Assembly: GCA_016201065.1 (NCBI GenBank)
Contig: JACQDL010000062.1
Span: 1 to 64,000, forward strand
DNA: 64,000 bases
Direction of reading: 5' to 3'
DNA from: Actinomycetota bacterium
GTDB taxonomy: Bacteria; Actinomycetota; Actinomycetes; Mycobacteriales; JACQDL01
The translations under genes were made by a program, and so were the position numbers. The notes under the pieces are model-generated. The model was given only the letters and a program-made list of their open reading frames with translations, had not been told where the DNA came from and searched no databases. Positions 1-64,000 of this stretch are shown here, in pieces. The first letter of the stretch is position 1, and each line of letters starts with the position of its first letter.

Positions 1-129
1 ATCGCGAACATCCAGCGAGAGACCGCCGACCACACCTTCAGCGCCTTCGAATTGTTCATCAAGAATGGGACGTTCAGATACGACTTCGAGCACCTCTCAA
101 TCCCGATGGGCGAGGCCGATTTTGTTTAA
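1..129 (+). CDS. 3' end of an unidentified gene (partial)
   Basis: An open frame runs from the left edge to a TAA stop at 127-129 (42 codons visible). Third codon positions are about 79% G/C over this stretch, whereas the antisense frame that overlaps it at 74-142 has very A/T-rich third positions, so the + frame looks like the genuinely coding one. The visible tail is rich in Phe, Glu and Asp and ends MGEADFV. I do not recognise the family. It converges on, and overlaps, the 3' end of the histidine-kinase-like gene, whose normal C-terminus seems to be missing, so this fragment probably belongs to DNA that was inserted or recombined here. TAA is an unusual stop in this window. Function unknown. 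Confidence 0.55.
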   Translation: MANIQRETADHTFSAFELFIKNGTFRYDFEHLSIPMGEADFV

Positions 130-820
130 TTGCGGCCATACCACGATGTGGCGTCCCGATGTCGACGCTGCCGCCGATGTTCGCCACCAGCCCGCGGACC
201 AGGAACAGGCCGAGCCCGGTCGAGCCGGTCGGCAACGCCTCCGCCGGCTGCCGGACCCGGGTCACGACGGCGGCCGGCAGCCCGGGGCCGGCGTCGGTGA
301 CGCGGAGCCGCAGGACGGCGGTCTCCGTGCCGTCCGCGGTCACCCCGTCGGCGGTCACCACGTCGGCGGCCACCGCGATCGGTCGGGAACCGTGCTCGGC
401 GGCGTTGCGGACCAGCTCGCGGGCGATCTGGCGCACCGCCGCGCCGTCGCCCTCCAGGAACGCCGGCAGGTTGCTGACCCGGAGCGTGACGGACCCCTCC
501 GCGGCGGAGGTCGCGGCCACCTCGCCAAGAAGCTGGGCCGGCGCGATCAGCTCGGGCGGCCCGCTGGTGTGCCCGGCGAGCACCCGGACGAGGCAGAGGA
601 GCCGGTCGCACGCCGCGTACAGGGCGTCGGCACCGTCCGCGACGTCGTCCAGCATTCGGCGCTGCTCGCCGTCCAGGCCACTGATCGCCAGCAGCTCGAC
701 GAAGCCGAGCAGCGAGTGCAACGGCGTGCGCAGGCCGTATCCCAGGCTCGCGGCCAGCAGGGCGGAGCCGGCGGGGGAGATGGCCGGCTGTCGGGTCTCG
801 TGCATGGTCGTCATCGTCAT
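74..820 (-). CDS. Histidine-kinase-like protein with Tyr at the phosphoacceptor site, 3' end disrupted
   Basis: 248 aa, no membrane segment. Residues 20-80 form a HisKA-like helical hairpin, but the H-box reads LGYGLRTPLHSLLG: the His of the usual SHELRTP is Tyr28 (codon at 737-739). The ATP-binding half keeps its motifs: N-box LVRNAAEHG near 137-145, DAGPG at 176-180, TGLGL at 201-205. After SVDIGTPHRG (about 227) the sequence becomes Lys/Arg/Pro-rich with A/T-rich third positions, so the real C-terminus is probably lost at about 130-142. The ATG overlaps the TGA of the upstream PLP/acyltransferase gene by 4 bp, so the two are translationally coupled. By family knowledge a kinase lacking the His cannot autophosphorylate there; it could be a pseudokinase or scaffold, or a decaying gene. 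Confidence 0.7.
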   Translation of the reverse strand: MTMTTMHETRQPAISPAGSALLAASLGYGLRTPLHSLLGFVELLAISGLDGEQRRMLDDVADGADALYAACDRLLCLVRVLAGHTSGPPELIAPAQLLGEVAATSAAEGSVTLRVSNLPAFLEGDGAAVRQIARELVRNAAEHGSRPIAVAADVVTADGVTADGTETAVLRLRVTDAGPGLPAAVVTRVRQPAEALPTGSTGLGLFLVRGLVANIGGSVDIGTPHRGMAAIKQNRPRPSGLRGARSRI

Positions 821-3333
821 ACCGCCACGGAGGGAGTGAGTGTGTGCGAGGAGGGCATCAGCACCGCCCGGTACTGCCTGGACGACGCCTGAACCCCCTC
901 CGCGAGGTGGGTGAGCAGGTCCGCGTGAAAGGTGTCGGTGGGCTGGACGTACACCCAGTGCCGGTGCGGCCGGGCGCCGAAGCGAGCCTTGTGGAATCCC
1001 GCGCTCAGGCCGAGCAGGACGCGGTGCGCGCCATGCCGGCGTGCCGATCTGATCGCCTGCCAGAGCGCCTGCTGGTAGGCGTGGTGGGTGACCACGGCGC
1101 CGTAGTCGAGGCCGAGAAAGACCGGCGCCACGACACCGTCGCCGACGTGCTGCGCGACGAACGCCACCGGCCGCGGGCCGCCGTCCACCCGGAGCACGAT
1201 CAGTTCCCAGCGCGGGTGCCCGAGCACCGCGTCGAGGACCCGTCTGGGCAGCGGAAAGACGTTCAGGCCGAGGTTGCGGGCGTGCACGTGCCGGTAGAGC
1301 TCGTACAGGTGGTCGAGGTCGGCGGGCGGGACCGCGCGGGCCGCGGCGCTGCCGCCCGGGATGGTCTCCACGTCGTACCGGTGCTCCCAGCCGAGCACCA
1401 CGCTCCGCTGGTGGTGGCGTGCCTTCTTCGGCAGGCCGGCCAGGAAGCCGGCGTCGTCGGTGAAGTCGATGTCCCTGGTCCAGCCGTCCTCGGTGGCCAT
1501 CCGCACGAATCCCTCGCCGAGCAGGAGATCGTGCAGCTCCACGTCGTCGTCGGGAAGATCGCGCAGCACGATGGTGGCCGCGCCGCACCGGTCCTCCTCC
1601 GCACGCGCCGCGCGGAGCACCATCCGCAGCGCCGTCCGCCAGGACCCGGTGCGGTCGAGGAACAGGTGGTTTCCCTCGGTGAGCAGCGACCCCATGGCGA
1701 GCACGGTCGAGGTGAGGAACGACGGGTCGCTCCTCCTGCGGCGCTCGACCTCGGCCGAGACCACCTCGGTGGAGAGCATGTCGTCCTTCCACAGCGTCGT
1801 GGTGAAGAACGTGGCGGCCACCGGCCGGTCGGCCGGGTCCCGCACGACCCAGTAGTGGAACTCCCAGGTCTGCCCGGGCTCCGCCGACGGGTTGGCGAAC
1901 GCCTCCTCCAGGGTGTGCAGGCCGTCCCAGGTGAAGGAGCCGCGGGTGCCCAGCAGCGAGTCCCACTCGGCGGGATCGAGATCGGTGATGCTCCGGTGGT
2001 GGTCCAACCGCAGACCGGAGTCGGGCGTGGGGGAGGGTCGGGCGGGTGGTCGCAGCCGGACCGCGCGGCCGGCGAGCTGGCGGGCGAACGCCCGCTCCAC
2101 CTCGGCCGCCGAGCTGCCGGCGTCGGCCAGCACCTCCGGCAGCGCCACGGCCACGGCGTCGACGATCGCGGCGATGTCGTCGGCGGTGTGGTGTGCGGTG
2201 AGCGTGATCCGCGCACCCGAGCGCTTTGCCGGGACGGCCGGGAAGGTTGCCGTGTCGACGAAATGACCGGCGTCGCGAAGTCGGCCGGTCAGGGCGTAGG
2301 CGATGTCCGGCGTGCCAGCGCCCACGCACCGGATCGGCGCCTCGCTGTGGCTGAGCAGCGGCAGTCCCCGTTCGGCGGCGAGGGCGTTGAACAGCCGGAT
2401 CGAGGAGAGGAGTGTCTGCTGCCTCGGCGGGAGCTCCTCGGACAGGTGCAGCCGGGCGGAGGCGAGCACGGCACCGAGCATCGGTGGCGGTAGCGGACCC
2501 GAGAAGATCAGCGGTCCGCCGACGGTGAACAGCCTGCGCCTGCGCTCGGGGTCGGGCAGGAGGATCGCGCCGCCCCCGGCGGCGAACGACTTGTTCAGGG
2601 AGGCCGCGACCACGGTCCGGGTGAGCGTCTGTGCCCCGAGCCGCTCCAGCACATACCCACGGCCGTGCCGGCCGGTCCAGGACACCGAGTGGGCATCGTC
2701 GAGGTACAGCCAGAGCTGTTCGTGCCGGGCGAGGAGCTCGTCGAGCCCCTCGGTCGGCACGAAGTCGGCGTACATGCTGTAGAGGCCGTCGGCGGCGTAC
2801 CACACCCGGCGGTGGTTCCGGGCGAGCTCCCGCACCCGCCGGTCCAGCACGTCGAGGTTGCTGTGCGGGATGAGCTCCACGGTACTGCCCTGGGCGCGGG
2901 CCAGCTTGGCCGCGGTCTGCACGCTGGCGTGGACCTGGTGGTCGAGCAGCAGCGCGTCGGTGCAGGCGACGAGCGTGGGCAGGGCCGCGAGGTGCCCGGC
3001 CGTGGTGCTCGTCGTGATCACAGCCGGACGGCCGAAGAGCTCGGTCAGCGCCTCCTCGGCGGCGCCGTAGCGGGGCGCGGAGAGGTACGCGCGGGAGGAG
3101 GAGAACTGGCTGCCGTACCGGCGGGCCGCGTCGACCACCGCCTCGACGAGGGCGGGGTGGGTCTCCAGGCCGAGGTAGCTGCACGACCCGAAGTTCGTGA
3201 GCCGCTTCCCCCGCACGGTGATGGTGCGCCCGTCGAGCGGGCCGTCCTCGACCTCTTGGTGCATCACTCCCCGGCGCGCGCCGTCGGAGAGAACGTCATC
3301 GATGGCGCGCAGGAGATCCTCGGCGGTGGGCAC
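817..3333 (-). CDS. Fusion of alpha-oxoamine-synthase-like PLP enzyme and GNAT/FemAB-like acyltransferase
   Basis: 838 aa from a GTG preceded by GGAGGG nine bases upstream; an in-frame ATG at 3397-3399 lacks such a site. Residues about 10-420 are a fold-type I PLP domain of the AONS/serine palmitoyltransferase group: FGSCSYLGLE, DHQVHASV, the cofactor-Asp motif YLDDAHS, and SLNKSFAAGGGA with Lys248 as the expected Schiff-base lysine. Residues about 440-838 resemble BioF2/FemAB-like GNAT acyltransferases (LPKKARHHQRS; LLGLSAGFHKARFGARP near the end). AONS-family enzymes condense an amino acid with an acyl-CoA; the second domain could N-acylate the product, as in sphingoid-base/ceramide chemistry, but CqsA/LqsA autoinducer synthases belong to the same PLP family. 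The substrate is unknown. It is coupled to the kinase-like gene downstream. Confidence 0.8.
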   Translation of the reverse strand: MPTAEDLLRAIDDVLSDGARRGVMHQEVEDGPLDGRTITVRGKRLTNFGSCSYLGLETHPALVEAVVDAARRYGSQFSSSRAYLSAPRYGAAEEALTELFGRPAVITTSTTAGHLAALPTLVACTDALLLDHQVHASVQTAAKLARAQGSTVELIPHSNLDVLDRRVRELARNHRRVWYAADGLYSMYADFVPTEGLDELLARHEQLWLYLDDAHSVSWTGRHGRGYVLERLGAQTLTRTVVAASLNKSFAAGGGAILLPDPERRRRLFTVGGPLIFSGPLPPPMLGAVLASARLHLSEELPPRQQTLLSSIRLFNALAAERGLPLLSHSEAPIRCVGAGTPDIAYALTGRLRDAGHFVDTATFPAVPAKRSGARITLTAHHTADDIAAIVDAVAVALPEVLADAGSSAAEVERAFARQLAGRAVRLRPPARPSPTPDSGLRLDHHRSITDLDPAEWDSLLGTRGSFTWDGLHTLEEAFANPSAEPGQTWEFHYWVVRDPADRPVAATFFTTTLWKDDMLSTEVVSAEVERRRRSDPSFLTSTVLAMGSLLTEGNHLFLDRTGSWRTALRMVLRAARAEEDRCGAATIVLRDLPDDDVELHDLLLGEGFVRMATEDGWTRDIDFTDDAGFLAGLPKKARHHQRSVVLGWEHRYDVETIPGGSAAARAVPPADLDHLYELYRHVHARNLGLNVFPLPRRVLDAVLGHPRWELIVLRVDGGPRPVAFVAQHVGDGVVAPVFLGLDYGAVVTHHAYQQALWQAIRSARRHGAHRVLLGLSAGFHKARFGARPHRHWVYVQPTDTFHADLLTHLAEGVQASSRQYRAVLMPSSHTLTPSVAV

Positions 3334-3477
3334 CGAAACACACCCTCCCCTGGTCGTGGCGTCGCTGTCCCATCCTGTGCGCTCCGGTGGGCGTCTCACC
3401 TATCGACGGTGCGGTGGCGGATCTCAGCAGATTCTCCGTCCGGTCAACAACGGCGCTCCACGGCCGATGTCACCGGC

Positions 3478-5625
3478 ATGGTGCACACTGAGCCCGCCCC
3501 CGAGTCGCGGGTGACCCGATGGCAGTCGAACGACGCCGAGCCTTTCCGCACCGAGACGCTGACAGAGGTGTGCCACGCCATCCGGGTGACGCTCGGTGTC
3601 GGCGCCACGGCGGTGAACCGGATCGTCGGCGACCAACTGGTCGTCGTGGCTGCGGATGACGTCATCGGATTCGGCCTGCGGCCAGGGCTGGCCGCGCCAC
3701 TGGACGAAACACTCTGCGGCCGGGCATTGGCTGGGCGTGCCCCGGGCGACGGGGTCAACAGCTACCTGGTGGTGCCGCTGGAGGACGCCGACGGGGCGGT
3801 CTTCGGCACGCTGTGCGCCATGGACCGCCGGTCGGTGGAGCTCGACGAGCATGACCAGCGGCTGATGCGGGCGTTCGGTGCGATGCTTGCCCGCGAGCAC
3901 GAGCTGGAGGCCGCCCGACTGCGTGAGCAGGCGGCTCGGGAGACTCTCGCCCGGCAGAGCGCGCGCGAGGCCGAGCGATCCCGTCTCGACCAGATCGTCG
4001 CGGAGCTGTCGGCCGTGTTCCTGCGTTCCGAGGTCGAGCAGACCGATGAGGGTGTCGTCGAGGCGCTCACCGCGGTCGGTACCTTCCTCGGCGCGGACAG
4101 TGGTGACCTGTACCTCGCGGAAGCCGAGCGGTGGGTGCCGGGTCCGGGCTGGCGGCTCTCGGGCGTGCGGAGGGCGGACGCGGCGGTGATCCCCCGCCCG
4201 GAGGTCGCCGGGTGGGAGACGGAGCTGGGCCGGGGTCAGGTCGTCCGCTGCGACGGGCCCGACCCCGGATCGGAGCTGTTGGTGCAGTGCCACCTGATGG
4301 CCGGCAGGCCGGCGGGTTGGGCGCTGACCGTGCCGGTGCGGGCGGAGGACCGTCTGCTCGGCTGCCTGGTCTTCGGGTCCTGGCAGGCCAACCCGCCCGG
4401 CATTGGTCCGGCCGGCGTCGACCTGGCCGTGCCGCTGGTGCAGGTCGGGGACCTGGTTGCGGCGGCGTTGACGCGACGGAGCATCGCGGCCGAGCTCCGG
4501 ACCTCCGAGTCGCGCTACCGCACGCTCATCGATGACGTGGCTGATGTCGTCGTGCACCTGGAGCCGGACGGGCGGATCTCGTTCGTCAACCGCACCTGGA
4601 CCGAGCTGACCGGGCTGACCCTGGAGGACACCGTCGGCGCCGGTCCGATGGACAACGTCCATCCCGACGACCGGCCGCTGGCGATGGCGCACATGATGGC
4701 GGTGATGACCGGCGACGACAGCCAGGTCCCGGAGGTGCGATTCATCACCAAGACCGGTGAGGTCCGCTGGATGGAGGTCAAGGGTCGGGCCGTCTGGCGG
4801 TCCGACGGCAGTCTCGGCGGACTCACCGGGACGGTGCACGACGTGACCGAACGGCGGGCCGCCGAGGCGCAGGTGCACGCGGCCCGCGAGGAGGCCGAGC
4901 GGGCCCGGGACGCGGCCGAGCGGGCCAGCCAGGCCAAGAGCGAGTTCCTCTCCCGGATGAGCCACGAGCTGCGTACGCCGCTGAACGCGATCCTCGGCTT
5001 CTCGCAGCTGCTGGAGCTCGCGGAGCTCGGTCCGGAGGACGCCGACAGCCTGCGGCTGATCACCACGGCGGGGCAGCATCTGCTGAGCCTCATCAACGAC
5101 GCCCTGGACATCGGGCGGATCGAGTCGGGGGGGCTGAGCCTCTCGCCAGAGCCGGTGCTGCTCACCGACCTGGTCTCCGAGTGCGTGGGACTGACCCGGA
5201 CCGACCTGACCGAGCCTGCGATCACCCTCCGGGTGGAGGGCTCGGACCACATCAAGGTCATCGCGGATGCGCAACGACTCAGGCAGATCCTGGTCAACCT
5301 GCTGTCCAACGCCGTGAAGTACAACCACGCGGGAGGCGGCGCCACGGTCACGTGGGGGCCGGCGCCCGATTCGGACGGAATGCTGGGCGCCGTCCGGCTG
5401 ACCGTCGCCGACACCGGGAAGGGCATCCCGCCGGACCGGCTGGAGGACGCCTTCGTGCCGTTCGAGCGGCTCGGTGCGGAGCGTACGGAGGTCGAGGGAA
5501 CCGGTCTCGGCCTCGCCGTCGTCAAGCGGCTGACCGAGGCGATGGGCGGTCGGGTGAGCATGTCCAGCGTGCTGGGCGTGGGGACGAGCGTCCACATCGA
5601 CCTGCCGGCGGCTTCGGCCGGTTAG
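3478..5625 (+). CDS. Soluble GAF-GAF-PAS sensor histidine kinase
   Basis: 715 aa without membrane segments. GAF domain at about 20-140, a helical linker (140-185), a second GAF at about 175-335, PAS/PAC at 340-460, coiled coil 460-490, HisKA with His496 in MSHELRTPLNA, then HATPase_c (N-box LSNAVKYN, ADTGKGIP, GTGLGLAVVKRL) to the end. It should autophosphorylate in response to a cytoplasmic ligand or redox cue. No response regulator is adjacent, so it is an orphan. It is transcribed divergently from the PLP/acyltransferase gene across a 144-bp gap (3334-3477). The start is uncertain: ATG 3478 has only a weak ribosome site. The longer open frame back to 2665 is antisense to the neighbouring gene and was rejected. 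Confidence 0.88.
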   Translation: MVHTEPAPESRVTRWQSNDAEPFRTETLTEVCHAIRVTLGVGATAVNRIVGDQLVVVAADDVIGFGLRPGLAAPLDETLCGRALAGRAPGDGVNSYLVVPLEDADGAVFGTLCAMDRRSVELDEHDQRLMRAFGAMLAREHELEAARLREQAARETLARQSAREAERSRLDQIVAELSAVFLRSEVEQTDEGVVEALTAVGTFLGADSGDLYLAEAERWVPGPGWRLSGVRRADAAVIPRPEVAGWETELGRGQVVRCDGPDPGSELLVQCHLMAGRPAGWALTVPVRAEDRLLGCLVFGSWQANPPGIGPAGVDLAVPLVQVGDLVAAALTRRSIAAELRTSESRYRTLIDDVADVVVHLEPDGRISFVNRTWTELTGLTLEDTVGAGPMDNVHPDDRPLAMAHMMAVMTGDDSQVPEVRFITKTGEVRWMEVKGRAVWRSDGSLGGLTGTVHDVTERRAAEAQVHAAREEAERARDAAERASQAKSEFLSRMSHELRTPLNAILGFSQLLELAELGPEDADSLRLITTAGQHLLSLINDALDIGRIESGGLSLSPEPVLLTDLVSECVGLTRTDLTEPAITLRVEGSDHIKVIADAQRLRQILVNLLSNAVKYNHAGGGATVTWGPAPDSDGMLGAVRLTVADTGKGIPPDRLEDAFVPFERLGAERTEVEGTGLGLAVVKRLTEAMGGRVSMSSVLGVGTSVHIDLPAASAG

Positions 5626-5651
5626 CTGCCGGCCGGGTAGCTGCCGGCCGG
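5623..5651. repeat. 15-bp tandem repeat duplicating a stop codon
   Basis: The unit TAGCTGCCGGCCGGG starting at the kinase stop codon is repeated at once, the second copy lacking only its last base. Because 15 is divisible by three, this gives two in-frame TAG stops at 5623 and 5638. Each unit also contains the self-complementary CCGGCCGG. Confidence 0.85.
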
Positions 5652-5661
5652 CTCGGTGCGG

Positions 5662-6291
5662 TCACCCGCGGCTGCCACACCCCGGTGGGGGGTCGTAGTC
5701 GATCACCGCGCCACGGTGGTCGGTCCGCACCGCGCAGCAGGCCGTGAGCAGGTCCCGCAGCCGGCGCCGGCCGCGCTGCACCCGCGACTTCATCCCGGAC
5801 ACCGAGACGCCGACGACCCGGGCCGCGTCGGCCTGGGTCCGCCCCTGGAGATCGACGAGTGTGAGCGCCTCCCGGTGGGCCGGCGGGAGGTGGGCGATCA
5901 GGGGGGTGAGGCACCTCGCCAGCTCGGTCACCACCGCGCCCGGGGTGCCGGCGAACAGCTCCAGGTCGGCCCGTTCGACCCGCTTCGGGTCCGCCACATC
6001 CAGCGGCAGGTGCGGGCGTCGGGTCCGATAGTGATCGATCACCACGTTGCGTGCCACCCGGTACAGCCAGGCCGATGGGTTGCTGAGCTCACCATCGGCC
6101 TGGCGTCGACCGTGCAGCCGCAGCAGCACCTCCTGGACGAGGTCCTCGGCGGTGTCGGGGTCCTCCACCCGGTGGGCGATGAAGTCACGCAGCAGTCGCC
6201 GGGTGTCCCGCCAGGCCCGATCCAGCCCGCCGGGGTCCGACCCGGCGGTGGTCGGTGCAGTTCGGGTCGACGGCGGTCCCGACATGGTCAC
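5662..6291 (-). CDS. sigZ: SigZ-type ECF RNA polymerase sigma factor
   Basis: 209 aa. Region 2 covers about 30-95 (DFIAHRVEDPDTAEDLVQEV; AWLYRVARNVVIDHYRTRR) and region 4 about 130-180 (LPPAHREALTLVDLQG; GVSVSGMKSRVQRGRRRLRD). The tail CCAVRTDHRGAVIDY followed by a CxC-like GCG matches the Cys-containing C-terminus I associate with SigZ-family factors. It should direct RNA polymerase to a small regulon, perhaps in response to metals or thiol stress through the Cys residues (inference). GTG 6291 has AGG seven bases upstream; ATG 6285 is an alternative start. It lies seven bases downstream of a 51-codon Cys-rich gene, clearly the same operon. No classical anti-sigma gene is adjacent. Confidence 0.85.
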   Translation of the reverse strand: MTMSGPPSTRTAPTTAGSDPGGLDRAWRDTRRLLRDFIAHRVEDPDTAEDLVQEVLLRLHGRRQADGELSNPSAWLYRVARNVVIDHYRTRRPHLPLDVADPKRVERADLELFAGTPGAVVTELARCLTPLIAHLPPAHREALTLVDLQGRTQADAARVVGVSVSGMKSRVQRGRRRLRDLLTACCAVRTDHRGAVIDYDPPPGCGSRG

Positions 6292-6298
6292 AGTCTGC

Positions 6299-6454
6299 CT
6301 ATCGGCAGCCGCAGGTGCTGGCCTGCGTCGTGGTAGCGCCGCAGCAGCCTGCCTTCTCCTCGGCGGCGCAGCAGGTGGTCTGCTCGGCCGGCGAGCAGCA
6401 GGCCGTCGGCGGCGGGGTCATCTCGGCTGCGGTGTCGGCGTTCGTGGTCATCAT
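6299..6454 (-). CDS. Small Cys-rich protein with three CC pairs at 9-residue spacing
   Basis: 51 aa. ATG 6454 (a second ATG follows at 6451) is preceded by AAGGGA seven bases upstream; the stop is TAG at 6299-6301. It has eight cysteines: CC at 19-20, 28-29 and 37-38, an exact 9-residue period, then CGC at 48-50. Between them the protein is Ala/Thr/Glu-rich, with no signal peptide or hydrophobic segment. Such a layout suggests binding of a soft metal or metalloid (As, Cu, Hg, Zn) or redox switching, but the ligand is not known. The SigZ gene starts seven bases downstream, so the peptide may act as sensor or buffer for that sigma factor, or simply share its promoter. Strong ribosome site and regular Cys pattern argue that it is real. 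Confidence 0.7.
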   Translation of the reverse strand: MMTTNADTAAEMTPPPTACCSPAEQTTCCAAEEKAGCCGATTTQASTCGCR

Positions 6455-6565
6455 CGGGCTGTCCCTTCTCGGGCCGGTGCGCTGTCACCCAGGAAGACGA
6501 CGCCGTGCTGGAAAGGACGCAACGGCGCGAGCCGTCGGGGAGCCGAGAACATTTTTCCTTGCAGC

Positions 6566-6642
6566 TGGTGCCCCCGGTGGGATTCGAACCCACACCGTGC
6601 GGTGTTTGAGGCCGCTGCCTCTGCCAGTTGGGCTACGGGGGC
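6566..6642 (-). tRNA. tRNA-Leu (anticodon CAA), CCA encoded
   Basis: The minus strand folds as a 77-nt cloverleaf. The 7-bp acceptor GCCCCCG/CGGGGGC is followed by discriminator A and an encoded CCA (6566-6568). D stem GCC/GGC, anticodon stem GCGGC/ACCGC (last pair C-A) and T arm GUGGG/CCCAC with UUCGAAU loop are present. The anticodon CAA at 6606-6608 reads UUG (Leu). The variable loop is only 5 nt, unlike the long arm usual in bacterial tRNA-Leu. It is divergent from pdtaR, a location I recall as conserved in related actinobacteria. Confidence 0.9.
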
Positions 6643-6725
6643 GAACCGGGCAGACCAGTGCCAGCCGAGTAGGCTACGCCACCAGCGCCTCACCGCACAC
6701 GTTACCGGTTCGCCAGGAGATGCAT

Positions 6726-7328
6726 GTGACCGATACCCCCGCTCGCCGCGTGCTCATCGCCGAGGATGAGGCGCTGATCCGGCTCGACCTGAAGGAGATG
6801 CTCGAGGAGGAGGGGTACGAGGTCGTGGGCGAGGCGGCGGACGGCATCCAGGCAGTTGCGATGGCCGAGGACCTTGTCCCAGACCTGGCGATCGTGGATG
6901 TGAAGATGCCGGCGATGGACGGGATCGACGCAGCGGAGAGCATCGTCGGCCGGCGGATCGCCCCAGTGATTATTCTCACCGCCTTCAGCCAACGTGAGCT
7001 GGTGGAGCGGGCCCGGGATGCGGGCGCGATGGCATACCTGGTCAAGCCGTTCCAGAAGGCCGATCTCGTGCCGGCAATCGAGATGGCCACCTCCCGGTTT
7101 GCCGAGATTGTCGCGCTCGAGCGGGAGGTCGGCGGGCTCACCGAGCGGCTGGAGGCCCGCAAGATCGTCGAGCGCGCCAAGGGCGTCCTGATCACCGAGC
7201 ACAAGATGACCGAACCGCAGGCTTTCCGGTGGATCCAGCGCACGGCCATGGATCGTCGCACCACGATGCGTGCCGTGGCGGAGAAGGTACTCGATCCGGG
7301 GGTTTCGGCGGGCGAGATCGGTTCGTGA
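6726..7328 (+). CDS. pdtaR: ANTAR-domain response regulator (PdtaR type)
   Basis: 200 aa. The receiver domain occupies residues 8-122: acidic pair EDE, phosphoacceptor Asp58 in IVDVKMPAMDG, LTAFS and VKPF. The ANTAR domain follows at about 135-190 (RKIVERAKGVLITEHKMTE; RTTMRAVAEKVL). Once phosphorylated by a PdtaS-type kinase, such proteins bind paired hairpins in RNA leaders and act as antiterminators. The cognate kinase is not in this window. GTG 6726 was chosen because AGGAG ends six bases before it; the in-frame ATG at 6720 lies directly against that site. A TAGGCT hexamer at 6670-6675 is a possible -10. Genes for a branched-chain amino acid importer follow, as in Streptomyces. Confidence 0.95.
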   Translation: MTDTPARRVLIAEDEALIRLDLKEMLEEEGYEVVGEAADGIQAVAMAEDLVPDLAIVDVKMPAMDGIDAAESIVGRRIAPVIILTAFSQRELVERARDAGAMAYLVKPFQKADLVPAIEMATSRFAEIVALEREVGGLTERLEARKIVERAKGVLITEHKMTEPQAFRWIQRTAMDRRTTMRAVAEKVLDPGVSAGEIGS

Positions 7329-7482
7329 TCGAGATCGGCCCGCAGTCGCGGTTGGGTCACGACTTCGGCGAGTCCGTACTCGTCTTGCCAAACGCCGCGC
7401 TACTCTCCCGGCCTGATTGACATCAGGTCTGCGGCGACCGCCAGTGTGCGCACCCGCCCGACCCCCTGCATGGAGGGATTAC

Positions 7483-8760
7483 GTGCGTCATCGTTTCCTC
7501 GCCACAGCGGCCCTCGTCCCGGTTCTCGGGGCACTGTCGCTCGCTGGCTGCGCGAAGAGTTCGACCACCAACACTGCGACCGGTACCAACGGCACGAGCT
7601 GCGTGACCGGCGCCAGCATCAAGGCTGTCGCCGCAGCTCCCGGTGGTGCCGCGGCGACCACCACGGCCGGGTCCGGTGGCGGAGGTGCGGCCACCGGCAA
7701 AACCTACACCATTGCGTACCAGGGACCGCTATCGGGCGATAACCAGCAGCTCGGTATCAACGAAGACAACGCGGTGCAGCTCGCGATCGAGCAGGCGAAC
7801 GCCTCCGCTCAGCTTCCGTTCACCCTGAAGTACGTCAACGCCGACGACCAGGGCACGCCGGACGGCGGGCCGCCCGCCGCGCGCAAGATCGTCGACAACA
7901 ACAACGTCGTCGCCGTCGTCGGTCCGGCATTCTCCGGCGCCACCAAGGCATCGGAGCCGATCTTCTCGCAGGCGGGGATCGCCTCGGTCAGCCCGTCGGC
8001 GACCAACCCGACCCTGACCAGTCAGGGCTTCAAGACCTTCTTCCGGGTCGTCCCGCCGGACGACGCGCAGGGCGCTGAGGCGGCCAAGTTCCTGGCCAAG
8101 TACAGCCCGAACAAGAAGATCTACCTGGTCGACGACACCACGGAGTACGGCAAGGGCCTGGCCGACGTCATCGAGAAGCAGCTCAGCGGCCTGGGCATCA
8201 CCGTGCAGCGCGAGGGTGTGGCGCAGGGGACCAAGGACTACTCCGCCATCGCCCAGAAGGTGGCCAGCGCGAGCGTTGACGCGCTGTACTACTCCGGCTA
8301 CTACGCCGACGCCGCCCTGTTCGCGCAGGCGCTGAAGAGCGCGGGCTACAAGTGCCTGGCGATGTCCGGTGACGGATCCAACGACGACCAGTTCGTGACC
8401 GGTGCGAAGGACGCCGGCGAGGGCTGGCTGTTCAGCTGCCCGTGTGGCGACGCTCGGGTGGACCCGAACGCCGCGAGCTTCGCCCAGGCGTACAAGGCGA
8501 AGTTCAACGTCGACCCGGGCACCTACTCCCCGGAGGCGTACGACGCCACCAACACGATCATCGCGGCGATGAAGACGGTCTCCGGCGATGTGACCCGTGA
8601 GAAGGTGGCCACGGCGCTGCGGACGATCGAGTACGTCGGTCTCACCAAGACCGTGAAGTTCCAGCCGAGCGGCGAGGTCGTCGGGTCGACGATCTTCGTC
8701 TACGGTGTCGCCGGCGGCAAGCGGGTGCTCAAGGGCACCACGGAGGCCCTGCTGAAGTAG
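7483..8760 (+). CDS. livK: Branched-chain amino acid ABC transporter substrate-binding lipoprotein
   Basis: 425 aa. GTG start with GGAGG seven bases upstream. A lipoprotein signal peptide ends in the lipobox LAGC (Cys23), followed by a Thr/Gly/Ala-rich spacer to about residue 85. A type I periplasmic-binding fold follows (YQGPLSGDNQQLG; VVGPAFSGATKASEP; SVSPSATNPTL; YLVDDTTEYGKGL). It captures Leu/Ile/Val or related amides or amino acids outside the membrane and delivers them to the LivHM permease. It is first in the livKHMGF cluster; a TACTCT hexamer at 7401-7406 may be its -10. The following hairpin probably makes livK mRNA more abundant than the rest of the operon. Confidence 0.94.
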   Translation: MRHRFLATAALVPVLGALSLAGCAKSSTTNTATGTNGTSCVTGASIKAVAAAPGGAAATTTAGSGGGGAATGKTYTIAYQGPLSGDNQQLGINEDNAVQLAIEQANASAQLPFTLKYVNADDQGTPDGGPPAARKIVDNNNVVAVVGPAFSGATKASEPIFSQAGIASVSPSATNPTLTSQGFKTFFRVVPPDDAQGAEAAKFLAKYSPNKKIYLVDDTTEYGKGLADVIEKQLSGLGITVQREGVAQGTKDYSAIAQKVASASVDALYYSGYYADAALFAQALKSAGYKCLAMSGDGSNDDQFVTGAKDAGEGWLFSCPCGDARVDPNAASFAQAYKAKFNVDPGTYSPEAYDATNTIIAAMKTVSGDVTREKVATALRTIEYVGLTKTVKFQPSGEVVGSTIFVYGVAGGKRVLKGTTEALLK

Positions 8761-8775
8761 CACGTCGCTCACCCA

Positions 8776-8811
8776 GAGGTGGGGCGCCGACACGTTCCGG
8801 CGTCCCACCTC
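8776..8811 (+). terminator. Stem-loop between livK and livH (attenuating terminator)
   Basis: GAGGTGGGGCGCCG (8776-8789) pairs with CGGCGTCCCACCTC (8798-8811) over 14 bp with one G-U pair and an 8-nt loop. There is no U-tract, as is usual in actinobacterial hairpins. Its position just after livK fits partial termination or 3'-end protection of the livK transcript. Confidence 0.7.
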
Positions 8812-8897
8812 GCCTGTGCAGATCCAGAACTTGACCACATCGGACGGTGACAGATGAGCCCTCGCCCATCCACAGGCGGCTCAGAGGCGAGTGTTGC

Positions 8898-9830
8898 GTG
8901 AACCTCAACGAGTTTGTCCAGTTCACGATTCTCGGCCTCACCCGGGGGTCGCTGTATGCGCTGATCGCGCTCGGCTACACCCTCGTCTACGGCGTGCTCC
9001 AACTGATCAACTTCGCGCACAGCGAGGTGTTCATGATGGGGGCCTTCGGCGGCCTCATCGGCATCCAGGCTCTGATCGGAGCCAACGCCACGCTCATGCC
9101 GGTAGGCCAGGCATTGATCTACCTCGTTGTCGGGATGGTTTTCGGCGCGGTCTTCGGCGCGGTGACGGCATGGGTCCTCGAGCGGGTGGCCTACCGGCCG
9201 CTACGTCGCCGGGGAGCGCCGCGGCTGGCGTTCCTGATCAGTGCGATCGGCGCCTCCTTCTTCCTGCAGAACCTCGCCGGCAAGGAGTTCGGCCGGCTCC
9301 CGCAGTACTTCCCGGCGTTCATCGACAAGAGCCAGCCGGTCTTCCAGATCGGCAACCAGAGGATGAACCTGATCCAGGTGATCATCATCTTCTCTGCGGT
9401 GGCCATGATGATCGGGCTCGATCTCATCGTGCGGAAGACCAAGCTCGGCCAGGGGATCCGCGCGGTCGCCCAGGACGCGCAGACCGCGGCCCTGATGGGT
9501 GTCGACATCGACCGGACGATCTCGCGGACCTTCGTCATCGGCGGGTTGCTCGGTGGCGCGGCGGGCTTCCTGTTCGGCATGTTCGCCAACGTCTCCTTCA
9601 ACATGGGGTTCCTGCCCGGGGTCAAGGCGTTCGCCGCGGCGGTGCTGGGTGGTATCGGCAACATTCGCGGTGCCATGCTCGGTGGCCTGCTCCTCGGGCT
9701 GGTGGAGAACTGGGCGGTGCTGTTCATCGACATCAAGTGGACGGACGTCATCGCGTTCGTCGTGCTGGTGCTCGTGCTGATGTTCCGGCCGAGCGGACTG
9801 CTCGGCGAGCGGCTGGGGAGGGCGGCATGA
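8898..9830 (+). CDS. livH: Branched-chain amino acid ABC transporter permease LivH
   Basis: 310 aa, a very hydrophobic protein with about eight membrane segments. It shows the family N-terminus (LGLTRGSLYALIALGYTLVY, INFAHSEVFMMGAF) and the EAA-like cytoplasmic segment AVAQDAQTAALMGVDIDRTI near 205-225. It forms the transmembrane channel with LivM. GTG 8898 was preferred to the earlier in-frame start at 8847 because AGAGGCGA lies seven bases upstream and homologues begin just before the first membrane helix. The stop overlaps the livM start (ATGA), so translation is coupled. Confidence 0.93.
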   Translation: MNLNEFVQFTILGLTRGSLYALIALGYTLVYGVLQLINFAHSEVFMMGAFGGLIGIQALIGANATLMPVGQALIYLVVGMVFGAVFGAVTAWVLERVAYRPLRRRGAPRLAFLISAIGASFFLQNLAGKEFGRLPQYFPAFIDKSQPVFQIGNQRMNLIQVIIIFSAVAMMIGLDLIVRKTKLGQGIRAVAQDAQTAALMGVDIDRTISRTFVIGGLLGGAAGFLFGMFANVSFNMGFLPGVKAFAAAVLGGIGNIRGAMLGGLLLGLVENWAVLFIDIKWTDVIAFVVLVLVLMFRPSGLLGERLGRAA

Positions 9831-11167
9831 CGTTCGCTGCTGGCGGCGGTTCGGTAGGCCGCCGCGATGCCTGGTACCACAAACCGGACGTGCGGCGGCT
9901 CGGCGCCAGCCTCGGGGTGGGACTGGTTCTCGCCCTGGTGACCGGCAAGGATGGCCGCTCGGGGCACTTCGGCTCGGGGATTGCCGCGGCCCTGGGCGGC
10001 GTCCGGGTGCCGTCGTTCCTCGCGGTCGGACTGGCCCTGTGGGGGGTGGCCACCGGTATCAACCGCTACGGGGACGAGATGCGACGCGCGCTGGCGCCCG
10101 CAACGGCCGCCCGGAAGCGGGTGACCGGCAACGCCACCTTCCGGACCACGAGCCTGCTTGTCATGCTCGTGGTCGCCATCGGGATCCCGCCGATGCTGAG
10201 CTCGTTCTGGCAGGGCGTGCTGGTCGAGCAGGTCGGCATCTTCATGCTGCTCGCGGTCGGGCTCAACGTCGTCGTCGGCTGGGCCGGACTGCTCGACCTC
10301 GGCTACATCGCCTTCTACGCCATCGGCGCCTACACCACCGCGTACTTCACCGGGACGCTCCCGGTGCAGCCGCCGATCGTGCTCAACCCGTTCCTCTGCT
10401 TCCCGCTCGCCGTGCTTGCCTGCCTGCTCGCCGGCGTGCTGCTCGGGGCGCCGACGCTGCGGTTGCGCGGCGACTACCTGGCGATCGTCACGCTCGGGTT
10501 CGGGGAGATCGTCCGGATCGTCGCGAACAACTCCGATGGGATCACCAACGGTTCGCGCGGCGCCACGAACATCCCGCATTTCTCCATCCACCTGCTCGGG
10601 ATCAACTACGACTGGACGCTGAACTCGCTGCCGTACTGGTACCTGATCATGGTGGTTCTCGCGGTGGTCGTCCTGCTGTTCTTCCGCCTGGAGCACTCCA
10701 GGATCGGGCGGGCGTGGGCCGCGGTCCGCGAGGACGAGGTCGCCGCGCAGGCTTCCGGTGTGGCCACGGTGAAGATCAAGTTGTTGGCATTCGCGATCGG
10801 CGCGTCGACCTCGGGACTCGCCGGCGTGATCTACGCCAGCAAGATCGGGTTCATCTCGCCGGACAACTTCCTGCTCATCCTCAGCATCTCGGTGCTCGCC
10901 TACGTTGTCTTCGGTGGGATGGGCTCGCTGTTCGGCGTGATGGTCGGAGCCGCGTTGTTGACCTGGCTCCCGCAGTTCCTCCGGGACTACGTGCCCGCCA
11001 CCGACCGCAACCTCTACATCGGAGCCATCCTGGTGCTCATGATGATCTTCCGTCCGGCCGGGTTGCTGCCGGCGCGGCGGCGCAGAACCGAGCTGTCCCT
11101 GCACGACATCCCGGAGGCAGAGACGGTCGCGGTGCCGGCACCAGGCTCGATGGGCGGGTCGATCTGA
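9827..11167 (+). CDS. livM: Branched-chain amino acid ABC transporter permease LivM
   Basis: 446 aa. A roughly 110-residue N-terminal extension contains about two predicted helices (LGASLGVGLVLALVTG; FLAVGLALWGVATGI). The conserved permease core follows: LLAVGLNVVVGWAGLLDLGY, PTLRLRGDYLAIVTLGFGEI, and the coupling segment RAWAAVREDEVAAQASGV. It pairs with LivH in the importer. ATG overlaps the livH stop by 4 bp, and its own stop overlaps the livG start by one base. The long N-terminal region is typical of actinobacterial LivM proteins, which often exceed the enteric length. Confidence 0.93.
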   Translation: MTFAAGGGSVGRRDAWYHKPDVRRLGASLGVGLVLALVTGKDGRSGHFGSGIAAALGGVRVPSFLAVGLALWGVATGINRYGDEMRRALAPATAARKRVTGNATFRTTSLLVMLVVAIGIPPMLSSFWQGVLVEQVGIFMLLAVGLNVVVGWAGLLDLGYIAFYAIGAYTTAYFTGTLPVQPPIVLNPFLCFPLAVLACLLAGVLLGAPTLRLRGDYLAIVTLGFGEIVRIVANNSDGITNGSRGATNIPHFSIHLLGINYDWTLNSLPYWYLIMVVLAVVVLLFFRLEHSRIGRAWAAVREDEVAAQASGVATVKIKLLAFAIGASTSGLAGVIYASKIGFISPDNFLLILSISVLAYVVFGGMGSLFGVMVGAALLTWLPQFLRDYVPATDRNLYIGAILVLMMIFRPAGLLPARRRRTELSLHDIPEAETVAVPAPGSMGGSI

Positions 11168-12045
11168 TGGCCAGATCCGCACCGACCGCCGCGGCGAGGG
11201 TCGCCGATCCGATCTTCGATGTTGCCGGTGTCACCCTGCGCTTCGGTGGGGTCACCAGCCTCGCCGACGTGACGCTCCAGATGGGTCGCGGCGAGATCCT
11301 CGCCATCATCGGCCCGAACGGGGCGGGCAAGACGTCACTGTTCAACTGCCTCACCGGCGTGTACCGGCCGCAGACGGGGTCCATCACCTTCCGGGCCACC
11401 CGCACGGAGCTGCCGGTGACGCTGCTGGGGCGCAAGACCCATCAGATCAACCACCTCGGCATCGCCCGGACCTTCCAGAACATCCGGCTGTTCCCGGCGC
11501 TGACGGTGCTGGAGAACGTCAAGGTCGGGCTGGAGGCCCGGCACGGGGTCGGTCCGATCTCGGCAATGCTCGGCCTGCCCAACGCCCGGCACGCCGAGCG
11601 TGAGAGCACCCGGCGCGGGATCGAGCTGCTCCGCTTCGTGGGGTTGGCCGACCAGGCCAACACCATCGCCAGCGCGCTGTCCTACGGCGCGCAGCGCCGG
11701 CTGGAGATCGCTCGGGCCCTGGGCACCGGTCCGGCGGTGCTGCTGCTGGACGAGCCGGCGGCCGGGACGAACCCGGTCGAGAAGCGGGAGCTGGCCGACC
11801 TGATCCGGCAGATCAACCGTGATCTCCGGGTCAGCGTGCTCCTCATCGAGCACGACATGCGCCTGGTCATGTCGGTCGCCACCCGGGTGATCGTGCTGAA
11901 CTTCGGCCAGCTCATCGCCGCCGGGACGCCGGAGCAGATTCAGCGCAACCCCGCGGTGATCGAGGCATACCTGGGCACCGGCGGTCAGGCAGAGGACGGC
12001 AGGAATCCCGGCACCGATGCCGGCGGAGGGGGTGGCTGGCGATGA
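11167..12045 (+). CDS. livG: Branched-chain amino acid ABC transporter ATPase LivG
   Basis: 292 aa. ABC ATPase with Walker A GPNGAGKTS (about 46-54), Q-loop region ARTFQNIRLFP, signature LSYGAQRRLEIARAL, Walker B VLLLDEPAAGTNP, and switch His in LLIEHDMRLVM. The C-terminal segment QIQRNPAVIEAYLG is typical of LivG. It powers uptake with LivF from the cytoplasmic face. Its start overlaps the livM stop by one base and its stop overlaps livF by 4 bp, so the permease and ATPase genes form one coupled unit. Confidence 0.94.
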   Translation: MARSAPTAAARVADPIFDVAGVTLRFGGVTSLADVTLQMGRGEILAIIGPNGAGKTSLFNCLTGVYRPQTGSITFRATRTELPVTLLGRKTHQINHLGIARTFQNIRLFPALTVLENVKVGLEARHGVGPISAMLGLPNARHAERESTRRGIELLRFVGLADQANTIASALSYGAQRRLEIARALGTGPAVLLLDEPAAGTNPVEKRELADLIRQINRDLRVSVLLIEHDMRLVMSVATRVIVLNFGQLIAAGTPEQIQRNPAVIEAYLGTGGQAEDGRNPGTDAGGGGGWR

Positions 12046-12764
12046 CGGAGCTGCTCGAGGTCGACGGCATCGAGGTGCGGTACGGCGCGATCGCCGCCCT
12101 GAAGGGGGTGTCCTTCTCGGTCCGCAGGGGCGAGATCGTCGCCCTGCTCGGCGCCAACGGTGCCGGCAAGACGACGACCCAGCAAACGGTGTCCGGCCTG
12201 CTGCGGCCGGCCTCGGGTCAGATCCGCTACGGAGGTCAGCGGATCGACGGCGTGCCCGCGCACGAGATCATCCGGCTCGGGATCTGTCACGTCCCCGAGG
12301 GGCGTCGGGTGTTCGCGCGGATGAGCGTGGTGGAGAACCTGCAGATGGGCGCGTTCCGGTTCCGCCGGGTACGCCCGGAGGCGCTGGACCGGGTGTTCAC
12401 GCTCTTCCCGAGGTTGAAGGAGCGGGCCAAGCAGAGCGCGGGCACGCTTTCCGGTGGTGAGCAGCAGATGCTGGCCATCGGGCGGGCCCTGATGGGGGAA
12501 CCCCGCCTGCTGCTGCTGGACGAGCCCTCGATGGGGCTCGCGCCCCTCGTCGTACGGCAGATCTTCGAGATCATCCGCGAGATCAACCAGCAGGGCACCA
12601 CTGTTCTGCTGGTCGAGCAGAATGCCGCCCAGGCACTGCGGCTGGCCCACCGTGGCTACGTCCTGGAGACCGGACGCATCGTCATGGAGGACCGGGCGGT
12701 CACCCTCCTCGCGGATGACCGGGTACGGGCGGCCTACCTCGGCGAGGACCTCGGCGAGGGGTAG
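12042..12764 (+). CDS. livF: Branched-chain amino acid ABC transporter ATPase LivF
   Basis: 240 aa, the usual LivF length. Walker A GANGAGKTT, Q-loop region HVPEGRRVFARMSV, signature LSGGEQQMLAIGRAL, Walker B LLLLDEPSMGLAP, switch His replaced by Gln in LLVEQNAAQAL, which is normal for LivF. Second ATPase of the importer, last gene of the operon. ATG lies inside the end of livG. Transcription probably ends in the 373-bp gap that follows, though no strong terminator hairpin is evident there. Confidence 0.94.
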   Translation: MTELLEVDGIEVRYGAIAALKGVSFSVRRGEIVALLGANGAGKTTTQQTVSGLLRPASGQIRYGGQRIDGVPAHEIIRLGICHVPEGRRVFARMSVVENLQMGAFRFRRVRPEALDRVFTLFPRLKERAKQSAGTLSGGEQQMLAIGRALMGEPRLLLLDEPSMGLAPLVVRQIFEIIREINQQGTTVLLVEQNAAQALRLAHRGYVLETGRIVMEDRAVTLLADDRVRAAYLGEDLGEG

Positions 12765-13137
12765 CACCGGGCGGCGGACCTCGGCTGCGGCCGGTCGCCG
12801 GATGCCGCGATCCGCGGCCCGGTGGCCGGCGCGGTGGTCGTTGCGGGCCCGCTGGGTCCGTGGTCGAGCCCCCGCGGACGGCCCGGCCCACCTTTGGTGC
12901 CGCCCATGGTCATTCCCCTCGCGTGGACGTTGTCTACTCGGCCGGCCGGGCCGCGTGTCCGAGACCGTAGGGCGGCGCCGTCACCACAGTCAACGCGCGG
13001 CGAGTCGCGGAGGTAACGGCGCGATCGTGACACCCGTTGTGGCGTGGGTCGCCGATCCGGTGCGAGGGCCTGGCCGGTGGGCGTTACGCTCCGGCCATGC
13101 GGTCGTCGATGGCGGCGGGCGTTCTGAGGAGGCGGCG
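12765..13137 (+). promoter_or_regulatory. Intergenic region with candidate promoter for the acetyltransferase/polA genes
   Basis: 373 bp without a credible gene. A TACGCT hexamer at 13085-13090 is the best -10 candidate; transcription from about 13097 would leave a leader of about 41 nt carrying GAGGAGG before the ATG at 13138. No convincing -35, riboswitch or terminator was found; the rest is G/C-rich with scattered short inverted repeats such as GGCCGGCC. Confidence 0.4.
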
Positions 13138-13761
13138 ATGGCTCGGTGCGTGGTTCGACCGGCCGGTGAGGACGACCTGTCCGTGCTGATGGAGATGGCG
13201 CGCGAGATTTCCTGGTTGGCTGGCCGTCGCTACCTTCGCACACCCGAGCGGGCGGATGAGGTCACCCGGTCCCGGTACGACGCGTTGCTCGCCGACCCGG
13301 ACTGCCAGGTCCTCCTCGCCGTCGACGACCAGACGGGTGAGGTCCTCGGGTTCACCATCCTGGTGCCGGACCAGATCGGTGCCCTCGTCGATCAGCGGGC
13401 GATCTCGATGGGGCACACCCTGGTGGCCCACCGGCATCGGCGACGCGGAGCGGGGCGGGCGCTGGTCACGGCTGCCGTCGGCTTCGCCACGGAACGCGGC
13501 TACGACCACGTGGTGGTCGGGGTCGGGCCCGGGTCCCAGGAACGAGAGGCGAACCGGTTCTTCGCCCGACTGGGCTTTGTGCCGCTGGTGACGAAGCGGA
13601 TCGCCTCGGTGGCGGTGCTGCGGCGGTCACTGGCCATTGCCGACGCCCTGCACGGCGAGGCCGGTCCGCTCTCCGCCGCGCGACTCCGGTCCGGTGCTGG
13701 TGTGGGGCGGCTCTCCCGCAGCCTCGGCCGGCCGCGGGCGGTTCGGCGGCGGTCGGCCTGA
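13138..13761 (+). CDS. GNAT family N-acetyltransferase
   Basis: 207 aa. ATG preceded by GAGGAGG with five bases between. Residues 1-170 carry the GNAT fold: acceptor half up to VLGFTILVPDQ, then the acetyl-CoA loop HTLVAHRHRRRGAGRALVTAAV (R/Q-x-x-G-x-G/A type), and ANRFFARLGFVPL near 145-157. The last 40 residues are Arg/Gly-rich and probably disordered. It should transfer an acetyl group from acetyl-CoA to an unknown small molecule or protein amine. It sits 32 bp ahead of polA and may share its promoter; position gives no clear functional link. Confidence 0.85.
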   Translation: MARCVVRPAGEDDLSVLMEMAREISWLAGRRYLRTPERADEVTRSRYDALLADPDCQVLLAVDDQTGEVLGFTILVPDQIGALVDQRAISMGHTLVAHRHRRRGAGRALVTAAVGFATERGYDHVVVGVGPGSQEREANRFFARLGFVPLVTKRIASVAVLRRSLAIADALHGEAGPLSAARLRSGAGVGRLSRSLGRPRAVRRRSA

Positions 13762-13793
13762 CCGGGTCGGCCACGGAGTGAGGAGACGACGCG

Positions 13794-16484
13794 GTGGGTA
13801 GTGCGGTGCGGTCGAGACTGCTGTTGGTCGACGGCCATTCGCTGGCCTACCGGGCGTTCTTCGCCTTGCCGGTGGAGAACTTCTCCACGACGACCGGGCA
13901 GCCGACGAACGCCGTGTACGGCTTCACCTCGATGCTGATCAACGTCCTCCGGGACGAACAGCCGACCGACGTCGGGGTGGCATTTGACGTGTCGAGGAGC
14001 ACGTTCCGGTCCGCGGAGTACCCCGAGTACAAGGCGAACCGGACCGAGACCCCGGCCGACTTCGTCGGCCAGGTCGGCCTGATCGAGGAGGTGCTGCGGG
14101 CGCTCGCGATCCCGGTGATCACCGCCGAGGGCTTCGAGGCCGACGATGTCATCGCCACGTTGGCCGGCCAGGCCGAGGCCGTGGGGATGGAGGTGCTGAT
14201 CTGCACCGGCGACCGGGACGCCCTGCAGCTGGTCACGGATCGGGTCACCGTGCTCTACCCCCGCAAGGGGGTCTCCGACCTGGTCCGGTTCACCCCGGAG
14301 GAGGTGCGGGCCAGGTACGGCCTCTCACCGGTCCAGTACCCGGACTTCGCCGCGCTGCGCGGGGACCCCAGCGACAACCTGCCGGGCATTCCGGGCGTGG
14401 GCGAGAAGACGGCCGCGAAGTGGGTCCGCGAGTTCGGTTCGCTGGCCGAGCTGGTGGCCCGGGTCGATGAGGTCAGGGGAAAGACCGGTGACGCACTCCG
14501 GGCACAGCTGGCCAACGTGCTCCGCAACCGCCGGCTCACCGAGCTGGTGCGGGACGTGCCGCTCCCGGTCGGGCCGGCTGACCTGCACCGGGCCGGCTGG
14601 GATCGCGACGCGGTGCACGCGCTGTTCGACAACCTCCAGTTCCGGGTGCTGCGGGATCGGTTGTTCAGCACCCTCACCTCTGCCGCGCCGGAGGCCGACC
14701 GCGGTGTCGACGTCGACGCCAGCCGGCTCGGCCCCGGTGCGGTGGCGGGCTGGCTGGCCGGGCACGCCCGCGACGGTCAACGGGTCGGGCTGTCGGTGCG
14801 TGGCCGGTGGGGCCGCGGCCATGGTGAGGTGACCGGCATCGCGGTCGCCACCTCGGCCGGAGCCGGCGGGTACATCGACGTCACGGGCCTTCCCGCGGCC
14901 GACGAGGCGGCGCTGGCCGGATGGCTGGCCGACCCCACCGTGCCGAAGGTTGGGCATGACATCAAGGGACCGGTGCTGGCTCTTCAGGATCATGGCTGGG
15001 AGCTGGCCGGCCTGACCTGTGACACCGCCCTGGCCGCCTACCTCGCCCTGCCCGGCCAGCGGTCGTTCGACCTCACCGACCTCGTGCTGCGGTACCTGCA
15101 CTCCGAGCTCCGCTCCGAGGTCGAGGAGTCCGGCCAGCTCACCCTGGACGGGGGGATCGAGGAGGCGGAGGAGGCGACCGCGACCGCCGAGTCGGTGCGG
15201 GCGCGGGCGGTCCTGGGCCTGGCCGACGCCCTCGAGGAGGAACTGCGGCGGCGCGGCGGTGACCGGCTGCTGACCGAGGTGGAGCTGCCCCTGGTGGGCG
15301 TGCTGGCCCGGATGGAGGCGGTGGGCATCGCCGTCGACCTGGACACCCTGCTCGCGCTGTCGGCGGACTACGGGGGCGAGGTGAAGCAGGCCGCCCAGGA
15401 TGCCTTTGCGGCGATCGGCAAGGAGATCAACCTCGGCTCACCCAAGCAGCTGCAGGGCGTGCTGTTCGACGAGCTCAACCTGCCGAAGACCAAGCGGATC
15501 AAGACCGGCTACACCACCGACGCCGAAGCCCTCCAGTCGCTCCTTGACCAGACCGGGCACCCGTTCCTTGAGGCGCTGCTTCGGCACCGCGACTGGACCA
15601 GGCTGAAGTCGGTCGTCGACGGGCTCCTCCCGATGGTGGATGACGTCGGTCGGATCCACACCACGTTCAACCAGACCATCGCCGCCACCGGACGGCTGTC
15701 GTCCACCGATCCCAACCTGCAGAACATCCCGATCCGCAGCGGGCAGGGGCGCCGGATCCGGGCCGCCTTCGTCGTGGGTCCCGGATACCGGTCGCTGATG
15801 ACGGCCGACTACAGCCAGATCGAGATGCGGCTGATGGCGCACCTGTCCCGGGACGAGGGGCTGATCGAGGCCCTGCGGACCGGCGCGGACTTCCACGCCA
15901 TCACCGCCGCCAGGGTGTTCGGGCTGCCGCCGGAGGCGGTCGACCCCGAGCTCCGCCGCCGGATCAAGGCGATGAACTTCGGCCTCGCGTACGGGCTCTC
16001 CGCCTTCGGCCTCGCCCAGCAGCTCCGGATCAGCCCGGACGAGGCGCGGGGCCTCATGGTCGAGTACTTCGCGCAGTTCGGTCACGTCCGTGACTACCTG
16101 CACGGTGTGGTCGAGCGGGCCCGGCAGGACGGCTACACCGAGACCGTGATGGGTCGCCGCCGGTATCTGCCCGACCTCACCAGCGACAACCGGCAGCGCC
16201 GCGAGATGGCCGAGCGGATGGCGCTGAACGCACCGATCCAGGGTTCTGCCGCCGACATCATCAAGATCGCGATGATCCGGGTCGATGACGCCATCCGGCG
16301 GGCAGGGCTGCGTTCCCGCCTGTTGCTCCAGGTGCATGACGAGCTGGTGCTCGAGGTTGCCGAGGGCGAGCAGGATGAGCTTGAGGCACTTGTGCGGGGA
16401 GAAATGGGACGAGCGCTGGACATGTCGGTACCGTTGGACGTGTCAGTGGGAGTCGGGCATACCTGGGACGATGCCGGCCACTAG
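13794..16484 (+). CDS. polA: DNA polymerase I
   Basis: 896 aa from a GTG with GGAG eight bases upstream. Residues 1-300 are the 5'-3' flap exonuclease (LLLVDGHSLAYRAFFAL; GDRDALQLV; LRGDPSDNLPGIPGVGEKTA). About 310-500 is a 3'-5' exonuclease-like fold without catalytic acids: no DxE in the first motif, and the second reads GHDIKGPVLAL, lacking the Asp. The polymerase domain keeps motif A (MTADYSQIEMRLMAHLS), the O-helix (RRRIKAMNFGLAYGLS) and motif C (LQVHDELVLE). It fills gaps after Okazaki-primer removal and in excision repair, and is expected not to proofread, like other actinobacterial PolA enzymes. The stop codon lies in a hairpin. Confidence 0.98.
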   Translation: MGSAVRSRLLLVDGHSLAYRAFFALPVENFSTTTGQPTNAVYGFTSMLINVLRDEQPTDVGVAFDVSRSTFRSAEYPEYKANRTETPADFVGQVGLIEEVLRALAIPVITAEGFEADDVIATLAGQAEAVGMEVLICTGDRDALQLVTDRVTVLYPRKGVSDLVRFTPEEVRARYGLSPVQYPDFAALRGDPSDNLPGIPGVGEKTAAKWVREFGSLAELVARVDEVRGKTGDALRAQLANVLRNRRLTELVRDVPLPVGPADLHRAGWDRDAVHALFDNLQFRVLRDRLFSTLTSAAPEADRGVDVDASRLGPGAVAGWLAGHARDGQRVGLSVRGRWGRGHGEVTGIAVATSAGAGGYIDVTGLPAADEAALAGWLADPTVPKVGHDIKGPVLALQDHGWELAGLTCDTALAAYLALPGQRSFDLTDLVLRYLHSELRSEVEESGQLTLDGGIEEAEEATATAESVRARAVLGLADALEEELRRRGGDRLLTEVELPLVGVLARMEAVGIAVDLDTLLALSADYGGEVKQAAQDAFAAIGKEINLGSPKQLQGVLFDELNLPKTKRIKTGYTTDAEALQSLLDQTGHPFLEALLRHRDWTRLKSVVDGLLPMVDDVGRIHTTFNQTIAATGRLSSTDPNLQNIPIRSGQGRRIRAAFVVGPGYRSLMTADYSQIEMRLMAHLSRDEGLIEALRTGADFHAITAARVFGLPPEAVDPELRRRIKAMNFGLAYGLSAFGLAQQLRISPDEARGLMVEYFAQFGHVRDYLHGVVERARQDGYTETVMGRRRYLPDLTSDNRQRREMAERMALNAPIQGSAADIIKIAMIRVDDAIRRAGLRSRLLLQVHDELVLEVAEGEQDELEALVRGEMGRALDMSVPLDVSVGVGHTWDDAGH

Positions 16485-16503
16485 CCGGCGTGGCATGCCG
16501 GCT
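16483..16503 (+). terminator. Stem-loop overlapping the polA stop codon
   Basis: AGCCGGC (16483-16489) pairs with GCCGGCT (16497-16503) around a 7-nt loop. No U-tract follows. It is a plausible weak terminator or mRNA 3' stabiliser. Confidence 0.4.
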
Positions 16504-16565
16504 GAGAGCCGGACGGAGACCTGGGAGGGTGCCGACTGCGGCCAGCGGTCAGGTAAGGGGAGTGC

Positions 16566-17987
16566 GTGCGCCCTCGGGTCATGGAACGTCACAGGTCGGT
16601 GGCCGGAGTCCTGCTCAGCCTCGCGCTGCTCGCCGGGTGCGGGCCGACGATCCTGGCGGGTACGCCACCGCCGGAGTCCGGCTCACCAGAGCCGGACATT
16701 CGCCCGCAGTCGTGCGTCTACCAGTGGTGCTCGGGCTCGATCGGCGGCAGTGAGTACCTGGTGCAGATGCCGGTGCAGTGGAACGGCACCCTCGTGCTCT
16801 TCACCCAGGGGTTCTACCGGGTCTACGCCAAGCCGGCCAGCGGCCGTCCGGTGCCGGTGTTGTCGGCTCCGCTGTCGTCGGTCGCGGCGGCGCTGCGCGA
16901 CCAGGGGTTCGCGGTGGCCGGTGGCACCTATGCCTGGGGAGGGTGGTCGCCGGACCGATCGGTGACCGCGATGGAAGCCACGTACCAGTACGTCGAGTCG
17001 CATGTCGCGCGACCGGCCCGGGTGTACGCGTGGGGCGTGTCGATGGGCGGCCTGGCGGCCGAGATGCTCGCCGAGCGGCACCCGGACTGGGTCACGGCCT
17101 CGGCAGCCGTGTGCGGGGTCCTCGGCGGCACGATCCGGTTCTTCGACCTCGATCTCGACGCCGCGTACGCCGTTCGCCAGCTGCTGCTGCCCAGCCTGCA
17201 GCTGACCGGGTTCCGGTCCTACGCCGACGCCGCCCGGGCAACCGCTCCGGTCGCCGCGGTGCTCCACGCCGCTGCGACGGGTCCGCCCGACCGGCGCGCG
17301 ATGCTGCTGCTCGTCGCGGCGCTGATCGACGCCCCGACGGTGACCGATCGGGCCGACGGGGCCACCGCGCAGTCGCGGTTGCTCGCGGTGGCGCAGGGGG
17401 TGGGCACGGCGCTGGCCTACAGCGGAGTCCCTCGGTGGGAGCTGGGAGCCCGCTTCGGCGGTGAGATCGCCTCGAACGTCGGGGTCGACTACGCGGCACG
17501 GCTGGATGCGCGGGAGCGGCGCGAGATCGAGGCGCTGGCCCCCGGCGTGCTGCCTCGTGCGTTGCGGGCGCTCGGCGCCGGCAGCCGGGTGCGGGCGAAC
17601 CCGGTGGCGCGGGCGACAGCCGCCCGGGATCTCGGCCTGACCGGGGCGATCAGCGTGCCGACGCTCACCCTGCACACCGCCGACGACCCGGTCGTGGCGG
17701 TGCAGCATGAGGCGGCGTTCGGCGCGGAGGTCACCGCGGCGGACCGGGGCGATCTCCTGGTGCAGCTGGTCACCCGGCCGCCAGCGGTCTGGACCACGCC
17801 ACGCGCACCGTACGGTGCGGGACACTGCCGGTTCAGCCATGAGGACTACCTCGGGCTGATCACCTTGCTGGACGGTTGGGTCCGATCGGGCGTCCGGCCG
17901 GGATCGGCGGCGATCGGCGCGGCGATCGGTCCGGCGTCCGGGCTGGCGCTCGACTTCCGGATTCCGCCGTGGCCGGCGGACGGCTGA
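16566..17987 (+). CDS. Secreted lipoprotein, alpha/beta-hydrolase fold
   Basis: 473 aa. A lipoprotein signal peptide ends in LAGC (Cys25). The mature part has the nucleophile elbow WGVSMGG near 158-164, a likely acid in HTADDPVVAV and a C-terminal His in GAGHCRFSHED, an intact Ser-Asp-His arrangement. It is therefore an outer-surface esterase, peptidase or related hydrolase of unknown substrate. GTG 16566 follows AAGGGGAG by only three bases; ATG 16581 (starting MERHRS) is an alternative. It stands alone between polA and a convergent methyltransferase gene. Confidence 0.85.
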   Translation: MRPRVMERHRSVAGVLLSLALLAGCGPTILAGTPPPESGSPEPDIRPQSCVYQWCSGSIGGSEYLVQMPVQWNGTLVLFTQGFYRVYAKPASGRPVPVLSAPLSSVAAALRDQGFAVAGGTYAWGGWSPDRSVTAMEATYQYVESHVARPARVYAWGVSMGGLAAEMLAERHPDWVTASAAVCGVLGGTIRFFDLDLDAAYAVRQLLLPSLQLTGFRSYADAARATAPVAAVLHAAATGPPDRRAMLLLVAALIDAPTVTDRADGATAQSRLLAVAQGVGTALAYSGVPRWELGARFGGEIASNVGVDYAARLDARERREIEALAPGVLPRALRALGAGSRVRANPVARATAARDLGLTGAISVPTLTLHTADDPVVAVQHEAAFGAEVTAADRGDLLVQLVTRPPAVWTTPRAPYGAGHCRFSHEDYLGLITLLDGWVRSGVRPGSAAIGAAIGPASGLALDFRIPPWPADG

Positions 17988-18031
17988 GCCACCCAGACGA
18001 CTGTGCCACCCAGACGACTGTGCCACCCAGC
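17988..18031. repeat. 17-bp tandem repeat after the hydrolase stop
   Basis: GCCACCCAGACGACTGT occurs at 17988-18004 and 18005-18021, and its first nine bases again from 18022. It starts right after the TGA and fills the gap between two convergent genes. Confidence 0.85.
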
Positions 18032-18034
18032 CGG

Positions 18035-18862
18035 TCAGGCCGGCTTGATACAGACGTAGATCGCAGTGCCGGGCAGGAGGCGGCCCCGCATGGGGCTCCA
18101 CTGCCCCCACACCCGCTGGTGATCGTCCGGCCATTCCGGCTCGATCAGGTCGATCAGCGACAGGCCGGCCGCGGTGAGCTCCCGGACCCGGTCTCCCAGC
18201 GTGCGGTGGTGCTCCACGTAGCTGAGCTCACCGCCGGGGTCGGCCTCCACATACGGCCGCCGGTCGAAGTACGGCATGGTCGCGGTCAGTCCGGCGATGC
18301 CCGGATCATCCGGGAACGCCCACCGGATGGGGTGCGGGGTGGCCATGACCCACCGTCCGCCGGGTCGGAGCACCCGGGCCACCTCCCGCATCGCCGCAGC
18401 GGAGTCGGCACAGAACGGGATCGCGCCCATCGCCGTGAAGGCCAGATCGAAGGCCCCGTCCCGGAACGGCAGCCGCTCGGCGTCGGCCTGCACCAGCGGG
18501 ACCGGCAGCCCGGTGCGTTCGGCGAGCAGCCGGGCGGCACCCAGCATCCCGCCGGAGAGGTCCAACCCCACCGGATGAGCACCCATCGAGCTCAACCACC
18601 GTGAGCACTGGGCGGCGCCACAGCCGACCTCCAGCACGCGGAGTTCCGTGACCGACCCGAGCAGGCCGGCGGCGGACTCGCGCAGTCCCTCCGGGCACCA
18701 CAGAAAGTCGGCCGCACCCAGGAACTCCCCGTGCTGTGCCAGGTAGTCGGATGCGGCGGTGTCCCACCAGTGCCTGCTGGCCCGGCTGCTGGCTGCTGAG
18801 GACGCCCGGCGCCACCCCGGCGCGCCCGCGTCGATCGGTTCGTCAGGAACCGAAATGGTCAC
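18035..18862 (-). CDS. Class I SAM-dependent methyltransferase
   Basis: 275 aa from a GTG preceded by AGGGGG five bases upstream. Rossmann methyltransferase core: motif I VLEVGCGAAQCSRWL near 75-90, acidic motif LDLSGGML, motif II QADAERLPF, post-II FDLAFTAMGAIPF, then LRPGGRWVMATPHP. The N-terminal 60 residues (SRHWWDTAASDYLAQHGEFLG) resemble methyltransferases often found beside rpsA in actinobacteria. Substrate unknown; a small-molecule or lipid acceptor is as likely as a macromolecule. It is divergent from rpsA and its start lies 15 bp from the rpsA -35 box. Confidence 0.9.
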   Translation of the reverse strand: MTISVPDEPIDAGAPGWRRASSAASSRASRHWWDTAASDYLAQHGEFLGAADFLWCPEGLRESAAGLLGSVTELRVLEVGCGAAQCSRWLSSMGAHPVGLDLSGGMLGAARLLAERTGLPVPLVQADAERLPFRDGAFDLAFTAMGAIPFCADSAAAMREVARVLRPGGRWVMATPHPIRWAFPDDPGIAGLTATMPYFDRRPYVEADPGGELSYVEHHRTLGDRVRELTAAGLSLIDLIEPEWPDDHQRVWGQWSPMRGRLLPGTAIYVCIKPA

Positions 18863-18877
18863 GACACCCCCTGAAGA

Positions 18878-18907
18878 TTGACCCTGGTCCCGGTGAGTTC
18901 GTATCCT
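18878..18907 (+). promoter_or_regulatory. Sigma-70-type promoter of rpsA
   Basis: TTGACC (18878-18883), an 18-bp spacer and TATCCT (18902-18907): the best canonical promoter in the window. The start point would be near 18913, giving a leader of about 160 nt before rpsA. An ATG at 18913 opens a 24-codon frame ending TGA at 18985-18987, possibly a leader peptide or chance. Confidence 0.7.
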
Positions 18908-19073
18908 CGCCTATGCACCGTGGGTCTGCGCTGCCTCGGAAGGGAGCAGGCCGCGATCGTCACGCACGTCAACCGGCACCTCCTTGAGCTGGGCTGTCTG
19001 AGTCGTTCGGGCGAAAAAGGGTCCGCCGCGTGCCTTACGGAACGATCTAACCCCAGCCGGAGCATCCGCTCAC

Positions 19074-20570
19074 ATGACGTCCACCACCGAGACCCGTCCC
19101 ACCTCGACCGTCAAGCAGGTCGCCGTCAACGACATCGGGTCCAGCGAGGATTTCCTCGCGGCCATCGATTCCACGATCAAGTACTTCAACGATGGTGACA
19201 TCGTCGAAGGCACGGTCGTCAAGGTTGACCGGGACGAGGTCCTGCTCGACATCGGCTACAAGACCGAGGGCGTCATTCCCTCGCGCGAGCTGTCCATCAA
19301 GCACGACGTCGACCCCAACGAGGTGGTCACGGTCGGCGACGAGATCGAGGCGCTCGTCCTCCAGAAGGAGGACAAGGAGGGTCGCCTGATCCTGTCGAAG
19401 AAGCGTGCGCAGTACGAGCGCGCCTGGGGCACCATCGAGAAGATCAAGGACGAGGACGGCGTCGTCACCGGCACGGTCATCGAGGTGGTCAAGGGTGGGC
19501 TGATCCTGGACATCGGCCTGCGCGGCTTCCTACCGGCATCGCTGGTGGAGATGCGGCGGGTGCGCGACCTGCAGCCGTATGTGGGACGAGAGCTCGAGGC
19601 CAAGATCATTGAGCTGGACAAGAACCGCAACAACGTGGTGCTCTCCCGCCGGGCCTGGTTGGAGCAGACCCAGTCCGAGGTGCGTTCCCAGTTCCTCAAC
19701 CAGCTGCAGAAGGGGCAGGTCCGCTCCGGCGTCGTCTCCTCGATCGTCAACTTCGGCGCCTTCGTCGACCTCGGCGGGGTGGACGGGCTGGTGCACGTCT
19801 CCGAGCTGTCCTGGAAGCACATCGATCACCCGAGCGAGGTGGTGGAGGTCGGCCAGGAGGTCACGGTCGAGGTGCTCGACGTCGATCTCGACCGGGAGCG
19901 CGTCTCGCTGTCGCTGAAGGCCACCCAGGAGGACCCGTGGCGGCAGTTCGCCCGGACCCATCAGATCGGCCAGATCGTCCCGGGCAAGGTCACCAAGCTG
20001 GTGCCGTTCGGCGCCTTCGTGCGGGTCGACGAGGGCATCGAGGGGCTGGTGCACATCTCTGAGCTGGCCGAGCGGCACGTCGAGATCCCCGAGCAGGTGG
20101 TCCAGGTCGGCGACGAGGTCATGGTCAAGGTCATCGACATCGACCTGGAGCGGCGCCGGATCAGCCTGTCGCTCAAACAGGCCAACGAGGGCGCGGCGGA
20201 GGAGTTCGACCCGTCCGCCTACGGCATGGACGCGCAGTACGACGACTCCGGCAACTACATCTACCCCGATGGCTTCGACCCGGAGACCGGCGACTGGCTG
20301 CCGGGCTACGACAAGCAGCGCGAGGAGTGGGAGCGGCAGTACGCCGAGGCCCAGGCCCGCTACGAGGCGCACCAGCGGCAGATAGTCGAGGCCCGCAAGG
20401 CCGACGCCGAAGCAGCCGGCGGTGCGGAGAGCAGCGGCGGGAGTGGGGGCGGCAGCGGCGGCAGCGGCGGCGGGAGCTACAGCTCCGAGCCCAGCGGCGG
20501 CGGCGGCACGCTGGCCTCCGACGAGGCCTTGGCGGCGCTCCGCGAGAAGCTCGCCGGAGGGCGCAGCTAG
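19074..20570 (+). CDS. rpsA: 30S ribosomal protein S1
   Basis: 498 aa. Four S1 RNA-binding domains: about 36-105 (GDIVEGTVVKVDRDEVLLDIGYK), 121-187, 206-275 (GQVRSGVVSSIVNFGAFVDLGG) and 293-362 (GQIVPGKVTKLVPFGAFVRVD). An acidic and aromatic stretch and a Gly/Ser-rich linker (about 445-475) lead to a final helix. It binds mRNA on the 30S subunit to help initiation. Four domains rather than the six of E. coli S1 is normal for actinobacteria. The long leader could carry autogenous control, but I recognise no known motif. A strong terminator follows 18 bp after the stop. Confidence 0.98.
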   Translation: MTSTTETRPTSTVKQVAVNDIGSSEDFLAAIDSTIKYFNDGDIVEGTVVKVDRDEVLLDIGYKTEGVIPSRELSIKHDVDPNEVVTVGDEIEALVLQKEDKEGRLILSKKRAQYERAWGTIEKIKDEDGVVTGTVIEVVKGGLILDIGLRGFLPASLVEMRRVRDLQPYVGRELEAKIIELDKNRNNVVLSRRAWLEQTQSEVRSQFLNQLQKGQVRSGVVSSIVNFGAFVDLGGVDGLVHVSELSWKHIDHPSEVVEVGQEVTVEVLDVDLDRERVSLSLKATQEDPWRQFARTHQIGQIVPGKVTKLVPFGAFVRVDEGIEGLVHISELAERHVEIPEQVVQVGDEVMVKVIDIDLERRRISLSLKQANEGAAEEFDPSAYGMDAQYDDSGNYIYPDGFDPETGDWLPGYDKQREEWERQYAEAQARYEAHQRQIVEARKADAEAAGGAESSGGSGGGSGGSGGGSYSSEPSGGGGTLASDEALAALREKLAGGRS

Positions 20571-20588
20571 GCACCCGGAACGAGACGT

Positions 20589-20628
20589 GAGGCGTGGTCC
20601 CACCGCATCGTCGGTGGGACCACGCCTC
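20589..20628 (+). terminator. Strong terminator hairpin after rpsA
   Basis: GAGGCGTGGTCCCACC (20589-20604) pairs perfectly over 16 bp with 20613-20628 around an 8-nt loop. No U-tract follows; a stem of this strength is typical of actinobacterial terminators. Confidence 0.85.
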
Positions 20629-20709
20629 GCTCGGTGCTGCCTGCCGCCGGCCCACATCGGGGGAGCGGGGCCCGCGGCAGTACCGGCAGCAGGGCGGGCC
20701 CGGCCGGAC

Positions 20710-20715
20710 TACGGT
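20710..20715 (+). promoter_or_regulatory. -10 box for leaderless transcription of the lipoprotein gene
   Basis: TACGGT sits six bases before the ATG at 20722, the geometry expected when transcription starts at the initiation codon. Confidence 0.5.
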
Positions 20716-20721
20716 GTGCCC

Positions 20722-21366
20722 ATGGCGCGGGCAACGAGGGCGGTCCGGACCGCGGGGCTGGGCGCGGTCCTGCTGCTTGCCGGTGGGTGCGGGCTGAAGG
20801 GCGGCGGCGACCCGATCGCCGCTTCGGCCGGGCCGTCCGCTCGACCGGTGAGCGCCCCGCCGAGCGGCACCGGTGCCGCCACGCATGGTCCGACCGCCCC
20901 CGTGATCGCGTTACCCGCATCGTGCCCCGACATCCTCAGCCTGGATGATCTGGATCATGCGGTGGGCCGGTTCCTGCCCGGTCGGACGGTGTACATCAAG
21001 GGACAGGGCGAGCCGAAGATCGGCCGGATCGGACGGGTGACCTGCCGGTACGGGGTGCACAGCAGCGGAACGGCCACGGCGGTCCCGGTCGAGGTCGGGC
21101 TCTCCAGCTACGCCGACGCCGCCGCCGCGGCACACCTGATCCAACGCACCGTCGATCAGCAGCGCGACGCGGGCGCCAGCCAGTCCGACGTCACGGTCGG
21201 AGACACCCCGGCGACGGTGTTGCTGGCCGCCGACTCCTCGTCGCTGGTCCTCGCCCGTGGCGCGCTGACCGTCGCGGTCACCATCACCAAGGAGGTCGCC
21301 CCCGCTGACGGCGCGGCTGCGGTGCTCACCGCGCTCGCCACGGCGGCGATGGCGCGACTGTCCTGA
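20722..21366 (+). CDS. Putative secreted lipoprotein of unknown function
   Basis: 214 aa. Signal peptide with lipobox AGGC (Cys23), then a Pro/Ser/Ala/Thr-rich linker to about residue 65. A globular part follows: a Cys pair (PASCPDILS near 70 and VTCRYGV near 113), a repeated alpha/beta look and SSYADAAAAAHLIQRTVDQQ. This pattern resembles actinobacterial surface lipoproteins of the DUF3558 kind, though I would not assign it firmly. No SD sequence precedes the ATG; a TACGGT hexamer six bases upstream suggests leaderless expression. It stands alone after the rpsA terminator. Confidence 0.75.
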   Translation: MARATRAVRTAGLGAVLLLAGGCGLKGGGDPIAASAGPSARPVSAPPSGTGAATHGPTAPVIALPASCPDILSLDDLDHAVGRFLPGRTVYIKGQGEPKIGRIGRVTCRYGVHSSGTATAVPVEVGLSSYADAAAAAHLIQRTVDQQRDAGASQSDVTVGDTPATVLLAADSSSLVLARGALTVAVTITKEVAPADGAAAVLTALATAAMARLS

Positions 21367-21389
21367 CCGGTTCGGCGGTGCCCGCCGCC

Positions 21390-21608
21390 TCACATCGAGG
21401 CGATGAGCACGAAAGCCAGCCGCGGTCGCCCGCCGTGCCTGGTCAGCGCGCTGACGGTATGACGGCTGCGATCCCGGAAGAGGCCGCGCAGCGACGGACG
21501 GCGTCCGGCCATGCGGTCGCCGACGGAACCATGCGCCCGGCAGTGCACCAGCCCGGGGCCGCCGAGCCGGTGCCGCCCGCTGCCTGGCCGGTGAGTGTGT
21601 TTGGCCAT
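21390..21608 (-). CDS. Possible small Arg/His-rich protein
   Basis: 72 aa. The frame fills much of an otherwise empty 379-bp gap (21367-21745), has about 83% G/C in third positions and an AAGG seven bases before ATG 21608. The product is strongly basic (Arg, His, Gly), with a short hydrophobic end (LAFVLIASM). There is no recognised family and no signal peptide. It could be a nucleic-acid-binding microprotein or a chance frame; its C-terminus lies 23 bp from the convergent lipoprotein gene. The remainder of the gap shows only the coaE promoter. Confidence 0.4.
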   Translation of the reverse strand: MAKHTHRPGSGRHRLGGPGLVHCRAHGSVGDRMAGRRPSLRGLFRDRSRHTVSALTRHGGRPRLAFVLIASM

Positions 21609-21733
21609 CAGGCAGGCACCTTCGGCAGATCGGGAAGTGGTCGGGGCGAGAGTAGCTGACGGTTACGGTGCGGTGACGGCACGCCGCGCCGACGCGGCGC
21701 CATTGCTCCGGGCAGGTGGCGCAACCCGCGCCG

Positions 21734-21739
21734 TAGGGT
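21734..21739 (+). promoter_or_regulatory. -10 box for leaderless coaE
   Basis: TAGGGT lies six bases before the GTG start at 21746, and no SD sequence is present. Confidence 0.5.
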
Positions 21740-21745
21740 GACTGC

Positions 21746-22348
21746 GTGACGGTGATCGGGCTGACCGGCGGGATCGGGGCGGGGAAGAGTGCCGTCGCGG
21801 GGCTGCTCGCCGGGCACGGGGCGGTCGTCATCGACGCCGACACGGTGGCCCGCGAGGTGGTGGCACCGGGAAGTGCCGGGCTGGACCAGGTCGTGGCGGC
21901 CTTTGGCGCCGATGTCCGCACGGCAGAGGGGAGCCTCGACCGGGCGCGGCTGGCGGCGCTGGTGTTCACCGACGACGCGGCCCGGGCGCGGCTGAACAGC
22001 ATCGTCCACCCGTTGATCGCGACCCGTACGGCGGAGCTGGTCGCCGCGGCGCCGACCGGGACCGTCGTGGTGCACGATGTGCCGCTGCTGGTGGAGAACG
22101 CCATGGCGGACCGGTACGACCTCGTGGTGGTCGTCCAGGCGCCGCTGCCGGAGCGGTTGCGGCGGCTCGCCGCAACCCGGGGCATGAGCGAGGCGGCCGC
22201 CAGGGCGCGGATGGCGGCGCAGGCCAGCGACGAGCGGCGGCGCGCCGTCGCCGACGTCGTCCTCGACAACGCTGGCGACCTGGCGGATCTCGCCGAAGCA
22301 GTGGACCTGCTCTGGCAGGACCACGTGCTCCCGCTGCTGACCCGCTGA
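21746..22348 (+). CDS. coaE: Dephospho-CoA kinase
   Basis: 200 aa, normal length. P-loop GLTGGIGAGKSAVAG at 5-19, substrate motif DADTVAREVVAPG, LNSIVHPLI, and lid region QAPLPERLRRLAATRGMSEAAARARM. It phosphorylates dephospho-CoA on the ribose 3'-OH, the last step of CoA synthesis. It follows rpsA as in mycobacteria and Streptomyces, but lacks the extra C-terminal UPF0157-like domain found in mycobacterial CoaE. The GTG start has a -10 box six bases upstream, pointing to a leaderless mRNA. Confidence 0.97.
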   Translation: MTVIGLTGGIGAGKSAVAGLLAGHGAVVIDADTVAREVVAPGSAGLDQVVAAFGADVRTAEGSLDRARLAALVFTDDAARARLNSIVHPLIATRTAELVAAAPTGTVVVHDVPLLVENAMADRYDLVVVVQAPLPERLRRLAATRGMSEAAARARMAAQASDERRRAVADVVLDNAGDLADLAEAVDLLWQDHVLPLLTR

Positions 22349-22448
22349 GCGGGACCGGTCGCTGGCGGCCGGCCTGCGTGCGCGGCGGCATTTCCTCACG
22401 TCGCCGGAGCGCCCTGCCGATGGGCGGTGCTGACGACCCTGGGGAGGC

Positions 22449-23765
22449 ATGGTGACGGCGGCACACGGCCTTGTCGACCTGGCGGCCTTCCGGGCGGAAC
22501 TGGACCGGTCTCGCGGCGTGGTCGCCGGGGACCCGCCCGGCCACGTCCTGCTGGTGATCGGCATGGACCGGTTCCGGCTGGTCAAGGACACGTTCGGGGA
22601 CGCGGCCGGGGAGGACCTGCTGGTCGAGCTGGCCGACCGGGTACGACGGTCCCTGACCGGGGGTGGTGTCGTCACCCGGCTCGGCCGCGAGGAGTTCGCG
22701 GTGCTGCTGCCGGCCACCACGGTCGGCCAGGCCGTCGCCGTCGCGGAGGAGCTCCTCGCGGCCATCCGCCAGCCCTGCCCGGTGCGGGGTTCGCAGGTGT
22801 TCGTCTCGGCCAGTATCGGGGTGGCCGTGGTCGAGTGGACGGGTCCGCAGGTCAGCGACCCGCTCTGCCACGCCGAGGTCGCGATGCACCACGCCCAGCG
22901 CGGCGGTGGGGACCGGCCCGCGGTCTTCGAGCCGGCGATGCGCGCCGAACGGATGGCCCGGCTGACCCTGGAGACGGAGCTGCATCAGGCCATCCGGCGG
23001 CACGAGTTCATGGTCTACTACCAGCCGGTCATGTCGGTGGCGACCCGGCAGGTCCGTGGGTTCGAGGCGCTGGTGCGCTGGCGGCATCCGGTGCGCGGCG
23101 TCGTGCCTCCCGGCGAGTTCATCCCGGTCGCCGAGGAGACGGGGATGATCGTGCCCATCGGTCGGGTGGTGCTGGCCGAGGCCTGCCGCCAGCTCGGCCG
23201 GTGGCGGGAAGAGTTCCGGGCCGACCCGCCGCTGACGATGAGCGTGAACCTCTCGGCCCGCCAGCTCCGGCACCCCGAGCTCATCGACGAGGTGCGCTCC
23301 GCGTTGGCCGCCGGTGGCGTGGCCGCCGAGCTGCTGATCCTGGAGATCACCGAGACCTCGCTGCACGAGGACGTCGCGGACTCCATGGCGCGGTTGCGGG
23401 AGCTGAAGGCGATCGGTGTGCAGCTGGCGATCGATGACTTCGGTACCGGTTACTCCTCACTCAGCTTCCTGCAGCAGTTCCCGGTGGACATCATCAAGAT
23501 CGACCGGTCGTTCGTGGCCGGGATGACCGCCGGACCGCAGGCTGCCGCGTTCGCGCGGGCGATCGTCGGACTGGGACGCACCCTGAACCTGCACACCGTC
23601 GCCGAGGGGGTGGAGACCGCCGAGCAGCTCGCCGGGGTCCGGCTCGCGGGTGGTGAGTTCGCCCAGGGTTTCCATTTCGCCCGCCCGTTGAGCGAGGCCG
23701 ACGCCGAGGGATACCTGCGTTCGGCATTCGGGTTCGACCAGCGCGGTGGTGAGCTGGCCGGTTGA
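22449..23765 (+). CDS. Degenerate GGDEF plus EAL protein, probable c-di-GMP phosphodiesterase
   Basis: 438 aa, no membrane segments. ATG with GGGGAGG a few bases upstream. Residues 25-165 are a GGDEF domain whose signature reads LGREEF in place of GGDEF, so diguanylate cyclase activity is doubtful. Residues 180-430 are an EAL domain with its catalytic motifs present: EALVRW, NLSARQ, EITETS, DDFGTGYSSL, KIDRSFV, EGVETAEQ and AQGFHFARPL. It should cleave c-di-GMP in the cytoplasm, with the GGDEF remnant possibly sensing GTP. No partner gene is adjacent; it lies alone between coaE and thrS. Confidence 0.9.
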   Translation: MVTAAHGLVDLAAFRAELDRSRGVVAGDPPGHVLLVIGMDRFRLVKDTFGDAAGEDLLVELADRVRRSLTGGGVVTRLGREEFAVLLPATTVGQAVAVAEELLAAIRQPCPVRGSQVFVSASIGVAVVEWTGPQVSDPLCHAEVAMHHAQRGGGDRPAVFEPAMRAERMARLTLETELHQAIRRHEFMVYYQPVMSVATRQVRGFEALVRWRHPVRGVVPPGEFIPVAEETGMIVPIGRVVLAEACRQLGRWREEFRADPPLTMSVNLSARQLRHPELIDEVRSALAAGGVAAELLILEITETSLHEDVADSMARLRELKAIGVQLAIDDFGTGYSSLSFLQQFPVDIIKIDRSFVAGMTAGPQAAAFARAIVGLGRTLNLHTVAEGVETAEQLAGVRLAGGEFAQGFHFARPLSEADAEGYLRSAFGFDQRGGELAG

Positions 23766-23896
23766 CCGGCCGGTGGTGACGTGGGCGCCCACCGCTCGGC
23801 GTCCGGCGGTGCGGCGACAATGGATGGCACCGGCCGGGTGCCAGCTCGCTAGCATCGACCCAGCACTCCCGCCTCGCCCCCAGAGGAGACTTCGTC

Positions 23897-25918
23897 GTGT
23901 CCGAGAACCGGCTGCCCGCCCCCGACCGCACCCTTCCCGTCGTGGTCCCCGCCGGCACGACGGCGGAGCAGGCGCTGCGCGACGCCGGGGTGCCGATGAC
24001 CGGTCCCGGGGGGGCCGTCGTGGTGCGCGACCCCGCCGGCGCGCTGCGCGACCTTGCCTGGGTGCCGGAGGTCGACACCGCGGTCGAGGCGGTGCGGATG
24101 GACTCCGCGGCCGGCCGGGCGGTGCTGCGGCACTCCGCGGCGCACGTCCTGGCGCAGGCGGTGCAGGATCTCTTCCCGGGCACCCTGCTCGGCATCGGTC
24201 CGCCGATCGCGGACGGTTTCTACTACGACTTCGTGCCCGACCGCCCGTTCCACCCGGAGGACCTGGCGCGGATCGAGAAACGGATGGCGGAGATCGTCAA
24301 GGCCGGCCAGCGGTTCGCCCGCCGACCGGTCGCCGACGACGAGGCGCGCAAGGAGCTCGCGCACGAGCGGTTCAAGCTGGAGCTGATCGAGCTGAGGGGC
24401 ACGGGCGGAGCGGACGCCGAGGGTGCCGGCGTCGAGGTCGGCGCGGGCCAGCTCACCATGTACGACAACCTCGACCCGCGCTCCGGCGACCGGGTGTGGA
24501 CCGACCTGTGCCGGGGACCGCACCTGCCGACCACCCGCATGATCCCGGCGGTCACGCTGACCCGCTCGGCGGCGGCGTACTGGCGCGGCAGCGAGAAGAA
24601 CCCCCAGCTCCAGCGGATCTACGGCACCGCGTGGGAGTCCCGGGACGCGCTCAAGGAGCACCTGCGGCTGATCGCCGAGGCCGAACGGCGCGACCACCGC
24701 CGGCTCGGCGCGGAGCTGGACCTGTTCAGCTTCCCCGACGAGATCGGCTCGGGCCTCGCCGTCTTCCACCCCAAGGGTGGGATCATCCGGCGCGAGCTGG
24801 AGGACTACTCGCGCCGCCGGCACGAGCAGGCCGGGTACGAGTTCGTCAACACCCCGCACATCACCAAGGCGGAGCTGTTCCGGACCTCCGGCCACCTACA
24901 GTGGTACGCCGACGGGATGTTCCCGCCGATGGAGCTGGAGGGCGCGCAGTACTACCTCAAGCCGATGAACTGCCCGTTCCACAACCTGATCTTCCGGTCC
25001 CGGGGGCGGTCCTACCGGGAGCTGCCGCTGCGGCTGTTCGAGTTCGGCACGGTGTACCGGTACGAGAAGTCCGGGGTGGTGCACGGGCTGACCCGGGTCC
25101 GTGGCCTCACCCAGGACGACTCGCACATCTACTGCACCCGCGAGCAGATGGCCGACGAGCTCGCCGGCCTGCTGCGGTTCGTCCTGGACCTGCTGCGGGA
25201 CTACGGCCTGACCGATTTCAACCTGGAGCTGTCCACCCGGGACGACTCGCCGAAGTTCATCGGCGAGCCTGCGGACTGGGCGGCGGCCACCGAGGCGCTC
25301 CGCCGGGCCGCCGAGGAGTCCGGGCTGGAGCTGGTGCCGGACCCGGGTGGAGCGGCGTTCTACGGTCCGAAGATCTCGGTGCGGGTCAAGGACGCGATCG
25401 GGCGGAGCTGGCAGATGTCCACCATCCAGGTGGACTTCAACCAGCCGCGGCTGTTCGAGCTGGAGTACCAGGCCGCCGACGGTACGCGGCAGCGGCCGGT
25501 GATGATCCACCGCGCGTTGTTCGGTTCGATCGAGCGGTTCTTCGGGGTGCTCACCGAGCACTACGCCGGGGCGTTCCCGGTCTGGCTGGCGCCGGTGCAG
25601 GTGGTCGGCATCCCGGTCACCGACGACCAGGTCGGCTACCTGACCGAGGTCGCCGCCGGGCTGCGGCAGGAGCGGATCAGGGTCGATGTCGACGCTGGCG
25701 CCGACCGGATGCAGAAGAAGATCCGGACCGCGCAGCAGCACAAGGTGCCGTTCATGCTCATCGCCGGCGAGCAGGACCAGGCCGCCGGAGCGGTGAGCTT
25801 CCGGTTCCGGGACGGTTCGCAGTGGAACGGCGTTCCGGTGGCCCAGGCGGTGGCGCACATCGTCGAGGTGGTGAGATCCGGCCGCAACGACGGTCCGACC
25901 GCGCCGACGCCGTCGTGA
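23897..25918 (+). CDS. thrS: Threonyl-tRNA synthetase
   Basis: 673 aa. TGS-like N-terminus (1-75), editing domain with the zinc HxxxH in [11 protein letters not shown] (about 77-87), class II catalytic core ([31 protein letters not shown] with the zinc Cys; [15 protein letters not shown]), and an anticodon-binding domain from about 560. It charges tRNA-Thr and hydrolyses Ser-tRNA-Thr. The GTG follows AGAGGAGA with eight bases between; a TAGCAT hexamer at 23850-23855 is a likely -10. The stop overlaps the HIT gene start (GTGA), making a two-gene operon as in mycobacteria. Confidence 0.98.
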
Positions 25919-26469
25919 CCGGGCGGAACGCCGACGGGCTCCAGGCCCAGGATGGCGCGGGGCTGCCGGATGCCTTCCAGCGACTGTGGACGCCGCACCG
26001 GATGGCCTACATCAAGGGTGAGGGCAAGCCGGCGGAGGGCGCGGAGTGCCCGTTCTGCCGGATACCGTCGCTACCGGATGAGGACGGGCTGGTGGTTGCC
26101 CGGGGCGCGCTCGTCTACGCGGTGCTGAACCTGTACCCCTACAACTCGGGGCACCTGCTGCTCGTCCCGTACCGGCACGTGCCGGACTACGCCGAGCTCA
26201 CCGATGCGGAGTGCGCGGATCTGGCGAGCCAGACCCGACGGGCGATCCGCACGATCCGCCGGGTCAGCGGCGCGCACGGGTTCAACATCGGGCTGAACCT
26301 CGGGGTGGCCGCCGGCGCGGGCATCGCGGCCCACCTGCACCAGCACGTCGTGCCGCGGTGGGGCGGCGACACGAACTTCATGCCGGTCCTCGGCCAGACC
26401 AAGGTGCTGCCGCAACTGTTGGCGCAGACCAGGGAGCTGCTTGCCCAGGCGTGGAACGCCCCGGCATAG
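25915..26469 (+). CDS. HIT-domain nucleotide hydrolase/phosphorylase (Ap4A phosphorylase-like)
   Basis: 184 aa. The histidine triad HLHQHVV is near 142-148, with CPFC (a zinc-binding pair seen in branched HIT proteins) near 41-44 and [17 protein letters not shown] upstream. The homologue after mycobacterial thrS acts on diadenosine tetraphosphate, a by-product of aminoacyl-tRNA synthetases, so the overlap with thrS makes functional sense. The GTG overlaps the thrS TGA, so translation should be coupled. Next gene is 114 bp away, in a locally A/T-richer stretch. Confidence 0.93.
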
Positions 26470-26583
26470 TTGAAAACTGTTGGACAACTTCAGTAAGCGA
26501 ACGACGACGCTGAGTAGCCTTTGCTTGAATGCCGAGCGGGAGCCCGTGCGGGCGACCACCGGACACGGGGGAGGGCTACGGTC

Positions 26584-29397
26584 ATGCGTCGACCGCGTCG
26601 GGTCGCCGCGCTGCTGCTGTGCGGTTGCGCTGTTGTGGGTGCCGGATACGTCGACGTGGCGGGTGCGCTCCCCGGGGGGCACCCACCGGACGGGCGGAGG
26701 GACCGGACGGCGAGCGGGCCGACGCTGCACGACCCCACGGTGCCCGGTCTGGATGCCTCGCTGCGCGGCGTGGCCGGATTGCGGACCCCGACCAACCGGC
26801 TCGGGCGGATGGTGGGACCGAACCGTGACCGCCTCGGGAACGTCGCGGTCTACGTTGACGGCTCCCCGGCGGCGGTGGACGCGGCGTTGGCCCGGGTCGG
26901 CGGGCAGGTCGCCCTGCGGGTACCGGGCCGGACCCAGGCCGTCGTGCCGACCGGCAGGCTGGTCGCGCTGGCCCGCTCGTCCGGCGTGCTGGCGGTGCGC
27001 AGTCCCACCGGGACGGTCGACAGCACCGCCGACACCAGCGAGGGGGTCGCGGCCGCGGCCGCGGATGTCTGGCAGCACGCGCAGGGCGACGGCAGCGGGG
27101 TCAAGGTCGGCATCGTCGACGCGGGGTTCGCCGGGCTCGACGCCGCCCAGGCCCGCGGGGCCCTGCCAGCGCAGCTGGCGGTCAACGACCTGTGCGAGGA
27201 CACCCCCGACAGCGGCACCGGGCAGCTGAACTCCACCCGGCACGGCACCGCGGTCGCCGAGATCGTGCACGCCATGGCGCCCGGTGCCGAGCTGTATCTC
27301 GCCTGCGTGCACAACACCGTGCAGTTCGCCGAGGCGGCACGGTGGATGGCGACGCAGGGTGTCCGGGTGGTCAACGCCTCGGTCACCTTTCCGGTCGCCG
27401 GGCGTGGGGACGGATCGGGTGACCTGACCACCCCGGACGGAGTGCTACGTGCCAGCCGTCAGGCCGGCCTGCTCTGGTCGGTGTCGGCCGGCAACACGGC
27501 GACCACCCACTGGCGCGGCACCGTCGAGGACCCGAACCGGGACCGGTGGGTGCAGATCTCCGGCGGGTACGAGCTGGAGCCGTTCTGGGTGCCGGCCGGG
27601 GGCACGGCCAGTGTCGCGTTGCAGTGGGACGCCTGGCCGAAGAGCAACGGCGACCTGGACCTCGTGGTGATGGACTCGCCGGTGCTCACCAGCGACCCCA
27701 CCAACCCGCGCATCGTGGGCTACTCGGCGCGCAACCAGGCGGGCACCCCCGGCGGCCTCGATCCCACGGAGTACGTGCAGTTCACCAACACCTCCGGCGC
27801 GGGCCGGTACTTCTACGCCGCGCTCTACAGCTACAACCCGCCCGGTTCGGTGCGCTACGACCTCACGTTCTACGGGCAGGTCGGCTACGTGGCCTTCCGG
27901 GACGCCGCCGGCAGCATCGGGGAGCCCGCCGACTCGCCGTACGCGCTGGCCGTCGGCGCGGTGAGCGTGTCCACCAACGCGGTGGAGAGCTACTCCAGCC
28001 GCGGTCCGACCATTGACGGGCGGACCAAGCCCGACATCGGCGGCTACGACGGGGTGAGCACCGTCACCTACGGCAACCGGGGCTTCTTCGGCACCTCGGC
28101 CGCGGCGCCGCACGTGGCCGGTGCCGCGGCCCTGCTCGCCGCGGCCGACCCGGCGCTGGACGCCGCGCAGATCGAGGCCGAGCTCCTGCGACGGGCGGTG
28201 CCGGTGCCGGGCGCCGGAGCCAACGATCTGGGGCGGGGCCGGCTGAGCCTCGCGCCGGGGACGGTGCCGACGTCGACGGCACCGGGCCTGCGGTTCACCC
28301 CGCTTGCCGCACCGGTCCGGCTGCTGGACACCAGGACGAGGACCGGCGGCCACCTCGGGGCGCTGGGTCCGGGCGAGGAGTTCGCGGTCGCGGTGCGCGG
28401 TGTCGGCGGCGTTCCGGCGGACGCCGCCGCGGTCGTGCTCAACCTCACCGGGGTCGGCGCCACCGGGTGCACCTACCTCTCGGTGTACCCGCGGAGCTAT
28501 CCGGGCACGTCGAACCTCAACCTGTGCGGTCCGGCGCCCGCCGCCGGGCTGGTCACCACCGCGCTCGGCAGCGATGGCCGGGTCCGGGTCCGCAACGCCA
28601 GCCTGCGCGCACACGTCCTGGTCACGGTGGCCGGATCGTTCAGCAGTGGTGGTGCCGCCGGCTACGTTCCGGGTGTCGCGCCCGTCCCGGTGCTCGACAC
28701 CCGCAGTGCGGTCGGTGGGCATCGCCGTCCGCTCGGTCCGGGCGAGGAGGTCGCGGTCGCGGTGCGGGGGGTTGCCGGCGTTCCGGGCAACGCGACGGCC
28801 GTCGTGGTGAACCTGCTGGGGTCCGACCCGACCACGCCGACGTACCTGTCGGTGTACCCGCAGCGCGATCCGGGCACCTCGAACCTCAACCTGACGACCG
28901 GTACGGCCCGGGCGAACCTCGTGGTCACCGGTATCGGTCCGGACGGGCGGATCCGGGTCCGCAACGGCGCCGGCCGGGTGGGGGTGACCGCCGACGTCGT
29001 CGGCTGGTTCGTGCCGGGCGCGGGCGCCCGCTTCGTCCCGCTCAGCCGGCTGACCCGGATCATGGACACCAGGGTCGGCCTGGGCAGCGCGCTGGGTCAG
29101 CTGACCGGGGGACAGACCGCCACGATGCAGGCCGGCGGCCTGTTCGCGGTGCCGTACACGGCGACCGCGGTGGCGCTGAACGTCACCGGTGTGGCACCCA
29201 GCAGGGCCACCACGGTGACCATCTGGCCGGCCGGCCGCGGTCGTCCGGCGAGCACCACCCTGACCGTGGCGGCCGGCCAGACCGTGCCGAACGCGGTCTT
29301 CGGGGGGATCGGCCAGCTCGGCCAGCTCGCCGTGTCGAACACCAGTGGCGGTGGCATCGATCTCGTCGCGGACCTGGCCGGATACTTCGTGCCGTGA
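26584..29397 (+). CDS. Secreted subtilisin-family (S8) protease with three C-terminal repeats
   Basis: 937 aa. Signal peptide 1-30. The S8 catalytic residues are Asp179 (VGIVDAGF), His220 (RHGTAVAEI), oxyanion Asn304 (VSAGNTA) and Ser505 (FFGTSAAAPHVAG). A roughly 130-residue beta-rich insert (about 310-435) separates Asn304 from Ser505. From about 570 the protein has three repeats of roughly 120 residues, each with RLLDTR-like, PGEE, AVVLNLTG, YLSVYP and GTSNLNL motifs, a module common in actinobacterial exported proteins and presumably for surface binding. There is no sortase signal. The 114-bp upstream gap is A/T-rich for this genome and holds the palindrome GTTGGACAAC (26479-26488), a possible operator. 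Confidence 0.92.
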   Translation: MRRPRRVAALLLCGCAVVGAGYVDVAGALPGGHPPDGRRDRTASGPTLHDPTVPGLDASLRGVAGLRTPTNRLGRMVGPNRDRLGNVAVYVDGSPAAVDAALARVGGQVALRVPGRTQAVVPTGRLVALARSSGVLAVRSPTGTVDSTADTSEGVAAAAADVWQHAQGDGSGVKVGIVDAGFAGLDAAQARGALPAQLAVNDLCEDTPDSGTGQLNSTRHGTAVAEIVHAMAPGAELYLACVHNTVQFAEAARWMATQGVRVVNASVTFPVAGRGDGSGDLTTPDGVLRASRQAGLLWSVSAGNTATTHWRGTVEDPNRDRWVQISGGYELEPFWVPAGGTASVALQWDAWPKSNGDLDLVVMDSPVLTSDPTNPRIVGYSARNQAGTPGGLDPTEYVQFTNTSGAGRYFYAALYSYNPPGSVRYDLTFYGQVGYVAFRDAAGSIGEPADSPYALAVGAVSVSTNAVESYSSRGPTIDGRTKPDIGGYDGVSTVTYGNRGFFGTSAAAPHVAGAAALLAAADPALDAAQIEAELLRRAVPVPGAGANDLGRGRLSLAPGTVPTSTAPGLRFTPLAAPVRLLDTRTRTGGHLGALGPGEEFAVAVRGVGGVPADAAAVVLNLTGVGATGCTYLSVYPRSYPGTSNLNLCGPAPAAGLVTTALGSDGRVRVRNASLRAHVLVTVAGSFSSGGAAGYVPGVAPVPVLDTRSAVGGHRRPLGPGEEVAVAVRGVAGVPGNATAVVVNLLGSDPTTPTYLSVYPQRDPGTSNLNLTTGTARANLVVTGIGPDGRIRVRNGAGRVGVTADVVGWFVPGAGARFVPLSRLTRIMDTRVGLGSALGQLTGGQTATMQAGGLFAVPYTATAVALNVTGVAPSRATTVTIWPAGRGRPASTTLTVAAGQTVPNAVFGGIGQLGQLAVSNTSGGGIDLVADLAGYFVP

Positions 29398-29404
29398 CCG
29401 CCGG

Positions 29405-31567
29405 TCACGACGCCTGCCTGGCCTCCTCGGCCGCCGCGATCACCGTCGCCGCCTCGGGTTCCGGCATCGGCTCGTGCCGCAGGTAGCTGCGGCTGAAGCG
29501 GCCGGTGCCGGCCGACAGCGATCTCAGGTCGATCGCGTACCGCACCAGTTCGATCTCGGGCACCTCCGCGTTGATCACGGTGCGCTCGCCGCCGATGGAC
29601 TCGCTGCCGGTGACCCGGCCCCGCCGGCCGGAGAGGTCGCTCATCACCGCGCCGACGTGGTCATCCGGGACGGTCACCGCGACCTGCTGGACCGGCTCCA
29701 GGAGCTGCATGCGGCTGGCCTTGGCCGCTTCCCGCAGCGCCAGGCCGCCCGCGGTCTGGAAGGCGGCGTCGGAGGAGTCGACGCTGTGCGCCTTGCCGTC
29801 CACCAGGGTGACCCGGATGTCGACGACGGCGAAGCCGGCCACCAGACCCCGTTGCATCTGGGCCCGCACGCCCTTCTCCACGCTCGGGACGAACGAGTTC
29901 GGGATCGCGCCTCCCACGATCTTGTCCACGAACTCGAACCCGGTGCCGCGGGGGAGTGGCTCGACCTCGATGTCGCAGACGGCGTACTGGCCGTGCCCTC
30001 CGCTCTGCTTGACGTGCCGCCCGTGTCCACCGGACGGCTTACCGAAGGTCTCCCGCAGCGGCACGGTCACCGGCACCGTCGTCAGGTCGACGCCCTGATC
30101 GCGCAGCCGGTCCAGGAGCGCCTCGGCATGTGCCTCACCCATGCACCACAAGATCAACTGATGGGTCTCCGGGTTGCGGTCCGGGCGCAGCGTCGGGTCG
30201 CCGGCGGTCACCTTCGTCAGCGCCTTGGCCAGCGCGTCCTCGTCGCTTCGGGTCCTGGCCCGCACGGCCACGGGCAGCAGCGGTTCGGGCATGTCCCATG
30301 GCGCGATCAGCAACGGGGCGTCCCTGGCAGAGATCGTGTCGCCGGTCTCCGCCGCGCCGAGCTTGGTCAGCGCGCAGATATCGCCGGCCACGCAGCGGCC
30401 GATCGGGCGTAGCGTCGACCCGAGTGGGCTGAACATGTGGGTGAGCCGGTCGTCGGTGTCGTGGTCGTCGTGCCCGCGGGCAGCCAGGCCGTGCCCGGAG
30501 ATGTGGACGGCCGTGTCGGGGGTCAGCGTCCCGGAGAACACCCGCACCAGGGAGACCCGCCCGACGTACGGGTCGACCGTCGTCTTGATCACCTCGGTGA
30601 CCAGCGGTCCGTCCGGATCACAGGTCAGCGGGTCCCGCGGTGACCCATCGACGCCGGTCACGGGCGGCAGGTCGTGCTCGAGCGGCGACGGAAAGGCGCT
30701 CGTCAGCACCGCCAGCAGCTCGCCGACTCCCAGGCTGGTGGCGGAGCAGACCGGGATCACCGGGTACAAGGTGCTGCGGGACACCGCCGTCTCCAGATCG
30801 TCGACGAGGATGTCCAGGTCCACCTCCTCGCCGGCCAGGTACCGCTCCATCAGCGTCTCGTCCTCGCTCTCGGCGATGATCCCCTCGATGAGAGCGTTGC
30901 GGGCCTCGTCGACGAGCTCGACGTGGGCCGGCTCGGGCGCCCGCTCGGTGGGCGGGTAACCGGTGACCGAATAGTCGTAGATCGTGCGCGAGAGCAACCC
31001 GATCAGGCCGGCTGGCGCCCCGGCGTCGTCAGCCATCGGCAGGTAGAGCGGGAGCACGCCCTCACCGAAGGCCCGCTGGCAGACGGCCACCGCCTCGTCG
31101 TAGTCGGCGCGCTGGTGATCGAGCTTGGTCACCACGACCGCGCGCGGCATGGCGACGCTCGCGCACTCCTCCCACAACGAGATCGTCAGCGCGTCGACAC
31201 CGTCGACGGCGGAGACCACGAAGAGCGCGGCGTCCGCGGCCCGCAGCCCGGCGCGCAGCTCGCCGACGAAGTCCGCGTACCCTGGGGTGTCGAGCAGGTT
31301 GACCCGGACCCCGTCGTGGTCCAGAGGCGCGACGGCCAGCGCGACCGACCGCTGCTGCCGGTGCTCCACCGGATCGGAGTCACACACGGTGCTGCCCTCG
31401 CTCACCGACCCCGCCCGCGGGATCGTCCCGGTGGCGGCGAGCAGCGCCTCGACCAGCGTGGTCTTGCCCGCCCCGGAATGTCCGACCAGTGCCACGTTGC
31501 GGACGTTCTCCGGGCGGCCCACCGTGTTGACGGTGGCCCCACCCCGTTCCGAACCCTTGCCAGCCAT
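29405..31567 (-). CDS. Elongation factor G-like protein EF-G2
   Basis: 720 aa. ATG 31567 follows GGAGGG six bases upstream. GTPase domain: VGHSGAGKTTL, DTPGYADFVGEL, TKLDHQRADY in place of the usual NKMD. Domain II starts near 290, and domains III-V end with RRGRVTGSESIGG. It matches the second EF-G of actinobacteria rather than canonical FusA, which lies in the str operon. In mycobacteria the paralogue does not replace EF-G in translation and its function is unsettled; I would not assume translocase activity here. It converges on the protease gene with a 7-bp gap and is divergent from the PIM operon. Confidence 0.92.
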   Translation of the reverse strand: MAGKGSERGGATVNTVGRPENVRNVALVGHSGAGKTTLVEALLAATGTIPRAGSVSEGSTVCDSDPVEHRQQRSVALAVAPLDHDGVRVNLLDTPGYADFVGELRAGLRAADAALFVVSAVDGVDALTISLWEECASVAMPRAVVVTKLDHQRADYDEAVAVCQRAFGEGVLPLYLPMADDAGAPAGLIGLLSRTIYDYSVTGYPPTERAPEPAHVELVDEARNALIEGIIAESEDETLMERYLAGEEVDLDILVDDLETAVSRSTLYPVIPVCSATSLGVGELLAVLTSAFPSPLEHDLPPVTGVDGSPRDPLTCDPDGPLVTEVIKTTVDPYVGRVSLVRVFSGTLTPDTAVHISGHGLAARGHDDHDTDDRLTHMFSPLGSTLRPIGRCVAGDICALTKLGAAETGDTISARDAPLLIAPWDMPEPLLPVAVRARTRSDEDALAKALTKVTAGDPTLRPDRNPETHQLILWCMGEAHAEALLDRLRDQGVDLTTVPVTVPLRETFGKPSGGHGRHVKQSGGHGQYAVCDIEVEPLPRGTGFEFVDKIVGGAIPNSFVPSVEKGVRAQMQRGLVAGFAVVDIRVTLVDGKAHSVDSSDAAFQTAGGLALREAAKASRMQLLEPVQQVAVTVPDDHVGAVMSDLSGRRGRVTGSESIGGERTVINAEVPEIELVRYAIDLRSLSAGTGRFSRSYLRHEPMPEPEAATVIAAAEEARQAS

Positions 31568-31752
31568 GGCTCGCCCTCCCAGACACCGCGAGGCTGTCCC
31601 GTGTCCCGCGATTCGACACCCATCGTCGGGTGGCAGCAAGACCCAAGAGCCCCGAACAGGTCCCGGGCCGGATGCCCGACCGGTACCTCCGGGCGGGCCG
31701 GAAGCGGCGGCGCTATCGTGTGGCCAACCCGGGCCCCTGCGAACGGAACGTG

Positions 31753-32367
31753 ATGCTCAACGTCTTTGCCCGTGACTCGGTGTCCAAGGCGGTCAAGCCG
31801 CTGGCTGGCTGGCTGGTCCGCGTCGGGGTGACCGCCGACCTCGTCACCGTCGTCGGCACCGTCGGCGCGGTCGGCGGTTCCCTCGCCTGCTACGCCCGCG
31901 GCGCGTTCTTCACCGGCACTCTGGTGATCTGGTTCTTCGTGATGCTCGACATGGTCGACGGTGCGGTGGCCAGGGCCAGCGGCCGGATCAGCCCATTCGG
32001 CGCGGTGCTGGACTCCACCGGTGACCGGATCGCGGACGCCGCGGTGTTCGGTGCGCTGGCGTGGTGGTTCTTCGGTGCCGGGCACAGCCGCCCGATGGCG
32101 CTGGCCAGCCTGCTCTGCCTGGTGTTCGGGGCGTTGACGTCGTACGTGCGGGCCCGGGCCGAAGGGCTCGGCATGGTCTGCACCGTGGGCATCGCCGAGC
32201 GGGCCGAGCGGCTCATCATCGTGCTGCTGGGCACCGGCCTCGACGGCCTGGGCGTGCCGTACGTCCAGGCCGTCGCGGTGTGGCTGCTGGTGGGGCTGTC
32301 GGCGATCACGGTCGGTCAGCGGCTCGCCGCGGCGTACCGGCAGTCCGCCGATCCGGAGCGGTCGTGA
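31753..32367 (+). CDS. pgsA: Phosphatidylinositol phosphate synthase (CDP-alcohol phosphatidyltransferase)
   Basis: 204 aa, about six membrane helices. The CDP-alcohol phosphotransferase motif is complete: DGAVARASGRISPFGAVLD followed by STGD near 76-98. The gene order pgsA-acyltransferase-pimA identifies it as the enzyme that joins CDP-diacylglycerol to inositol phosphate for PI synthesis, rather than PGP synthase. ATG 31753 or GTG 31750 can serve as start; TATCGT at 31714-31719 is a likely -10, leaving a short leader. The stop overlaps the acyltransferase start by 4 bp. Confidence 0.94.
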   Translation: MLNVFARDSVSKAVKPLAGWLVRVGVTADLVTVVGTVGAVGGSLACYARGAFFTGTLVIWFFVMLDMVDGAVARASGRISPFGAVLDSTGDRIADAAVFGALAWWFFGAGHSRPMALASLLCLVFGALTSYVRARAEGLGMVCTVGIAERAERLIIVLLGTGLDGLGVPYVQAVAVWLLVGLSAITVGQRLAAAYRQSADPERS

Positions 32368-33326
32368 AGGACCGGGTGGTCGACTGGGGGTACGCGGCCG
32401 GCTGGCGGGTGGTTCGGTCGGTCCCCGACGCGGTGGCCCGCCGCGCCTTCGATGGCCTGGCCGACCTCGCGCTGCGGCGGGGCGGGCCAACCAGCCGGCA
32501 GCTGGCCCGCAACCTGGCGCGGGTGGTGGGCGGTCCCCCGCCGCCGTCACTGCTGCACGCCGCCATGCGTTCCTACGCCCGGTACTGGCGGGAGGCGTTC
32601 CGGCTGCCCTCGGTCGACCACGCCGCCATGGTGGAGCTCATCGACCGCGGCACCCGTGGTGCCGAGCATGTGCGGGAGGCCCACGAGCGGGGCCGTGGGG
32701 TGGTGTTCGCGCTGCCGCACATGGGCAACTGGGACGCGGCCGCGGTGTGGTTGATCCACAACGGCGTGCCGTTCACCACGGTGGCTGAGCGGCTGCGGCC
32801 GGAGTCCCTCTACCGCCGGTTCGTCTCCTACCGGGAAGATCTTGGCATGGAGGTGCTCCCGCTGACCGGGGGCGCCCGACCGCCCGCGGCGGTGCTCGCC
32901 GATCGGCTGCGGGCCGGCGGTGCGGTGTGCCTGCTCGGCGACCGGGACCTGACCCGGTCCGGTGTCGAGGTGACCTTCTTCGGGGAGCCGGCGCTGATGC
33001 CGCCAGGCCCGGCGCTGCTCGCGGCGACGACGGGCGCGACCCTGGTGCCGGTCAGTTTGTGGTTCGATGGAGCTGGGTGGGGGCAGCGGATCGGCGCTCC
33101 GATCCCGGTCGCGGCGCGGGAGCGGCTACGCGATCGGGTCGCCCAGACGACCCAGTCGCTCGCGGACTGGTTCGCGGTCGAGATCGCGGCCCACCCGACG
33201 GACTGGCACATGGTCCAGCGGCTGTGGCTGGCCGATCTCGACCCGGATCGGGTCGCGGGCACGGCGCGGCCGGCGGGTGGCGTGGTTCGAGCGGTGTCGG
33301 ACCGATGGGATGGCGCGGGAGGCTGA
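32364..33326 (+). CDS. Phosphatidylinositol mannoside acyltransferase (LpxL/HtrB family)
   Basis: 320 aa. Lysophospholipid acyltransferase of the LpxL/HtrB type, with the catalytic HxxxxD as HMGNWD near 119-124 and GGAVCLLGDRDLTRSGVEV further on. The mycobacterial counterpart (PatA) acylates the mannose of PIM1/PIM2 at the inner membrane face. GTG overlaps the pgsA TGA. It is followed five bases later by pimA, so synthesis, mannosylation and acylation of PI are encoded as one operon. Confidence 0.92.
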   Translation: MKDRVVDWGYAAGWRVVRSVPDAVARRAFDGLADLALRRGGPTSRQLARNLARVVGGPPPPSLLHAAMRSYARYWREAFRLPSVDHAAMVELIDRGTRGAEHVREAHERGRGVVFALPHMGNWDAAAVWLIHNGVPFTTVAERLRPESLYRRFVSYREDLGMEVLPLTGGARPPAAVLADRLRAGGAVCLLGDRDLTRSGVEVTFFGEPALMPPGPALLAATTGATLVPVSLWFDGAGWGQRIGAPIPVAARERLRDRVAQTTQSLADWFAVEIAAHPTDWHMVQRLWLADLDPDRVAGTARPAGGVVRAVSDRWDGAGG

Positions 33327-33331
33327 CGGCG

Positions 33332-34555
33332 ATGCGAGTGGGGATCGTCTGCCCGTACTCCTGGGAGGTCCCCGGCGGTGTGCAGGCCCACGTGCGGGAC
33401 CTGGCCGAGACGCTCATCGGCCTGGGGCACGAGGTGTCGGTGCTGGCCCCAGGAGACGAGGATCTCCAGGTCGAGCCGTACGTGGTGATGGCCGGGCGGG
33501 CGGTGCCGGTCCGGTACAACGGCTCGGTGGCGCGGCTGCAGTTCGGGCCGTTGGCGGCCAGCCGGGTCCGTAGGTGGCTGCGCGATGGCCGGTTCGACGT
33601 CCTGCACGTGCACGAACCGACCGCGCCGAGCCTGTCGCTGCTGGCCATCATGCTGGCCCGGGTTCCCGTGGTGGCGACCTTCCACACGGCGACCACCAGG
33701 TCCCGGTCGTTGGAGGCGGTCCGCGGCATGCTGCAGCCGTTCCTGGAGAAGATCCGGGGCCGGATCGCGGTGTCATCCTCGGCCCGCAAGGTCCAGGTCG
33801 AGCACCTGGGCGGCGACGCGGTGGAGATTCCCAACGGCGTCTCGGTCGCCCGCTACGCCGGCGCCAGCCCGCTGCCGGGGTATCCGCGCGCCGGTGGCAC
33901 GATCGGCTTTCTCGGCCGCTATGACGAGCCGCGCAAGGGGCTCCCCGTCCTGCTTGCGGCCATGGAGCGACTCGTCCCGGCACACCCGGAGCTGCGGCTC
34001 CTGGTCGCCGGGCGCGGTGACGCCGAGGCGTTGCTGGCCGGGCTGCCATCCACGCTGACCGGCCGGGTCGACCTGCTCGGCCAGGTCAGCGAGGACGACA
34101 AGGCTCGGATGCTGCGCAGCGTGGACCTCTACTGCGCACCGAACACCGGCGGCGAGAGCTTCGGGATCATCCTGCTGGAGGCGATGGCGGCCGGCACCCC
34201 GATCGTGGCCAGCGACCTGGAGGCGTTCCGGCGGGTGCTGGCGGACGGGCTGGCCGGTGTGCTGTTCCGGACCGGTGACGCCGCGGAGCTCGCCACGACG
34301 CTGGACGCGCTGCTGGCGGACCCCGAGCGCCGCCGGGAGCTGGCCGAGACGGGTTCCCGGCAGGTGCACGGCTACGACTGGCCAATCGTGGTCGCCCAGG
34401 TCACCCGGGTGTACGAGACGGTGACCGCGGCACAACCGCGGCCCGGCGAGGACGTCGACGGGGCGGTGCTGGCGACCCGGAATCCGGCCCTCGCGGCGCA
34501 GCCCGTCGGCACCACGGTGCGCGGGACCGACCGCGGTGCGCCGGGGTCCCGGTGA
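33332..34555 (+). CDS. pimA: Phosphatidyl-myo-inositol mannosyltransferase PimA
   Basis: 407 aa, GT4 family, GT-B fold. N-terminal acceptor domain begins VGIVCPYSWEVPGGVQAH (the GGVQ loop). Donor domain has GRYDEPRKGLPVLLAAM and the EX7E-like NTGGESFGIILLEAMAAG near 275-290. It transfers the first mannose from GDP-mannose to PI on the cytoplasmic side. ATG has GGGAGG eleven bases upstream. About 35 residues after the domain (from 370) are Ala/Pro/Arg-rich and probably disordered. The stop overlaps the next gene (GTGA). Confidence 0.96.
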   Translation: MRVGIVCPYSWEVPGGVQAHVRDLAETLIGLGHEVSVLAPGDEDLQVEPYVVMAGRAVPVRYNGSVARLQFGPLAASRVRRWLRDGRFDVLHVHEPTAPSLSLLAIMLARVPVVATFHTATTRSRSLEAVRGMLQPFLEKIRGRIAVSSSARKVQVEHLGGDAVEIPNGVSVARYAGASPLPGYPRAGGTIGFLGRYDEPRKGLPVLLAAMERLVPAHPELRLLVAGRGDAEALLAGLPSTLTGRVDLLGQVSEDDKARMLRSVDLYCAPNTGGESFGIILLEAMAAGTPIVASDLEAFRRVLADGLAGVLFRTGDAAELATTLDALLADPERRRELAETGSRQVHGYDWPIVVAQVTRVYETVTAAQPRPGEDVDGAVLATRNPALAAQPVGTTVRGTDRGAPGSR

Positions 34556-35061
34556 CCGCGGTCGTCATCGTGGTGACCGTGGTCGCCTCGCTGGCGACCT
34601 GGATCACCTGGACGGCGACCCGGGTGGACCGGCTCATCGGGCGCACCGAGGCCGCCCGCTCCGCGCTGGACGCCCAGCTCGTGCGGCGGGCCGCCGCGGC
34701 GCAGGCGCTGGCGGGTCGGGCCGGCCGGGAGCTCGGCCCGGAGCTCGCGGATCGTCTGCACACGGTGGCGCGGGCGGCCCTCGAGGCCGGCAGCGCGGCT
34801 CGGGAGTCGGTCGAGAACGACCTCGGTCGGGTGCTCGCGGCGCTGCCGAACGGGCTTGACCCGCTGCTCGCCCGCGACCTCGCGGAGGCGGCGACCCGGG
34901 TGGTGCTGGCACGCCGCTTCTACAACGACGCGGTCCGCGACTCCCGGGCGCTGCGCGGTCGCTGGCTACCCAGGTTGCTCCGGCTCGGCGACCGGCACCG
35001 GCTGCCGGGGTTCTTCGAGATCGACGAGGTGACCCTCGAAAAGATCATGGCGTCGGGCTGA
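34552..35061 (+). CDS. LemA-like membrane-anchored protein
   Basis: 169 aa. One N-terminal membrane helix (about 3-22), then an Ala/Arg-rich helical region with coiled-coil character, and a C-terminal segment [20 protein letters not shown] ending GFFEIDE that resembles the LemA family's YNDAVRDYN...FFE. It probably sits in the membrane with its helices on one side; function unknown. It overlaps pimA by 4 bp and ends the PIM operon. Its last 17 bases overlap the convergent DUF3817 gene. LemA assignment is by short motif only. Confidence 0.75.
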
Positions 35062-35365
35062 CCGCCTGACTCTCCCGAACCCGGTTGGTGACCCACCGCT
35101 CGGCGACGAAGGTGAGGAACGGCACGGTACCGGCGAGCAGCACGAGGGTGGTGCGTTCCAGTGGCCAGCGCAGGCGCCGGGCCAGGTCGAAGGCGAGCAC
35201 CAGGTACCCGATGTAGAGGAAGCCGTGGATCGGGCCCACGATCTCCACCATCGACTTGTCACCGCTGGCGATCTGCACGACCACCGCCACGGTGAGCACC
35301 AGCAGCGCGACACCCACGACGTAGGCGAGGACCCGGTATCGGGTCAGGGCGGCGTCCACAGGCAT
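35045..35365 (-). CDS. DUF3817-type small integral membrane protein
   Basis: 106 aa with about three membrane helices ([57 protein letters not shown]). The IHGxLYxxYLxxAFDLA signature is typical of DUF3817 proteins. Function unknown. ATG with GAGGAAAC directly upstream. It lies 21 bp after the next minus-strand gene, so the two are probably co-transcribed, and it overlaps the end of the LemA-like gene by 17 bp. Confidence 0.85.
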
Positions 35366-35386
35366 GTTTCCTCTCGGCCGGTCAGG

Positions 35387-35767
35387 TCAGCGGGTGGGCT
35401 CGTGGGCGTCCAGGAACGCCAGGTACCTGTTGTACTCCGACAGCGTCTCGTCGTCCTCCGGTGCCCGGTCCGGACCGGGCCTTCGCGGCAGCACGGGCCG
35501 GGACGCGGGCTGCTCGGCGGCGGGCCGCGCGGCCGGGTACCGGAGGACGGGGTCGGGTGGCCGGACCCGGTCCCGCATCGCCCTGATCCAGACGACCACC
35601 GTGAACACGGCGAACAGCGGCCATTCCAGCGCGTACCCGAAGCTCAAGATGTTCCCCTCGGTGGCCCGGCGGAGCTGCCACCAGGCCAGCGCGAGGAAGC
35701 CAGCCACCAGCGTCACCACCAGCGCGTGGACGGCCAGCCAGCGCGGGCCGAGGAACAGGCGAAGCAC
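35387..35767 (-). CDS. Conserved actinobacterial membrane protein, two helices
   Basis: 126 aa from GTG 35767. Two helices ([26 protein letters not shown] and [20 protein letters not shown]) with a short loop, then a Pro/Arg-rich cytoplasmic tail ending in a helical [12 protein letters not shown] recognise the layout from other actinobacteria but know no function. The start is fixed by TACGCT placed six bases upstream on this strand (35774-35779), suggesting a leaderless mRNA; a longer reading frame would run into the pdxS promoter and start. It is divergent from pdxS. Confidence 0.78.
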
Positions 35768-35773
35768 CTCCCG

Positions 35774-35845
35774 AGCGTACTTCTCGCCCCGCGGAAAGGC
35801 CGCACCGCCCGGCCCGCGAGGGTGCCGACGGGCTCGCCGTACCAT
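35774..35845. promoter_or_regulatory. Compact divergent promoter pair, both leaderless
   Basis: On the minus strand TACGCT (35774-35779) lies six bases from GTG 35767. On the plus strand TACCAT (35840-35845) lies six bases from ATG 35852. Only about 60 bp separates the two -10 boxes, so the -35 regions and any regulator site must overlap. Confidence 0.5.
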
Positions 35846-35851
35846 GGGGAC

Positions 35852-36763
35852 ATGTCCGATCAACATCCCGCGCAGAACCTGCCCGTCCCGGGGACCGCCC
35901 GCGTCAAGCGTGGTATGGCCGAGATGCTCAAGGGCGGTGTGATCATGGACGTGGTCACGCCGGACCAGGCCAAGATCGCCGAAGACGCCGGCGCGGTCGC
36001 GGTGATGGCGCTGGAACGGGTGCCGGCCGATATCCGCGTCCAGGGCGGTGTCGCCCGGATGAGCGATCCAGACATGATCGATGGCATCGTGAGCGTGGTC
36101 TCGATCCCGGTCATGGCGAAGGTCCGGATCGGACATTTCGCCGAGGCCCAGGTGCTGCAGGCGCTCGACGTGGACTACATCGACGAGTCCGAGGTGCTCA
36201 CTCCCGCCGACGAGGCCCATCACATCGACAAGTGGCCGTTCACGGTGCCGTTCGTGTGTGGCGCGACGAACCTCGGTGAGGCGCTGCGCCGGATCTCCGA
36301 GGGCGCGGCGATGATCCGGTCCAAGGGTGAGGCGGGCACCGGCAACGTCGTCGAGGCGGTCCGGCACATCCGGCAGATCCGGCAGGACCTGCGACGGCTG
36401 TCCGGGCTGGACCCCGCGGAGCTCTACGGCGCGGCGAAGGAGCTGCGGGCGCCGTACGAGCTCGTTGCCGAGGTGGCCCGCACCGGCCGGCTTCCGGTCG
36501 TGCTGTTCACCGCCGGCGGCATCGCCACCCCGGCGGACGCCGCGATGATGATGCAGCTCGGTGCGGAGGGGGTCTTCGTCGGTTCCGGGATCTTCAAGTC
36601 CGGCGACCCGGCCAGGCGTGCCGAGGCGATCGTCAAGGCGACCACGTTCCACGACGACCCGGGTGTGCTGGCCCAGGTGTCCCGGGGGCTGGGCGAGGCG
36701 ATGGTCGGGATCAACATCGGCAGCCTGCCCGAGTCCGAGCGGTACGCCGACCGCGGCTGGTGA
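35852..36763 (+). CDS. pdxS: Pyridoxal 5'-phosphate synthase subunit PdxS
   Basis: 303 aa, normal length. (beta/alpha)8 barrel with [29 protein letters not shown], the catalytic-lysine segment [28 protein letters not shown], and phosphate loop [20 protein letters not shown]. It forms PLP from ribose 5-phosphate, glyceraldehyde 3-phosphate and ammonia delivered by PdxT. No proper SD site is present; a -10-like TACCAT six bases upstream indicates a leaderless transcript. PdxT follows after 68 bp. PLP made here serves, among others, the two PLP enzymes in this window. Confidence 0.98.
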
Positions 36764-36831
36764 GCCGCCCGCCGCGCCGAGCGCACCCCGGCGCTCGCCT
36801 GATGCGTCGATGACCACGGGGAAGGGTGCCT

Positions 36832-37437
36832 GTGACCGACCGGCCGACGATTGGCGTGCTCGCCCTGCAGGGCGACGTCCGCGAGCACGTCCGGATGCTC
36901 CGCGGCTGCGGCGCGGACCCCGTGCTGGTCCGGCGCCCGGCCGAGCTGGACTCGGTGGATGCCCTGGTCATCCCGGGGGGTGAGTCCACCACGATGGCCA
37001 AGCTCGCGGTTGCCTTCGACCTGATCGAGCCGCTGCGCAAGCGGGTCAGCGCCGGCATGCCGGCCTACGGCTCCTGCGCGGGCATGATCATGCTCGCGGA
37101 TCGGATCGTGGACGGGGTGGCCGGACAACAGACCGTCGGCGGGCTGGATGTCGTGGTGCGGCGCAACGCCTTCGGCCGGCAGGTGGAGTCCTTCGAGGCG
37201 GACGTCGAGCTGGCCGGGCTGCCGGGCGGGCCGGTGCGCGCGGTGTTCATCCGGGCGCCCTGGGTGGAGTCCGCCGGCACACCGGTCACCGTTCTCGGTC
37301 GGGTCGGGTCGGGCCCGGCGCTCGGTAGGATCGTGGCGGTTCGCCAGCAGCTGCTGCTGGCCACGTCGTTCCATCCGGAGCTGACCGGGGACCGGCGGGT
37401 ACACGAGTACTTCGTGAACATGGTGAGGGAGCGGTAG
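36832..37437 (+). CDS. pdxT: Pyridoxal 5'-phosphate synthase glutaminase subunit PdxT
   Basis: 201 aa. Class I glutaminase: [19 protein letters not shown], nucleophile elbow [10 protein letters not shown] with its Cys near 81, and the C-terminal HPE (SFHPELTGD). It releases ammonia from glutamine and channels it to PdxS. GTG 36832 chosen over GTG 36826 because AAGG lies six bases upstream. Its stop codon directly abuts the yebC ATG. Confidence 0.97.
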
Positions 37438-38190
37438 ATGTCCGGCCATTCCAAGTGGGCCACCACCAAGCACAAGAAGGCCGTCATCGACGCCAAGCGG
37501 GGCAAGCTCTTCGCAAAGTTGATCAAGAATATCGAGGTCGCGGCGCGGACCGGCGGCGGCGATCCCGCGGGGAACCCGACCCTGTACGACGCGATCCAGA
37601 AGGCGAAGAAGAACTCGGTCCCGAACGACAACATCGACCGTGCCGTCAAGCGCGGTTCCGGTGCCGAGGGCGGCGGCGCGGACTGGCAGACGATCACCTA
37701 TGAGGGCTACGCGGCCGGCGGCGTGGCCGTTCTGGTGGAGTGCCTGACCGACAACCGGAACCGGGCCGCCTCCGAGGTACGCACCGCGATGAGTCGCAAC
37801 GGCGGTTCGATGGCCGACCCCGGGTCGGTGGCCTACCTGTTCAGCCGCAAGGGTGTCGTCATCGTGCCCGAGGTTGCCGGGCTCGCCGAGGACGACGTGC
37901 TCGGCGCCGTGCTCGACGCGGGCGCGGAGGAGGTCAACGACCTCGGTGAGGCGTTCGAGGTGGTCAGCGAGGCTGCTGACCTGGTCGCCGTGCGGTCGGC
38001 ACTACAGGCGGCCGGGATCGACTATGAGTCCGCCGAGGCGTCGTTCCTACCAAGCGTGAGTGTGCCGCTGGACGAGGATGCCGCCCGCAGGGTCTTCCGG
38101 CTCATCGACGCGTTGGAGGACTGCGACGACGTGCAGAACGTCTACGCGAACTTCGACGTGTCCGACGAGGTCATGGAGCGGGTCGGCTAG
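37438..38190 (+). CDS. yebC: YebC/PmpR family protein
   Basis: 250 aa, standard length and N-terminus ([25 protein letters not shown]). The middle and C-terminal domains follow ([41 protein letters not shown]). The family has been described as DNA-binding transcriptional regulators and, more recently, as ribosome-associated factors that ease polyproline stalling. The ATG touches the pdxT stop, with AGGGAGCGG just upstream. The stop codon falls in a 30-bp tandem repeat that separates it from a convergent gene. In many bacteria yebC precedes ruvC, as here. Confidence 0.96.
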
Positions 38191-38267
38191 CCGAACCGGC
38201 TGACGGTGCGCGTTGGTCAGCCGAACCGGCTGACGATGCGCGTTGGTCAGCCGAACCGGCTGACGAT
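38189..38267. repeat. 30-bp tandem repeat, 2.6 copies, between convergent gene ends
   Basis: Units begin at 38189, 38219 and 38249, the last one partial; copies 1 and 2 differ at one base. Each starts with AGCCGAACCGGCT, a small hairpin (AGCCG/CGGCT). The first copy overlaps the yebC stop and the third forms the last codons of the convergent membrane-protein gene, so the array may act as a bidirectional terminator. Confidence 0.85.
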
Positions 38268-38924
38268 CGCCACGACGGCACCGCCGAGGTCGCGGAGCAC
38301 GTTCACGCCGTAGGCGCCGTCGCTGAAGCCTGGCTGCAGGACGATGGTCCGGCCGAGCCGGACCCGGCGCCCGGCGTGCACCCTCAGCAGGCCGTCGACG
38401 GAGATCCGGCCCGCCTGTGAGGCAGAGCCGAAGTGGCTGAGGATGACCGGTTCCCAGTTGTGGGTCCACTCCCACTCCTCGGTGACCCAGCGCAGGTCGC
38501 GGACGATCCGCAGCTCGATGTCGCGCATGTGCGTCGGCCCCTTGGCCACCATCTCGGCGCGGGCGTGCACGTACCAGCGCCCGGGCGGCACCGGGATCAC
38601 CACCCCGTCGGCCGGCAGCTCACCCTTGAGCACCAGGTAAGGGTCGTCGTTGCGGACCGAGACCGAGCCCAGCGCGTTCCACCCGGCCTTGCGGTTCATC
38701 CCACTGCCGATCGGACCACCGCGGGCGGCCTTCACGGCCCGTTGGGCGTCGCGGAACGGGGTCCGCGGGGTCCGGACCAGCAGTGCGATGCCGAGGATCG
38801 TCGTCGGCATCAGCACCCACAGCAGCCAGGGTATGTTGCTGATCATCAGCATGATGCCGAGCGCGACCACGCCGGCGACGATGAACTGTGCCAGCGTGTC
38901 TGCCCGGTTCGCCTTGGTTGCCAT
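38247..38924 (-). CDS. Membrane protein of unknown function, two N-terminal helices
   Basis: 225 aa. Two helices near 12-50 ([37 protein letters not shown], read in two parts) are followed by a basic linker and a beta-rich soluble domain of about 150 residues ([34 protein letters not shown]). I do not recognise the domain. ATG with GGAG close upstream. It is divergent from ruvC across a 207-bp gap and convergent with yebC. Its last codons (VSRFG plus stop) lie in the third copy of the 30-bp repeat, so the repeat may have arisen by duplication of this gene end. Confidence 0.75.
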
Positions 38925-39061
38925 CGCGCTCCACGGTACGTGGTCGATCTTGGTCTCGGCGAGGGATGGTCGCGCGAAACACTCGGTATGGTGACCCGAC
39001 CCGGCCCGGCCGCGTGTCGGAGCACGGGGTGGAGTTGGGCTGGCTACCCTCTGCCGTTGGC

Positions 39062-39128
39062 TACGCTGTCGAACAGGTGTTCGTGGCGGGCCGATGAGCC
39101 CGCCCCGGAAGGAGATCCGGAAGGAGAT
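39062..39128 (+). promoter_or_regulatory. ruvC promoter -10 and duplicated Shine-Dalgarno
   Basis: TACGCT (39062-39067) is a likely -10. Further on CCGGAAGGAGAT occurs twice head to tail (39105-39116 and 39117-39128), so two perfect AAGGAG ribosome sites lie 12 bp apart; only the second is at the proper distance from GTG 39132. Confidence 0.6.
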
Positions 39129-39131
39129 ACG

Positions 39132-39665
39132 GTGCGAGTCCTCGGTGTCGATCCGGGTCTGACCCGGTGCGGGTTCGCCGTGGTCGAGGGCACCGCCGGC
39201 CGCCGCCTCCTCGCGCTGGAGTACGGCGTGGTGCGCACCTCGCCGGAGGCCGACATCGGCACCCGGCTGGTCCGCGTTGCCGATCACCTGGGTGCGCAGA
39301 TCGAGAGGTTCCGGCCGGACGTCGTCGCCGTCGAGCGGGTGTTCAGCCAGCACAACGTCCGTACAGTGATGGGGACCGCCCAGGCCTCGGCGGTGGCGAT
39401 CCTGGCCGCGGCCCGGCTCGGGTTGCCGGTGGCACTGCACACCCCGAGTGAGGTGAAGGCGGCCGTGACCGGGTCTGGCACGGCGGGGAAGGCACAGGTG
39501 GCGGCGATGGTGACGCGGGTCCTCGGGTTGGCCGCTGCGCCGAAGCCGGCGGATGCGGCCGACGCCCTGGCGCTGGCGATCTGCCACGTGTGGCGCGGCT
39601 CGGCACAGGCCCGGCTGGCGGCCGCCGCGGCTGCGGCCCGTGCCGGCGCGGCGGTGCCGCGGTGA
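39132..39665 (+). CDS. ruvC: Holliday junction endonuclease RuvC
   Basis: 177 aa. RNase H-like resolvase with catalytic acids in [10 protein letters not shown] (Asp near 6), VAVERVF and the C-terminal [12 protein letters not shown]. It cleaves four-way junctions after RuvAB branch migration. The GTG lies three bases after the second of two tandem SD copies. The Ala/Arg-rich tail ends in a 26-bp duplication that reaches into ruvA. First gene of ruvCAB. Confidence 0.97.
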
Positions 39666-39694
39666 TCGTCCGCGCGGCGGTGCCGCGGTGATCG
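39646..39694. repeat. 26-bp tandem duplication at the ruvC/ruvA junction
   Basis: A 23-bp identical segment occurs at 39646-39668 and 39672-39694, offset 26 bp. Each copy holds a GTGATCG. The first GTGA (39662-39665) contains the ruvC stop; the second (39688-39691) contains the ruvA start. From the first GTG a nine-codon frame runs exactly to the TGA that overlaps the ruvA GTG. Confidence 0.9.
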
Positions 39695-40299
39695 CCAGCG
39701 TGCGTGGCACGGTCGTGGCGGTGTCGCCGGAGGGCGCCGTCGTTGAGGTCGGTGGCGTTGGCCTGGCAGTGCAGTGCACACCCGGCACGCTGGCCCGGCT
39801 GCGGGTCGGGGAGCAGGCGCGGCTCGCCACCAGCCTGGTCGTGCGGGAGGACTCGCTGACCCTCTACGGCTTTGCCGACGATGACGAGCGCAGCCTCTTC
39901 GAGCTGCTCCAGACGGCCAGCGGCGTGGGTCCGCGGCTGGCCCAGGCCGTGCTCGGCGTTCTACCGCCGGTCCGGACCCGGCTGGCGCTGAGCAGCGGTG
40001 ACGTGCAGACCCTCACCCGGGTGCCGGGCATCGGCAAGAAGGGGGCGGAGCGGATGATCCTGGAGCTGCGCGACCGGGTCGGTCCGGTTGCCACGGACGA
40101 TGTCCGGCCAGGGCTCCCGCCCGGCACCGTCACCGCTGTCCAGCCGTGGCACGACCAGGTCGGGCAGGCGCTGGTGGGGCTGGGCTGGAGCGCACGCGAG
40201 GCGGAGGACGCGGTGGCGGCCGTCGTGCCGGAGGCGGAGCGGGGGGCGGACGTGCCGACCCTCCTGCGGTCGGCGTTGCGCCTGCTGGGCCGGCCATGA
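39688..40299 (+). CDS. ruvA: Holliday junction DNA helicase subunit RuvA
   Basis: 203 aa. N-terminal OB fold ([21 protein letters not shown]), two helix-hairpin-helix motifs ([37 protein letters not shown]), and the C-terminal three-helix domain that contacts RuvB ([19 protein letters not shown]). It binds four-way junctions as a tetramer and loads RuvB. The GTG start is 22 bp after the ruvC stop because of a tandem duplication; a nine-codon frame bridges the gap. The stop overlaps ruvB (ATGA). Confidence 0.97.
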
Positions 40300-41330
40300 C
40301 CGACGCCCTCGGTGATGAGCTGGTCTCACCGCTGGCCGCCGTCGACGAGCGGGAGGTCGAGCAGTCGCTGCGGCCCCGCCGGCTGACCGAGTTCGTCGGG
40401 CAGGCCCGGGTCCGCGAGCAGCTGCAGCTGGTGCTGGCCTCCGCACTGCGCCGGGGCAAGCCGCCGGACCACGTGTTGCTGTCGGGTCCGCCCGGCCTCG
40501 GCAAGACCTCGCTGTCGATGATCATTGCGGCTGAGCTGGGCAGCGCGATCCGGATCACCAGCGGTCCGGCGATCGAGCGGGCCGGCGACCTCGCCGCCAT
40601 GCTGTCCAACCTGGTCGAGGGGGACGTGCTGTTCATTGACGAGATCCACCGGATCGCGCGGCCGGCCGAGGAGCTGCTCTACGTGGCCATGGAGGACTTC
40701 CGGGTCGACGTCGTGGTGGGGAAGGGACCGGGAGCCACCGCGATCCCGCTCGACGTGGCGCCGTTCACGCTGGTCGGTGCGACCACCCGGGCGGGGCTGC
40801 TGACCGGGCCGTTGCGGGACCGGTTCGGGTTCACCGGCCACATGGAGTTCTACGAGGCGGACGACCTGGAGCGGGTGCTGCGCCGCAGCGCGGGCCTGCT
40901 GAACATCGTGTTGCGCCCGGACGGTGCCGCCGAGATCGCGGGGAGGTCCCGGGGTACCCCACGGATCGCGAACCGGTTGCTGCGCCGGGTCCGCGACTAC
41001 GCCGAGATTCGCGGGAATGGCGTGGTCGATCGGGCGACCGCACGGGCCGCCCTGGCCGTCTACGACGTGGACGAGCTGGGTCTGGACCGGCTCGACCGTG
41101 CGGTGCTGGACGCGCTGGTGCGGCGTTTCGGCGGTGGCCCGGTCGGCGTGTCGACGCTCGCCGTCGCGGTGGGCGAGGAGGCGCAGACGGTCGAGGAGGT
41201 CGCCGAGCCCTTCCTGGTCCGGACCGGTCTGCTGGCGCGGACCCCGCGCGGCCGGGTGGCCACCGCGGCGGCGTGGCGGCATCTCGACCTGACCCCACCG
41301 GCGGGCGGGGCGACCCTGTTCGGTTCGTGA
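40296..41330 (+). CDS. ruvB: Holliday junction DNA helicase RuvB
   Basis: 344 aa. AAA+ ATPase: [19 protein letters not shown], Walker [14 protein letters not shown], Walker [10 protein letters not shown], sensor 1 [11 protein letters not shown], arginine finger region LRDRFGF, sensor 2 [11 protein letters not shown], and the winged-helix DNA-binding domain ending [16 protein letters not shown]. It drives branch migration with RuvA. ATG overlaps the ruvA stop by 4 bp. Confidence 0.98.
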
Positions 41331-41401
41331 CGTCGTGGCCGGCGGCCAGGAACTTGGCCGCGGTCCCCTCCCGTTGGGCGACATGGACGCCCTGTCTCGT
41401 C

Positions 41402-41407
41402 TAGACT
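41402..41407 (+). promoter_or_regulatory. Candidate -10 box for yajC-secD-secF
   Basis: TAGACT would start transcription near 41414, leaving a leader of about 35 nt with AGAAGGA ten bases before the yajC GTG. No clear -35 at normal spacing. Confidence 0.4.
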
Positions 41408-41448
41408 CCCGCCGGCCGTAGCCGTTGACCCAGAAGGATCGTCAGCTC

Positions 41449-41790
41449 GTGAAGCAAGCCATCCCTCTCATCCTGATCGCCATCGCGTTCGTCGTTCTCA
41501 TCGTGCTCCCGATGCGATCCCGCAACCGCGAGCTGCAGCGCGTCCAGGAGATGCAGCGCTCGCTCCAGGTGGGTGCCCGTGTCATGACCTCCTCGGGGAT
41601 GTACGGGCGGATCGTCGGCCTCGGCGAGGACACCGTCGACCTGGAGATCGCGCCGCGTGTGACCACCACCTGGTCCCGGATGGCGGTGCGCGAGGCGCCG
41701 GACAGTCCCGGTACGGCCGGTCCGGATCGACCCGCCGGCGCCGGGGCCGATGACACTGCCGGGGGCGAGCCGGCGGCGGAGCCCACCTGA
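41449..41790 (+). CDS. yajC: Preprotein translocase subunit YajC
   Basis: 113 aa. One N-terminal membrane helix (AIPLILIAIAFVVLIVLPM), then the YajC core (SRNRELQRVQEMQRSLQVG; VMTSSGMYGRIVGL; DLEIAPRVTTTWSR) and a Pro/Asp/Gly-rich tail. It associates with SecDF at the translocon. GTG 41449 was preferred over a TTG eight codons earlier because the AGAAGGA site fits it. It lies 123 bp before secD, the gap containing an 18-bp tandem repeat. Confidence 0.92.
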   Translation: MKQAIPLILIAIAFVVLIVLPMRSRNRELQRVQEMQRSLQVGARVMTSSGMYGRIVGLGEDTVDLEIAPRVTTTWSRMAVREAPDSPGTAGPDRPAGAGADDTAGGEPAAEPT

Positions 41791-41846
41791 CGGGCGGCCA
41801 TACTGACCGTACGCCCGGACGGCGTGCATCTGAACAGCTCGCGCAC

Positions 41847-41882
41847 CTGAACAACCCGGCAAGTCTGAACAACCCGGCCAGT
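41847..41882. repeat. 18-bp tandem repeat upstream of secD
   Basis: CTGAACAACCCGGCAAGT (41847-41864) is followed directly by the same unit with one change (41865-41882); a third, diverged start of the unit lies near 41830. Confidence 0.8.
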
Positions 41883-41913
41883 CGGGCCGGACGACCGAGG
41901 AGACCGAGTTCCC

Positions 41914-43569
41914 GTGGCCGCACCACAGGCACAGCTACGTGCCGGACGCTACTTCCTCGCCCTGCTCGTGCTCGTGACCCTGCTGTACGGGCTGGTCTTC
42001 CTCACCGGCTCGACCCGGACCCCGAAGCTGGGTCTGGACCTGCGCGGGGGCACGACCGTCACGCTGGTGGCGAAGACGAGCGACGGCAAGACGCCCGGCA
42101 GCGACGCGATGAACACCGCCCGGGAGATCATCCAGAGTCGGGTCAACGGTCGTGGCATCGCCTCCGCTGAGGTCGTCATCGAGGGCACCAGCAACATCGT
42201 GATCTCGGTACCGGGTGACAACGGTGAGCAGGCCAAGCAGCTCGGCTCGACGGCCTTGCTGCGGTTCCGCCCCGTTCTTCAGGTCTTCCCGGTCGCGGGT
42301 GTGACCAGCCCACCACCCACGCCGAGCGCGCCCACGCCGAGCGCGCCCAGCCCGACCGCGAGCGGTGCGGCGGGTACCGCCACCCCCAGACCCACACCTT
42401 CGGTGACCCCGAAGACCTCGGTGACCCCGAAGGTCTCGGTGAGCCCGAAACCAACCCCGGCGTCGAGCGGCAGTCCGGTGCCGACCAGCCCGGAGCAGCT
42501 CTACCCGGGCGCGACGCCCGACCAGCTCCGCATGCTCACCGGGCTGAACTGCAAGGCACAGCAGGCGGTGATCGACAACCCCGCCCAGGAGATCGCCGCC
42601 TGCAGCACCGACGGCCTGTACAAGTACGTCCTCGACAAGGTCATCGGCGAGGGTGTGCCCGGCAAGACGCCGCTGGAGGGCACCCAAATCGCCAACGCGC
42701 AGGCGCAGTACGACACCCAGAACCTGCAGGGATGGGTGGTGCTGCTCGACTTCAGGAGCGCGGGCCAGACCACCTGGGCGGAGTACACCGCGGCGAACGT
42801 CGGCAAGAACGTCGCGTTCACCCTGGACGGCAAGGTCGTCTCCGCACCGACCATCCAGGGCGCCATCAACGGCCAGACCCAGATCACCGGCAACTTCGAC
42901 GAGAGCAGCGCGAAGGACCTCGCCAACTCGCTGAAGTACGGCGCGCTCCCGCTGGCATTCACCCAGGCCAACGCGCAGACCGTCTCGCCGACCCTCGGCA
43001 CCGACCAGATGAGGGCCGGCCTGCTGGCCGGCGGGATCGGCCTCCTGCTCGTCGTGATCTACACCCTGCTGTACTACCGGGCGCTCGGCCTGGTCACGAT
43101 CACGAGCCTGCTGGTGTCCGGGATGCTCACCTACGCCGGGCTCGTGCTCCTGGGGCGGCAGATCGGGTTCACCCTGACCCTGGCCGGCATCGCCGGCTTC
43201 ATCGTGGCCGTCGGCATCACCGCCGACTCGTTCGTCGTCTTCTTCGAGCGGCTCAAGGATGAGGTGCGTGAGGGGCGGACCGGCCGGTCGGCGGTGCCAC
43301 GGGCGTGGGTGCGGGCACGGCGGACCATCCTGTCCGCCGACGCGGTCTCCTTCCTCGCCGCCGCCGTCCTCTACGTCACGGCCGCGGGTGACGTGAAGGG
43401 CTTCGCGTTCACCCTCGGCTTGTCCACGATCCTCGATCTGGTCGTGGTGTTCCTGTTCACCCATCCGCTGATCGCGGTGGCCTCACGGCGGGCGAACTTC
43501 ACCTCCGGCCGGGTGTCCGGCCTGGGTGCGGTGCGGCGCAAGCCGGCGGCCGCCGCGGTGACCGGCTAA
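41914..43569 (+). CDS. secD: Protein translocase subunit SecD
   Basis: 551 aa. First membrane helix 12-30, then the P1 region (LGLDLRGGTTVTL; REIIQSRVNGRGIASAEV). Residues 131-193 are a Pro/Ser/Thr/Lys low-complexity insert made of short repeats (TPSAP, SVTPK). The extracytoplasmic part resumes (LNCKAQQAV) and five C-terminal helices carry the family motif GIAGFIVAVGITADSFVVFFE. With SecF it uses the proton motive force to finish protein export. GTG start with GAGGAG upstream; secF follows after 12 bp. Confidence 0.97.
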   Translation: MAAPQAQLRAGRYFLALLVLVTLLYGLVFLTGSTRTPKLGLDLRGGTTVTLVAKTSDGKTPGSDAMNTAREIIQSRVNGRGIASAEVVIEGTSNIVISVPGDNGEQAKQLGSTALLRFRPVLQVFPVAGVTSPPPTPSAPTPSAPSPTASGAAGTATPRPTPSVTPKTSVTPKVSVSPKPTPASSGSPVPTSPEQLYPGATPDQLRMLTGLNCKAQQAVIDNPAQEIAACSTDGLYKYVLDKVIGEGVPGKTPLEGTQIANAQAQYDTQNLQGWVVLLDFRSAGQTTWAEYTAANVGKNVAFTLDGKVVSAPTIQGAINGQTQITGNFDESSAKDLANSLKYGALPLAFTQANAQTVSPTLGTDQMRAGLLAGGIGLLLVVIYTLLYYRALGLVTITSLLVSGMLTYAGLVLLGRQIGFTLTLAGIAGFIVAVGITADSFVVFFERLKDEVREGRTGRSAVPRAWVRARRTILSADAVSFLAAAVLYVTAAGDVKGFAFTLGLSTILDLVVVFLFTHPLIAVASRRANFTSGRVSGLGAVRRKPAAAAVTG

Positions 43570-43581
43570 GGAGCGCAGACC

Positions 43582-44763
43582 GTGTCTTTCGCTGGTCGTC
43601 TCTACCGCGGCGAGAACAGCTTCGACTTCATCGGCTCCCGCCGGCGGTGGTATCTCGCCTCCGGCGCGTTGCTGCTGCTGTGCGTGCTGAGCTTCGCGGT
43701 TCGCGGTTTCAACTTCGGCATCGAGTTCCAGGGCGGCACCCAGTTCCAGTTCCCGGCCAGCACCGTCGCCTCGCTCGATGATGCCGAGGCGGCCGTGCAC
43801 ACCACCGGGCCCCAGGTGGCCAGCCGGCAGTACGTCGGCTCCGGGGCCACTCGGCAGGTACTGGTGCGCACCAGCCAGATGAGCCCCGCGGAGGAGACCA
43901 AGGTCCAGCAGGCAGTGGCCGCCCGCTTCGGGTTGCGGGTCGCGGACGTGTCGGTCAGCTCGGTGAGCTCCTCGTGGGGGCACGAGGTCACCCGCAAGGC
44001 CCTCACCGGTCTGATCATCTTCGTGGTCCTGGTGAGCCTGTTCATCGCGGTCAGGTTCGCGCCGAAGATGGCGGCGGGGGCGATCGTCGCGCTGCTGCAC
44101 GACCTGCTGCTCGCGGCTGGCGTGTACTCGCTGGTCGGCTTCGAGGTCACCCCGGCCACCGTCGTCGGGCTGCTCACGATCCTCGGCTTCTCGCTCTACG
44201 ACACCGTGGTGGTCTTCGACAAGGTTGCCGAGAACACCCGGGGGATCCTCGGGAGCACCCGGCAGACCTATAGCGAGGCCGCCAACCTCGCGGTCAACCA
44301 GACGCTGATGCGCTCCATCAACACCTCGCTGATCGCGTTGCTGCCCGTCGCGGGACTGCTGTTCGTCGGTGCCGGGCTGCTCGGCGTCGGCACGCTGAAG
44401 GACCTGGCGCTGGTGCTGCTCGTCGGTATCGCCGCCGGCACCTACAGCTCGATCTTCATCGCGACGCCGCTCGTGGTGGACCTCACCGAACGGGAGACCC
44501 GGTACGCCGCGCTCCGCAAGCGGGTCCTGGCCAAGCGGGCGACCGAAGCCGGCCGGGTCAGGGTCGACCCGGCGGTCGCGCCGGTGGCTGGCGCCGCCGA
44601 CGGAGTCGAGCGTGCCGCTGACGGTGGAGGCGACCTGCTCGCGGAGGCCCTGGTTCCCGGCGTCGCGCCACGGCCGGGTGCCCGTCCACAGGCACGCAAG
44701 TCCGGCGGCCGGCCGCAGGGGCGGAAGAAGGGTGGCCGGCCGCAGGCCCGGCGGCGGCACTGA
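43582..44763 (+). CDS. secF: Protein translocase subunit SecF
   Basis: 393 aa. First helix after a short cytoplasmic start (RRRWYLASGALLLLCVLSFAV), SecF signature FNFGIEFQGGTQFQF, extracytoplasmic domain to about 150, then five helices with TVVGLLTILGFSLYDTVVVFDKVAEN. The last 70 residues are basic and Gly/Arg/Pro-rich (GGRPQGRKKGGRPQARRRH) and may bind membrane lipids or ribosomes. GTG with AAGGAG nine bases upstream. The next gene is rel; apt, which lies between secF and rel in mycobacteria and Streptomyces, is absent here. Confidence 0.97.
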   Translation: MSFAGRLYRGENSFDFIGSRRRWYLASGALLLLCVLSFAVRGFNFGIEFQGGTQFQFPASTVASLDDAEAAVHTTGPQVASRQYVGSGATRQVLVRTSQMSPAEETKVQQAVAARFGLRVADVSVSSVSSSWGHEVTRKALTGLIIFVVLVSLFIAVRFAPKMAAGAIVALLHDLLLAAGVYSLVGFEVTPATVVGLLTILGFSLYDTVVVFDKVAENTRGILGSTRQTYSEAANLAVNQTLMRSINTSLIALLPVAGLLFVGAGLLGVGTLKDLALVLLVGIAAGTYSSIFIATPLVVDLTERETRYAALRKRVLAKRATEAGRVRVDPAVAPVAGAADGVERAADGGGDLLAEALVPGVAPRPGARPQARKSGGRPQGRKKGGRPQARRRH

Positions 44764-44844
44764 CCCGCCGGCCCGGACACCGACCGGACACGGTCCGGAC
44801 ACAGCGCGGCAACCGGTTGCAGTCCGGTTGGTTCGATCGGCCCC

Positions 44845-44876
44845 TTGACGGTTCGGGCGGGGTGCGGCCGTACACT
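44845..44876 (+). promoter_or_regulatory. Candidate rel promoter
   Basis: TTGACG (44845-44850) and TACACT (44871-44876) have a 20-bp spacer, slightly long. The start point would be near 44883, about 30 nt before the GAGGGGG and CTG discussed under rel. Confidence 0.5.
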
Positions 44877-44953
44877 CGGTGGGAGATATTGGCTGACCCG
44901 AGGGGGCGGTTCTGACTTCCGAGGCGATCTCTGGGCCCGGGGACCGGGCGCCG

Positions 44954-47386
44954 GTGCCCGGTGAGCGGGCCCTGACCTCCGGGCCGGTCGTGCGCGCCAC
45001 TGCTGGTGCCGACGCTGCCGTGCCCGCTGCGACGATGACGGAGCCGCCGGAAGCCGGACCGCTGCTGGTGGACACCGGTCCGGACACCATGCCGATGCCG
45101 GCGGTGCGTGGTACCGAGGAGGAGGGCGGGGACGGACCGTTCCGGCGCCGCCGGGTGCGGGCCCGGCTGGCGCGCCGCATCGCGGTCGGGCAACGGCCGG
45201 CGGGCGCCGTCAAGCCGGTGCTGGAACCGCTGGTCGCCACCCATCGTGCGGCCCATCCGAAGGCCGACCTCCGCGAGCTGCAGCGCGCCTACGACGTCGC
45301 CGAGGAGTACCACCGCGGCCAGCTCCGCAAGAGCGGGGACCCCTACATCACCCATCCGCTCGCCGTGGCGACGATCCTTGGTGAGCTCGGGATGGACACC
45401 ACGACCCTGGTCGCCGGCCTGCTGCACGACACCGTCGAGGACACCGGGCTGACCCTGACCCAGGTCGAGGAACAGTTCGGACCCAAGGTCGCGCACCTGG
45501 TCGACGGCGTGACCAAGCTGGACAAGGTCAAGTACGGCGACGCCGCGGAGGCCGAGACCATCCGCAAGATGGTCGTGGCGATGGCCAGCGACCCCAGGGT
45601 CCTGGTGATCAAGCTTTCGGACCGGCTGCACAACATGCGGACCCTGCGCTTCCTCCCGCCGCACAAGCAGGAGCGGAAGGCGCGTGAGGTGCTGGAGGTG
45701 CTCGCCCCGCTGGCCCACCGGCTCGGCATGAACACGGTGAAGTGGGAGCTGGAGGACCTCGCCTTCGCCACGCTCTACCCGAAGCGGTACGACGAGATCG
45801 TCCGGCTCGTCGCCGAGCGGGCCCCGCAGCGCGATGTGTATCTGGCCCAGTGCGTCGACGTCGTCGGTGCCCAGCTGCGCGAGTCGAAGGTCAAGGCGTC
45901 GGTGACCGGCCGCCCCAAGCACTACTACTCGATCTACCAGAAGATGATCGTGCGGGGCCGGGAGTTCACCGACATCTACGACCTGGTGGGTATCCGGGTG
46001 CTGGTCGAGTCGGTCCGGGACTGCTACGCGGCGCTCGGCGTCATCCACGCTACCTGGCAGCCGGTCCCGGGCCGGTTCAAGGACTACATCGCCATGCCGA
46101 AGTTCAACATGTACCAGTCGCTGCACACCACGGTGATCGGTCCTGGCGGGAAGCCGGTGGAGCTGCAGATCCGCACCTACGCCATGCACCGCACCGCGGA
46201 GTACGGCATCGCGGCGCACTGGAAGTACAAGGAGCAGAAGGGCGTCGAGGCGTCCGTGCCGTACACCCAGGACGAGATGCTCTGGCTGCGTCAGCTCGTG
46301 GACTGGCAGCGGGAGACGCAGGAGCCGGAGGAGTTCCTCGACTCGCTGCGGTTCGACCTCGGTGCGAACGAGGTCTTCGTCTTCACCCCGAAGGGTGATG
46401 TCATCGCGCTCCCGTCGGGCTCGACTCCGGTGGACTTCGCCTACGCGATCCACACCGATGTCGGGCACCGCTGCATCGGCGCCCGGGTCGACCGCAAGCT
46501 CGTCTCGCTGGAGAGCCGGCTGGAGAACGGCGACACCGTCGAGGTGATCACCGCCAAGTCGGAGACGGCCGGCCCGTCGCAGGACTGGTTGACCTTCGTC
46601 AAGAGCCCGCGCGCCAAGACCAAGATCCGCCAGTGGTTCGCCAAGGGCCGGCGCGAGGACGCCATCGAGGCCGGCAAGGAGGCGATCAGCAAGGCGGTGC
46701 ACAGGCAGGGCCTGCCGCTGCACCGGCTGCTCGGTGGCGAATCGCTGGCCACCCTCGCCAAGGACCTCCGGTTCTCGGACGTGACGGCGCTGTACGCCGC
46801 GGTCGGGGACAACCAGATCTCCGCACAGGCGGTCGTCCACCGGCTGATGGTGGCGCTCGGCGGGCCGGAGGGTGCCGTCGAGGACATCGCCGAGACCGCG
46901 ACGCCGACCCGGTCCCCGCGCCGGGTGTCGGTCGACCCGGGTGTCATCGTCGCCGGTGCCAGCGACGTGTGGGTCAAGCTGGCGAAGTGCTGCACCCCGG
47001 TACCCGGCGACGAGATCATCGGGTTCGTCACCCGCGGCGGTGGGGTGTCGGTGCACCGCAAGTCGTGCACGAACGCGACCTGGCTGGGGTGCGAGCCGGA
47101 GCGGCTCGTCGACGTGCAGTGGCGCCCGTCCGCCGACTCGGTGTTCCTCGTCGCGATCCAGGTCGAGGCGCTGGACCGGCACCAGTTGCTCTCCGACATC
47201 TCCCGGGTCCTCGCCGACGAGCGGGTGAGCATCCTCTCGGCCGCGGTGAGCACGGGCCGGGACCGGGTCGCGATCAGCAAGTTCACCTTCGAGCTCGGCG
47301 ACGCGAAACACCTCGGACACGTGCTGCGCGCGATCCGCGCGGTGGACGGCGTCTACGACGTGTACCGGATCGCCTCGGTGTCCTGA
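44954..47386 (+). CDS. rel: Bifunctional (p)ppGpp synthetase/hydrolase Rel
   Basis: 810 aa from GTG 44954. Domains: HD hydrolase (about 90-245, intact [15 protein letters not shown] and [10 protein letters not shown]), synthetase (about 300-430, [25 protein letters not shown] loop in [13 protein letters not shown], the bifunctional type), TGS (about 465-525), a zinc-finger/helical region and ACT (about 730-810). It makes (p)ppGpp on starved ribosomes and degrades it otherwise. The true start may be a CTG at 44912: it is in frame, 14 codons upstream, and GAGGGGG lies five bases before it, while GTG 44954 lacks a good site. The gene converges on a cyclophilin gene with a 9-bp gap. Confidence 0.97.
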
Positions 47387-47395
47387 CCCGCTGAC

Positions 47396-48277
47396 CTACT
47401 GTGGCGTGGCGGTCCGTGCCGACACGATGGTCACGCCGAGGATCGGCTTGCCATCGCCCTGGCCGTTGGCGTCGTCCGAGCCCGCCTTGCCGATCTTGTC
47501 CAGCACGTCGAGGCCGCTGCTGATGGTCCCGACCGGGGTGTAGCTCGGCGGGAGCCGGGAGTCCTTGTAGACGAGGAAGAACTGGCTGCTGTTGGTGTTC
47601 GGCCCGCCGTTCGCCATCGCCATGGTGCCCCGCTTGTAGGTGGCGCCCGTCAGCCCCTCGTCCTTGATCTGGTACGTCGGCCCGCCCTGGCCGGTCCCGG
47701 ACGGGTCGCCGCACTGCAGCACCGACAGCGTCGGCGAGGTCGTCAGCCGGTGGCAGCGGGTGCCGTCGAAGAACTTCTCTCCGGTGAGGAACTCGAAGCT
47801 CTGGACCGTGCACGGCGCCTTCGCCCGGTCCATGGCGACCGTGATCGTGCCCTGGCTGGTCTCCAACGTCATCGGCTCGGTGCCGGTCGCGGGCGTGTGC
47901 GCCGGGTCCGGCGGCATGCCGGCGTCCTTGGTGTAGGTCGACTGCAGCGTCTGCGCGGTCTCGGCGTACCTGCAGGCGCCGGTGGTCTTCCGCGGCGCGT
48001 GGCTGGCCTTGGCGAACGTGACCGCCGGGATCGGCGCGGCGGTCGGGCCGGCCGAGGGGGTCGGCGAGCTGCTCGCCTGCGCCGCGGGCGGGCTGGCCCC
48101 ACCGCCGGCGACCTTGGACACGATCAGGTACCCGAGGCCCACCACGACGAGGACGGCGGCGAGGGTGGCGCCGACCGAGGTACGCCGCCGGCGTCGGCGC
48201 GCCGCGACGGCCCGCCGGGCGAGCTGCCGATCGAGTCGACGACGCGCGCTCTGACGCCGCTGCTTGGTGGTCGGCAC
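47396..48277 (-). CDS. Membrane-anchored cyclophilin-type peptidyl-prolyl isomerase
   Basis: 293 aa. GTG with GAGGAGG seven bases upstream. An Arg-rich cytoplasmic N-terminus (1-37), one membrane helix (SVGATLAAVLVVVGLGYLIV), a Pro/Ser/Ala linker, and an extracytoplasmic cyclophilin domain from about 125 (FEFLTGEKFFDGTRCHRL; QCGDPSGTGQGGPTYQIKDE; MAMANGGPNTNSSQFFL). It should catalyse prolyl cis-trans isomerisation of exported proteins. Position after rel is the same as in mycobacteria, but here it points toward rel. Confidence 0.92.
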   Translation of the reverse strand: MPTTKQRRQSARRRLDRQLARRAVAARRRRRRTSVGATLAAVLVVVGLGYLIVSKVAGGGASPPAAQASSSPTPSAGPTAAPIPAVTFAKASHAPRKTTGACRYAETAQTLQSTYTKDAGMPPDPAHTPATGTEPMTLETSQGTITVAMDRAKAPCTVQSFEFLTGEKFFDGTRCHRLTTSPTLSVLQCGDPSGTGQGGPTYQIKDEGLTGATYKRGTMAMANGGPNTNSSQFFLVYKDSRLPPSYTPVGTISSGLDVLDKIGKAGSDDANGQGDGKPILGVTIVSARTATPQ

Positions 48278-48437
48278 CGTGGGTCCTCCTCGACGGGGAT
48301 GGCAGGGGAGCGCGGTACCACAGCGGTGGGCCACGCGTCCTGACCCCGAAGACTATCGCCCGGGGTCCCGATGCCGGCGCACCTGTCGATCGGTCGTGGT
48401 CGACCAGTTGGCGCTTGCCGTGGCGGAGCGGTGCGCC

Positions 48438-48443
48438 TAGCGT
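48438..48443 (+). promoter_or_regulatory. -10 box for leaderless expression of the MFS-like gene
   Basis: TAGCGT lies seven bases before GTG 48451; no SD is present. This supports GTG 48451 over an earlier in-frame start at 48415. Confidence 0.5.
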
Positions 48444-48450
48444 GCCGCCC

Positions 48451-49929
48451 GTGAGTGGCTTCCCGAACCCACCGGCCGGCGCGTCGCCCGCGAACGGGTC
48501 GGACTACCCTGTCGAGCACGCCCGGCCGGGGTTGTCCACGGCGTTCTCCGTGCTCGCCATCCTGACCGTTGTCCCGCTGGCGTTGATCGCCCAGGCGGAC
48601 CGCATGTCGCCGCTTCTCCCAGCCGTGATCCGCGATCTGGGGCTGCTGCCCGCCGACGCCGGCGCCGTGACCCGGGCGGTGGGCTCCGCCGGTGTGCTGC
48701 TGTGCCTGGCCGCGCCCGTGGCGGCGTGGCTGAGCCGGCTGCTGCCGCCATGGGTTGTGCTGCTCGGTGGTCTGCTGGTCACCGCGGCGGCCTACCTGGC
48801 CTCCAAGCGGGTCGGTTCGCTCGCCATGCTGGCGGTCACCCGTGATCTGCACGGGCTCGGGGCCGGTCTGCTGCTCGCCTCCAGCGCGGCGCTGGTCGGC
48901 ACCGCGTCGGCACGGCTGCGGCCGCTGCTGGCGGCCGCGTGGGCCGCGGCCCTGGTCGGCACCCTGGCGCTGCTGCCACGGCTGTCCCGCTCGGCGGCGG
49001 ACGCCGGGACCGCGCTGTGGCGCAGCCAGCTCAGGCCGTATCCGTGGCTGCTCGCCGTGGCGGCCGGGTTCGTGATCGCCCTCGCCGCGGCGAGCCTGGC
49101 CGACCGCAGGCCGCGGCTGTACCCCAGACGCATCGACCTGGCGGCGTTGCTACCGCTGGTGCCGGGTCTCGCTGGCGCCGCCCTGCTGCGCTGGCCGCCG
49201 GACGCCGACGGCTGGACCGCCGTGCTGGCGCTGATCGTGCTCGCGCTGTCGCTGGTGGGGCTGGCCGTGGTGGCCGCGCTGCTCGTGCGGCCGAGCGGGG
49301 ACGACCGGCCATGGGCGGCCGACGGTCGGGGTGCGGTCGGCTCTGCCACCGCGTCCGTCGCGTTCGTCGCCGGCGTGGTCGTGGCGGCCACCGTGCGCGG
49401 CGTGCTCTATCTGGGGCTGCCCGCGGACCCGGAGGCCGGCTCCCGCCCGCTGCCGGCCAGCACCACCGGGATGCTCGTGGGCGTGGCCGTTGCCGGGGTG
49501 CTCGCCGCCATCCTCGGGGCGCTGATGCCGGACATCCGGCGGCGGGCCGTGATCGTGGTGGGGCTGCTCGTCGCCGCCGCGGGTGCGCTGAGCCTGGTGC
49601 CGGCGACGGCAGCGATCTGGGCGAACACGCCCGGCCTGGCGGTGCTGGCCGGCGGGGTCGGGCTCGCGCTCGGCTCGGTGTTGCGTGCCGTCGGACCGCT
49701 GGCCACCGTCGTCGCCGGCGGTGTGGTGGGCGTGGGTCTCCCCGTGTCCGGGCTCGCGTCCGCCGCGATGCTGGGCTGGCAGGCGTCGTCGCCGGAGGTG
49801 GCGCTGCGGCTGTGGCTGGTCACCGTGGTGATCGTGCTGCTCGCGGCCGCCACCATCGCCGCCGGAACGCTCGCGATCTCGACCCGGCGCGCCACCCGAC
49901 CGGGCGCGGCGGGTCCGGTGCCGGGCTGA
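48451..49929 (+). CDS. Multi-pass membrane protein, MFS-like
   Basis: 492 aa with about 12-14 hydrophobic helices separated by short Arg-containing loops, starting LSTAFSVLAILTVVPLALIA and ADRMSPLLPAVIRDLG, which resemble the first helices and loop of MFS transporters. No substrate-specific motif is visible, and the strict MFS A-motif (GxLaDrxGrk) is not evident. It may export or import an unknown solute. It is divergent from the cyclophilin gene and 46 bp ahead of the metallo-hydrolase. Confidence 0.75.
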   Translation: MSGFPNPPAGASPANGSDYPVEHARPGLSTAFSVLAILTVVPLALIAQADRMSPLLPAVIRDLGLLPADAGAVTRAVGSAGVLLCLAAPVAAWLSRLLPPWVVLLGGLLVTAAAYLASKRVGSLAMLAVTRDLHGLGAGLLLASSAALVGTASARLRPLLAAAWAAALVGTLALLPRLSRSAADAGTALWRSQLRPYPWLLAVAAGFVIALAAASLADRRPRLYPRRIDLAALLPLVPGLAGAALLRWPPDADGWTAVLALIVLALSLVGLAVVAALLVRPSGDDRPWAADGRGAVGSATASVAFVAGVVVAATVRGVLYLGLPADPEAGSRPLPASTTGMLVGVAVAGVLAAILGALMPDIRRRAVIVVGLLVAAAGALSLVPATAAIWANTPGLAVLAGGVGLALGSVLRAVGPLATVVAGGVVGVGLPVSGLASAAMLGWQASSPEVALRLWLVTVVIVLLAAATIAAGTLAISTRRATRPGAAGPVPG

Positions 49930-49975
49930 GTAACCTGACGGGACCGGCCGTCGAGAAGAGTGGGGTGTGCCGTCG

Positions 49976-50677
49976 ATGCTGGTCACCGGGTTCCTGGCCG
50001 GTCCGACGAACTGCTACGTCGTGGCGCCGTCGGCCGGCGAGCAATGCGTAGTGATCGATCCCGGTATGGGCGCCGTGGCGCAGCTCGACGAGGTGCTGGC
50101 GACGCACCGGCTGCACCCGGTGGCGGTGCTGCTCACCCACGGGCACTTCGATCACACCTTCTCGGTGCTGCCGGTGTGTGACGCCAGGGACGTGCCCGCC
50201 TACATCCACCCCGCCGACCGCTACCAGCTCGCCGACCCGTGGAGCGGGGTCAACGCCCCGCCGGGGACCCCGCTGTTCGGGCAGCTCACCTTCGCCGAAC
50301 CGGCGGACGTGCGGGAGCTGGCCGACGGCGTCACGCTCACCCTCGCCGGGCTGGAGCTGTCGGTGCGGCTGACACCCGGGCACACGGCCGGCTCGGTGGT
50401 CTTCGGGCTGCCCGGTGCGGATGCCCCGATGATGTTCACCGGCGACCTGCTGTTCGCCGGCTCGATCGGCCGGATGGACCTGCCCGGCGGCGACGAGGCC
50501 GCCATGTTCGACTCGCTGACCCGGGTGGTGCTCCCCGCCGAGGATGCGACCGTCGTGCATCCCGGTCACGGCGAGTCCACCACGATCGGGCGGGAGCGGT
50601 CGGCCAACCCGTACCTGCGGCTCGCCGCCGAGCGGGCCACCACCGCGGGGCGGGAGGCGCCGACCACCGGTTTGTGA
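49976..50677 (+). CDS. Metallo-beta-lactamase-fold hydrolase (glyoxalase II-like)
   Basis: 233 aa. Metal site motifs: [11 protein letters not shown] (HxHxDH) near 52-62, [32 protein letters not shown] and [11 protein letters not shown]. The pattern is that of hydroxyacylglutathione hydrolase-like thioesterases; in actinobacteria the thiol would be mycothiol or another small thiol. ATG 49976 fits homologous N-termini (MLVTGF); GTG 49967 is an alternative. Placed between rel and hisS as in mycobacteria. Function beyond hydrolysis is inference. Confidence 0.88.
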
Positions 50678-50744
50678 CCCTCCGCCACTCCGACGGCGCC
50701 ACACCGCCGCACACCGTGTACCGCACACCGCCGAGGAGCGGACC

Positions 50745-52010
50745 GTGAACCGCACCATCGCCGCCCCCAAGGGCGTCCCGGAGTACCTCCCGCCCGCGTC
50801 GGCCGCGTTCATCGCTGTCCGCGAGGCGCTGTCCCGGCCGGCCCGGCACTCCGGGTACGGCTACATCGAGACCCCGATCTTCGAGGAGACCGCGCTGTTC
50901 GCCCGGGGGGTCGGGGAGTCCACCGACGTGGTGAGCAAGGAGATGTACAGCTTCACCGACCGGGGCGGCCGGTCGCTCACCCTGCGCCCGGAGTTCACCG
51001 CCGGGATCGTCCGCGCCGTCATCGAGCACGGGCTGGACCGCGGGCAGCTGCCGGTGAAGCTGTGGACCCAGGGCCCGTGCTTCCGGTACGAGCGGCCACA
51101 GGCCGGCCGCTACCGCCAGCTCCAGCAGGTCAACGTCGAGGCAATCGGCGGCGACGACCCGGCGCTGGACGCCGAGGTGGTGTGGCTGGCCGTGGCCGGA
51201 TACCGCGGGCTGGGGCTGACCGGGTGGCGGCTGGACCTCACCTCGCTCGGCGACCGGTCCTGCCGGCCGGCGTACCGGGAGCTGCTGCAGCAGTTCCTGC
51301 GCAAGCTCGACCTCGACGAGGAGACCCGGCGGCGGGTGGAGATCAACCCGTTGCGGGTGCTCGACGACAAACGCCCGGAGGTCGCCGGGCAGCTCGTCGA
51401 CGCGCCACTGATGCCCGACCATCTGTGTGCCGGCTGCGAGCGGCACTTCGATGCCGTCCGCGAGCACCTGACCGACCTCGGCGTCTCCTGGAGCGATGCC
51501 CCGCGCCTGGTCCGCGGCCTTGACTACTACACCCGCACCACGTTCGAGTTCGTGCACGCCGGGCTGGGTGCCCAGTCGGGGATCGGCGGCGGCGGACGGT
51601 ACGACGGGTTGATGGCCGACCTCGGCGGCCAGCCGCTGTCCGGGATCGGGTTCGGGCTGGGCGTGGACCGGGCCCTGCTCGCCCTGGAGGCCGAGGAGCG
51701 GGTGGTCGTCAGCGGCGGCCGGGTCAGCGTGTACGTCGTCCCGCTCGGCGAGGAGGCCCGGCGGCGGGCGCTCGTGGTCGCCACCGAGCTGCGCCGGGCC
51801 GGGGTGGCCGCCGACCTGGCGTTCGGCGGCAAGGGGCTGAAGGGTGCGATGAAGGCGGCGGATCGTTCCGGCGCCGTGTGTGCGGTGATCCTCGGCGAGC
51901 GAGATATCGCCGAGGGCGTGGCCCAGTGCAAGGACCTCCAGTCCGGCACCCAGCGCGCCGTCCCGCTCGTCGACCTTGTCCGGACGTTGAAGGAGACCCT
52001 GGAGTCATGA
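50745..52010 (+). CDS. hisS: Histidyl-tRNA synthetase
   Basis: 421 aa. Class II catalytic core: [20 protein letters not shown] (motif 2 neighbourhood), [20 protein letters not shown], the His-specific [12 protein letters not shown], and motif 3 [15 protein letters not shown]. The anticodon-binding domain starts near 325. GTG with GAGGAGCG five bases upstream, chosen over longer frames. The stop overlaps aspS by 4 bp (ATGA), so the two synthetases are coupled. Confidence 0.97.
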
Positions 52011-53773
52011 TCCGCACCCGTACCGCCGGATCGTTGCGCACCGACCACGTCGGCGAGGAGGTGATCCTGGCCGGCTGGGTGGCCCGCCGCCGGGACCATG
52101 GCGGGGTCATCTTCATCGACCTGCGCGACGCCTCCGGGTACGTCCAGGTCGTCTTCCGCGAGGAGCAGGCGCACCAGCTGCGCGCCGAGTACTGCCTCCA
52201 GGTCAGGGGCACGGTCGGGCTGCGACCCGCCGGCAACGAGAACCCCGAGCTCGCCACCGGCGAGATCGAGGTCAACGCCACCGAGCTGACCGTGCTGTCG
52301 GAGGCCGCGCCGCTGCCGTTCCCGGTCGACGGCGGTGGCGCCGAGGCCGGGGACGAGACCCGGTTCAAGTACCGCTACCTCGACCTGCGCCGGCATCGGC
52401 CGGGTGCCGCGCTGCGGCTGCGCAGCGAGGCCAACCGGATCGCCCGGCGGGTGCTGGACGACCGGGAGTTCGTCGAGGTCGAGACGCCCAACCTGACCCG
52501 CTCCACCCCGGAGGGCGCGCGCGACTTCCTGGTGCCGGTGCGGTTGCAGCCCGGGAGCTGGTACGCCCTGCCGCAGTCGCCGCAGCTGTTCAAGCAGCTC
52601 CTGATGGTTGCCGGGCTGGAGCGGTACTACCAGCTCGCCCGCTGCTTCCGGGATGAGGACTTCCGGGCCGACCGGCAGCCTGAGTTCACCCAGCTCGACA
52701 TCGAGATGTCGTTCGTGGAGCAGCCGGATGTGGTCGAGCTCGGCGAGGCGGTGGTGGCCGCGCTGTGGCTGGAGCTCGCCGACCATGACCTGCCCCGGCC
52801 GGTGCCGCAGCTGACCTATGCCGAGGCGATGGACCGGTACGGCACCGACAAGCCAGACCTGCGGTTCGACTGCGAGCTGGTGGAGCTCACCGACTACTTC
52901 GCGCAGACGCCGTTCCGGATATTCCGGGCGCCGTACGTCGGCGTTGTGGTCATGCCGGGCGGGGCCGCCCAGCCACGCAGGGTCCTCGACGGCTGGCAGG
53001 AGTGGGCGCGCTCACGCGGTGCCAAGGGGTTGGCCTACGTCACCGTGGCGGACGACGGCACGTTGGGTGGCCCGGTGGCGCGGAACCTCTCCGAGGCCGA
53101 GCGGGCCGGGCTCGTCGTGGCCGCCGGTGCCGCCCCGGGCGACTGCGTGTTCTTCGCCGCCGGGCCGCGCCCGGAGGCGCAGGGGCTGCTCGGCGCGGTC
53201 CGGCTGGAGGTGGCCCGGCGCGGCGGGTTGATCGACCCCGAGCGGTGGGAGTTCTGCTGGGTGGTCGACGCACCGATGTTCGAGCGGGACGCCGAGACGG
53301 GCCGGTGGACCGCCGTGCACCACCCGTTCACCGCACCCGCCCCGCAGTGGGTGGAGACCTTCCCGGACGACCCCGAACACGCCCTGGCCCAGGCCTACGA
53401 CCTGGTCTGCAACGGCAACGAGATCGGCGGTGGTTCGATCCGGATCCACTCCGCGCAGACCCAGCAGCGGGTCTTCGAGGTGATCGGGCTGACGAAGGCC
53501 GAGGCGGAGAGCAAGTTCGGCTTCCTGCTGGAGGCGTTCGGCTACGGCCCACCTCCGCATGGCGGGATCGCCTTCGGCTGGGACCGGATCTGTGCGCTGC
53601 TGCACGGCGCGGACTCGATCCGTGAGGTGATCGCATTCCCGAAGACCGGCAACGGCTTCGATCCGCTGACCGGAGCACCCACGCCGATCACGCCCGAGCA
53701 GCGCACCGAGGCCGGCGTGGACGCCCCGGTCAGCGCCGGCCCGGCCGCCAGCACCAAGGCGGGCACGAAGTAG
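52007..53773 (+). CDS. aspS: Aspartyl-tRNA synthetase
   Basis: 588 aa, the bacterial length. N-terminal OB anticodon domain ([22 protein letters not shown]), class II core with [20 protein letters not shown] (motif 2), the bacterial GAD insertion (about 290-400), and motif 3 [14 protein letters not shown]. Whether it also makes Asp-tRNA-Asn (non-discriminating) depends on gatCAB and asnS, which are outside this window. The final 25 residues are Ala/Pro/Thr-rich. Its TAG stop is inside the -10 box of the next gene. Confidence 0.97.
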
Positions 53774-53776
53774 GGT
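53771..53776 (+). promoter_or_regulatory. -10 box overlapping the aspS stop
   Basis: TAGGGT contains the aspS TAG and lies seven bases before the ATG at 53784, giving a leaderless start for the aminotransferase gene. Confidence 0.5.
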
Positions 53777-53783
53777 CGGCGGC

Positions 53784-54875
53784 ATGCCAGTCGTCGACCG
53801 CCATCTCTTCGGCCCCGGCCCCAGCAACCCCTACCCGGAGGCGACGGCCGCCCTCGGTCTGCCGCTACTCGGCCACCTCGACCCGGAGTTCCTGCGCATC
53901 CTCGACGAGACCTGCGACCGGCTGCGGACCGTCTTCGGCACCGCCAACGCCCGCACGCTCCCGCTGTCCGGCACCGGTTCGGCCGGCATGGAGGCGGCGT
54001 TCGTCAACGCCGTCCACCCCGGCGACGTGGTGGTGGTCGCCGCCAACGGGTTGTTCGGGGAGCGGATGATCGACGTCGCCGACCGGTGCGGTGCCGAGGT
54101 GGTGCCGGTGCGCTTCCCGTGGGGCACCCCGGTGCAGCCTGAGGCGGTGCTGGCCGCACATCCGAGCCCGGCGTTGATCGCTGTGGTGCACGCCGAGACC
54201 TCCACCGGGGTCCGCAACGACGTCGCCGCGCTCGGCGCCGTCAAGGGTGACGCGCTGCTGCTGGCGGACTGCGTGACCTCGATCGGTGGGATCGAGGTCG
54301 CCGTCGACGAGTGGGGCGTCGACATCGCCTACGCCGGCACCCAGAAGTGCCTCGGGGTGGCGCCCGGGCTGGCGCCGTTCACCATCGGCGAGCGGGCCTG
54401 GGGCCGGCGGGTGCTGCGGCCACGGTCCTGGTACCTCGACCTGAACCTGCTCGGCGGGTACGTCGGCGCGGCCGCCGGGACCAGCGGGCGGACCTACCAC
54501 CACACCGCTCCGGTGGCGATGGTCGCCTCCCTGCACGCGAGCCTGGGGCGGATCATCGCCGAGGGGCTGGACGTGGTCGCGGCCCGGCACCACGAGGCGG
54601 GGCGGGCGCTGCAGGATGGCCTGGCCGAGCTGGGGCTGGAGCTGTTCGCCGCCGAGGGGCATCGGCTTCCCGACCTGACGACCGTCGTCGTGCCGGCGGA
54701 TGTCGACAGCGCGACGGTGCGGCGGACCCTGCTGCAGCGGTACGGCATCGAGATCGGCGGCAGTGTCGGCGAGTACGCCGACCGGGTGTGGCGGATCGGG
54801 TTGATGGGGCACAACGCCCGCCCCGACGCGGTGGCGCTGGTTCTCGGCGCGCTGCGTGAGGTGCTGAAGCGCTGA
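53784..54875 (+). CDS. Class V aminotransferase (alanine/serine-glyoxylate type)
   Basis: 363 aa. Fold-type I PLP enzyme of the AGT/SGA branch: HLFGPGPSNPYPEA, LSGTGSAGMEAAFVN, VVHAETSTGVRND, ADCVTSIGG, and the cofactor lysine in YAGTQKCLGVAPG. It probably moves an amino group between alanine or serine and glyoxylate or pyruvate, in photorespiratory-like or one-carbon metabolism; substrate choice cannot be read from the sequence. No SD; a -10 hexamer seven bases upstream suggests leaderless translation. Confidence 0.9.
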   Translation: MPVVDRHLFGPGPSNPYPEATAALGLPLLGHLDPEFLRILDETCDRLRTVFGTANARTLPLSGTGSAGMEAAFVNAVHPGDVVVVAANGLFGERMIDVADRCGAEVVPVRFPWGTPVQPEAVLAAHPSPALIAVVHAETSTGVRNDVAALGAVKGDALLLADCVTSIGGIEVAVDEWGVDIAYAGTQKCLGVAPGLAPFTIGERAWGRRVLRPRSWYLDLNLLGGYVGAAAGTSGRTYHHTAPVAMVASLHASLGRIIAEGLDVVAARHHEAGRALQDGLAELGLELFAAEGHRLPDLTTVVVPADVDSATVRRTLLQRYGIEIGGSVGEYADRVWRIGLMGHNARPDAVALVLGALREVLKR

Positions 54876-54903
54876 GCCCGGGCGGGCGTCGCGGCGCGCC
54901 GGG

Positions 54904-54909
54904 TAGCGT
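54904..54909 (+). promoter_or_regulatory. -10 box for leaderless serine hydrolase gene
   Basis: TAGCGT lies six bases before GTG 54916; no SD sequence is present. Confidence 0.5.
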
Positions 54910-54915
54910 GCGGGT

Positions 54916-55782
54916 GTGCGGGACATCGAGGGGGCCCTCGGGCTGATCGGCGGATGGCCGGTGCCGGCCGCCGCCGCGGCCGTCGTTGGGGCGGGTGGCG
55001 TGCTCGGCCGGTACGGGCCGACCGACCGTCCGTTCCGGCTGGCGTCGGTGACCAAGCCGCTGGCCACGCTCGCGGTCCTGGTGGCCATCGAGGAGGGCGC
55101 GGTGGAGCTGACCGATCCGGCCGGCCCGCCCGGATCGACGGTGCGCCACCTGCTCGCGCACGCCAGTGGGCTGGCGATGGACGGTGCTCCGGCGGCACCG
55201 CGGGTCGTCGCCGGGCCGGGCACCCGCCGGATCTACTCCAACGCCGGGTTCGAGGCGCTCGGCGCGCATCTGGCGGCCCGCACCGGCATCCCGTTCGGCG
55301 AGTACTTCGCCGAGGCCGTGTGCCGACCGCTCGGCCTGACCGGCACCCGGCTCGACGGCTCCCCGGCGTACGGGGCGACGTCGACGGTGGACGATCTCGC
55401 GGCCGTCGCGCGCGAGCTCCTGCACCCCACGGTCATCCACCGGGACACCCTGGCCGAGGCCACCGCGGTGCAGTTCGCCGGCCTGCCCGGGGTGTTGCCG
55501 GGCTTCGGCCGGCAACACCCCAACGACTGGGGCCTGGGCTTCGAGGTCAGGTCCGGTAAGTCACCGCACTGGACCGGCAGCCGAAACAGCCCGTCCACCT
55601 TCGGCCACTTCGGTCAGTCGGGCACGTTCCTGTGGGTCGACCCGGTAGCCGGAGTGGGGTGTGTGGTGCTCACCGACCGGGACTTCGGCGGGTGGGCGGC
55701 CCAGGAGTGGCCGACCCTCTCCGATGCCGTGCTGGGCACGGTCGGAGCAGGCCACGTCCGCTCTCGCTACGGCCCACCGTAG
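54916..55782 (+). CDS. Beta-lactamase-family serine hydrolase
   Basis: 288 aa, no signal peptide. Class C/esterase-type motifs: SVTKPLATL (SxxK nucleophile near 41-44), [10 protein letters not shown] (YxN) and [12 protein letters not shown] (the H/KxG position). It could be an esterase, amidase or DD-peptidase-like enzyme acting in the cytoplasm; the family is too broad to assign a substrate. GTG start with a -10 box six bases upstream. The last 16 bases overlap the convergent secreted-protein gene. Confidence 0.88.
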
Positions 55783-56189
55783 ACCGGCCGGAGGACGCCG
55801 CTGTGGCGCGAGCACGCACCGCTCCGGCCGCCGGCAGTGCTGAAGGCACCGTCCACACACTTGATCATGTAGCCGTGGGACCGGCCGAAGTTCGCGATGC
55901 ACCGGAAGTACTGGCAGGTCGACGCTCTGGGCGCGTAGATCAGCGATCCGCGGCCGCAGAGGTTGTAACCCCACGGGTTGCGTGGCGCGCCGCACAGCGC
56001 GACCGCCGGCTGCTGGGTGCCCGGCAGAGCCGCGGCGGCACCGACGGGGCGGTCCACCGCCGCGGCCGCCGCGGTGGCGTCGTGGGCCGGCAGCGCCCCG
56101 ACGAGGACTGCGATCGCTGCCGCCGCGACCCAGCGTCCGAATGCTGCCGTGGGTGGCGATCCTGTTCGGGTACGTCGCTGTCGGCCCAT
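55767..56189 (-). CDS. Small secreted Cys-rich protein (DUF3761-like C-terminus)
   Basis: 140 aa. ATG 56189 has AAGGGA nine bases upstream. Signal peptide about 1-45 ([16 protein letters not shown], cleavage near ATA-A). The mature part has seven cysteines: [21 protein letters not shown], and [20 protein letters not shown] followed by SRHSGVL. The last segment matches the CxDGxxS...GxCSxHxGV pattern of DUF3761. Probably a disulfide-stabilised extracellular protein, role unknown. It overlaps the end of the serine hydrolase gene by 16 bp. Confidence 0.85.
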
Positions 56190-56324
56190 GGTGTCCCATC
56201 CCTTCGTCGTATGTCGGCCTGTCAACGAGGCGTGGGATGGCCGGAGACGCCCCTGCCCCGCAGATCATCCGGACTGGTGACACCGGTCGCGGCGGCGACC
56301 GGTTGCGCCGTCGTCGGCGGCGGC

Positions 56325-56330
56325 TACTCT
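56325..56330 (+). promoter_or_regulatory. -10 box for leaderless rarA
   Basis: TACTCT lies six bases before GTG 56337; no SD sequence precedes the start. Confidence 0.5.
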
Positions 56331-56336
56331 CGCGGC

Positions 56337-57695
56337 GTGAGCGAGGGTCCGACGCTGTTCGACGGCGCTGCCGAGGCGGCCGTCCGGGCCTCGGCGCCGC
56401 TGGCGGTGCGGATGCGTCCGCGGACCCTCGACGAGCTCGTCGGCCAGCGACACCTGCTCGGCCCTGGCAGCCCGCTGCGCCGGCTGGTGGAGGGCGACGC
56501 GCCGGTCTCGCTGATCCTGTGGGGACCGCCGGGCACCGGCAAGACGACGATCGCCGCCATCGTGTCCGGAGCCACCCAGCGCCGGTTCGTCCCGCTGTCC
56601 GCGCTGTCGGCCGGGGTGAAGGATGTCCGGGCGGTGATCGACTCCGCCCGCCGCGACCTGGGCATGTCGGGGCGGCAGACCGTGCTGTTCATCGACGAGG
56701 TGCACCGATTCTCCAAGACCCAGCAGGACTCGCTGCTCGGTGCGGTCGAGGAGCGGATCGTCACCCTGGTCGCCGCGACCACGGAGAACCCGCACTTCGC
56801 GCTGGTCCCGCCGTTGCTCTCCCGGTCGATCCTGCTCACCCTGCACCCGCTGGCCGACGACGACATCCGGGAGCTCGTCGACCGCGCCCGGGCCGACGAG
56901 CGTGGGCTGGCGGGCGCCGTCGAGCTGGCGCCGGAGGCCGCCGACCATCTGGTGCGGATGGCGGCTGGCGACGCCCGCAAGGCGCTCACGGTCCTGGAGG
57001 CCGCCGCCGACTCCGCCCGCGCGGCCGGGGAGACCCGGGTCGGGCTACCGGTGCTGGAGGCGGCCCTGGACACCGCGGCGGTCCGTTACGACCGGGACGG
57101 CGACACGCACTACGACGTCACCAGCGCCCTGATCAAGTCCATCCGCGGCTCCGACGTGGACGCGGCCCTGCACTACCTGGCGCGGATGATCGTGGCGGGG
57201 GAGGACCCCCGGTTCATTGCCCGGCGGCTGGTGATCCTCGCCAGCGAGGATGTCGGGATGGCCGACCCGACGGCGCTGGGGGTGTCCGTCGCGGCGATGC
57301 AGGCGGTGCAGTTCATCGGCCTGCCGGAGGCCCAGCTCACCCTCGCCCAGGCGGTGATCCACCTCGCCACCGCGCCGAAGTCCAACTCCGCCGCCGTGGC
57401 GCTCGCCGCCGCGATCGCCGACGTGCGGTCCGGGCTCGCCGGGCCGGTACCGGCGCACCTGCGGGATGCCCACTACCCGGGTGCTACCCGGCTCGGGCAC
57501 GGCGCCGGGTACGTCTACTCCCACGACGCGCCCGGCGGTGTCGCCGCCCAGCAGTACGCCCCGGACCTGGTCCACGGCCGCGACTACTACCGCCCCACCG
57601 GATACGGCGCGGAGCGGCCGCTGGCCGAGCGGGTGGCGCGGTTGCGCCAGATCCTGCGCCACGCCGCCCCGCCCGCCCGGCCGGGGGCCGGGTGA
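56337..57695 (+). CDS. rarA: Replication-associated recombination protein RarA/MgsA (AAA+ ATPase)
   Basis: 452 aa. N-terminal [20 protein letters not shown], Walker [14 protein letters not shown], Walker [16 protein letters not shown], sensor 1 [10 protein letters not shown], and the MgsA C-terminal tetramerisation region ([35 protein letters not shown]-like end). It acts at stalled forks as a clamp-loader-like ATPase. The start GTG 56337 is leaderless; longer in-frame starts overlap the antisense secreted-protein gene. It converges on the beta-propeller gene (19-bp gap). Confidence 0.95.
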
Positions 57696-57714
57696 GGTCG
57701 GGCCGCTGCCGGGG

Positions 57715-59691
57715 TCAGGTCAGCGGCACCCAGCCGGTCTGCCGCAGGGTCCTGACGTCGTTGGCCTGCAGGCCGGCCGCGGACAGGGTCCACAGCGTGT
57801 CCCCGATCATCATCGAGCGCTGGATCGGGACCGGCACCTGCTGCCCCGGGAGCTGCTGGCGTACCAGACCGCGGGGGACAAGGGCGCGATCCTCGACGGT
57901 GAGCAGGAGCACCCCGGTGTCGAATCCCGACGGCCGGGAGGAGGGGGTGGCCGGACCGTAGGCCTGCAACGGGATCACCACGGTCCGGGTCGCCGGCCAG
58001 TAGAGGAACGCGTGCGGGTCGAACTCCGCGTCCGAGTGGCCCAGCGGCGCGTGGTACTGCGCGGTGCGGGCCGGCCGGGCCGGGTCGCCGACGTCGAACA
58101 GCGACACCTGGGTGCCCTGGGTGCGGCCTTCGGCGGTGGCCTGCTGGCCGACGCCCAGCAGCCGCGAGTCGGTGATCGGGTGCAGGTAGGACGAGTACCC
58201 GAGCATGGTCAGCTCGCCGGTGAGCCGCGGGTGCGCCGGATCACGGAGGTCGACGGTGTACAGCGGGTCGACCTGGCGGAACGTCACCACGTACCCGACC
58301 GGACCGATGAACCGGACCGCGTAGATCCGCTCACCGCGCCCCAGCCCGCCGACCGTGCCCACGGTCACCAGCCGGTCCCCCCGCCGACCGAGCACCGTGA
58401 CCTGGCTCTCGGTGCCGCCCCCCGGCCCGGGGGCGAACTCCTGCCACGGCGGGTTGGACGTCGTGGCCAGCCGCAGGTGGCCGTCGTACTCGCTCATCGA
58501 GTACTGGTTGAGCAGCCAGCCCGGCACCGAGGACGAGGCGACGAACCTCGGCGGACCCGACTGGCCGGTGTCGAACTGGTACACCTCGGTCCGGTCGGCC
58601 GCCGGGCCGGCGCCGGGCCACGACCACTGCGGGCTGTTCGTCACGTAGAGGCTGCTCGCCGTGGCGTAGACGATCTCGCCGTCGGCGGCCACCGACACCG
58701 GGTCTCCGGTGCCGAGCGGTGTGTTCAGGTCGATGGTGAGCACGGTGAGCAGCCCGCTGCCGGCGTAGTGGGCCGGCAGGTTGACCCGGCTGCAGTCGAC
58801 CCGGCCGGTGACCGGCGACCCGCCACCCTCCAGCCGGTAGCCGGGCAGCCAGTCGGCCGCCGTCGAGGTGTCGATGACGGCCTGGTTGCGGCGGATCCGG
58901 TCGACGTCGTCGCGGGCCGACGCGACGGCGGGAAACAGCAGTTTGGGCTGGGAGCTCAGCACGACCCGGGCCGTGCCACCCACCAGGCGGGCGTCGAGGT
59001 ACCGCCCCTCGAAGTGCAGCGTGTTGACCAGCCGCGGCTGCCCGCCGGCGAGATCGACCAGGGTCAGGCGTGACCCGGCGGCGGGGATCGGCACCGGCAC
59101 CGGTCCGGAGCCGATCTCGGGCAGGCCGCCCCACCGCTGGCCGTCCGGCTCGGCCAGCGGGTACTCGTGCTCGATGACCAGCGCCCGGTCACCGGCGAGC
59201 AGCATTCCGACGGCAGCCACCGAGAGCCGGCTCCGGCCCAGATCGAGGGTGCCGGTCACCGCCCGCGCGGCGACGTCCACGACCTGCAGGCGGCCGTTGA
59301 GGATGGTGACGATGCGCCGGCCGTCGGTCTTGACCACGTCCGGCTCATCCATGCCGGCCTCGTGGACGTTTGTGCCGGAGTGGTCGGGCGCCGGGGCGGT
59401 CTGGTCCGTTGCCCGGCCCACGCCCGACTCCGGCCCGGCGACCTGCGGTGGCGCGCCCAGCGCGACGGTGATCATGCTGGGACCGAGCCCGTAGGGGCCG
59501 ACCGACGCCTTGGCCGCGCCCTTGAGGTGCCGCAGCGTGTCGGTGCAGGAGGAGAAGGACACCAGCCGGAGCTGGCCGGGGTCCGGCCCCGGCCCGACCG
59601 GTCCGGGCGTGCCGTGTTGCGTCGTGCAACCGGACAGCGCGAGCGCCGCCGCCACCGTGAGGCCCGAAGCGGGCCGACTCCACCGACTCAT
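57715..59691 (-). CDS. Secreted beta-propeller-domain lipoprotein
   Basis: 658 aa. Lipoprotein signal with LSGC (Cys22), then CTDTLRHLKGAA and HSGTNVHEAGMDEPDVVKTDGRRIVTI, the family signature of the large beta-propeller proteins (PF09826 type) found in actinobacteria, haloarchaea and others. The rest is made of WD-like blades (LTMLGYSSYLHPITDSRLLGVG near 500). Function unknown; probably a surface binding protein. No clear SD for ATG 59691; an upstream in-frame start would lie in a 9-bp tandem repeat at 59721-59747. Divergent from the DUF948 gene. Confidence 0.88.
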   Translation of the reverse strand: MSRWSRPASGLTVAAALALSGCTTQHGTPGPVGPGPDPGQLRLVSFSSCTDTLRHLKGAAKASVGPYGLGPSMITVALGAPPQVAGPESGVGRATDQTAPAPDHSGTNVHEAGMDEPDVVKTDGRRIVTILNGRLQVVDVAARAVTGTLDLGRSRLSVAAVGMLLAGDRALVIEHEYPLAEPDGQRWGGLPEIGSGPVPVPIPAAGSRLTLVDLAGGQPRLVNTLHFEGRYLDARLVGGTARVVLSSQPKLLFPAVASARDDVDRIRRNQAVIDTSTAADWLPGYRLEGGGSPVTGRVDCSRVNLPAHYAGSGLLTVLTIDLNTPLGTGDPVSVAADGEIVYATASSLYVTNSPQWSWPGAGPAADRTEVYQFDTGQSGPPRFVASSSVPGWLLNQYSMSEYDGHLRLATTSNPPWQEFAPGPGGGTESQVTVLGRRGDRLVTVGTVGGLGRGERIYAVRFIGPVGYVVTFRQVDPLYTVDLRDPAHPRLTGELTMLGYSSYLHPITDSRLLGVGQQATAEGRTQGTQVSLFDVGDPARPARTAQYHAPLGHSDAEFDPHAFLYWPATRTVVIPLQAYGPATPSSRPSGFDTGVLLLTVEDRALVPRGLVRQQLPGQQVPVPIQRSMMIGDTLWTLSAAGLQANDVRTLRQTGWVPLT

Positions 59692-59720
59692 GCGGGTTCG
59701 ACGTGACCATGGGAGTGCCG

Positions 59721-59747
59721 GTTCCGCCGGTTCCGCCGGTTCCGCCG
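59721..59747. repeat. 9-bp tandem repeat, three copies
   Basis: GTTCCGCCG is repeated three times in the gap between the beta-propeller gene and the DUF948 gene. It is in frame with neither start used here. Confidence 0.8.
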
Positions 59748-59835
59748 GACCCGCTGGACGCTGCGGCGACGGTGCAGGCGGTAGGGTCGCCGGGGACCCG
59801 AACGGGTCCCTCCAGATCCACCCGGGGAGTGTTGC

Positions 59836-60258
59836 GTGTCCGGTGGCCAGATCGCCGCGCTCATCGCCGCGGCGGCGTTTGTCTTGCTGGTTGGTCTGCT
59901 CGCGGTACCGATCCTGAAGCTCGGCCGCGCCTTGGATGAGGCCACGCTGGCCCTGCGCAGCGCCCGCGAGGGCGCCGTGCCGATCCTGACCCAGGCGGCC
60001 AGCACCGTCGAGCACGTGAACGGTCAGCTGGAGCGGGTTGACGGCATCACGGCCAACGCCGAGGCGGTGTCCACCAACGTCGCGGCCCTCACCTCGGCGA
60101 TCACCGGCGCGCTGGGTGGGCCGGTGGTGAAGGTCGCGGCGTTCTCCTACGGCGTGCGCCGGGCGGTGCTGGCCCGCCGCCACGCCGAGGAGGCGAAGCT
60201 GGCCAGCGCGGCAGCGCGGCGGGACCGCCGCGCCCGGCGCCGGGCGCGGCGCGGATGA
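59836..60258 (+). CDS. DUF948 membrane protein
   Basis: 140 aa. One N-terminal helix (IAALIAAAAFVLLVGLLAVPI), then a long amphipathic helical region (VEHVNGQLERVDGITANAEAVSTNVAALTSAI) and a strongly Arg-rich end. This is the DUF948 layout of general stress-type membrane proteins. GTG with GGGGAG upstream. Overlaps the next gene by 4 bp. A DUF948 gene with a small partner upstream of alaS is usual in actinobacteria; function unknown. Confidence 0.88.
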   Translation: MSGGQIAALIAAAAFVLLVGLLAVPILKLGRALDEATLALRSAREGAVPILTQAASTVEHVNGQLERVDGITANAEAVSTNVAALTSAITGALGGPVVKVAAFSYGVRRAVLARRHAEEAKLASAAARRDRRARRRARRG

Positions 60259-60511
60259 AGCGGCTGTTCTGGCTGCTGCTCGGTGCGGTGCTCGGGATCG
60301 CGGTCTTCCGCCGGGTCAGCCGGGCGGCGCGTGCTCTCGCGCCCTCGGGTATCGCATCATCGGTGCTGGACACGTTCGCTGGGTTGGCGGGATCCGTCCG
60401 CGATTTCGTCGACGATGCGCGGGACGCCATGAACGAGCGCGAGCGTGAGCTTCGGGCCGGCATCGGTCTGGGTGGCACGCAGGGCGCACAGCCGGAGGAT
60501 AACGAGCAACC

Positions 60512-60515
<4 letters not shown>
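60255..60515 (+). CDS. Small membrane protein upstream of alaS (DUF6167-like)
   Basis: 86 aa. N-terminal helix [19 protein letters not shown], then an amphipathic helical stretch ([30 protein letters not shown]). It is overlapped by the DUF948 gene upstream and overlaps alaS by 4 bp downstream, so it belongs to the alaS operon. Function unknown. Confidence 0.85.
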
Positions 60516-63186
<2,671 letters not shown>

Positions 63187-63190
<4 letters not shown>

Positions 63191-63687
63191 GCGAGGCCGT
63201 GGACGGTCCGCGGCTCGGCGTCGATGTGGGGTCGGTCCGGGTCGGGGTGGCGCTCTCGGATCCGGGCGGGGTGCTGGCGAGCCCGCTTGTCACGTTGCGG
63301 CGGGATCTGGTGGGTGGACAAGACCTGCTGGACTTGGTCGAGCTGGTACGCCAGCATGATGTCGTCGAGGTGATCGTGGGTCTGCCGCGGTCGCTGTCTG
63401 GCGGTCTCGGACCGGCAGCCAGGGCCGTCACGGCGTACGCCGATCAGCTCGCCAGCCGGGTGGCGCCGGTCCCGGTGCGTCTGGCGGACGAGAGGTTCAC
63501 CACGGTGGTGGCCGCTCGAACGCTGACGCAGCGGGGAGTGAGGGGGAAGCGGCAGCGGCAGGTCGTTGATCAGGCCGCCGCTGTGATCATCCTGCAAGGC
63601 TGGCTCGACCAGCGCCAACGGAATGAAGACCGGAGAGGAACGACCGGTGCTGCGACCTCCCCCACCGCGGCTGGAGAAGACCCGTGA
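63187..63687 (+). CDS. ruvX: Holliday junction resolvase-like protein RuvX/YqgF
   Basis: 166 aa. RNase H-like fold with catalytic Asp in [30 protein letters not shown], and [15 protein letters not shown] plus [14 protein letters not shown]. The family processes 16S rRNA precursor ends (YqgF) and was first predicted as a resolvase. GTG overlaps the alaS stop and the TGA overlaps the mltG start. The last 20 residues are Thr/Ala/Arg-rich and not conserved. Confidence 0.94.
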
Positions 63688-64000
63688 GTGATCTTTCGAT
63701 CCTTGGCATCAGCGACGACCGGGGGTATGACCACGACGGTCGCCGCCGGAATGGTCGCCGGTCGCGGCGCCGCCGCCGGTCCGGCCGACTCGGCGGTGTG
63801 CTCGCCCTGATCGTCATCCTCGGCCTCGTCGCCGCGGTCGGCTACGGCGGCAAGCGCCTCTACGGCTACGTCGGCGCCTCGCCGGACTACGCCGGCGACG
63901 GCACCGGCAGCGTCGAGATCCAGGTCAAGAGCGGTGACACCGCGAAGGACATCGCGGCGACGCTGGTCAGCAAGGGTGTGGTCAAGAGCGCCCGGGCGTT
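63684..64000 (+). CDS. mltG: Endolytic transglycosylase MltG (5' part)
   Basis: 105 codons visible; the gene runs off the right edge. A basic cytoplasmic N-terminus ([20 protein letters not shown]), one membrane helix ([19 protein letters not shown]), and the start of the extracytoplasmic domain with the LysM-like [20 protein letters not shown]. MltG cuts nascent glycan strands near the membrane. GTG overlaps the ruvX stop. The catalytic Glu lies beyond the window. Confidence 0.9.

Follow-up and report, generated by a model that had tools for sequence, protein, structure and literature searches.

The window analysed here, 64,000 nucleotides of an actinobacterial contig (JACQDL010000062.1, assembly GCA_016201065.1), carries near its start a gene whose single product joins an alpha-oxoamine synthase (AOS) domain to a FemAB/GNAT acyltransferase domain. 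Our preferred reading, to which we assign a probability of roughly one half, is that this fusion is a two-step synthase of an N-acyl aminoketone (3-ketoceramide-like) lipid and that it is usually paired with PAS-type regulators. The domain make-up of the protein, its catalytic residues, the clade to which it belongs and its co-localisation with sensors are all read from sequence; together they show catalytic domains of known kinds combined in an architecture that is new, conserved and linked to sensors.

Layout of the locus

The features of the locus are collected in Table 1. The frame of the fusion stays open upstream to a GTG at 3399, which would give a protein of 860 residues (minus-strand ORF 817-3399); the GTG at 3333 is preferred because it agrees with the homologues and is accompanied by a purine-rich Shine-Dalgarno-like stretch, GGGGAGGG. 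With this start the PLP lysine falls at residue 248, as the initial annotation had it. The coordinates likewise agree with the ATGA coupling that it described (817-820; the fusion TGA at 817-819 and the ATG of the kinase-like gene at 818-820) and with its divergent spacing, a gap in which both promoters presumably sit. An AlphaFold2 model of the fusion, built with 72 homologues in the alignment, is confident (pLDDT 93.1, pTM 0.89) and shows two domains.

Table 1. Features of the fusion locus, in window coordinates.
Feature	Position	Strand	Basis and remarks
Multicopy insertion element end	1..140		Interrupts the HK-like gene; the contig ends here too
Histidine kinase-like (HK-like) N-terminal remnant	141..820	-	HisKA without His (ASLGYGLRTPLHS) and HATPase_c; ATGA overlap with fusion stop
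AOS-acyltransferase fusion gene	817..3333	-	838 aa, GTG start at 3333; ORF, homologues and AlphaFold2 model
FemAB/GNAT acyltransferase domain	859..2010	-	Residues ~442-825; PF13480, FemX fold
Alpha-oxoamine synthase (PLP) domain	2122..3324	-	Residues ~4-404; K248 codon 2590-2592
Divergent intergenic region	3334..3477		144 bp; sequence
GAF-GAF-PAS-HisKA-HATPase sensor histidine kinase	3478..5625	+	Domain search; divergent partner of the fusion

The two halves of the fusion protein

The N-terminal half has the PLP lysine, the catalytic His, Asp and Arg residues and the fold of the AOS superfamily, and K248, H135, D212/D213, H215 and R375 are invariant in 72 of 72 aligned homologues. Foldseek matched this half to Alb29 (TMt 0.87), to SPT and BioF (0.86-0.88) and, among further AOS structures, to Kbl. 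Its closest solved relative is Alb29 (PDB 8XHA; 32% identity, E ~1e-47); CqsA was not among the PDB sequence matches of the fusion at E <= 1e-3.

Scores against curated family models fell below every cut-off: 272 bits against 342 for PRK07505 (NF005697), 169.6 against 426 for BioF (TIGR00858), 72.1 against 428 for the AHK synthases CqsA/LqsA (NF005526), and 132.6/500, 126.8/640 and 97.4/670 for the SPT models NF047599, NF047600 and NF047603. In a maximum-likelihood tree of AOS domains, which has a small reference set and some long reference branches, all 24 sampled fusions form one clade (96/90). Its sister group is Alb29 with a PRK07505-like protein, and the node that joins the two has support of 100/100; BioF, Kbl, ThAOS, SPT and CqsA lie elsewhere in the tree, and the split from BioF, SPT and Kbl has support of 100/100. 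The CqsA reference in this tree is a near-exact match to PDB chain 2WK8. On cut-offs and tree together we rejected membership of the BioF, SPT and CqsA/LqsA families. The affiliation to CqsA/LqsA or to sphingoid SPT enzymes raised by the initial annotation is not supported, and the clustering with BioF that it had counted against itself did not occur, the PLP domain lying in a separate clade.

The C-terminal half matches PF13480 (E = 1.2e-9; 38.9 bits, cut-off 22), and K516, D518, R533, R591 and K782 are invariant in 72 of 72 homologues. The PLP-acyltransferase fusion is thereby borne out, the N half belonging to the AOS family and the C half lying above the Pfam cut-off. A PDB sequence search with the C-terminal domain, as a single sequence or as a profile, returned nothing meaningful, and the nearest structures were identified by fold search only. 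Modelled alone, this half resembles FemX-type tandem GNAT transferases (FemX, E = 1.4e-12); other fold matches are the streptothricin enzyme Sbb17, MprF/LPG synthase domains and N-myristoyltransferases. Identity in these matches is 14-18%, a level at which acyl and aminoacyl donors are indistinguishable.

An intact sensor kinase and a broken kinase-like gene

The divergent gene encodes a sensor histidine kinase with GAF in two stretches, PAS, and HisKA and HATPase_c domains above cut-off; the phosphoacceptor His is intact within the motif MSHELRTPL. This is the GAF-GAF-PAS kinase originally described as facing the fusion. A homologous PAS-HK-REC protein adjoins the fusion in five other loci (L011, L012, L014, L016 and L124).

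The kinase-like gene on the other side is a different matter. Its open reading frame as read in the window (74-832) does not have a natural gene end. Window positions 1-140 recur ten times elsewhere in the genome at 97-100% identity, mostly at or near contig ends, and are therefore the end of a multicopy element. The missing REC and Hpt part opens another contig (C47; L106, about 142-1005), where its identity to residues 232-511 of a relative is 49% and it is directly preceded by the end of another multicopy element, which has 8 matches in the genome. The two element ends have ATTAAACAAAA and TATGGC in common, in inverted orientation. We rejected the reading of this frame as a complete gene, since two kinds of element end (11 and 8 matches) flank its halves; on the evidence of these junctions an element either interrupts the HK-like gene in this genome or, at the least, breaks it in the assembly. 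The "His-less kinase" of the initial annotation does lack the HisKA histidine, but it is what an insertion element has left of a longer HK-like-REC-Hpt protein, and not an intact gene.

The HK-like protein is whole in four other loci (L011, L012, L014 and L016), where it has ~500 residues and the order HisKA-HATPase-REC-Hpt. Across the five loci the HisKA histidine is replaced by F, F, Q, Q and Y, which does not make a functional histidine kinase; the Hpt histidine is replaced by D, D, E, E and G, and the receiver aspartate is retained throughout. L014 also has degenerate ATP-binding motifs. Judged by these residues, the HK-like protein should not autophosphorylate, and it may serve the adjoining PAS histidine kinase as a phosphate receiver.

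The fusion is usually paired with sensors across phyla

Among 84,980 species genomes scanned, 196 relatives of the fusion came to light; the best 80 were examined and, with two from a whole-genome search and the window itself, make up 83 loci. A signalling gene (kinase, receiver, PAS or DUF7793) lies within 3 kb of the fusion in 67 of these 83 loci, across phyla. Along the same contigs, histidine kinase density falls from 0.187 per kb in the first 2 kb from the fusion to 0.053 at 2-4 kb and then to 0.005-0.024 at 6-10 kb, a drop of about 8- to 40-fold overall. Of the genes for DUF7793 (SpoIIAA-like), 62 are less than 2 kb from the fusion, and past 4 kb there are none. Sensors adjoin the fusion in Actinomycetota, Bacteroidota, Myxococcota and Cyanobacteriota. 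The link between enzyme and kinases, proposed initially from position only, has gained statistical and phylogenetic support: most homologues do adjoin sensors, the opposite of what would have spoken against the proposal.

The type of sensor varies. The usual set in Bacteroidota is DUF7793, a PAS-HisKA_3 kinase and a NarL-type regulator, divergent from the fusion. In L045, L048 and L071 the kinase is replaced by an AraC-type regulator that shares the PAS-like region. In Solirubrobacter (L020) a divergent PAS-GGDEF-EAL protein takes the kinase's place, and the same motifs are found in L021 and L088.

Among actinobacteria the fusion, the PAS histidine kinase and the HK-like-REC-Hpt protein are kept together in L011/L012, L014 and L016 with varying order and strand, which suggests that the pairing is under selection. 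There are kinase-free exceptions: no kinase lies near the fusion in L015, L017, L018, L019 and L022 (Geodermatophilaceae near Blastococcus; Blastococcus and a Frankiales MAG), nor in L123, while L124, of the same genus, has one. In some loci, for example in Blastococcus, neither sensors nor lipid genes adjoin. Two relatives, Dactylosporangium L085 and G164, have the AOS half only. Matches were found in 4 of 395 sampled genomes of the class, so the gene is patchy in actinomycetes; among plasmid records no full-length fusion homologue was found.

Lipid-gene neighbours and a proposed pathway

One clade of fusions is mostly sensor-free (98 on the fusion tree) and includes Xenococcaceae, Aureispira, Myxococcota and gammaproteobacteria. 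The gene order in Xenococcus L047 is SDR, FA_hydroxylase (PF04116), fusion and, 44 bp downstream, an AMP ligase with a DIP2/FAAL-type C-terminal domain. In Myxococcota L082 the gene directly downstream of the fusion encodes a FAAL-like ligase that includes a carrier domain (LGLDS); a FAAL-like ligase is also near the fusion in L049, and in Aureispira L054/L081 an SDR of the same cluster lies just upstream. Such FAAL/SDR neighbours occur in only about 5 of the 83 loci, all of one clade and none actinobacterial. This gene set reads like a sphingolipid-type pathway of fatty acid activation, condensation, N-acylation, reduction and hydroxylation. A comparable order of events has been modelled for Spt, bCerS and CerR of Caulobacter, where bCerS acylates the ketone intermediate before reduction and Spt and bCerS are both cytoplasmic (PMC11087976). 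The FAAL-like, SDR and hydroxylase neighbours, taken with this precedent, lead us to favour an N-acyl aminoketone lipid.

The AOS domain would join an amino acid, with decarboxylation, to a fatty acyl thioester, of which acyl-ACP and acyl-CoA are the probable forms, to give an alpha-aminoketone. The FemAB/GNAT domain would then acylate the new amine, yielding an N-acyl aminoketone comparable to 3-ketoceramide; an acyl donor is a prediction here, because aminoacyl-tRNA transferases (FemX, Sbb17, MprF) have the FemAB fold too. The pathway could be completed, in certain lineages, by the SDR, fatty-acid hydroxylase and fatty-acyl-AMP ligase described above. In most lineages the fusion is accompanied, as a rule divergently, by a PAS-type sensor, be it a histidine kinase, an AraC regulator or a GGDEF-EAL protein, and this sensor probably controls fusion-dependent production. 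Substrates, product, order of steps and regulation of the fusion gene by the sensor are inferred. The two-step logic of the initial annotation, condensation followed by N-acylation, is likely. As to its choice between a lipid pathway and a synthesis-plus-sensing unit, the neighbours in the mostly sensor-free clade favour lipid chemistry, and a signalling role of the product is possible.

Alternative explanations

That signalling role is the alternative that fares best, and we hold it tentatively. The fusion product would serve as a signal, either diffusible or in the membrane, for the adjoining PAS/GAF sensors, in the manner of CqsA/CqsS or LqsA/LqsS but from an unrelated synthase subfamily. 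In its favour are the presence of sensors beside the fusion in four phyla and the retention of PAS input while the output is swapped (histidine kinase, AraC, GGDEF-EAL). Against this, the fusion scores far below the AHK-synthase model and belongs to a different clade from CqsA, PAS and GAF domains sense many types of input, co-localisation fits plain regulation equally well, and the existence of a clade that mostly lacks sensors suggests that the chemistry can do without sensing. The two readings overlap, as an N-acyl aminoketone could itself be the signal. In its most extended form, which we offer with similar reserve, the proposal is of a multi-phylum signalling system: an AOS-FemAB N-acyl aminoketone (lipid or pyrazinone precursor) would be detected by adjoining PAS/GAF sensors with exchangeable outputs, DUF7793 being a possible carrier or partner in Bacteroidota and the actinobacterial HK-like protein, which lacks either phosphoacceptor His, a receiver-only module.

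It is improbable that the kinases are functionally unrelated to the enzyme, the pairing being kept by descent only. Related loci are indeed non-independent, and the six kinase-free loci named above would fit; but the three actinobacterial genes stay together despite changes of order and strand, and sensor type differs between phyla. When the sensor label is mapped on the tree of 72 fusions, 5 changes suffice, compared with 13.1 after shuffling, a difference to which near-copies contribute.

We consider it similarly unlikely that the FemAB domain takes aminoacyl-tRNA, so that the product would be an N-aminoacyl aminoketone, which would in turn cyclise to a pyrazinone like DPO or the AI-3-type autoinducers. 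The biosynthesis of DPO and AI-3 also uses an aminoketone and an activated amino acid, and the best fold matches of the C-terminal half include the aminoacyl-tRNA-dependent FemX and Sbb17. Fold matches at such low identity, however, cannot tell donors apart, and the FAAL-like ligases, carrier domain and fatty-acid hydroxylase beside members of the family point to fatty acyl substrates.

That the fusion is a biotin-pathway or generic housekeeping AOS enzyme which kinases adjoin by chance is very improbable: fold and family are common to BioF and the fusion, but its score lies far below the BioF cut-off, the tree separates it from BioF, SPT and Kbl, the genome has a separate BioF homologue near bioD and bioB homologues (contig C36), and kinases are enriched by the fusion.

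Comparison with known systems

The fusion is widespread in bacteria and probably makes a ceramide-like N-acylated lipid that is under signal control or is itself a signal. It would provide a one-protein route to N-acylated aminoketone lipids in many bacteria, including Gram-positive actinobacteria and cyanobacteria, and tie such lipids to two-component and c-di-GMP control. CAI-1 and LAI-1 would be joined by a new class of AOS-made signal if the product proved to be the ligand of the adjoining PAS sensors. A search of the literature in the library used found no description of the fusion with sensor partners; Stankeviciute 2022 may mention an actinobacterial Spt-acyltransferase fusion. The search found no paper on DUF7793, for which the pairing with the fusion offers a concrete handle.

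Of the characterised AOS enzymes, Alb29 (with PRK07505) is both the nearest solved relative and the sister group of the fusion's AOS half. It acts in the albogrisin pathway on L-glutamate and acyl-CoAs (PMC11906848) and, unlike the fusion, stands alone without an acyltransferase domain. Spt and bCerS of Caulobacter have the same proposed order of AOS condensation and cytoplasmic N-acylation of the ketone (PMC11087976), but they are separate proteins, whereas the fusion is one, its AOS half falling outside SPT in the tree and scoring far under the SPT cut-offs; bCerS is likened to its acyltransferase by proposed reaction. PfSgaAB of Pseudomonas fluorescens belongs to a non-canonical, PKS-linked sphingolipid route with an AOS (PMC12134224) and, in contrast to the protein described here, is not an AOS-acyltransferase fusion. 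FemX, FemAB and MprF have the fold of the C-terminal domain (PF13480/PF04339) and use aminoacyl-tRNA; in the fusion this domain is joined to an AOS and its donor is a predicted one. CqsA/CqsS and LqsA/LqsS likewise set the gene of an AOS-fold synthase beside that of a sensor kinase, but CqsA lies in the other half of the AOS tree, and it is the fusion that carries an acyltransferase and is adjoined by sensors of the GAF/PAS type.

Relatives of the fusion and their neighbors

Among the loci carrying the fusion of alpha-oxoamine synthase (AOS) and acyltransferase, DUF7793 (PF25056, SpoIIAA-like) adjoins the fusion in 51 of 83 (L028, L034-L041, L044, L060, L063, L064, L072-L075 and others). The DUF7793 gene is often divergent from the fusion, in the same orientation as a PAS kinase; no paper on this domain was found in the literature searched. 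One relative carries two tandem copies of the fusion (the intervening gene has the appearance of a methyltransferase), and in two others the acyltransferase domain is absent, the AOS half being 65% (L085) and 56% (L125) identical to that of the window.

Past the window's sensor kinase (3478-5625) the next genes encode a SigZ-like sigma factor and a response regulator that looks to be of the ANTAR type.

Insertion element and the kinase-like protein

For the two ends of the element that breaks the window's kinase-like gene, the genome contains 11 and 8 matches, most of them lying at a contig end or close to one. Both ends carry the terminal sequence TATGGC..ATTAAACAAAA, in inverted orientation, but show no clear duplication of the target site. 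A short plus-strand reading frame (..NIQRETADHTFSAFELFIKNGTFRYDFEHLSIPMGEADFV) in the element end stops at about 129.

In four relatives the HisKA-HATPase-REC-Hpt protein is conserved; both phosphoacceptor histidines are gone and the receiver Asp is retained. From its sequence, we take the protein to be a putative receiver-only pseudo-hybrid kinase, of interest independently of the fusion.

Coordinates of features in the window and in loci of fusion relatives (L-numbers)
Feature	Location	Strand	Remark
HisKA-HATPase-REC-Hpt protein	L011 6576-8123; L012 10916-12466; L014 14530-16023; L016 6241-7752		
Multicopy insertion element, two ends	window 1-140; contig C47 of the same genome (G000) 1-140		genome matches
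Tandem fusion copies	L025 5806-8298 and 9872-12412		Pseudomonadales MAG
AOS half alone	L085 9914-11299		Dactylosporangium
AOS half alone	L125 4851-6380		G164, 10-Mb actinomycete
SigZ-like ECF sigma factor	window 5662-6291	-	TIGR02959 profile, 159.7 bits, slightly below the cut-off of 168.65
Response regulator	window 6255-7328	+
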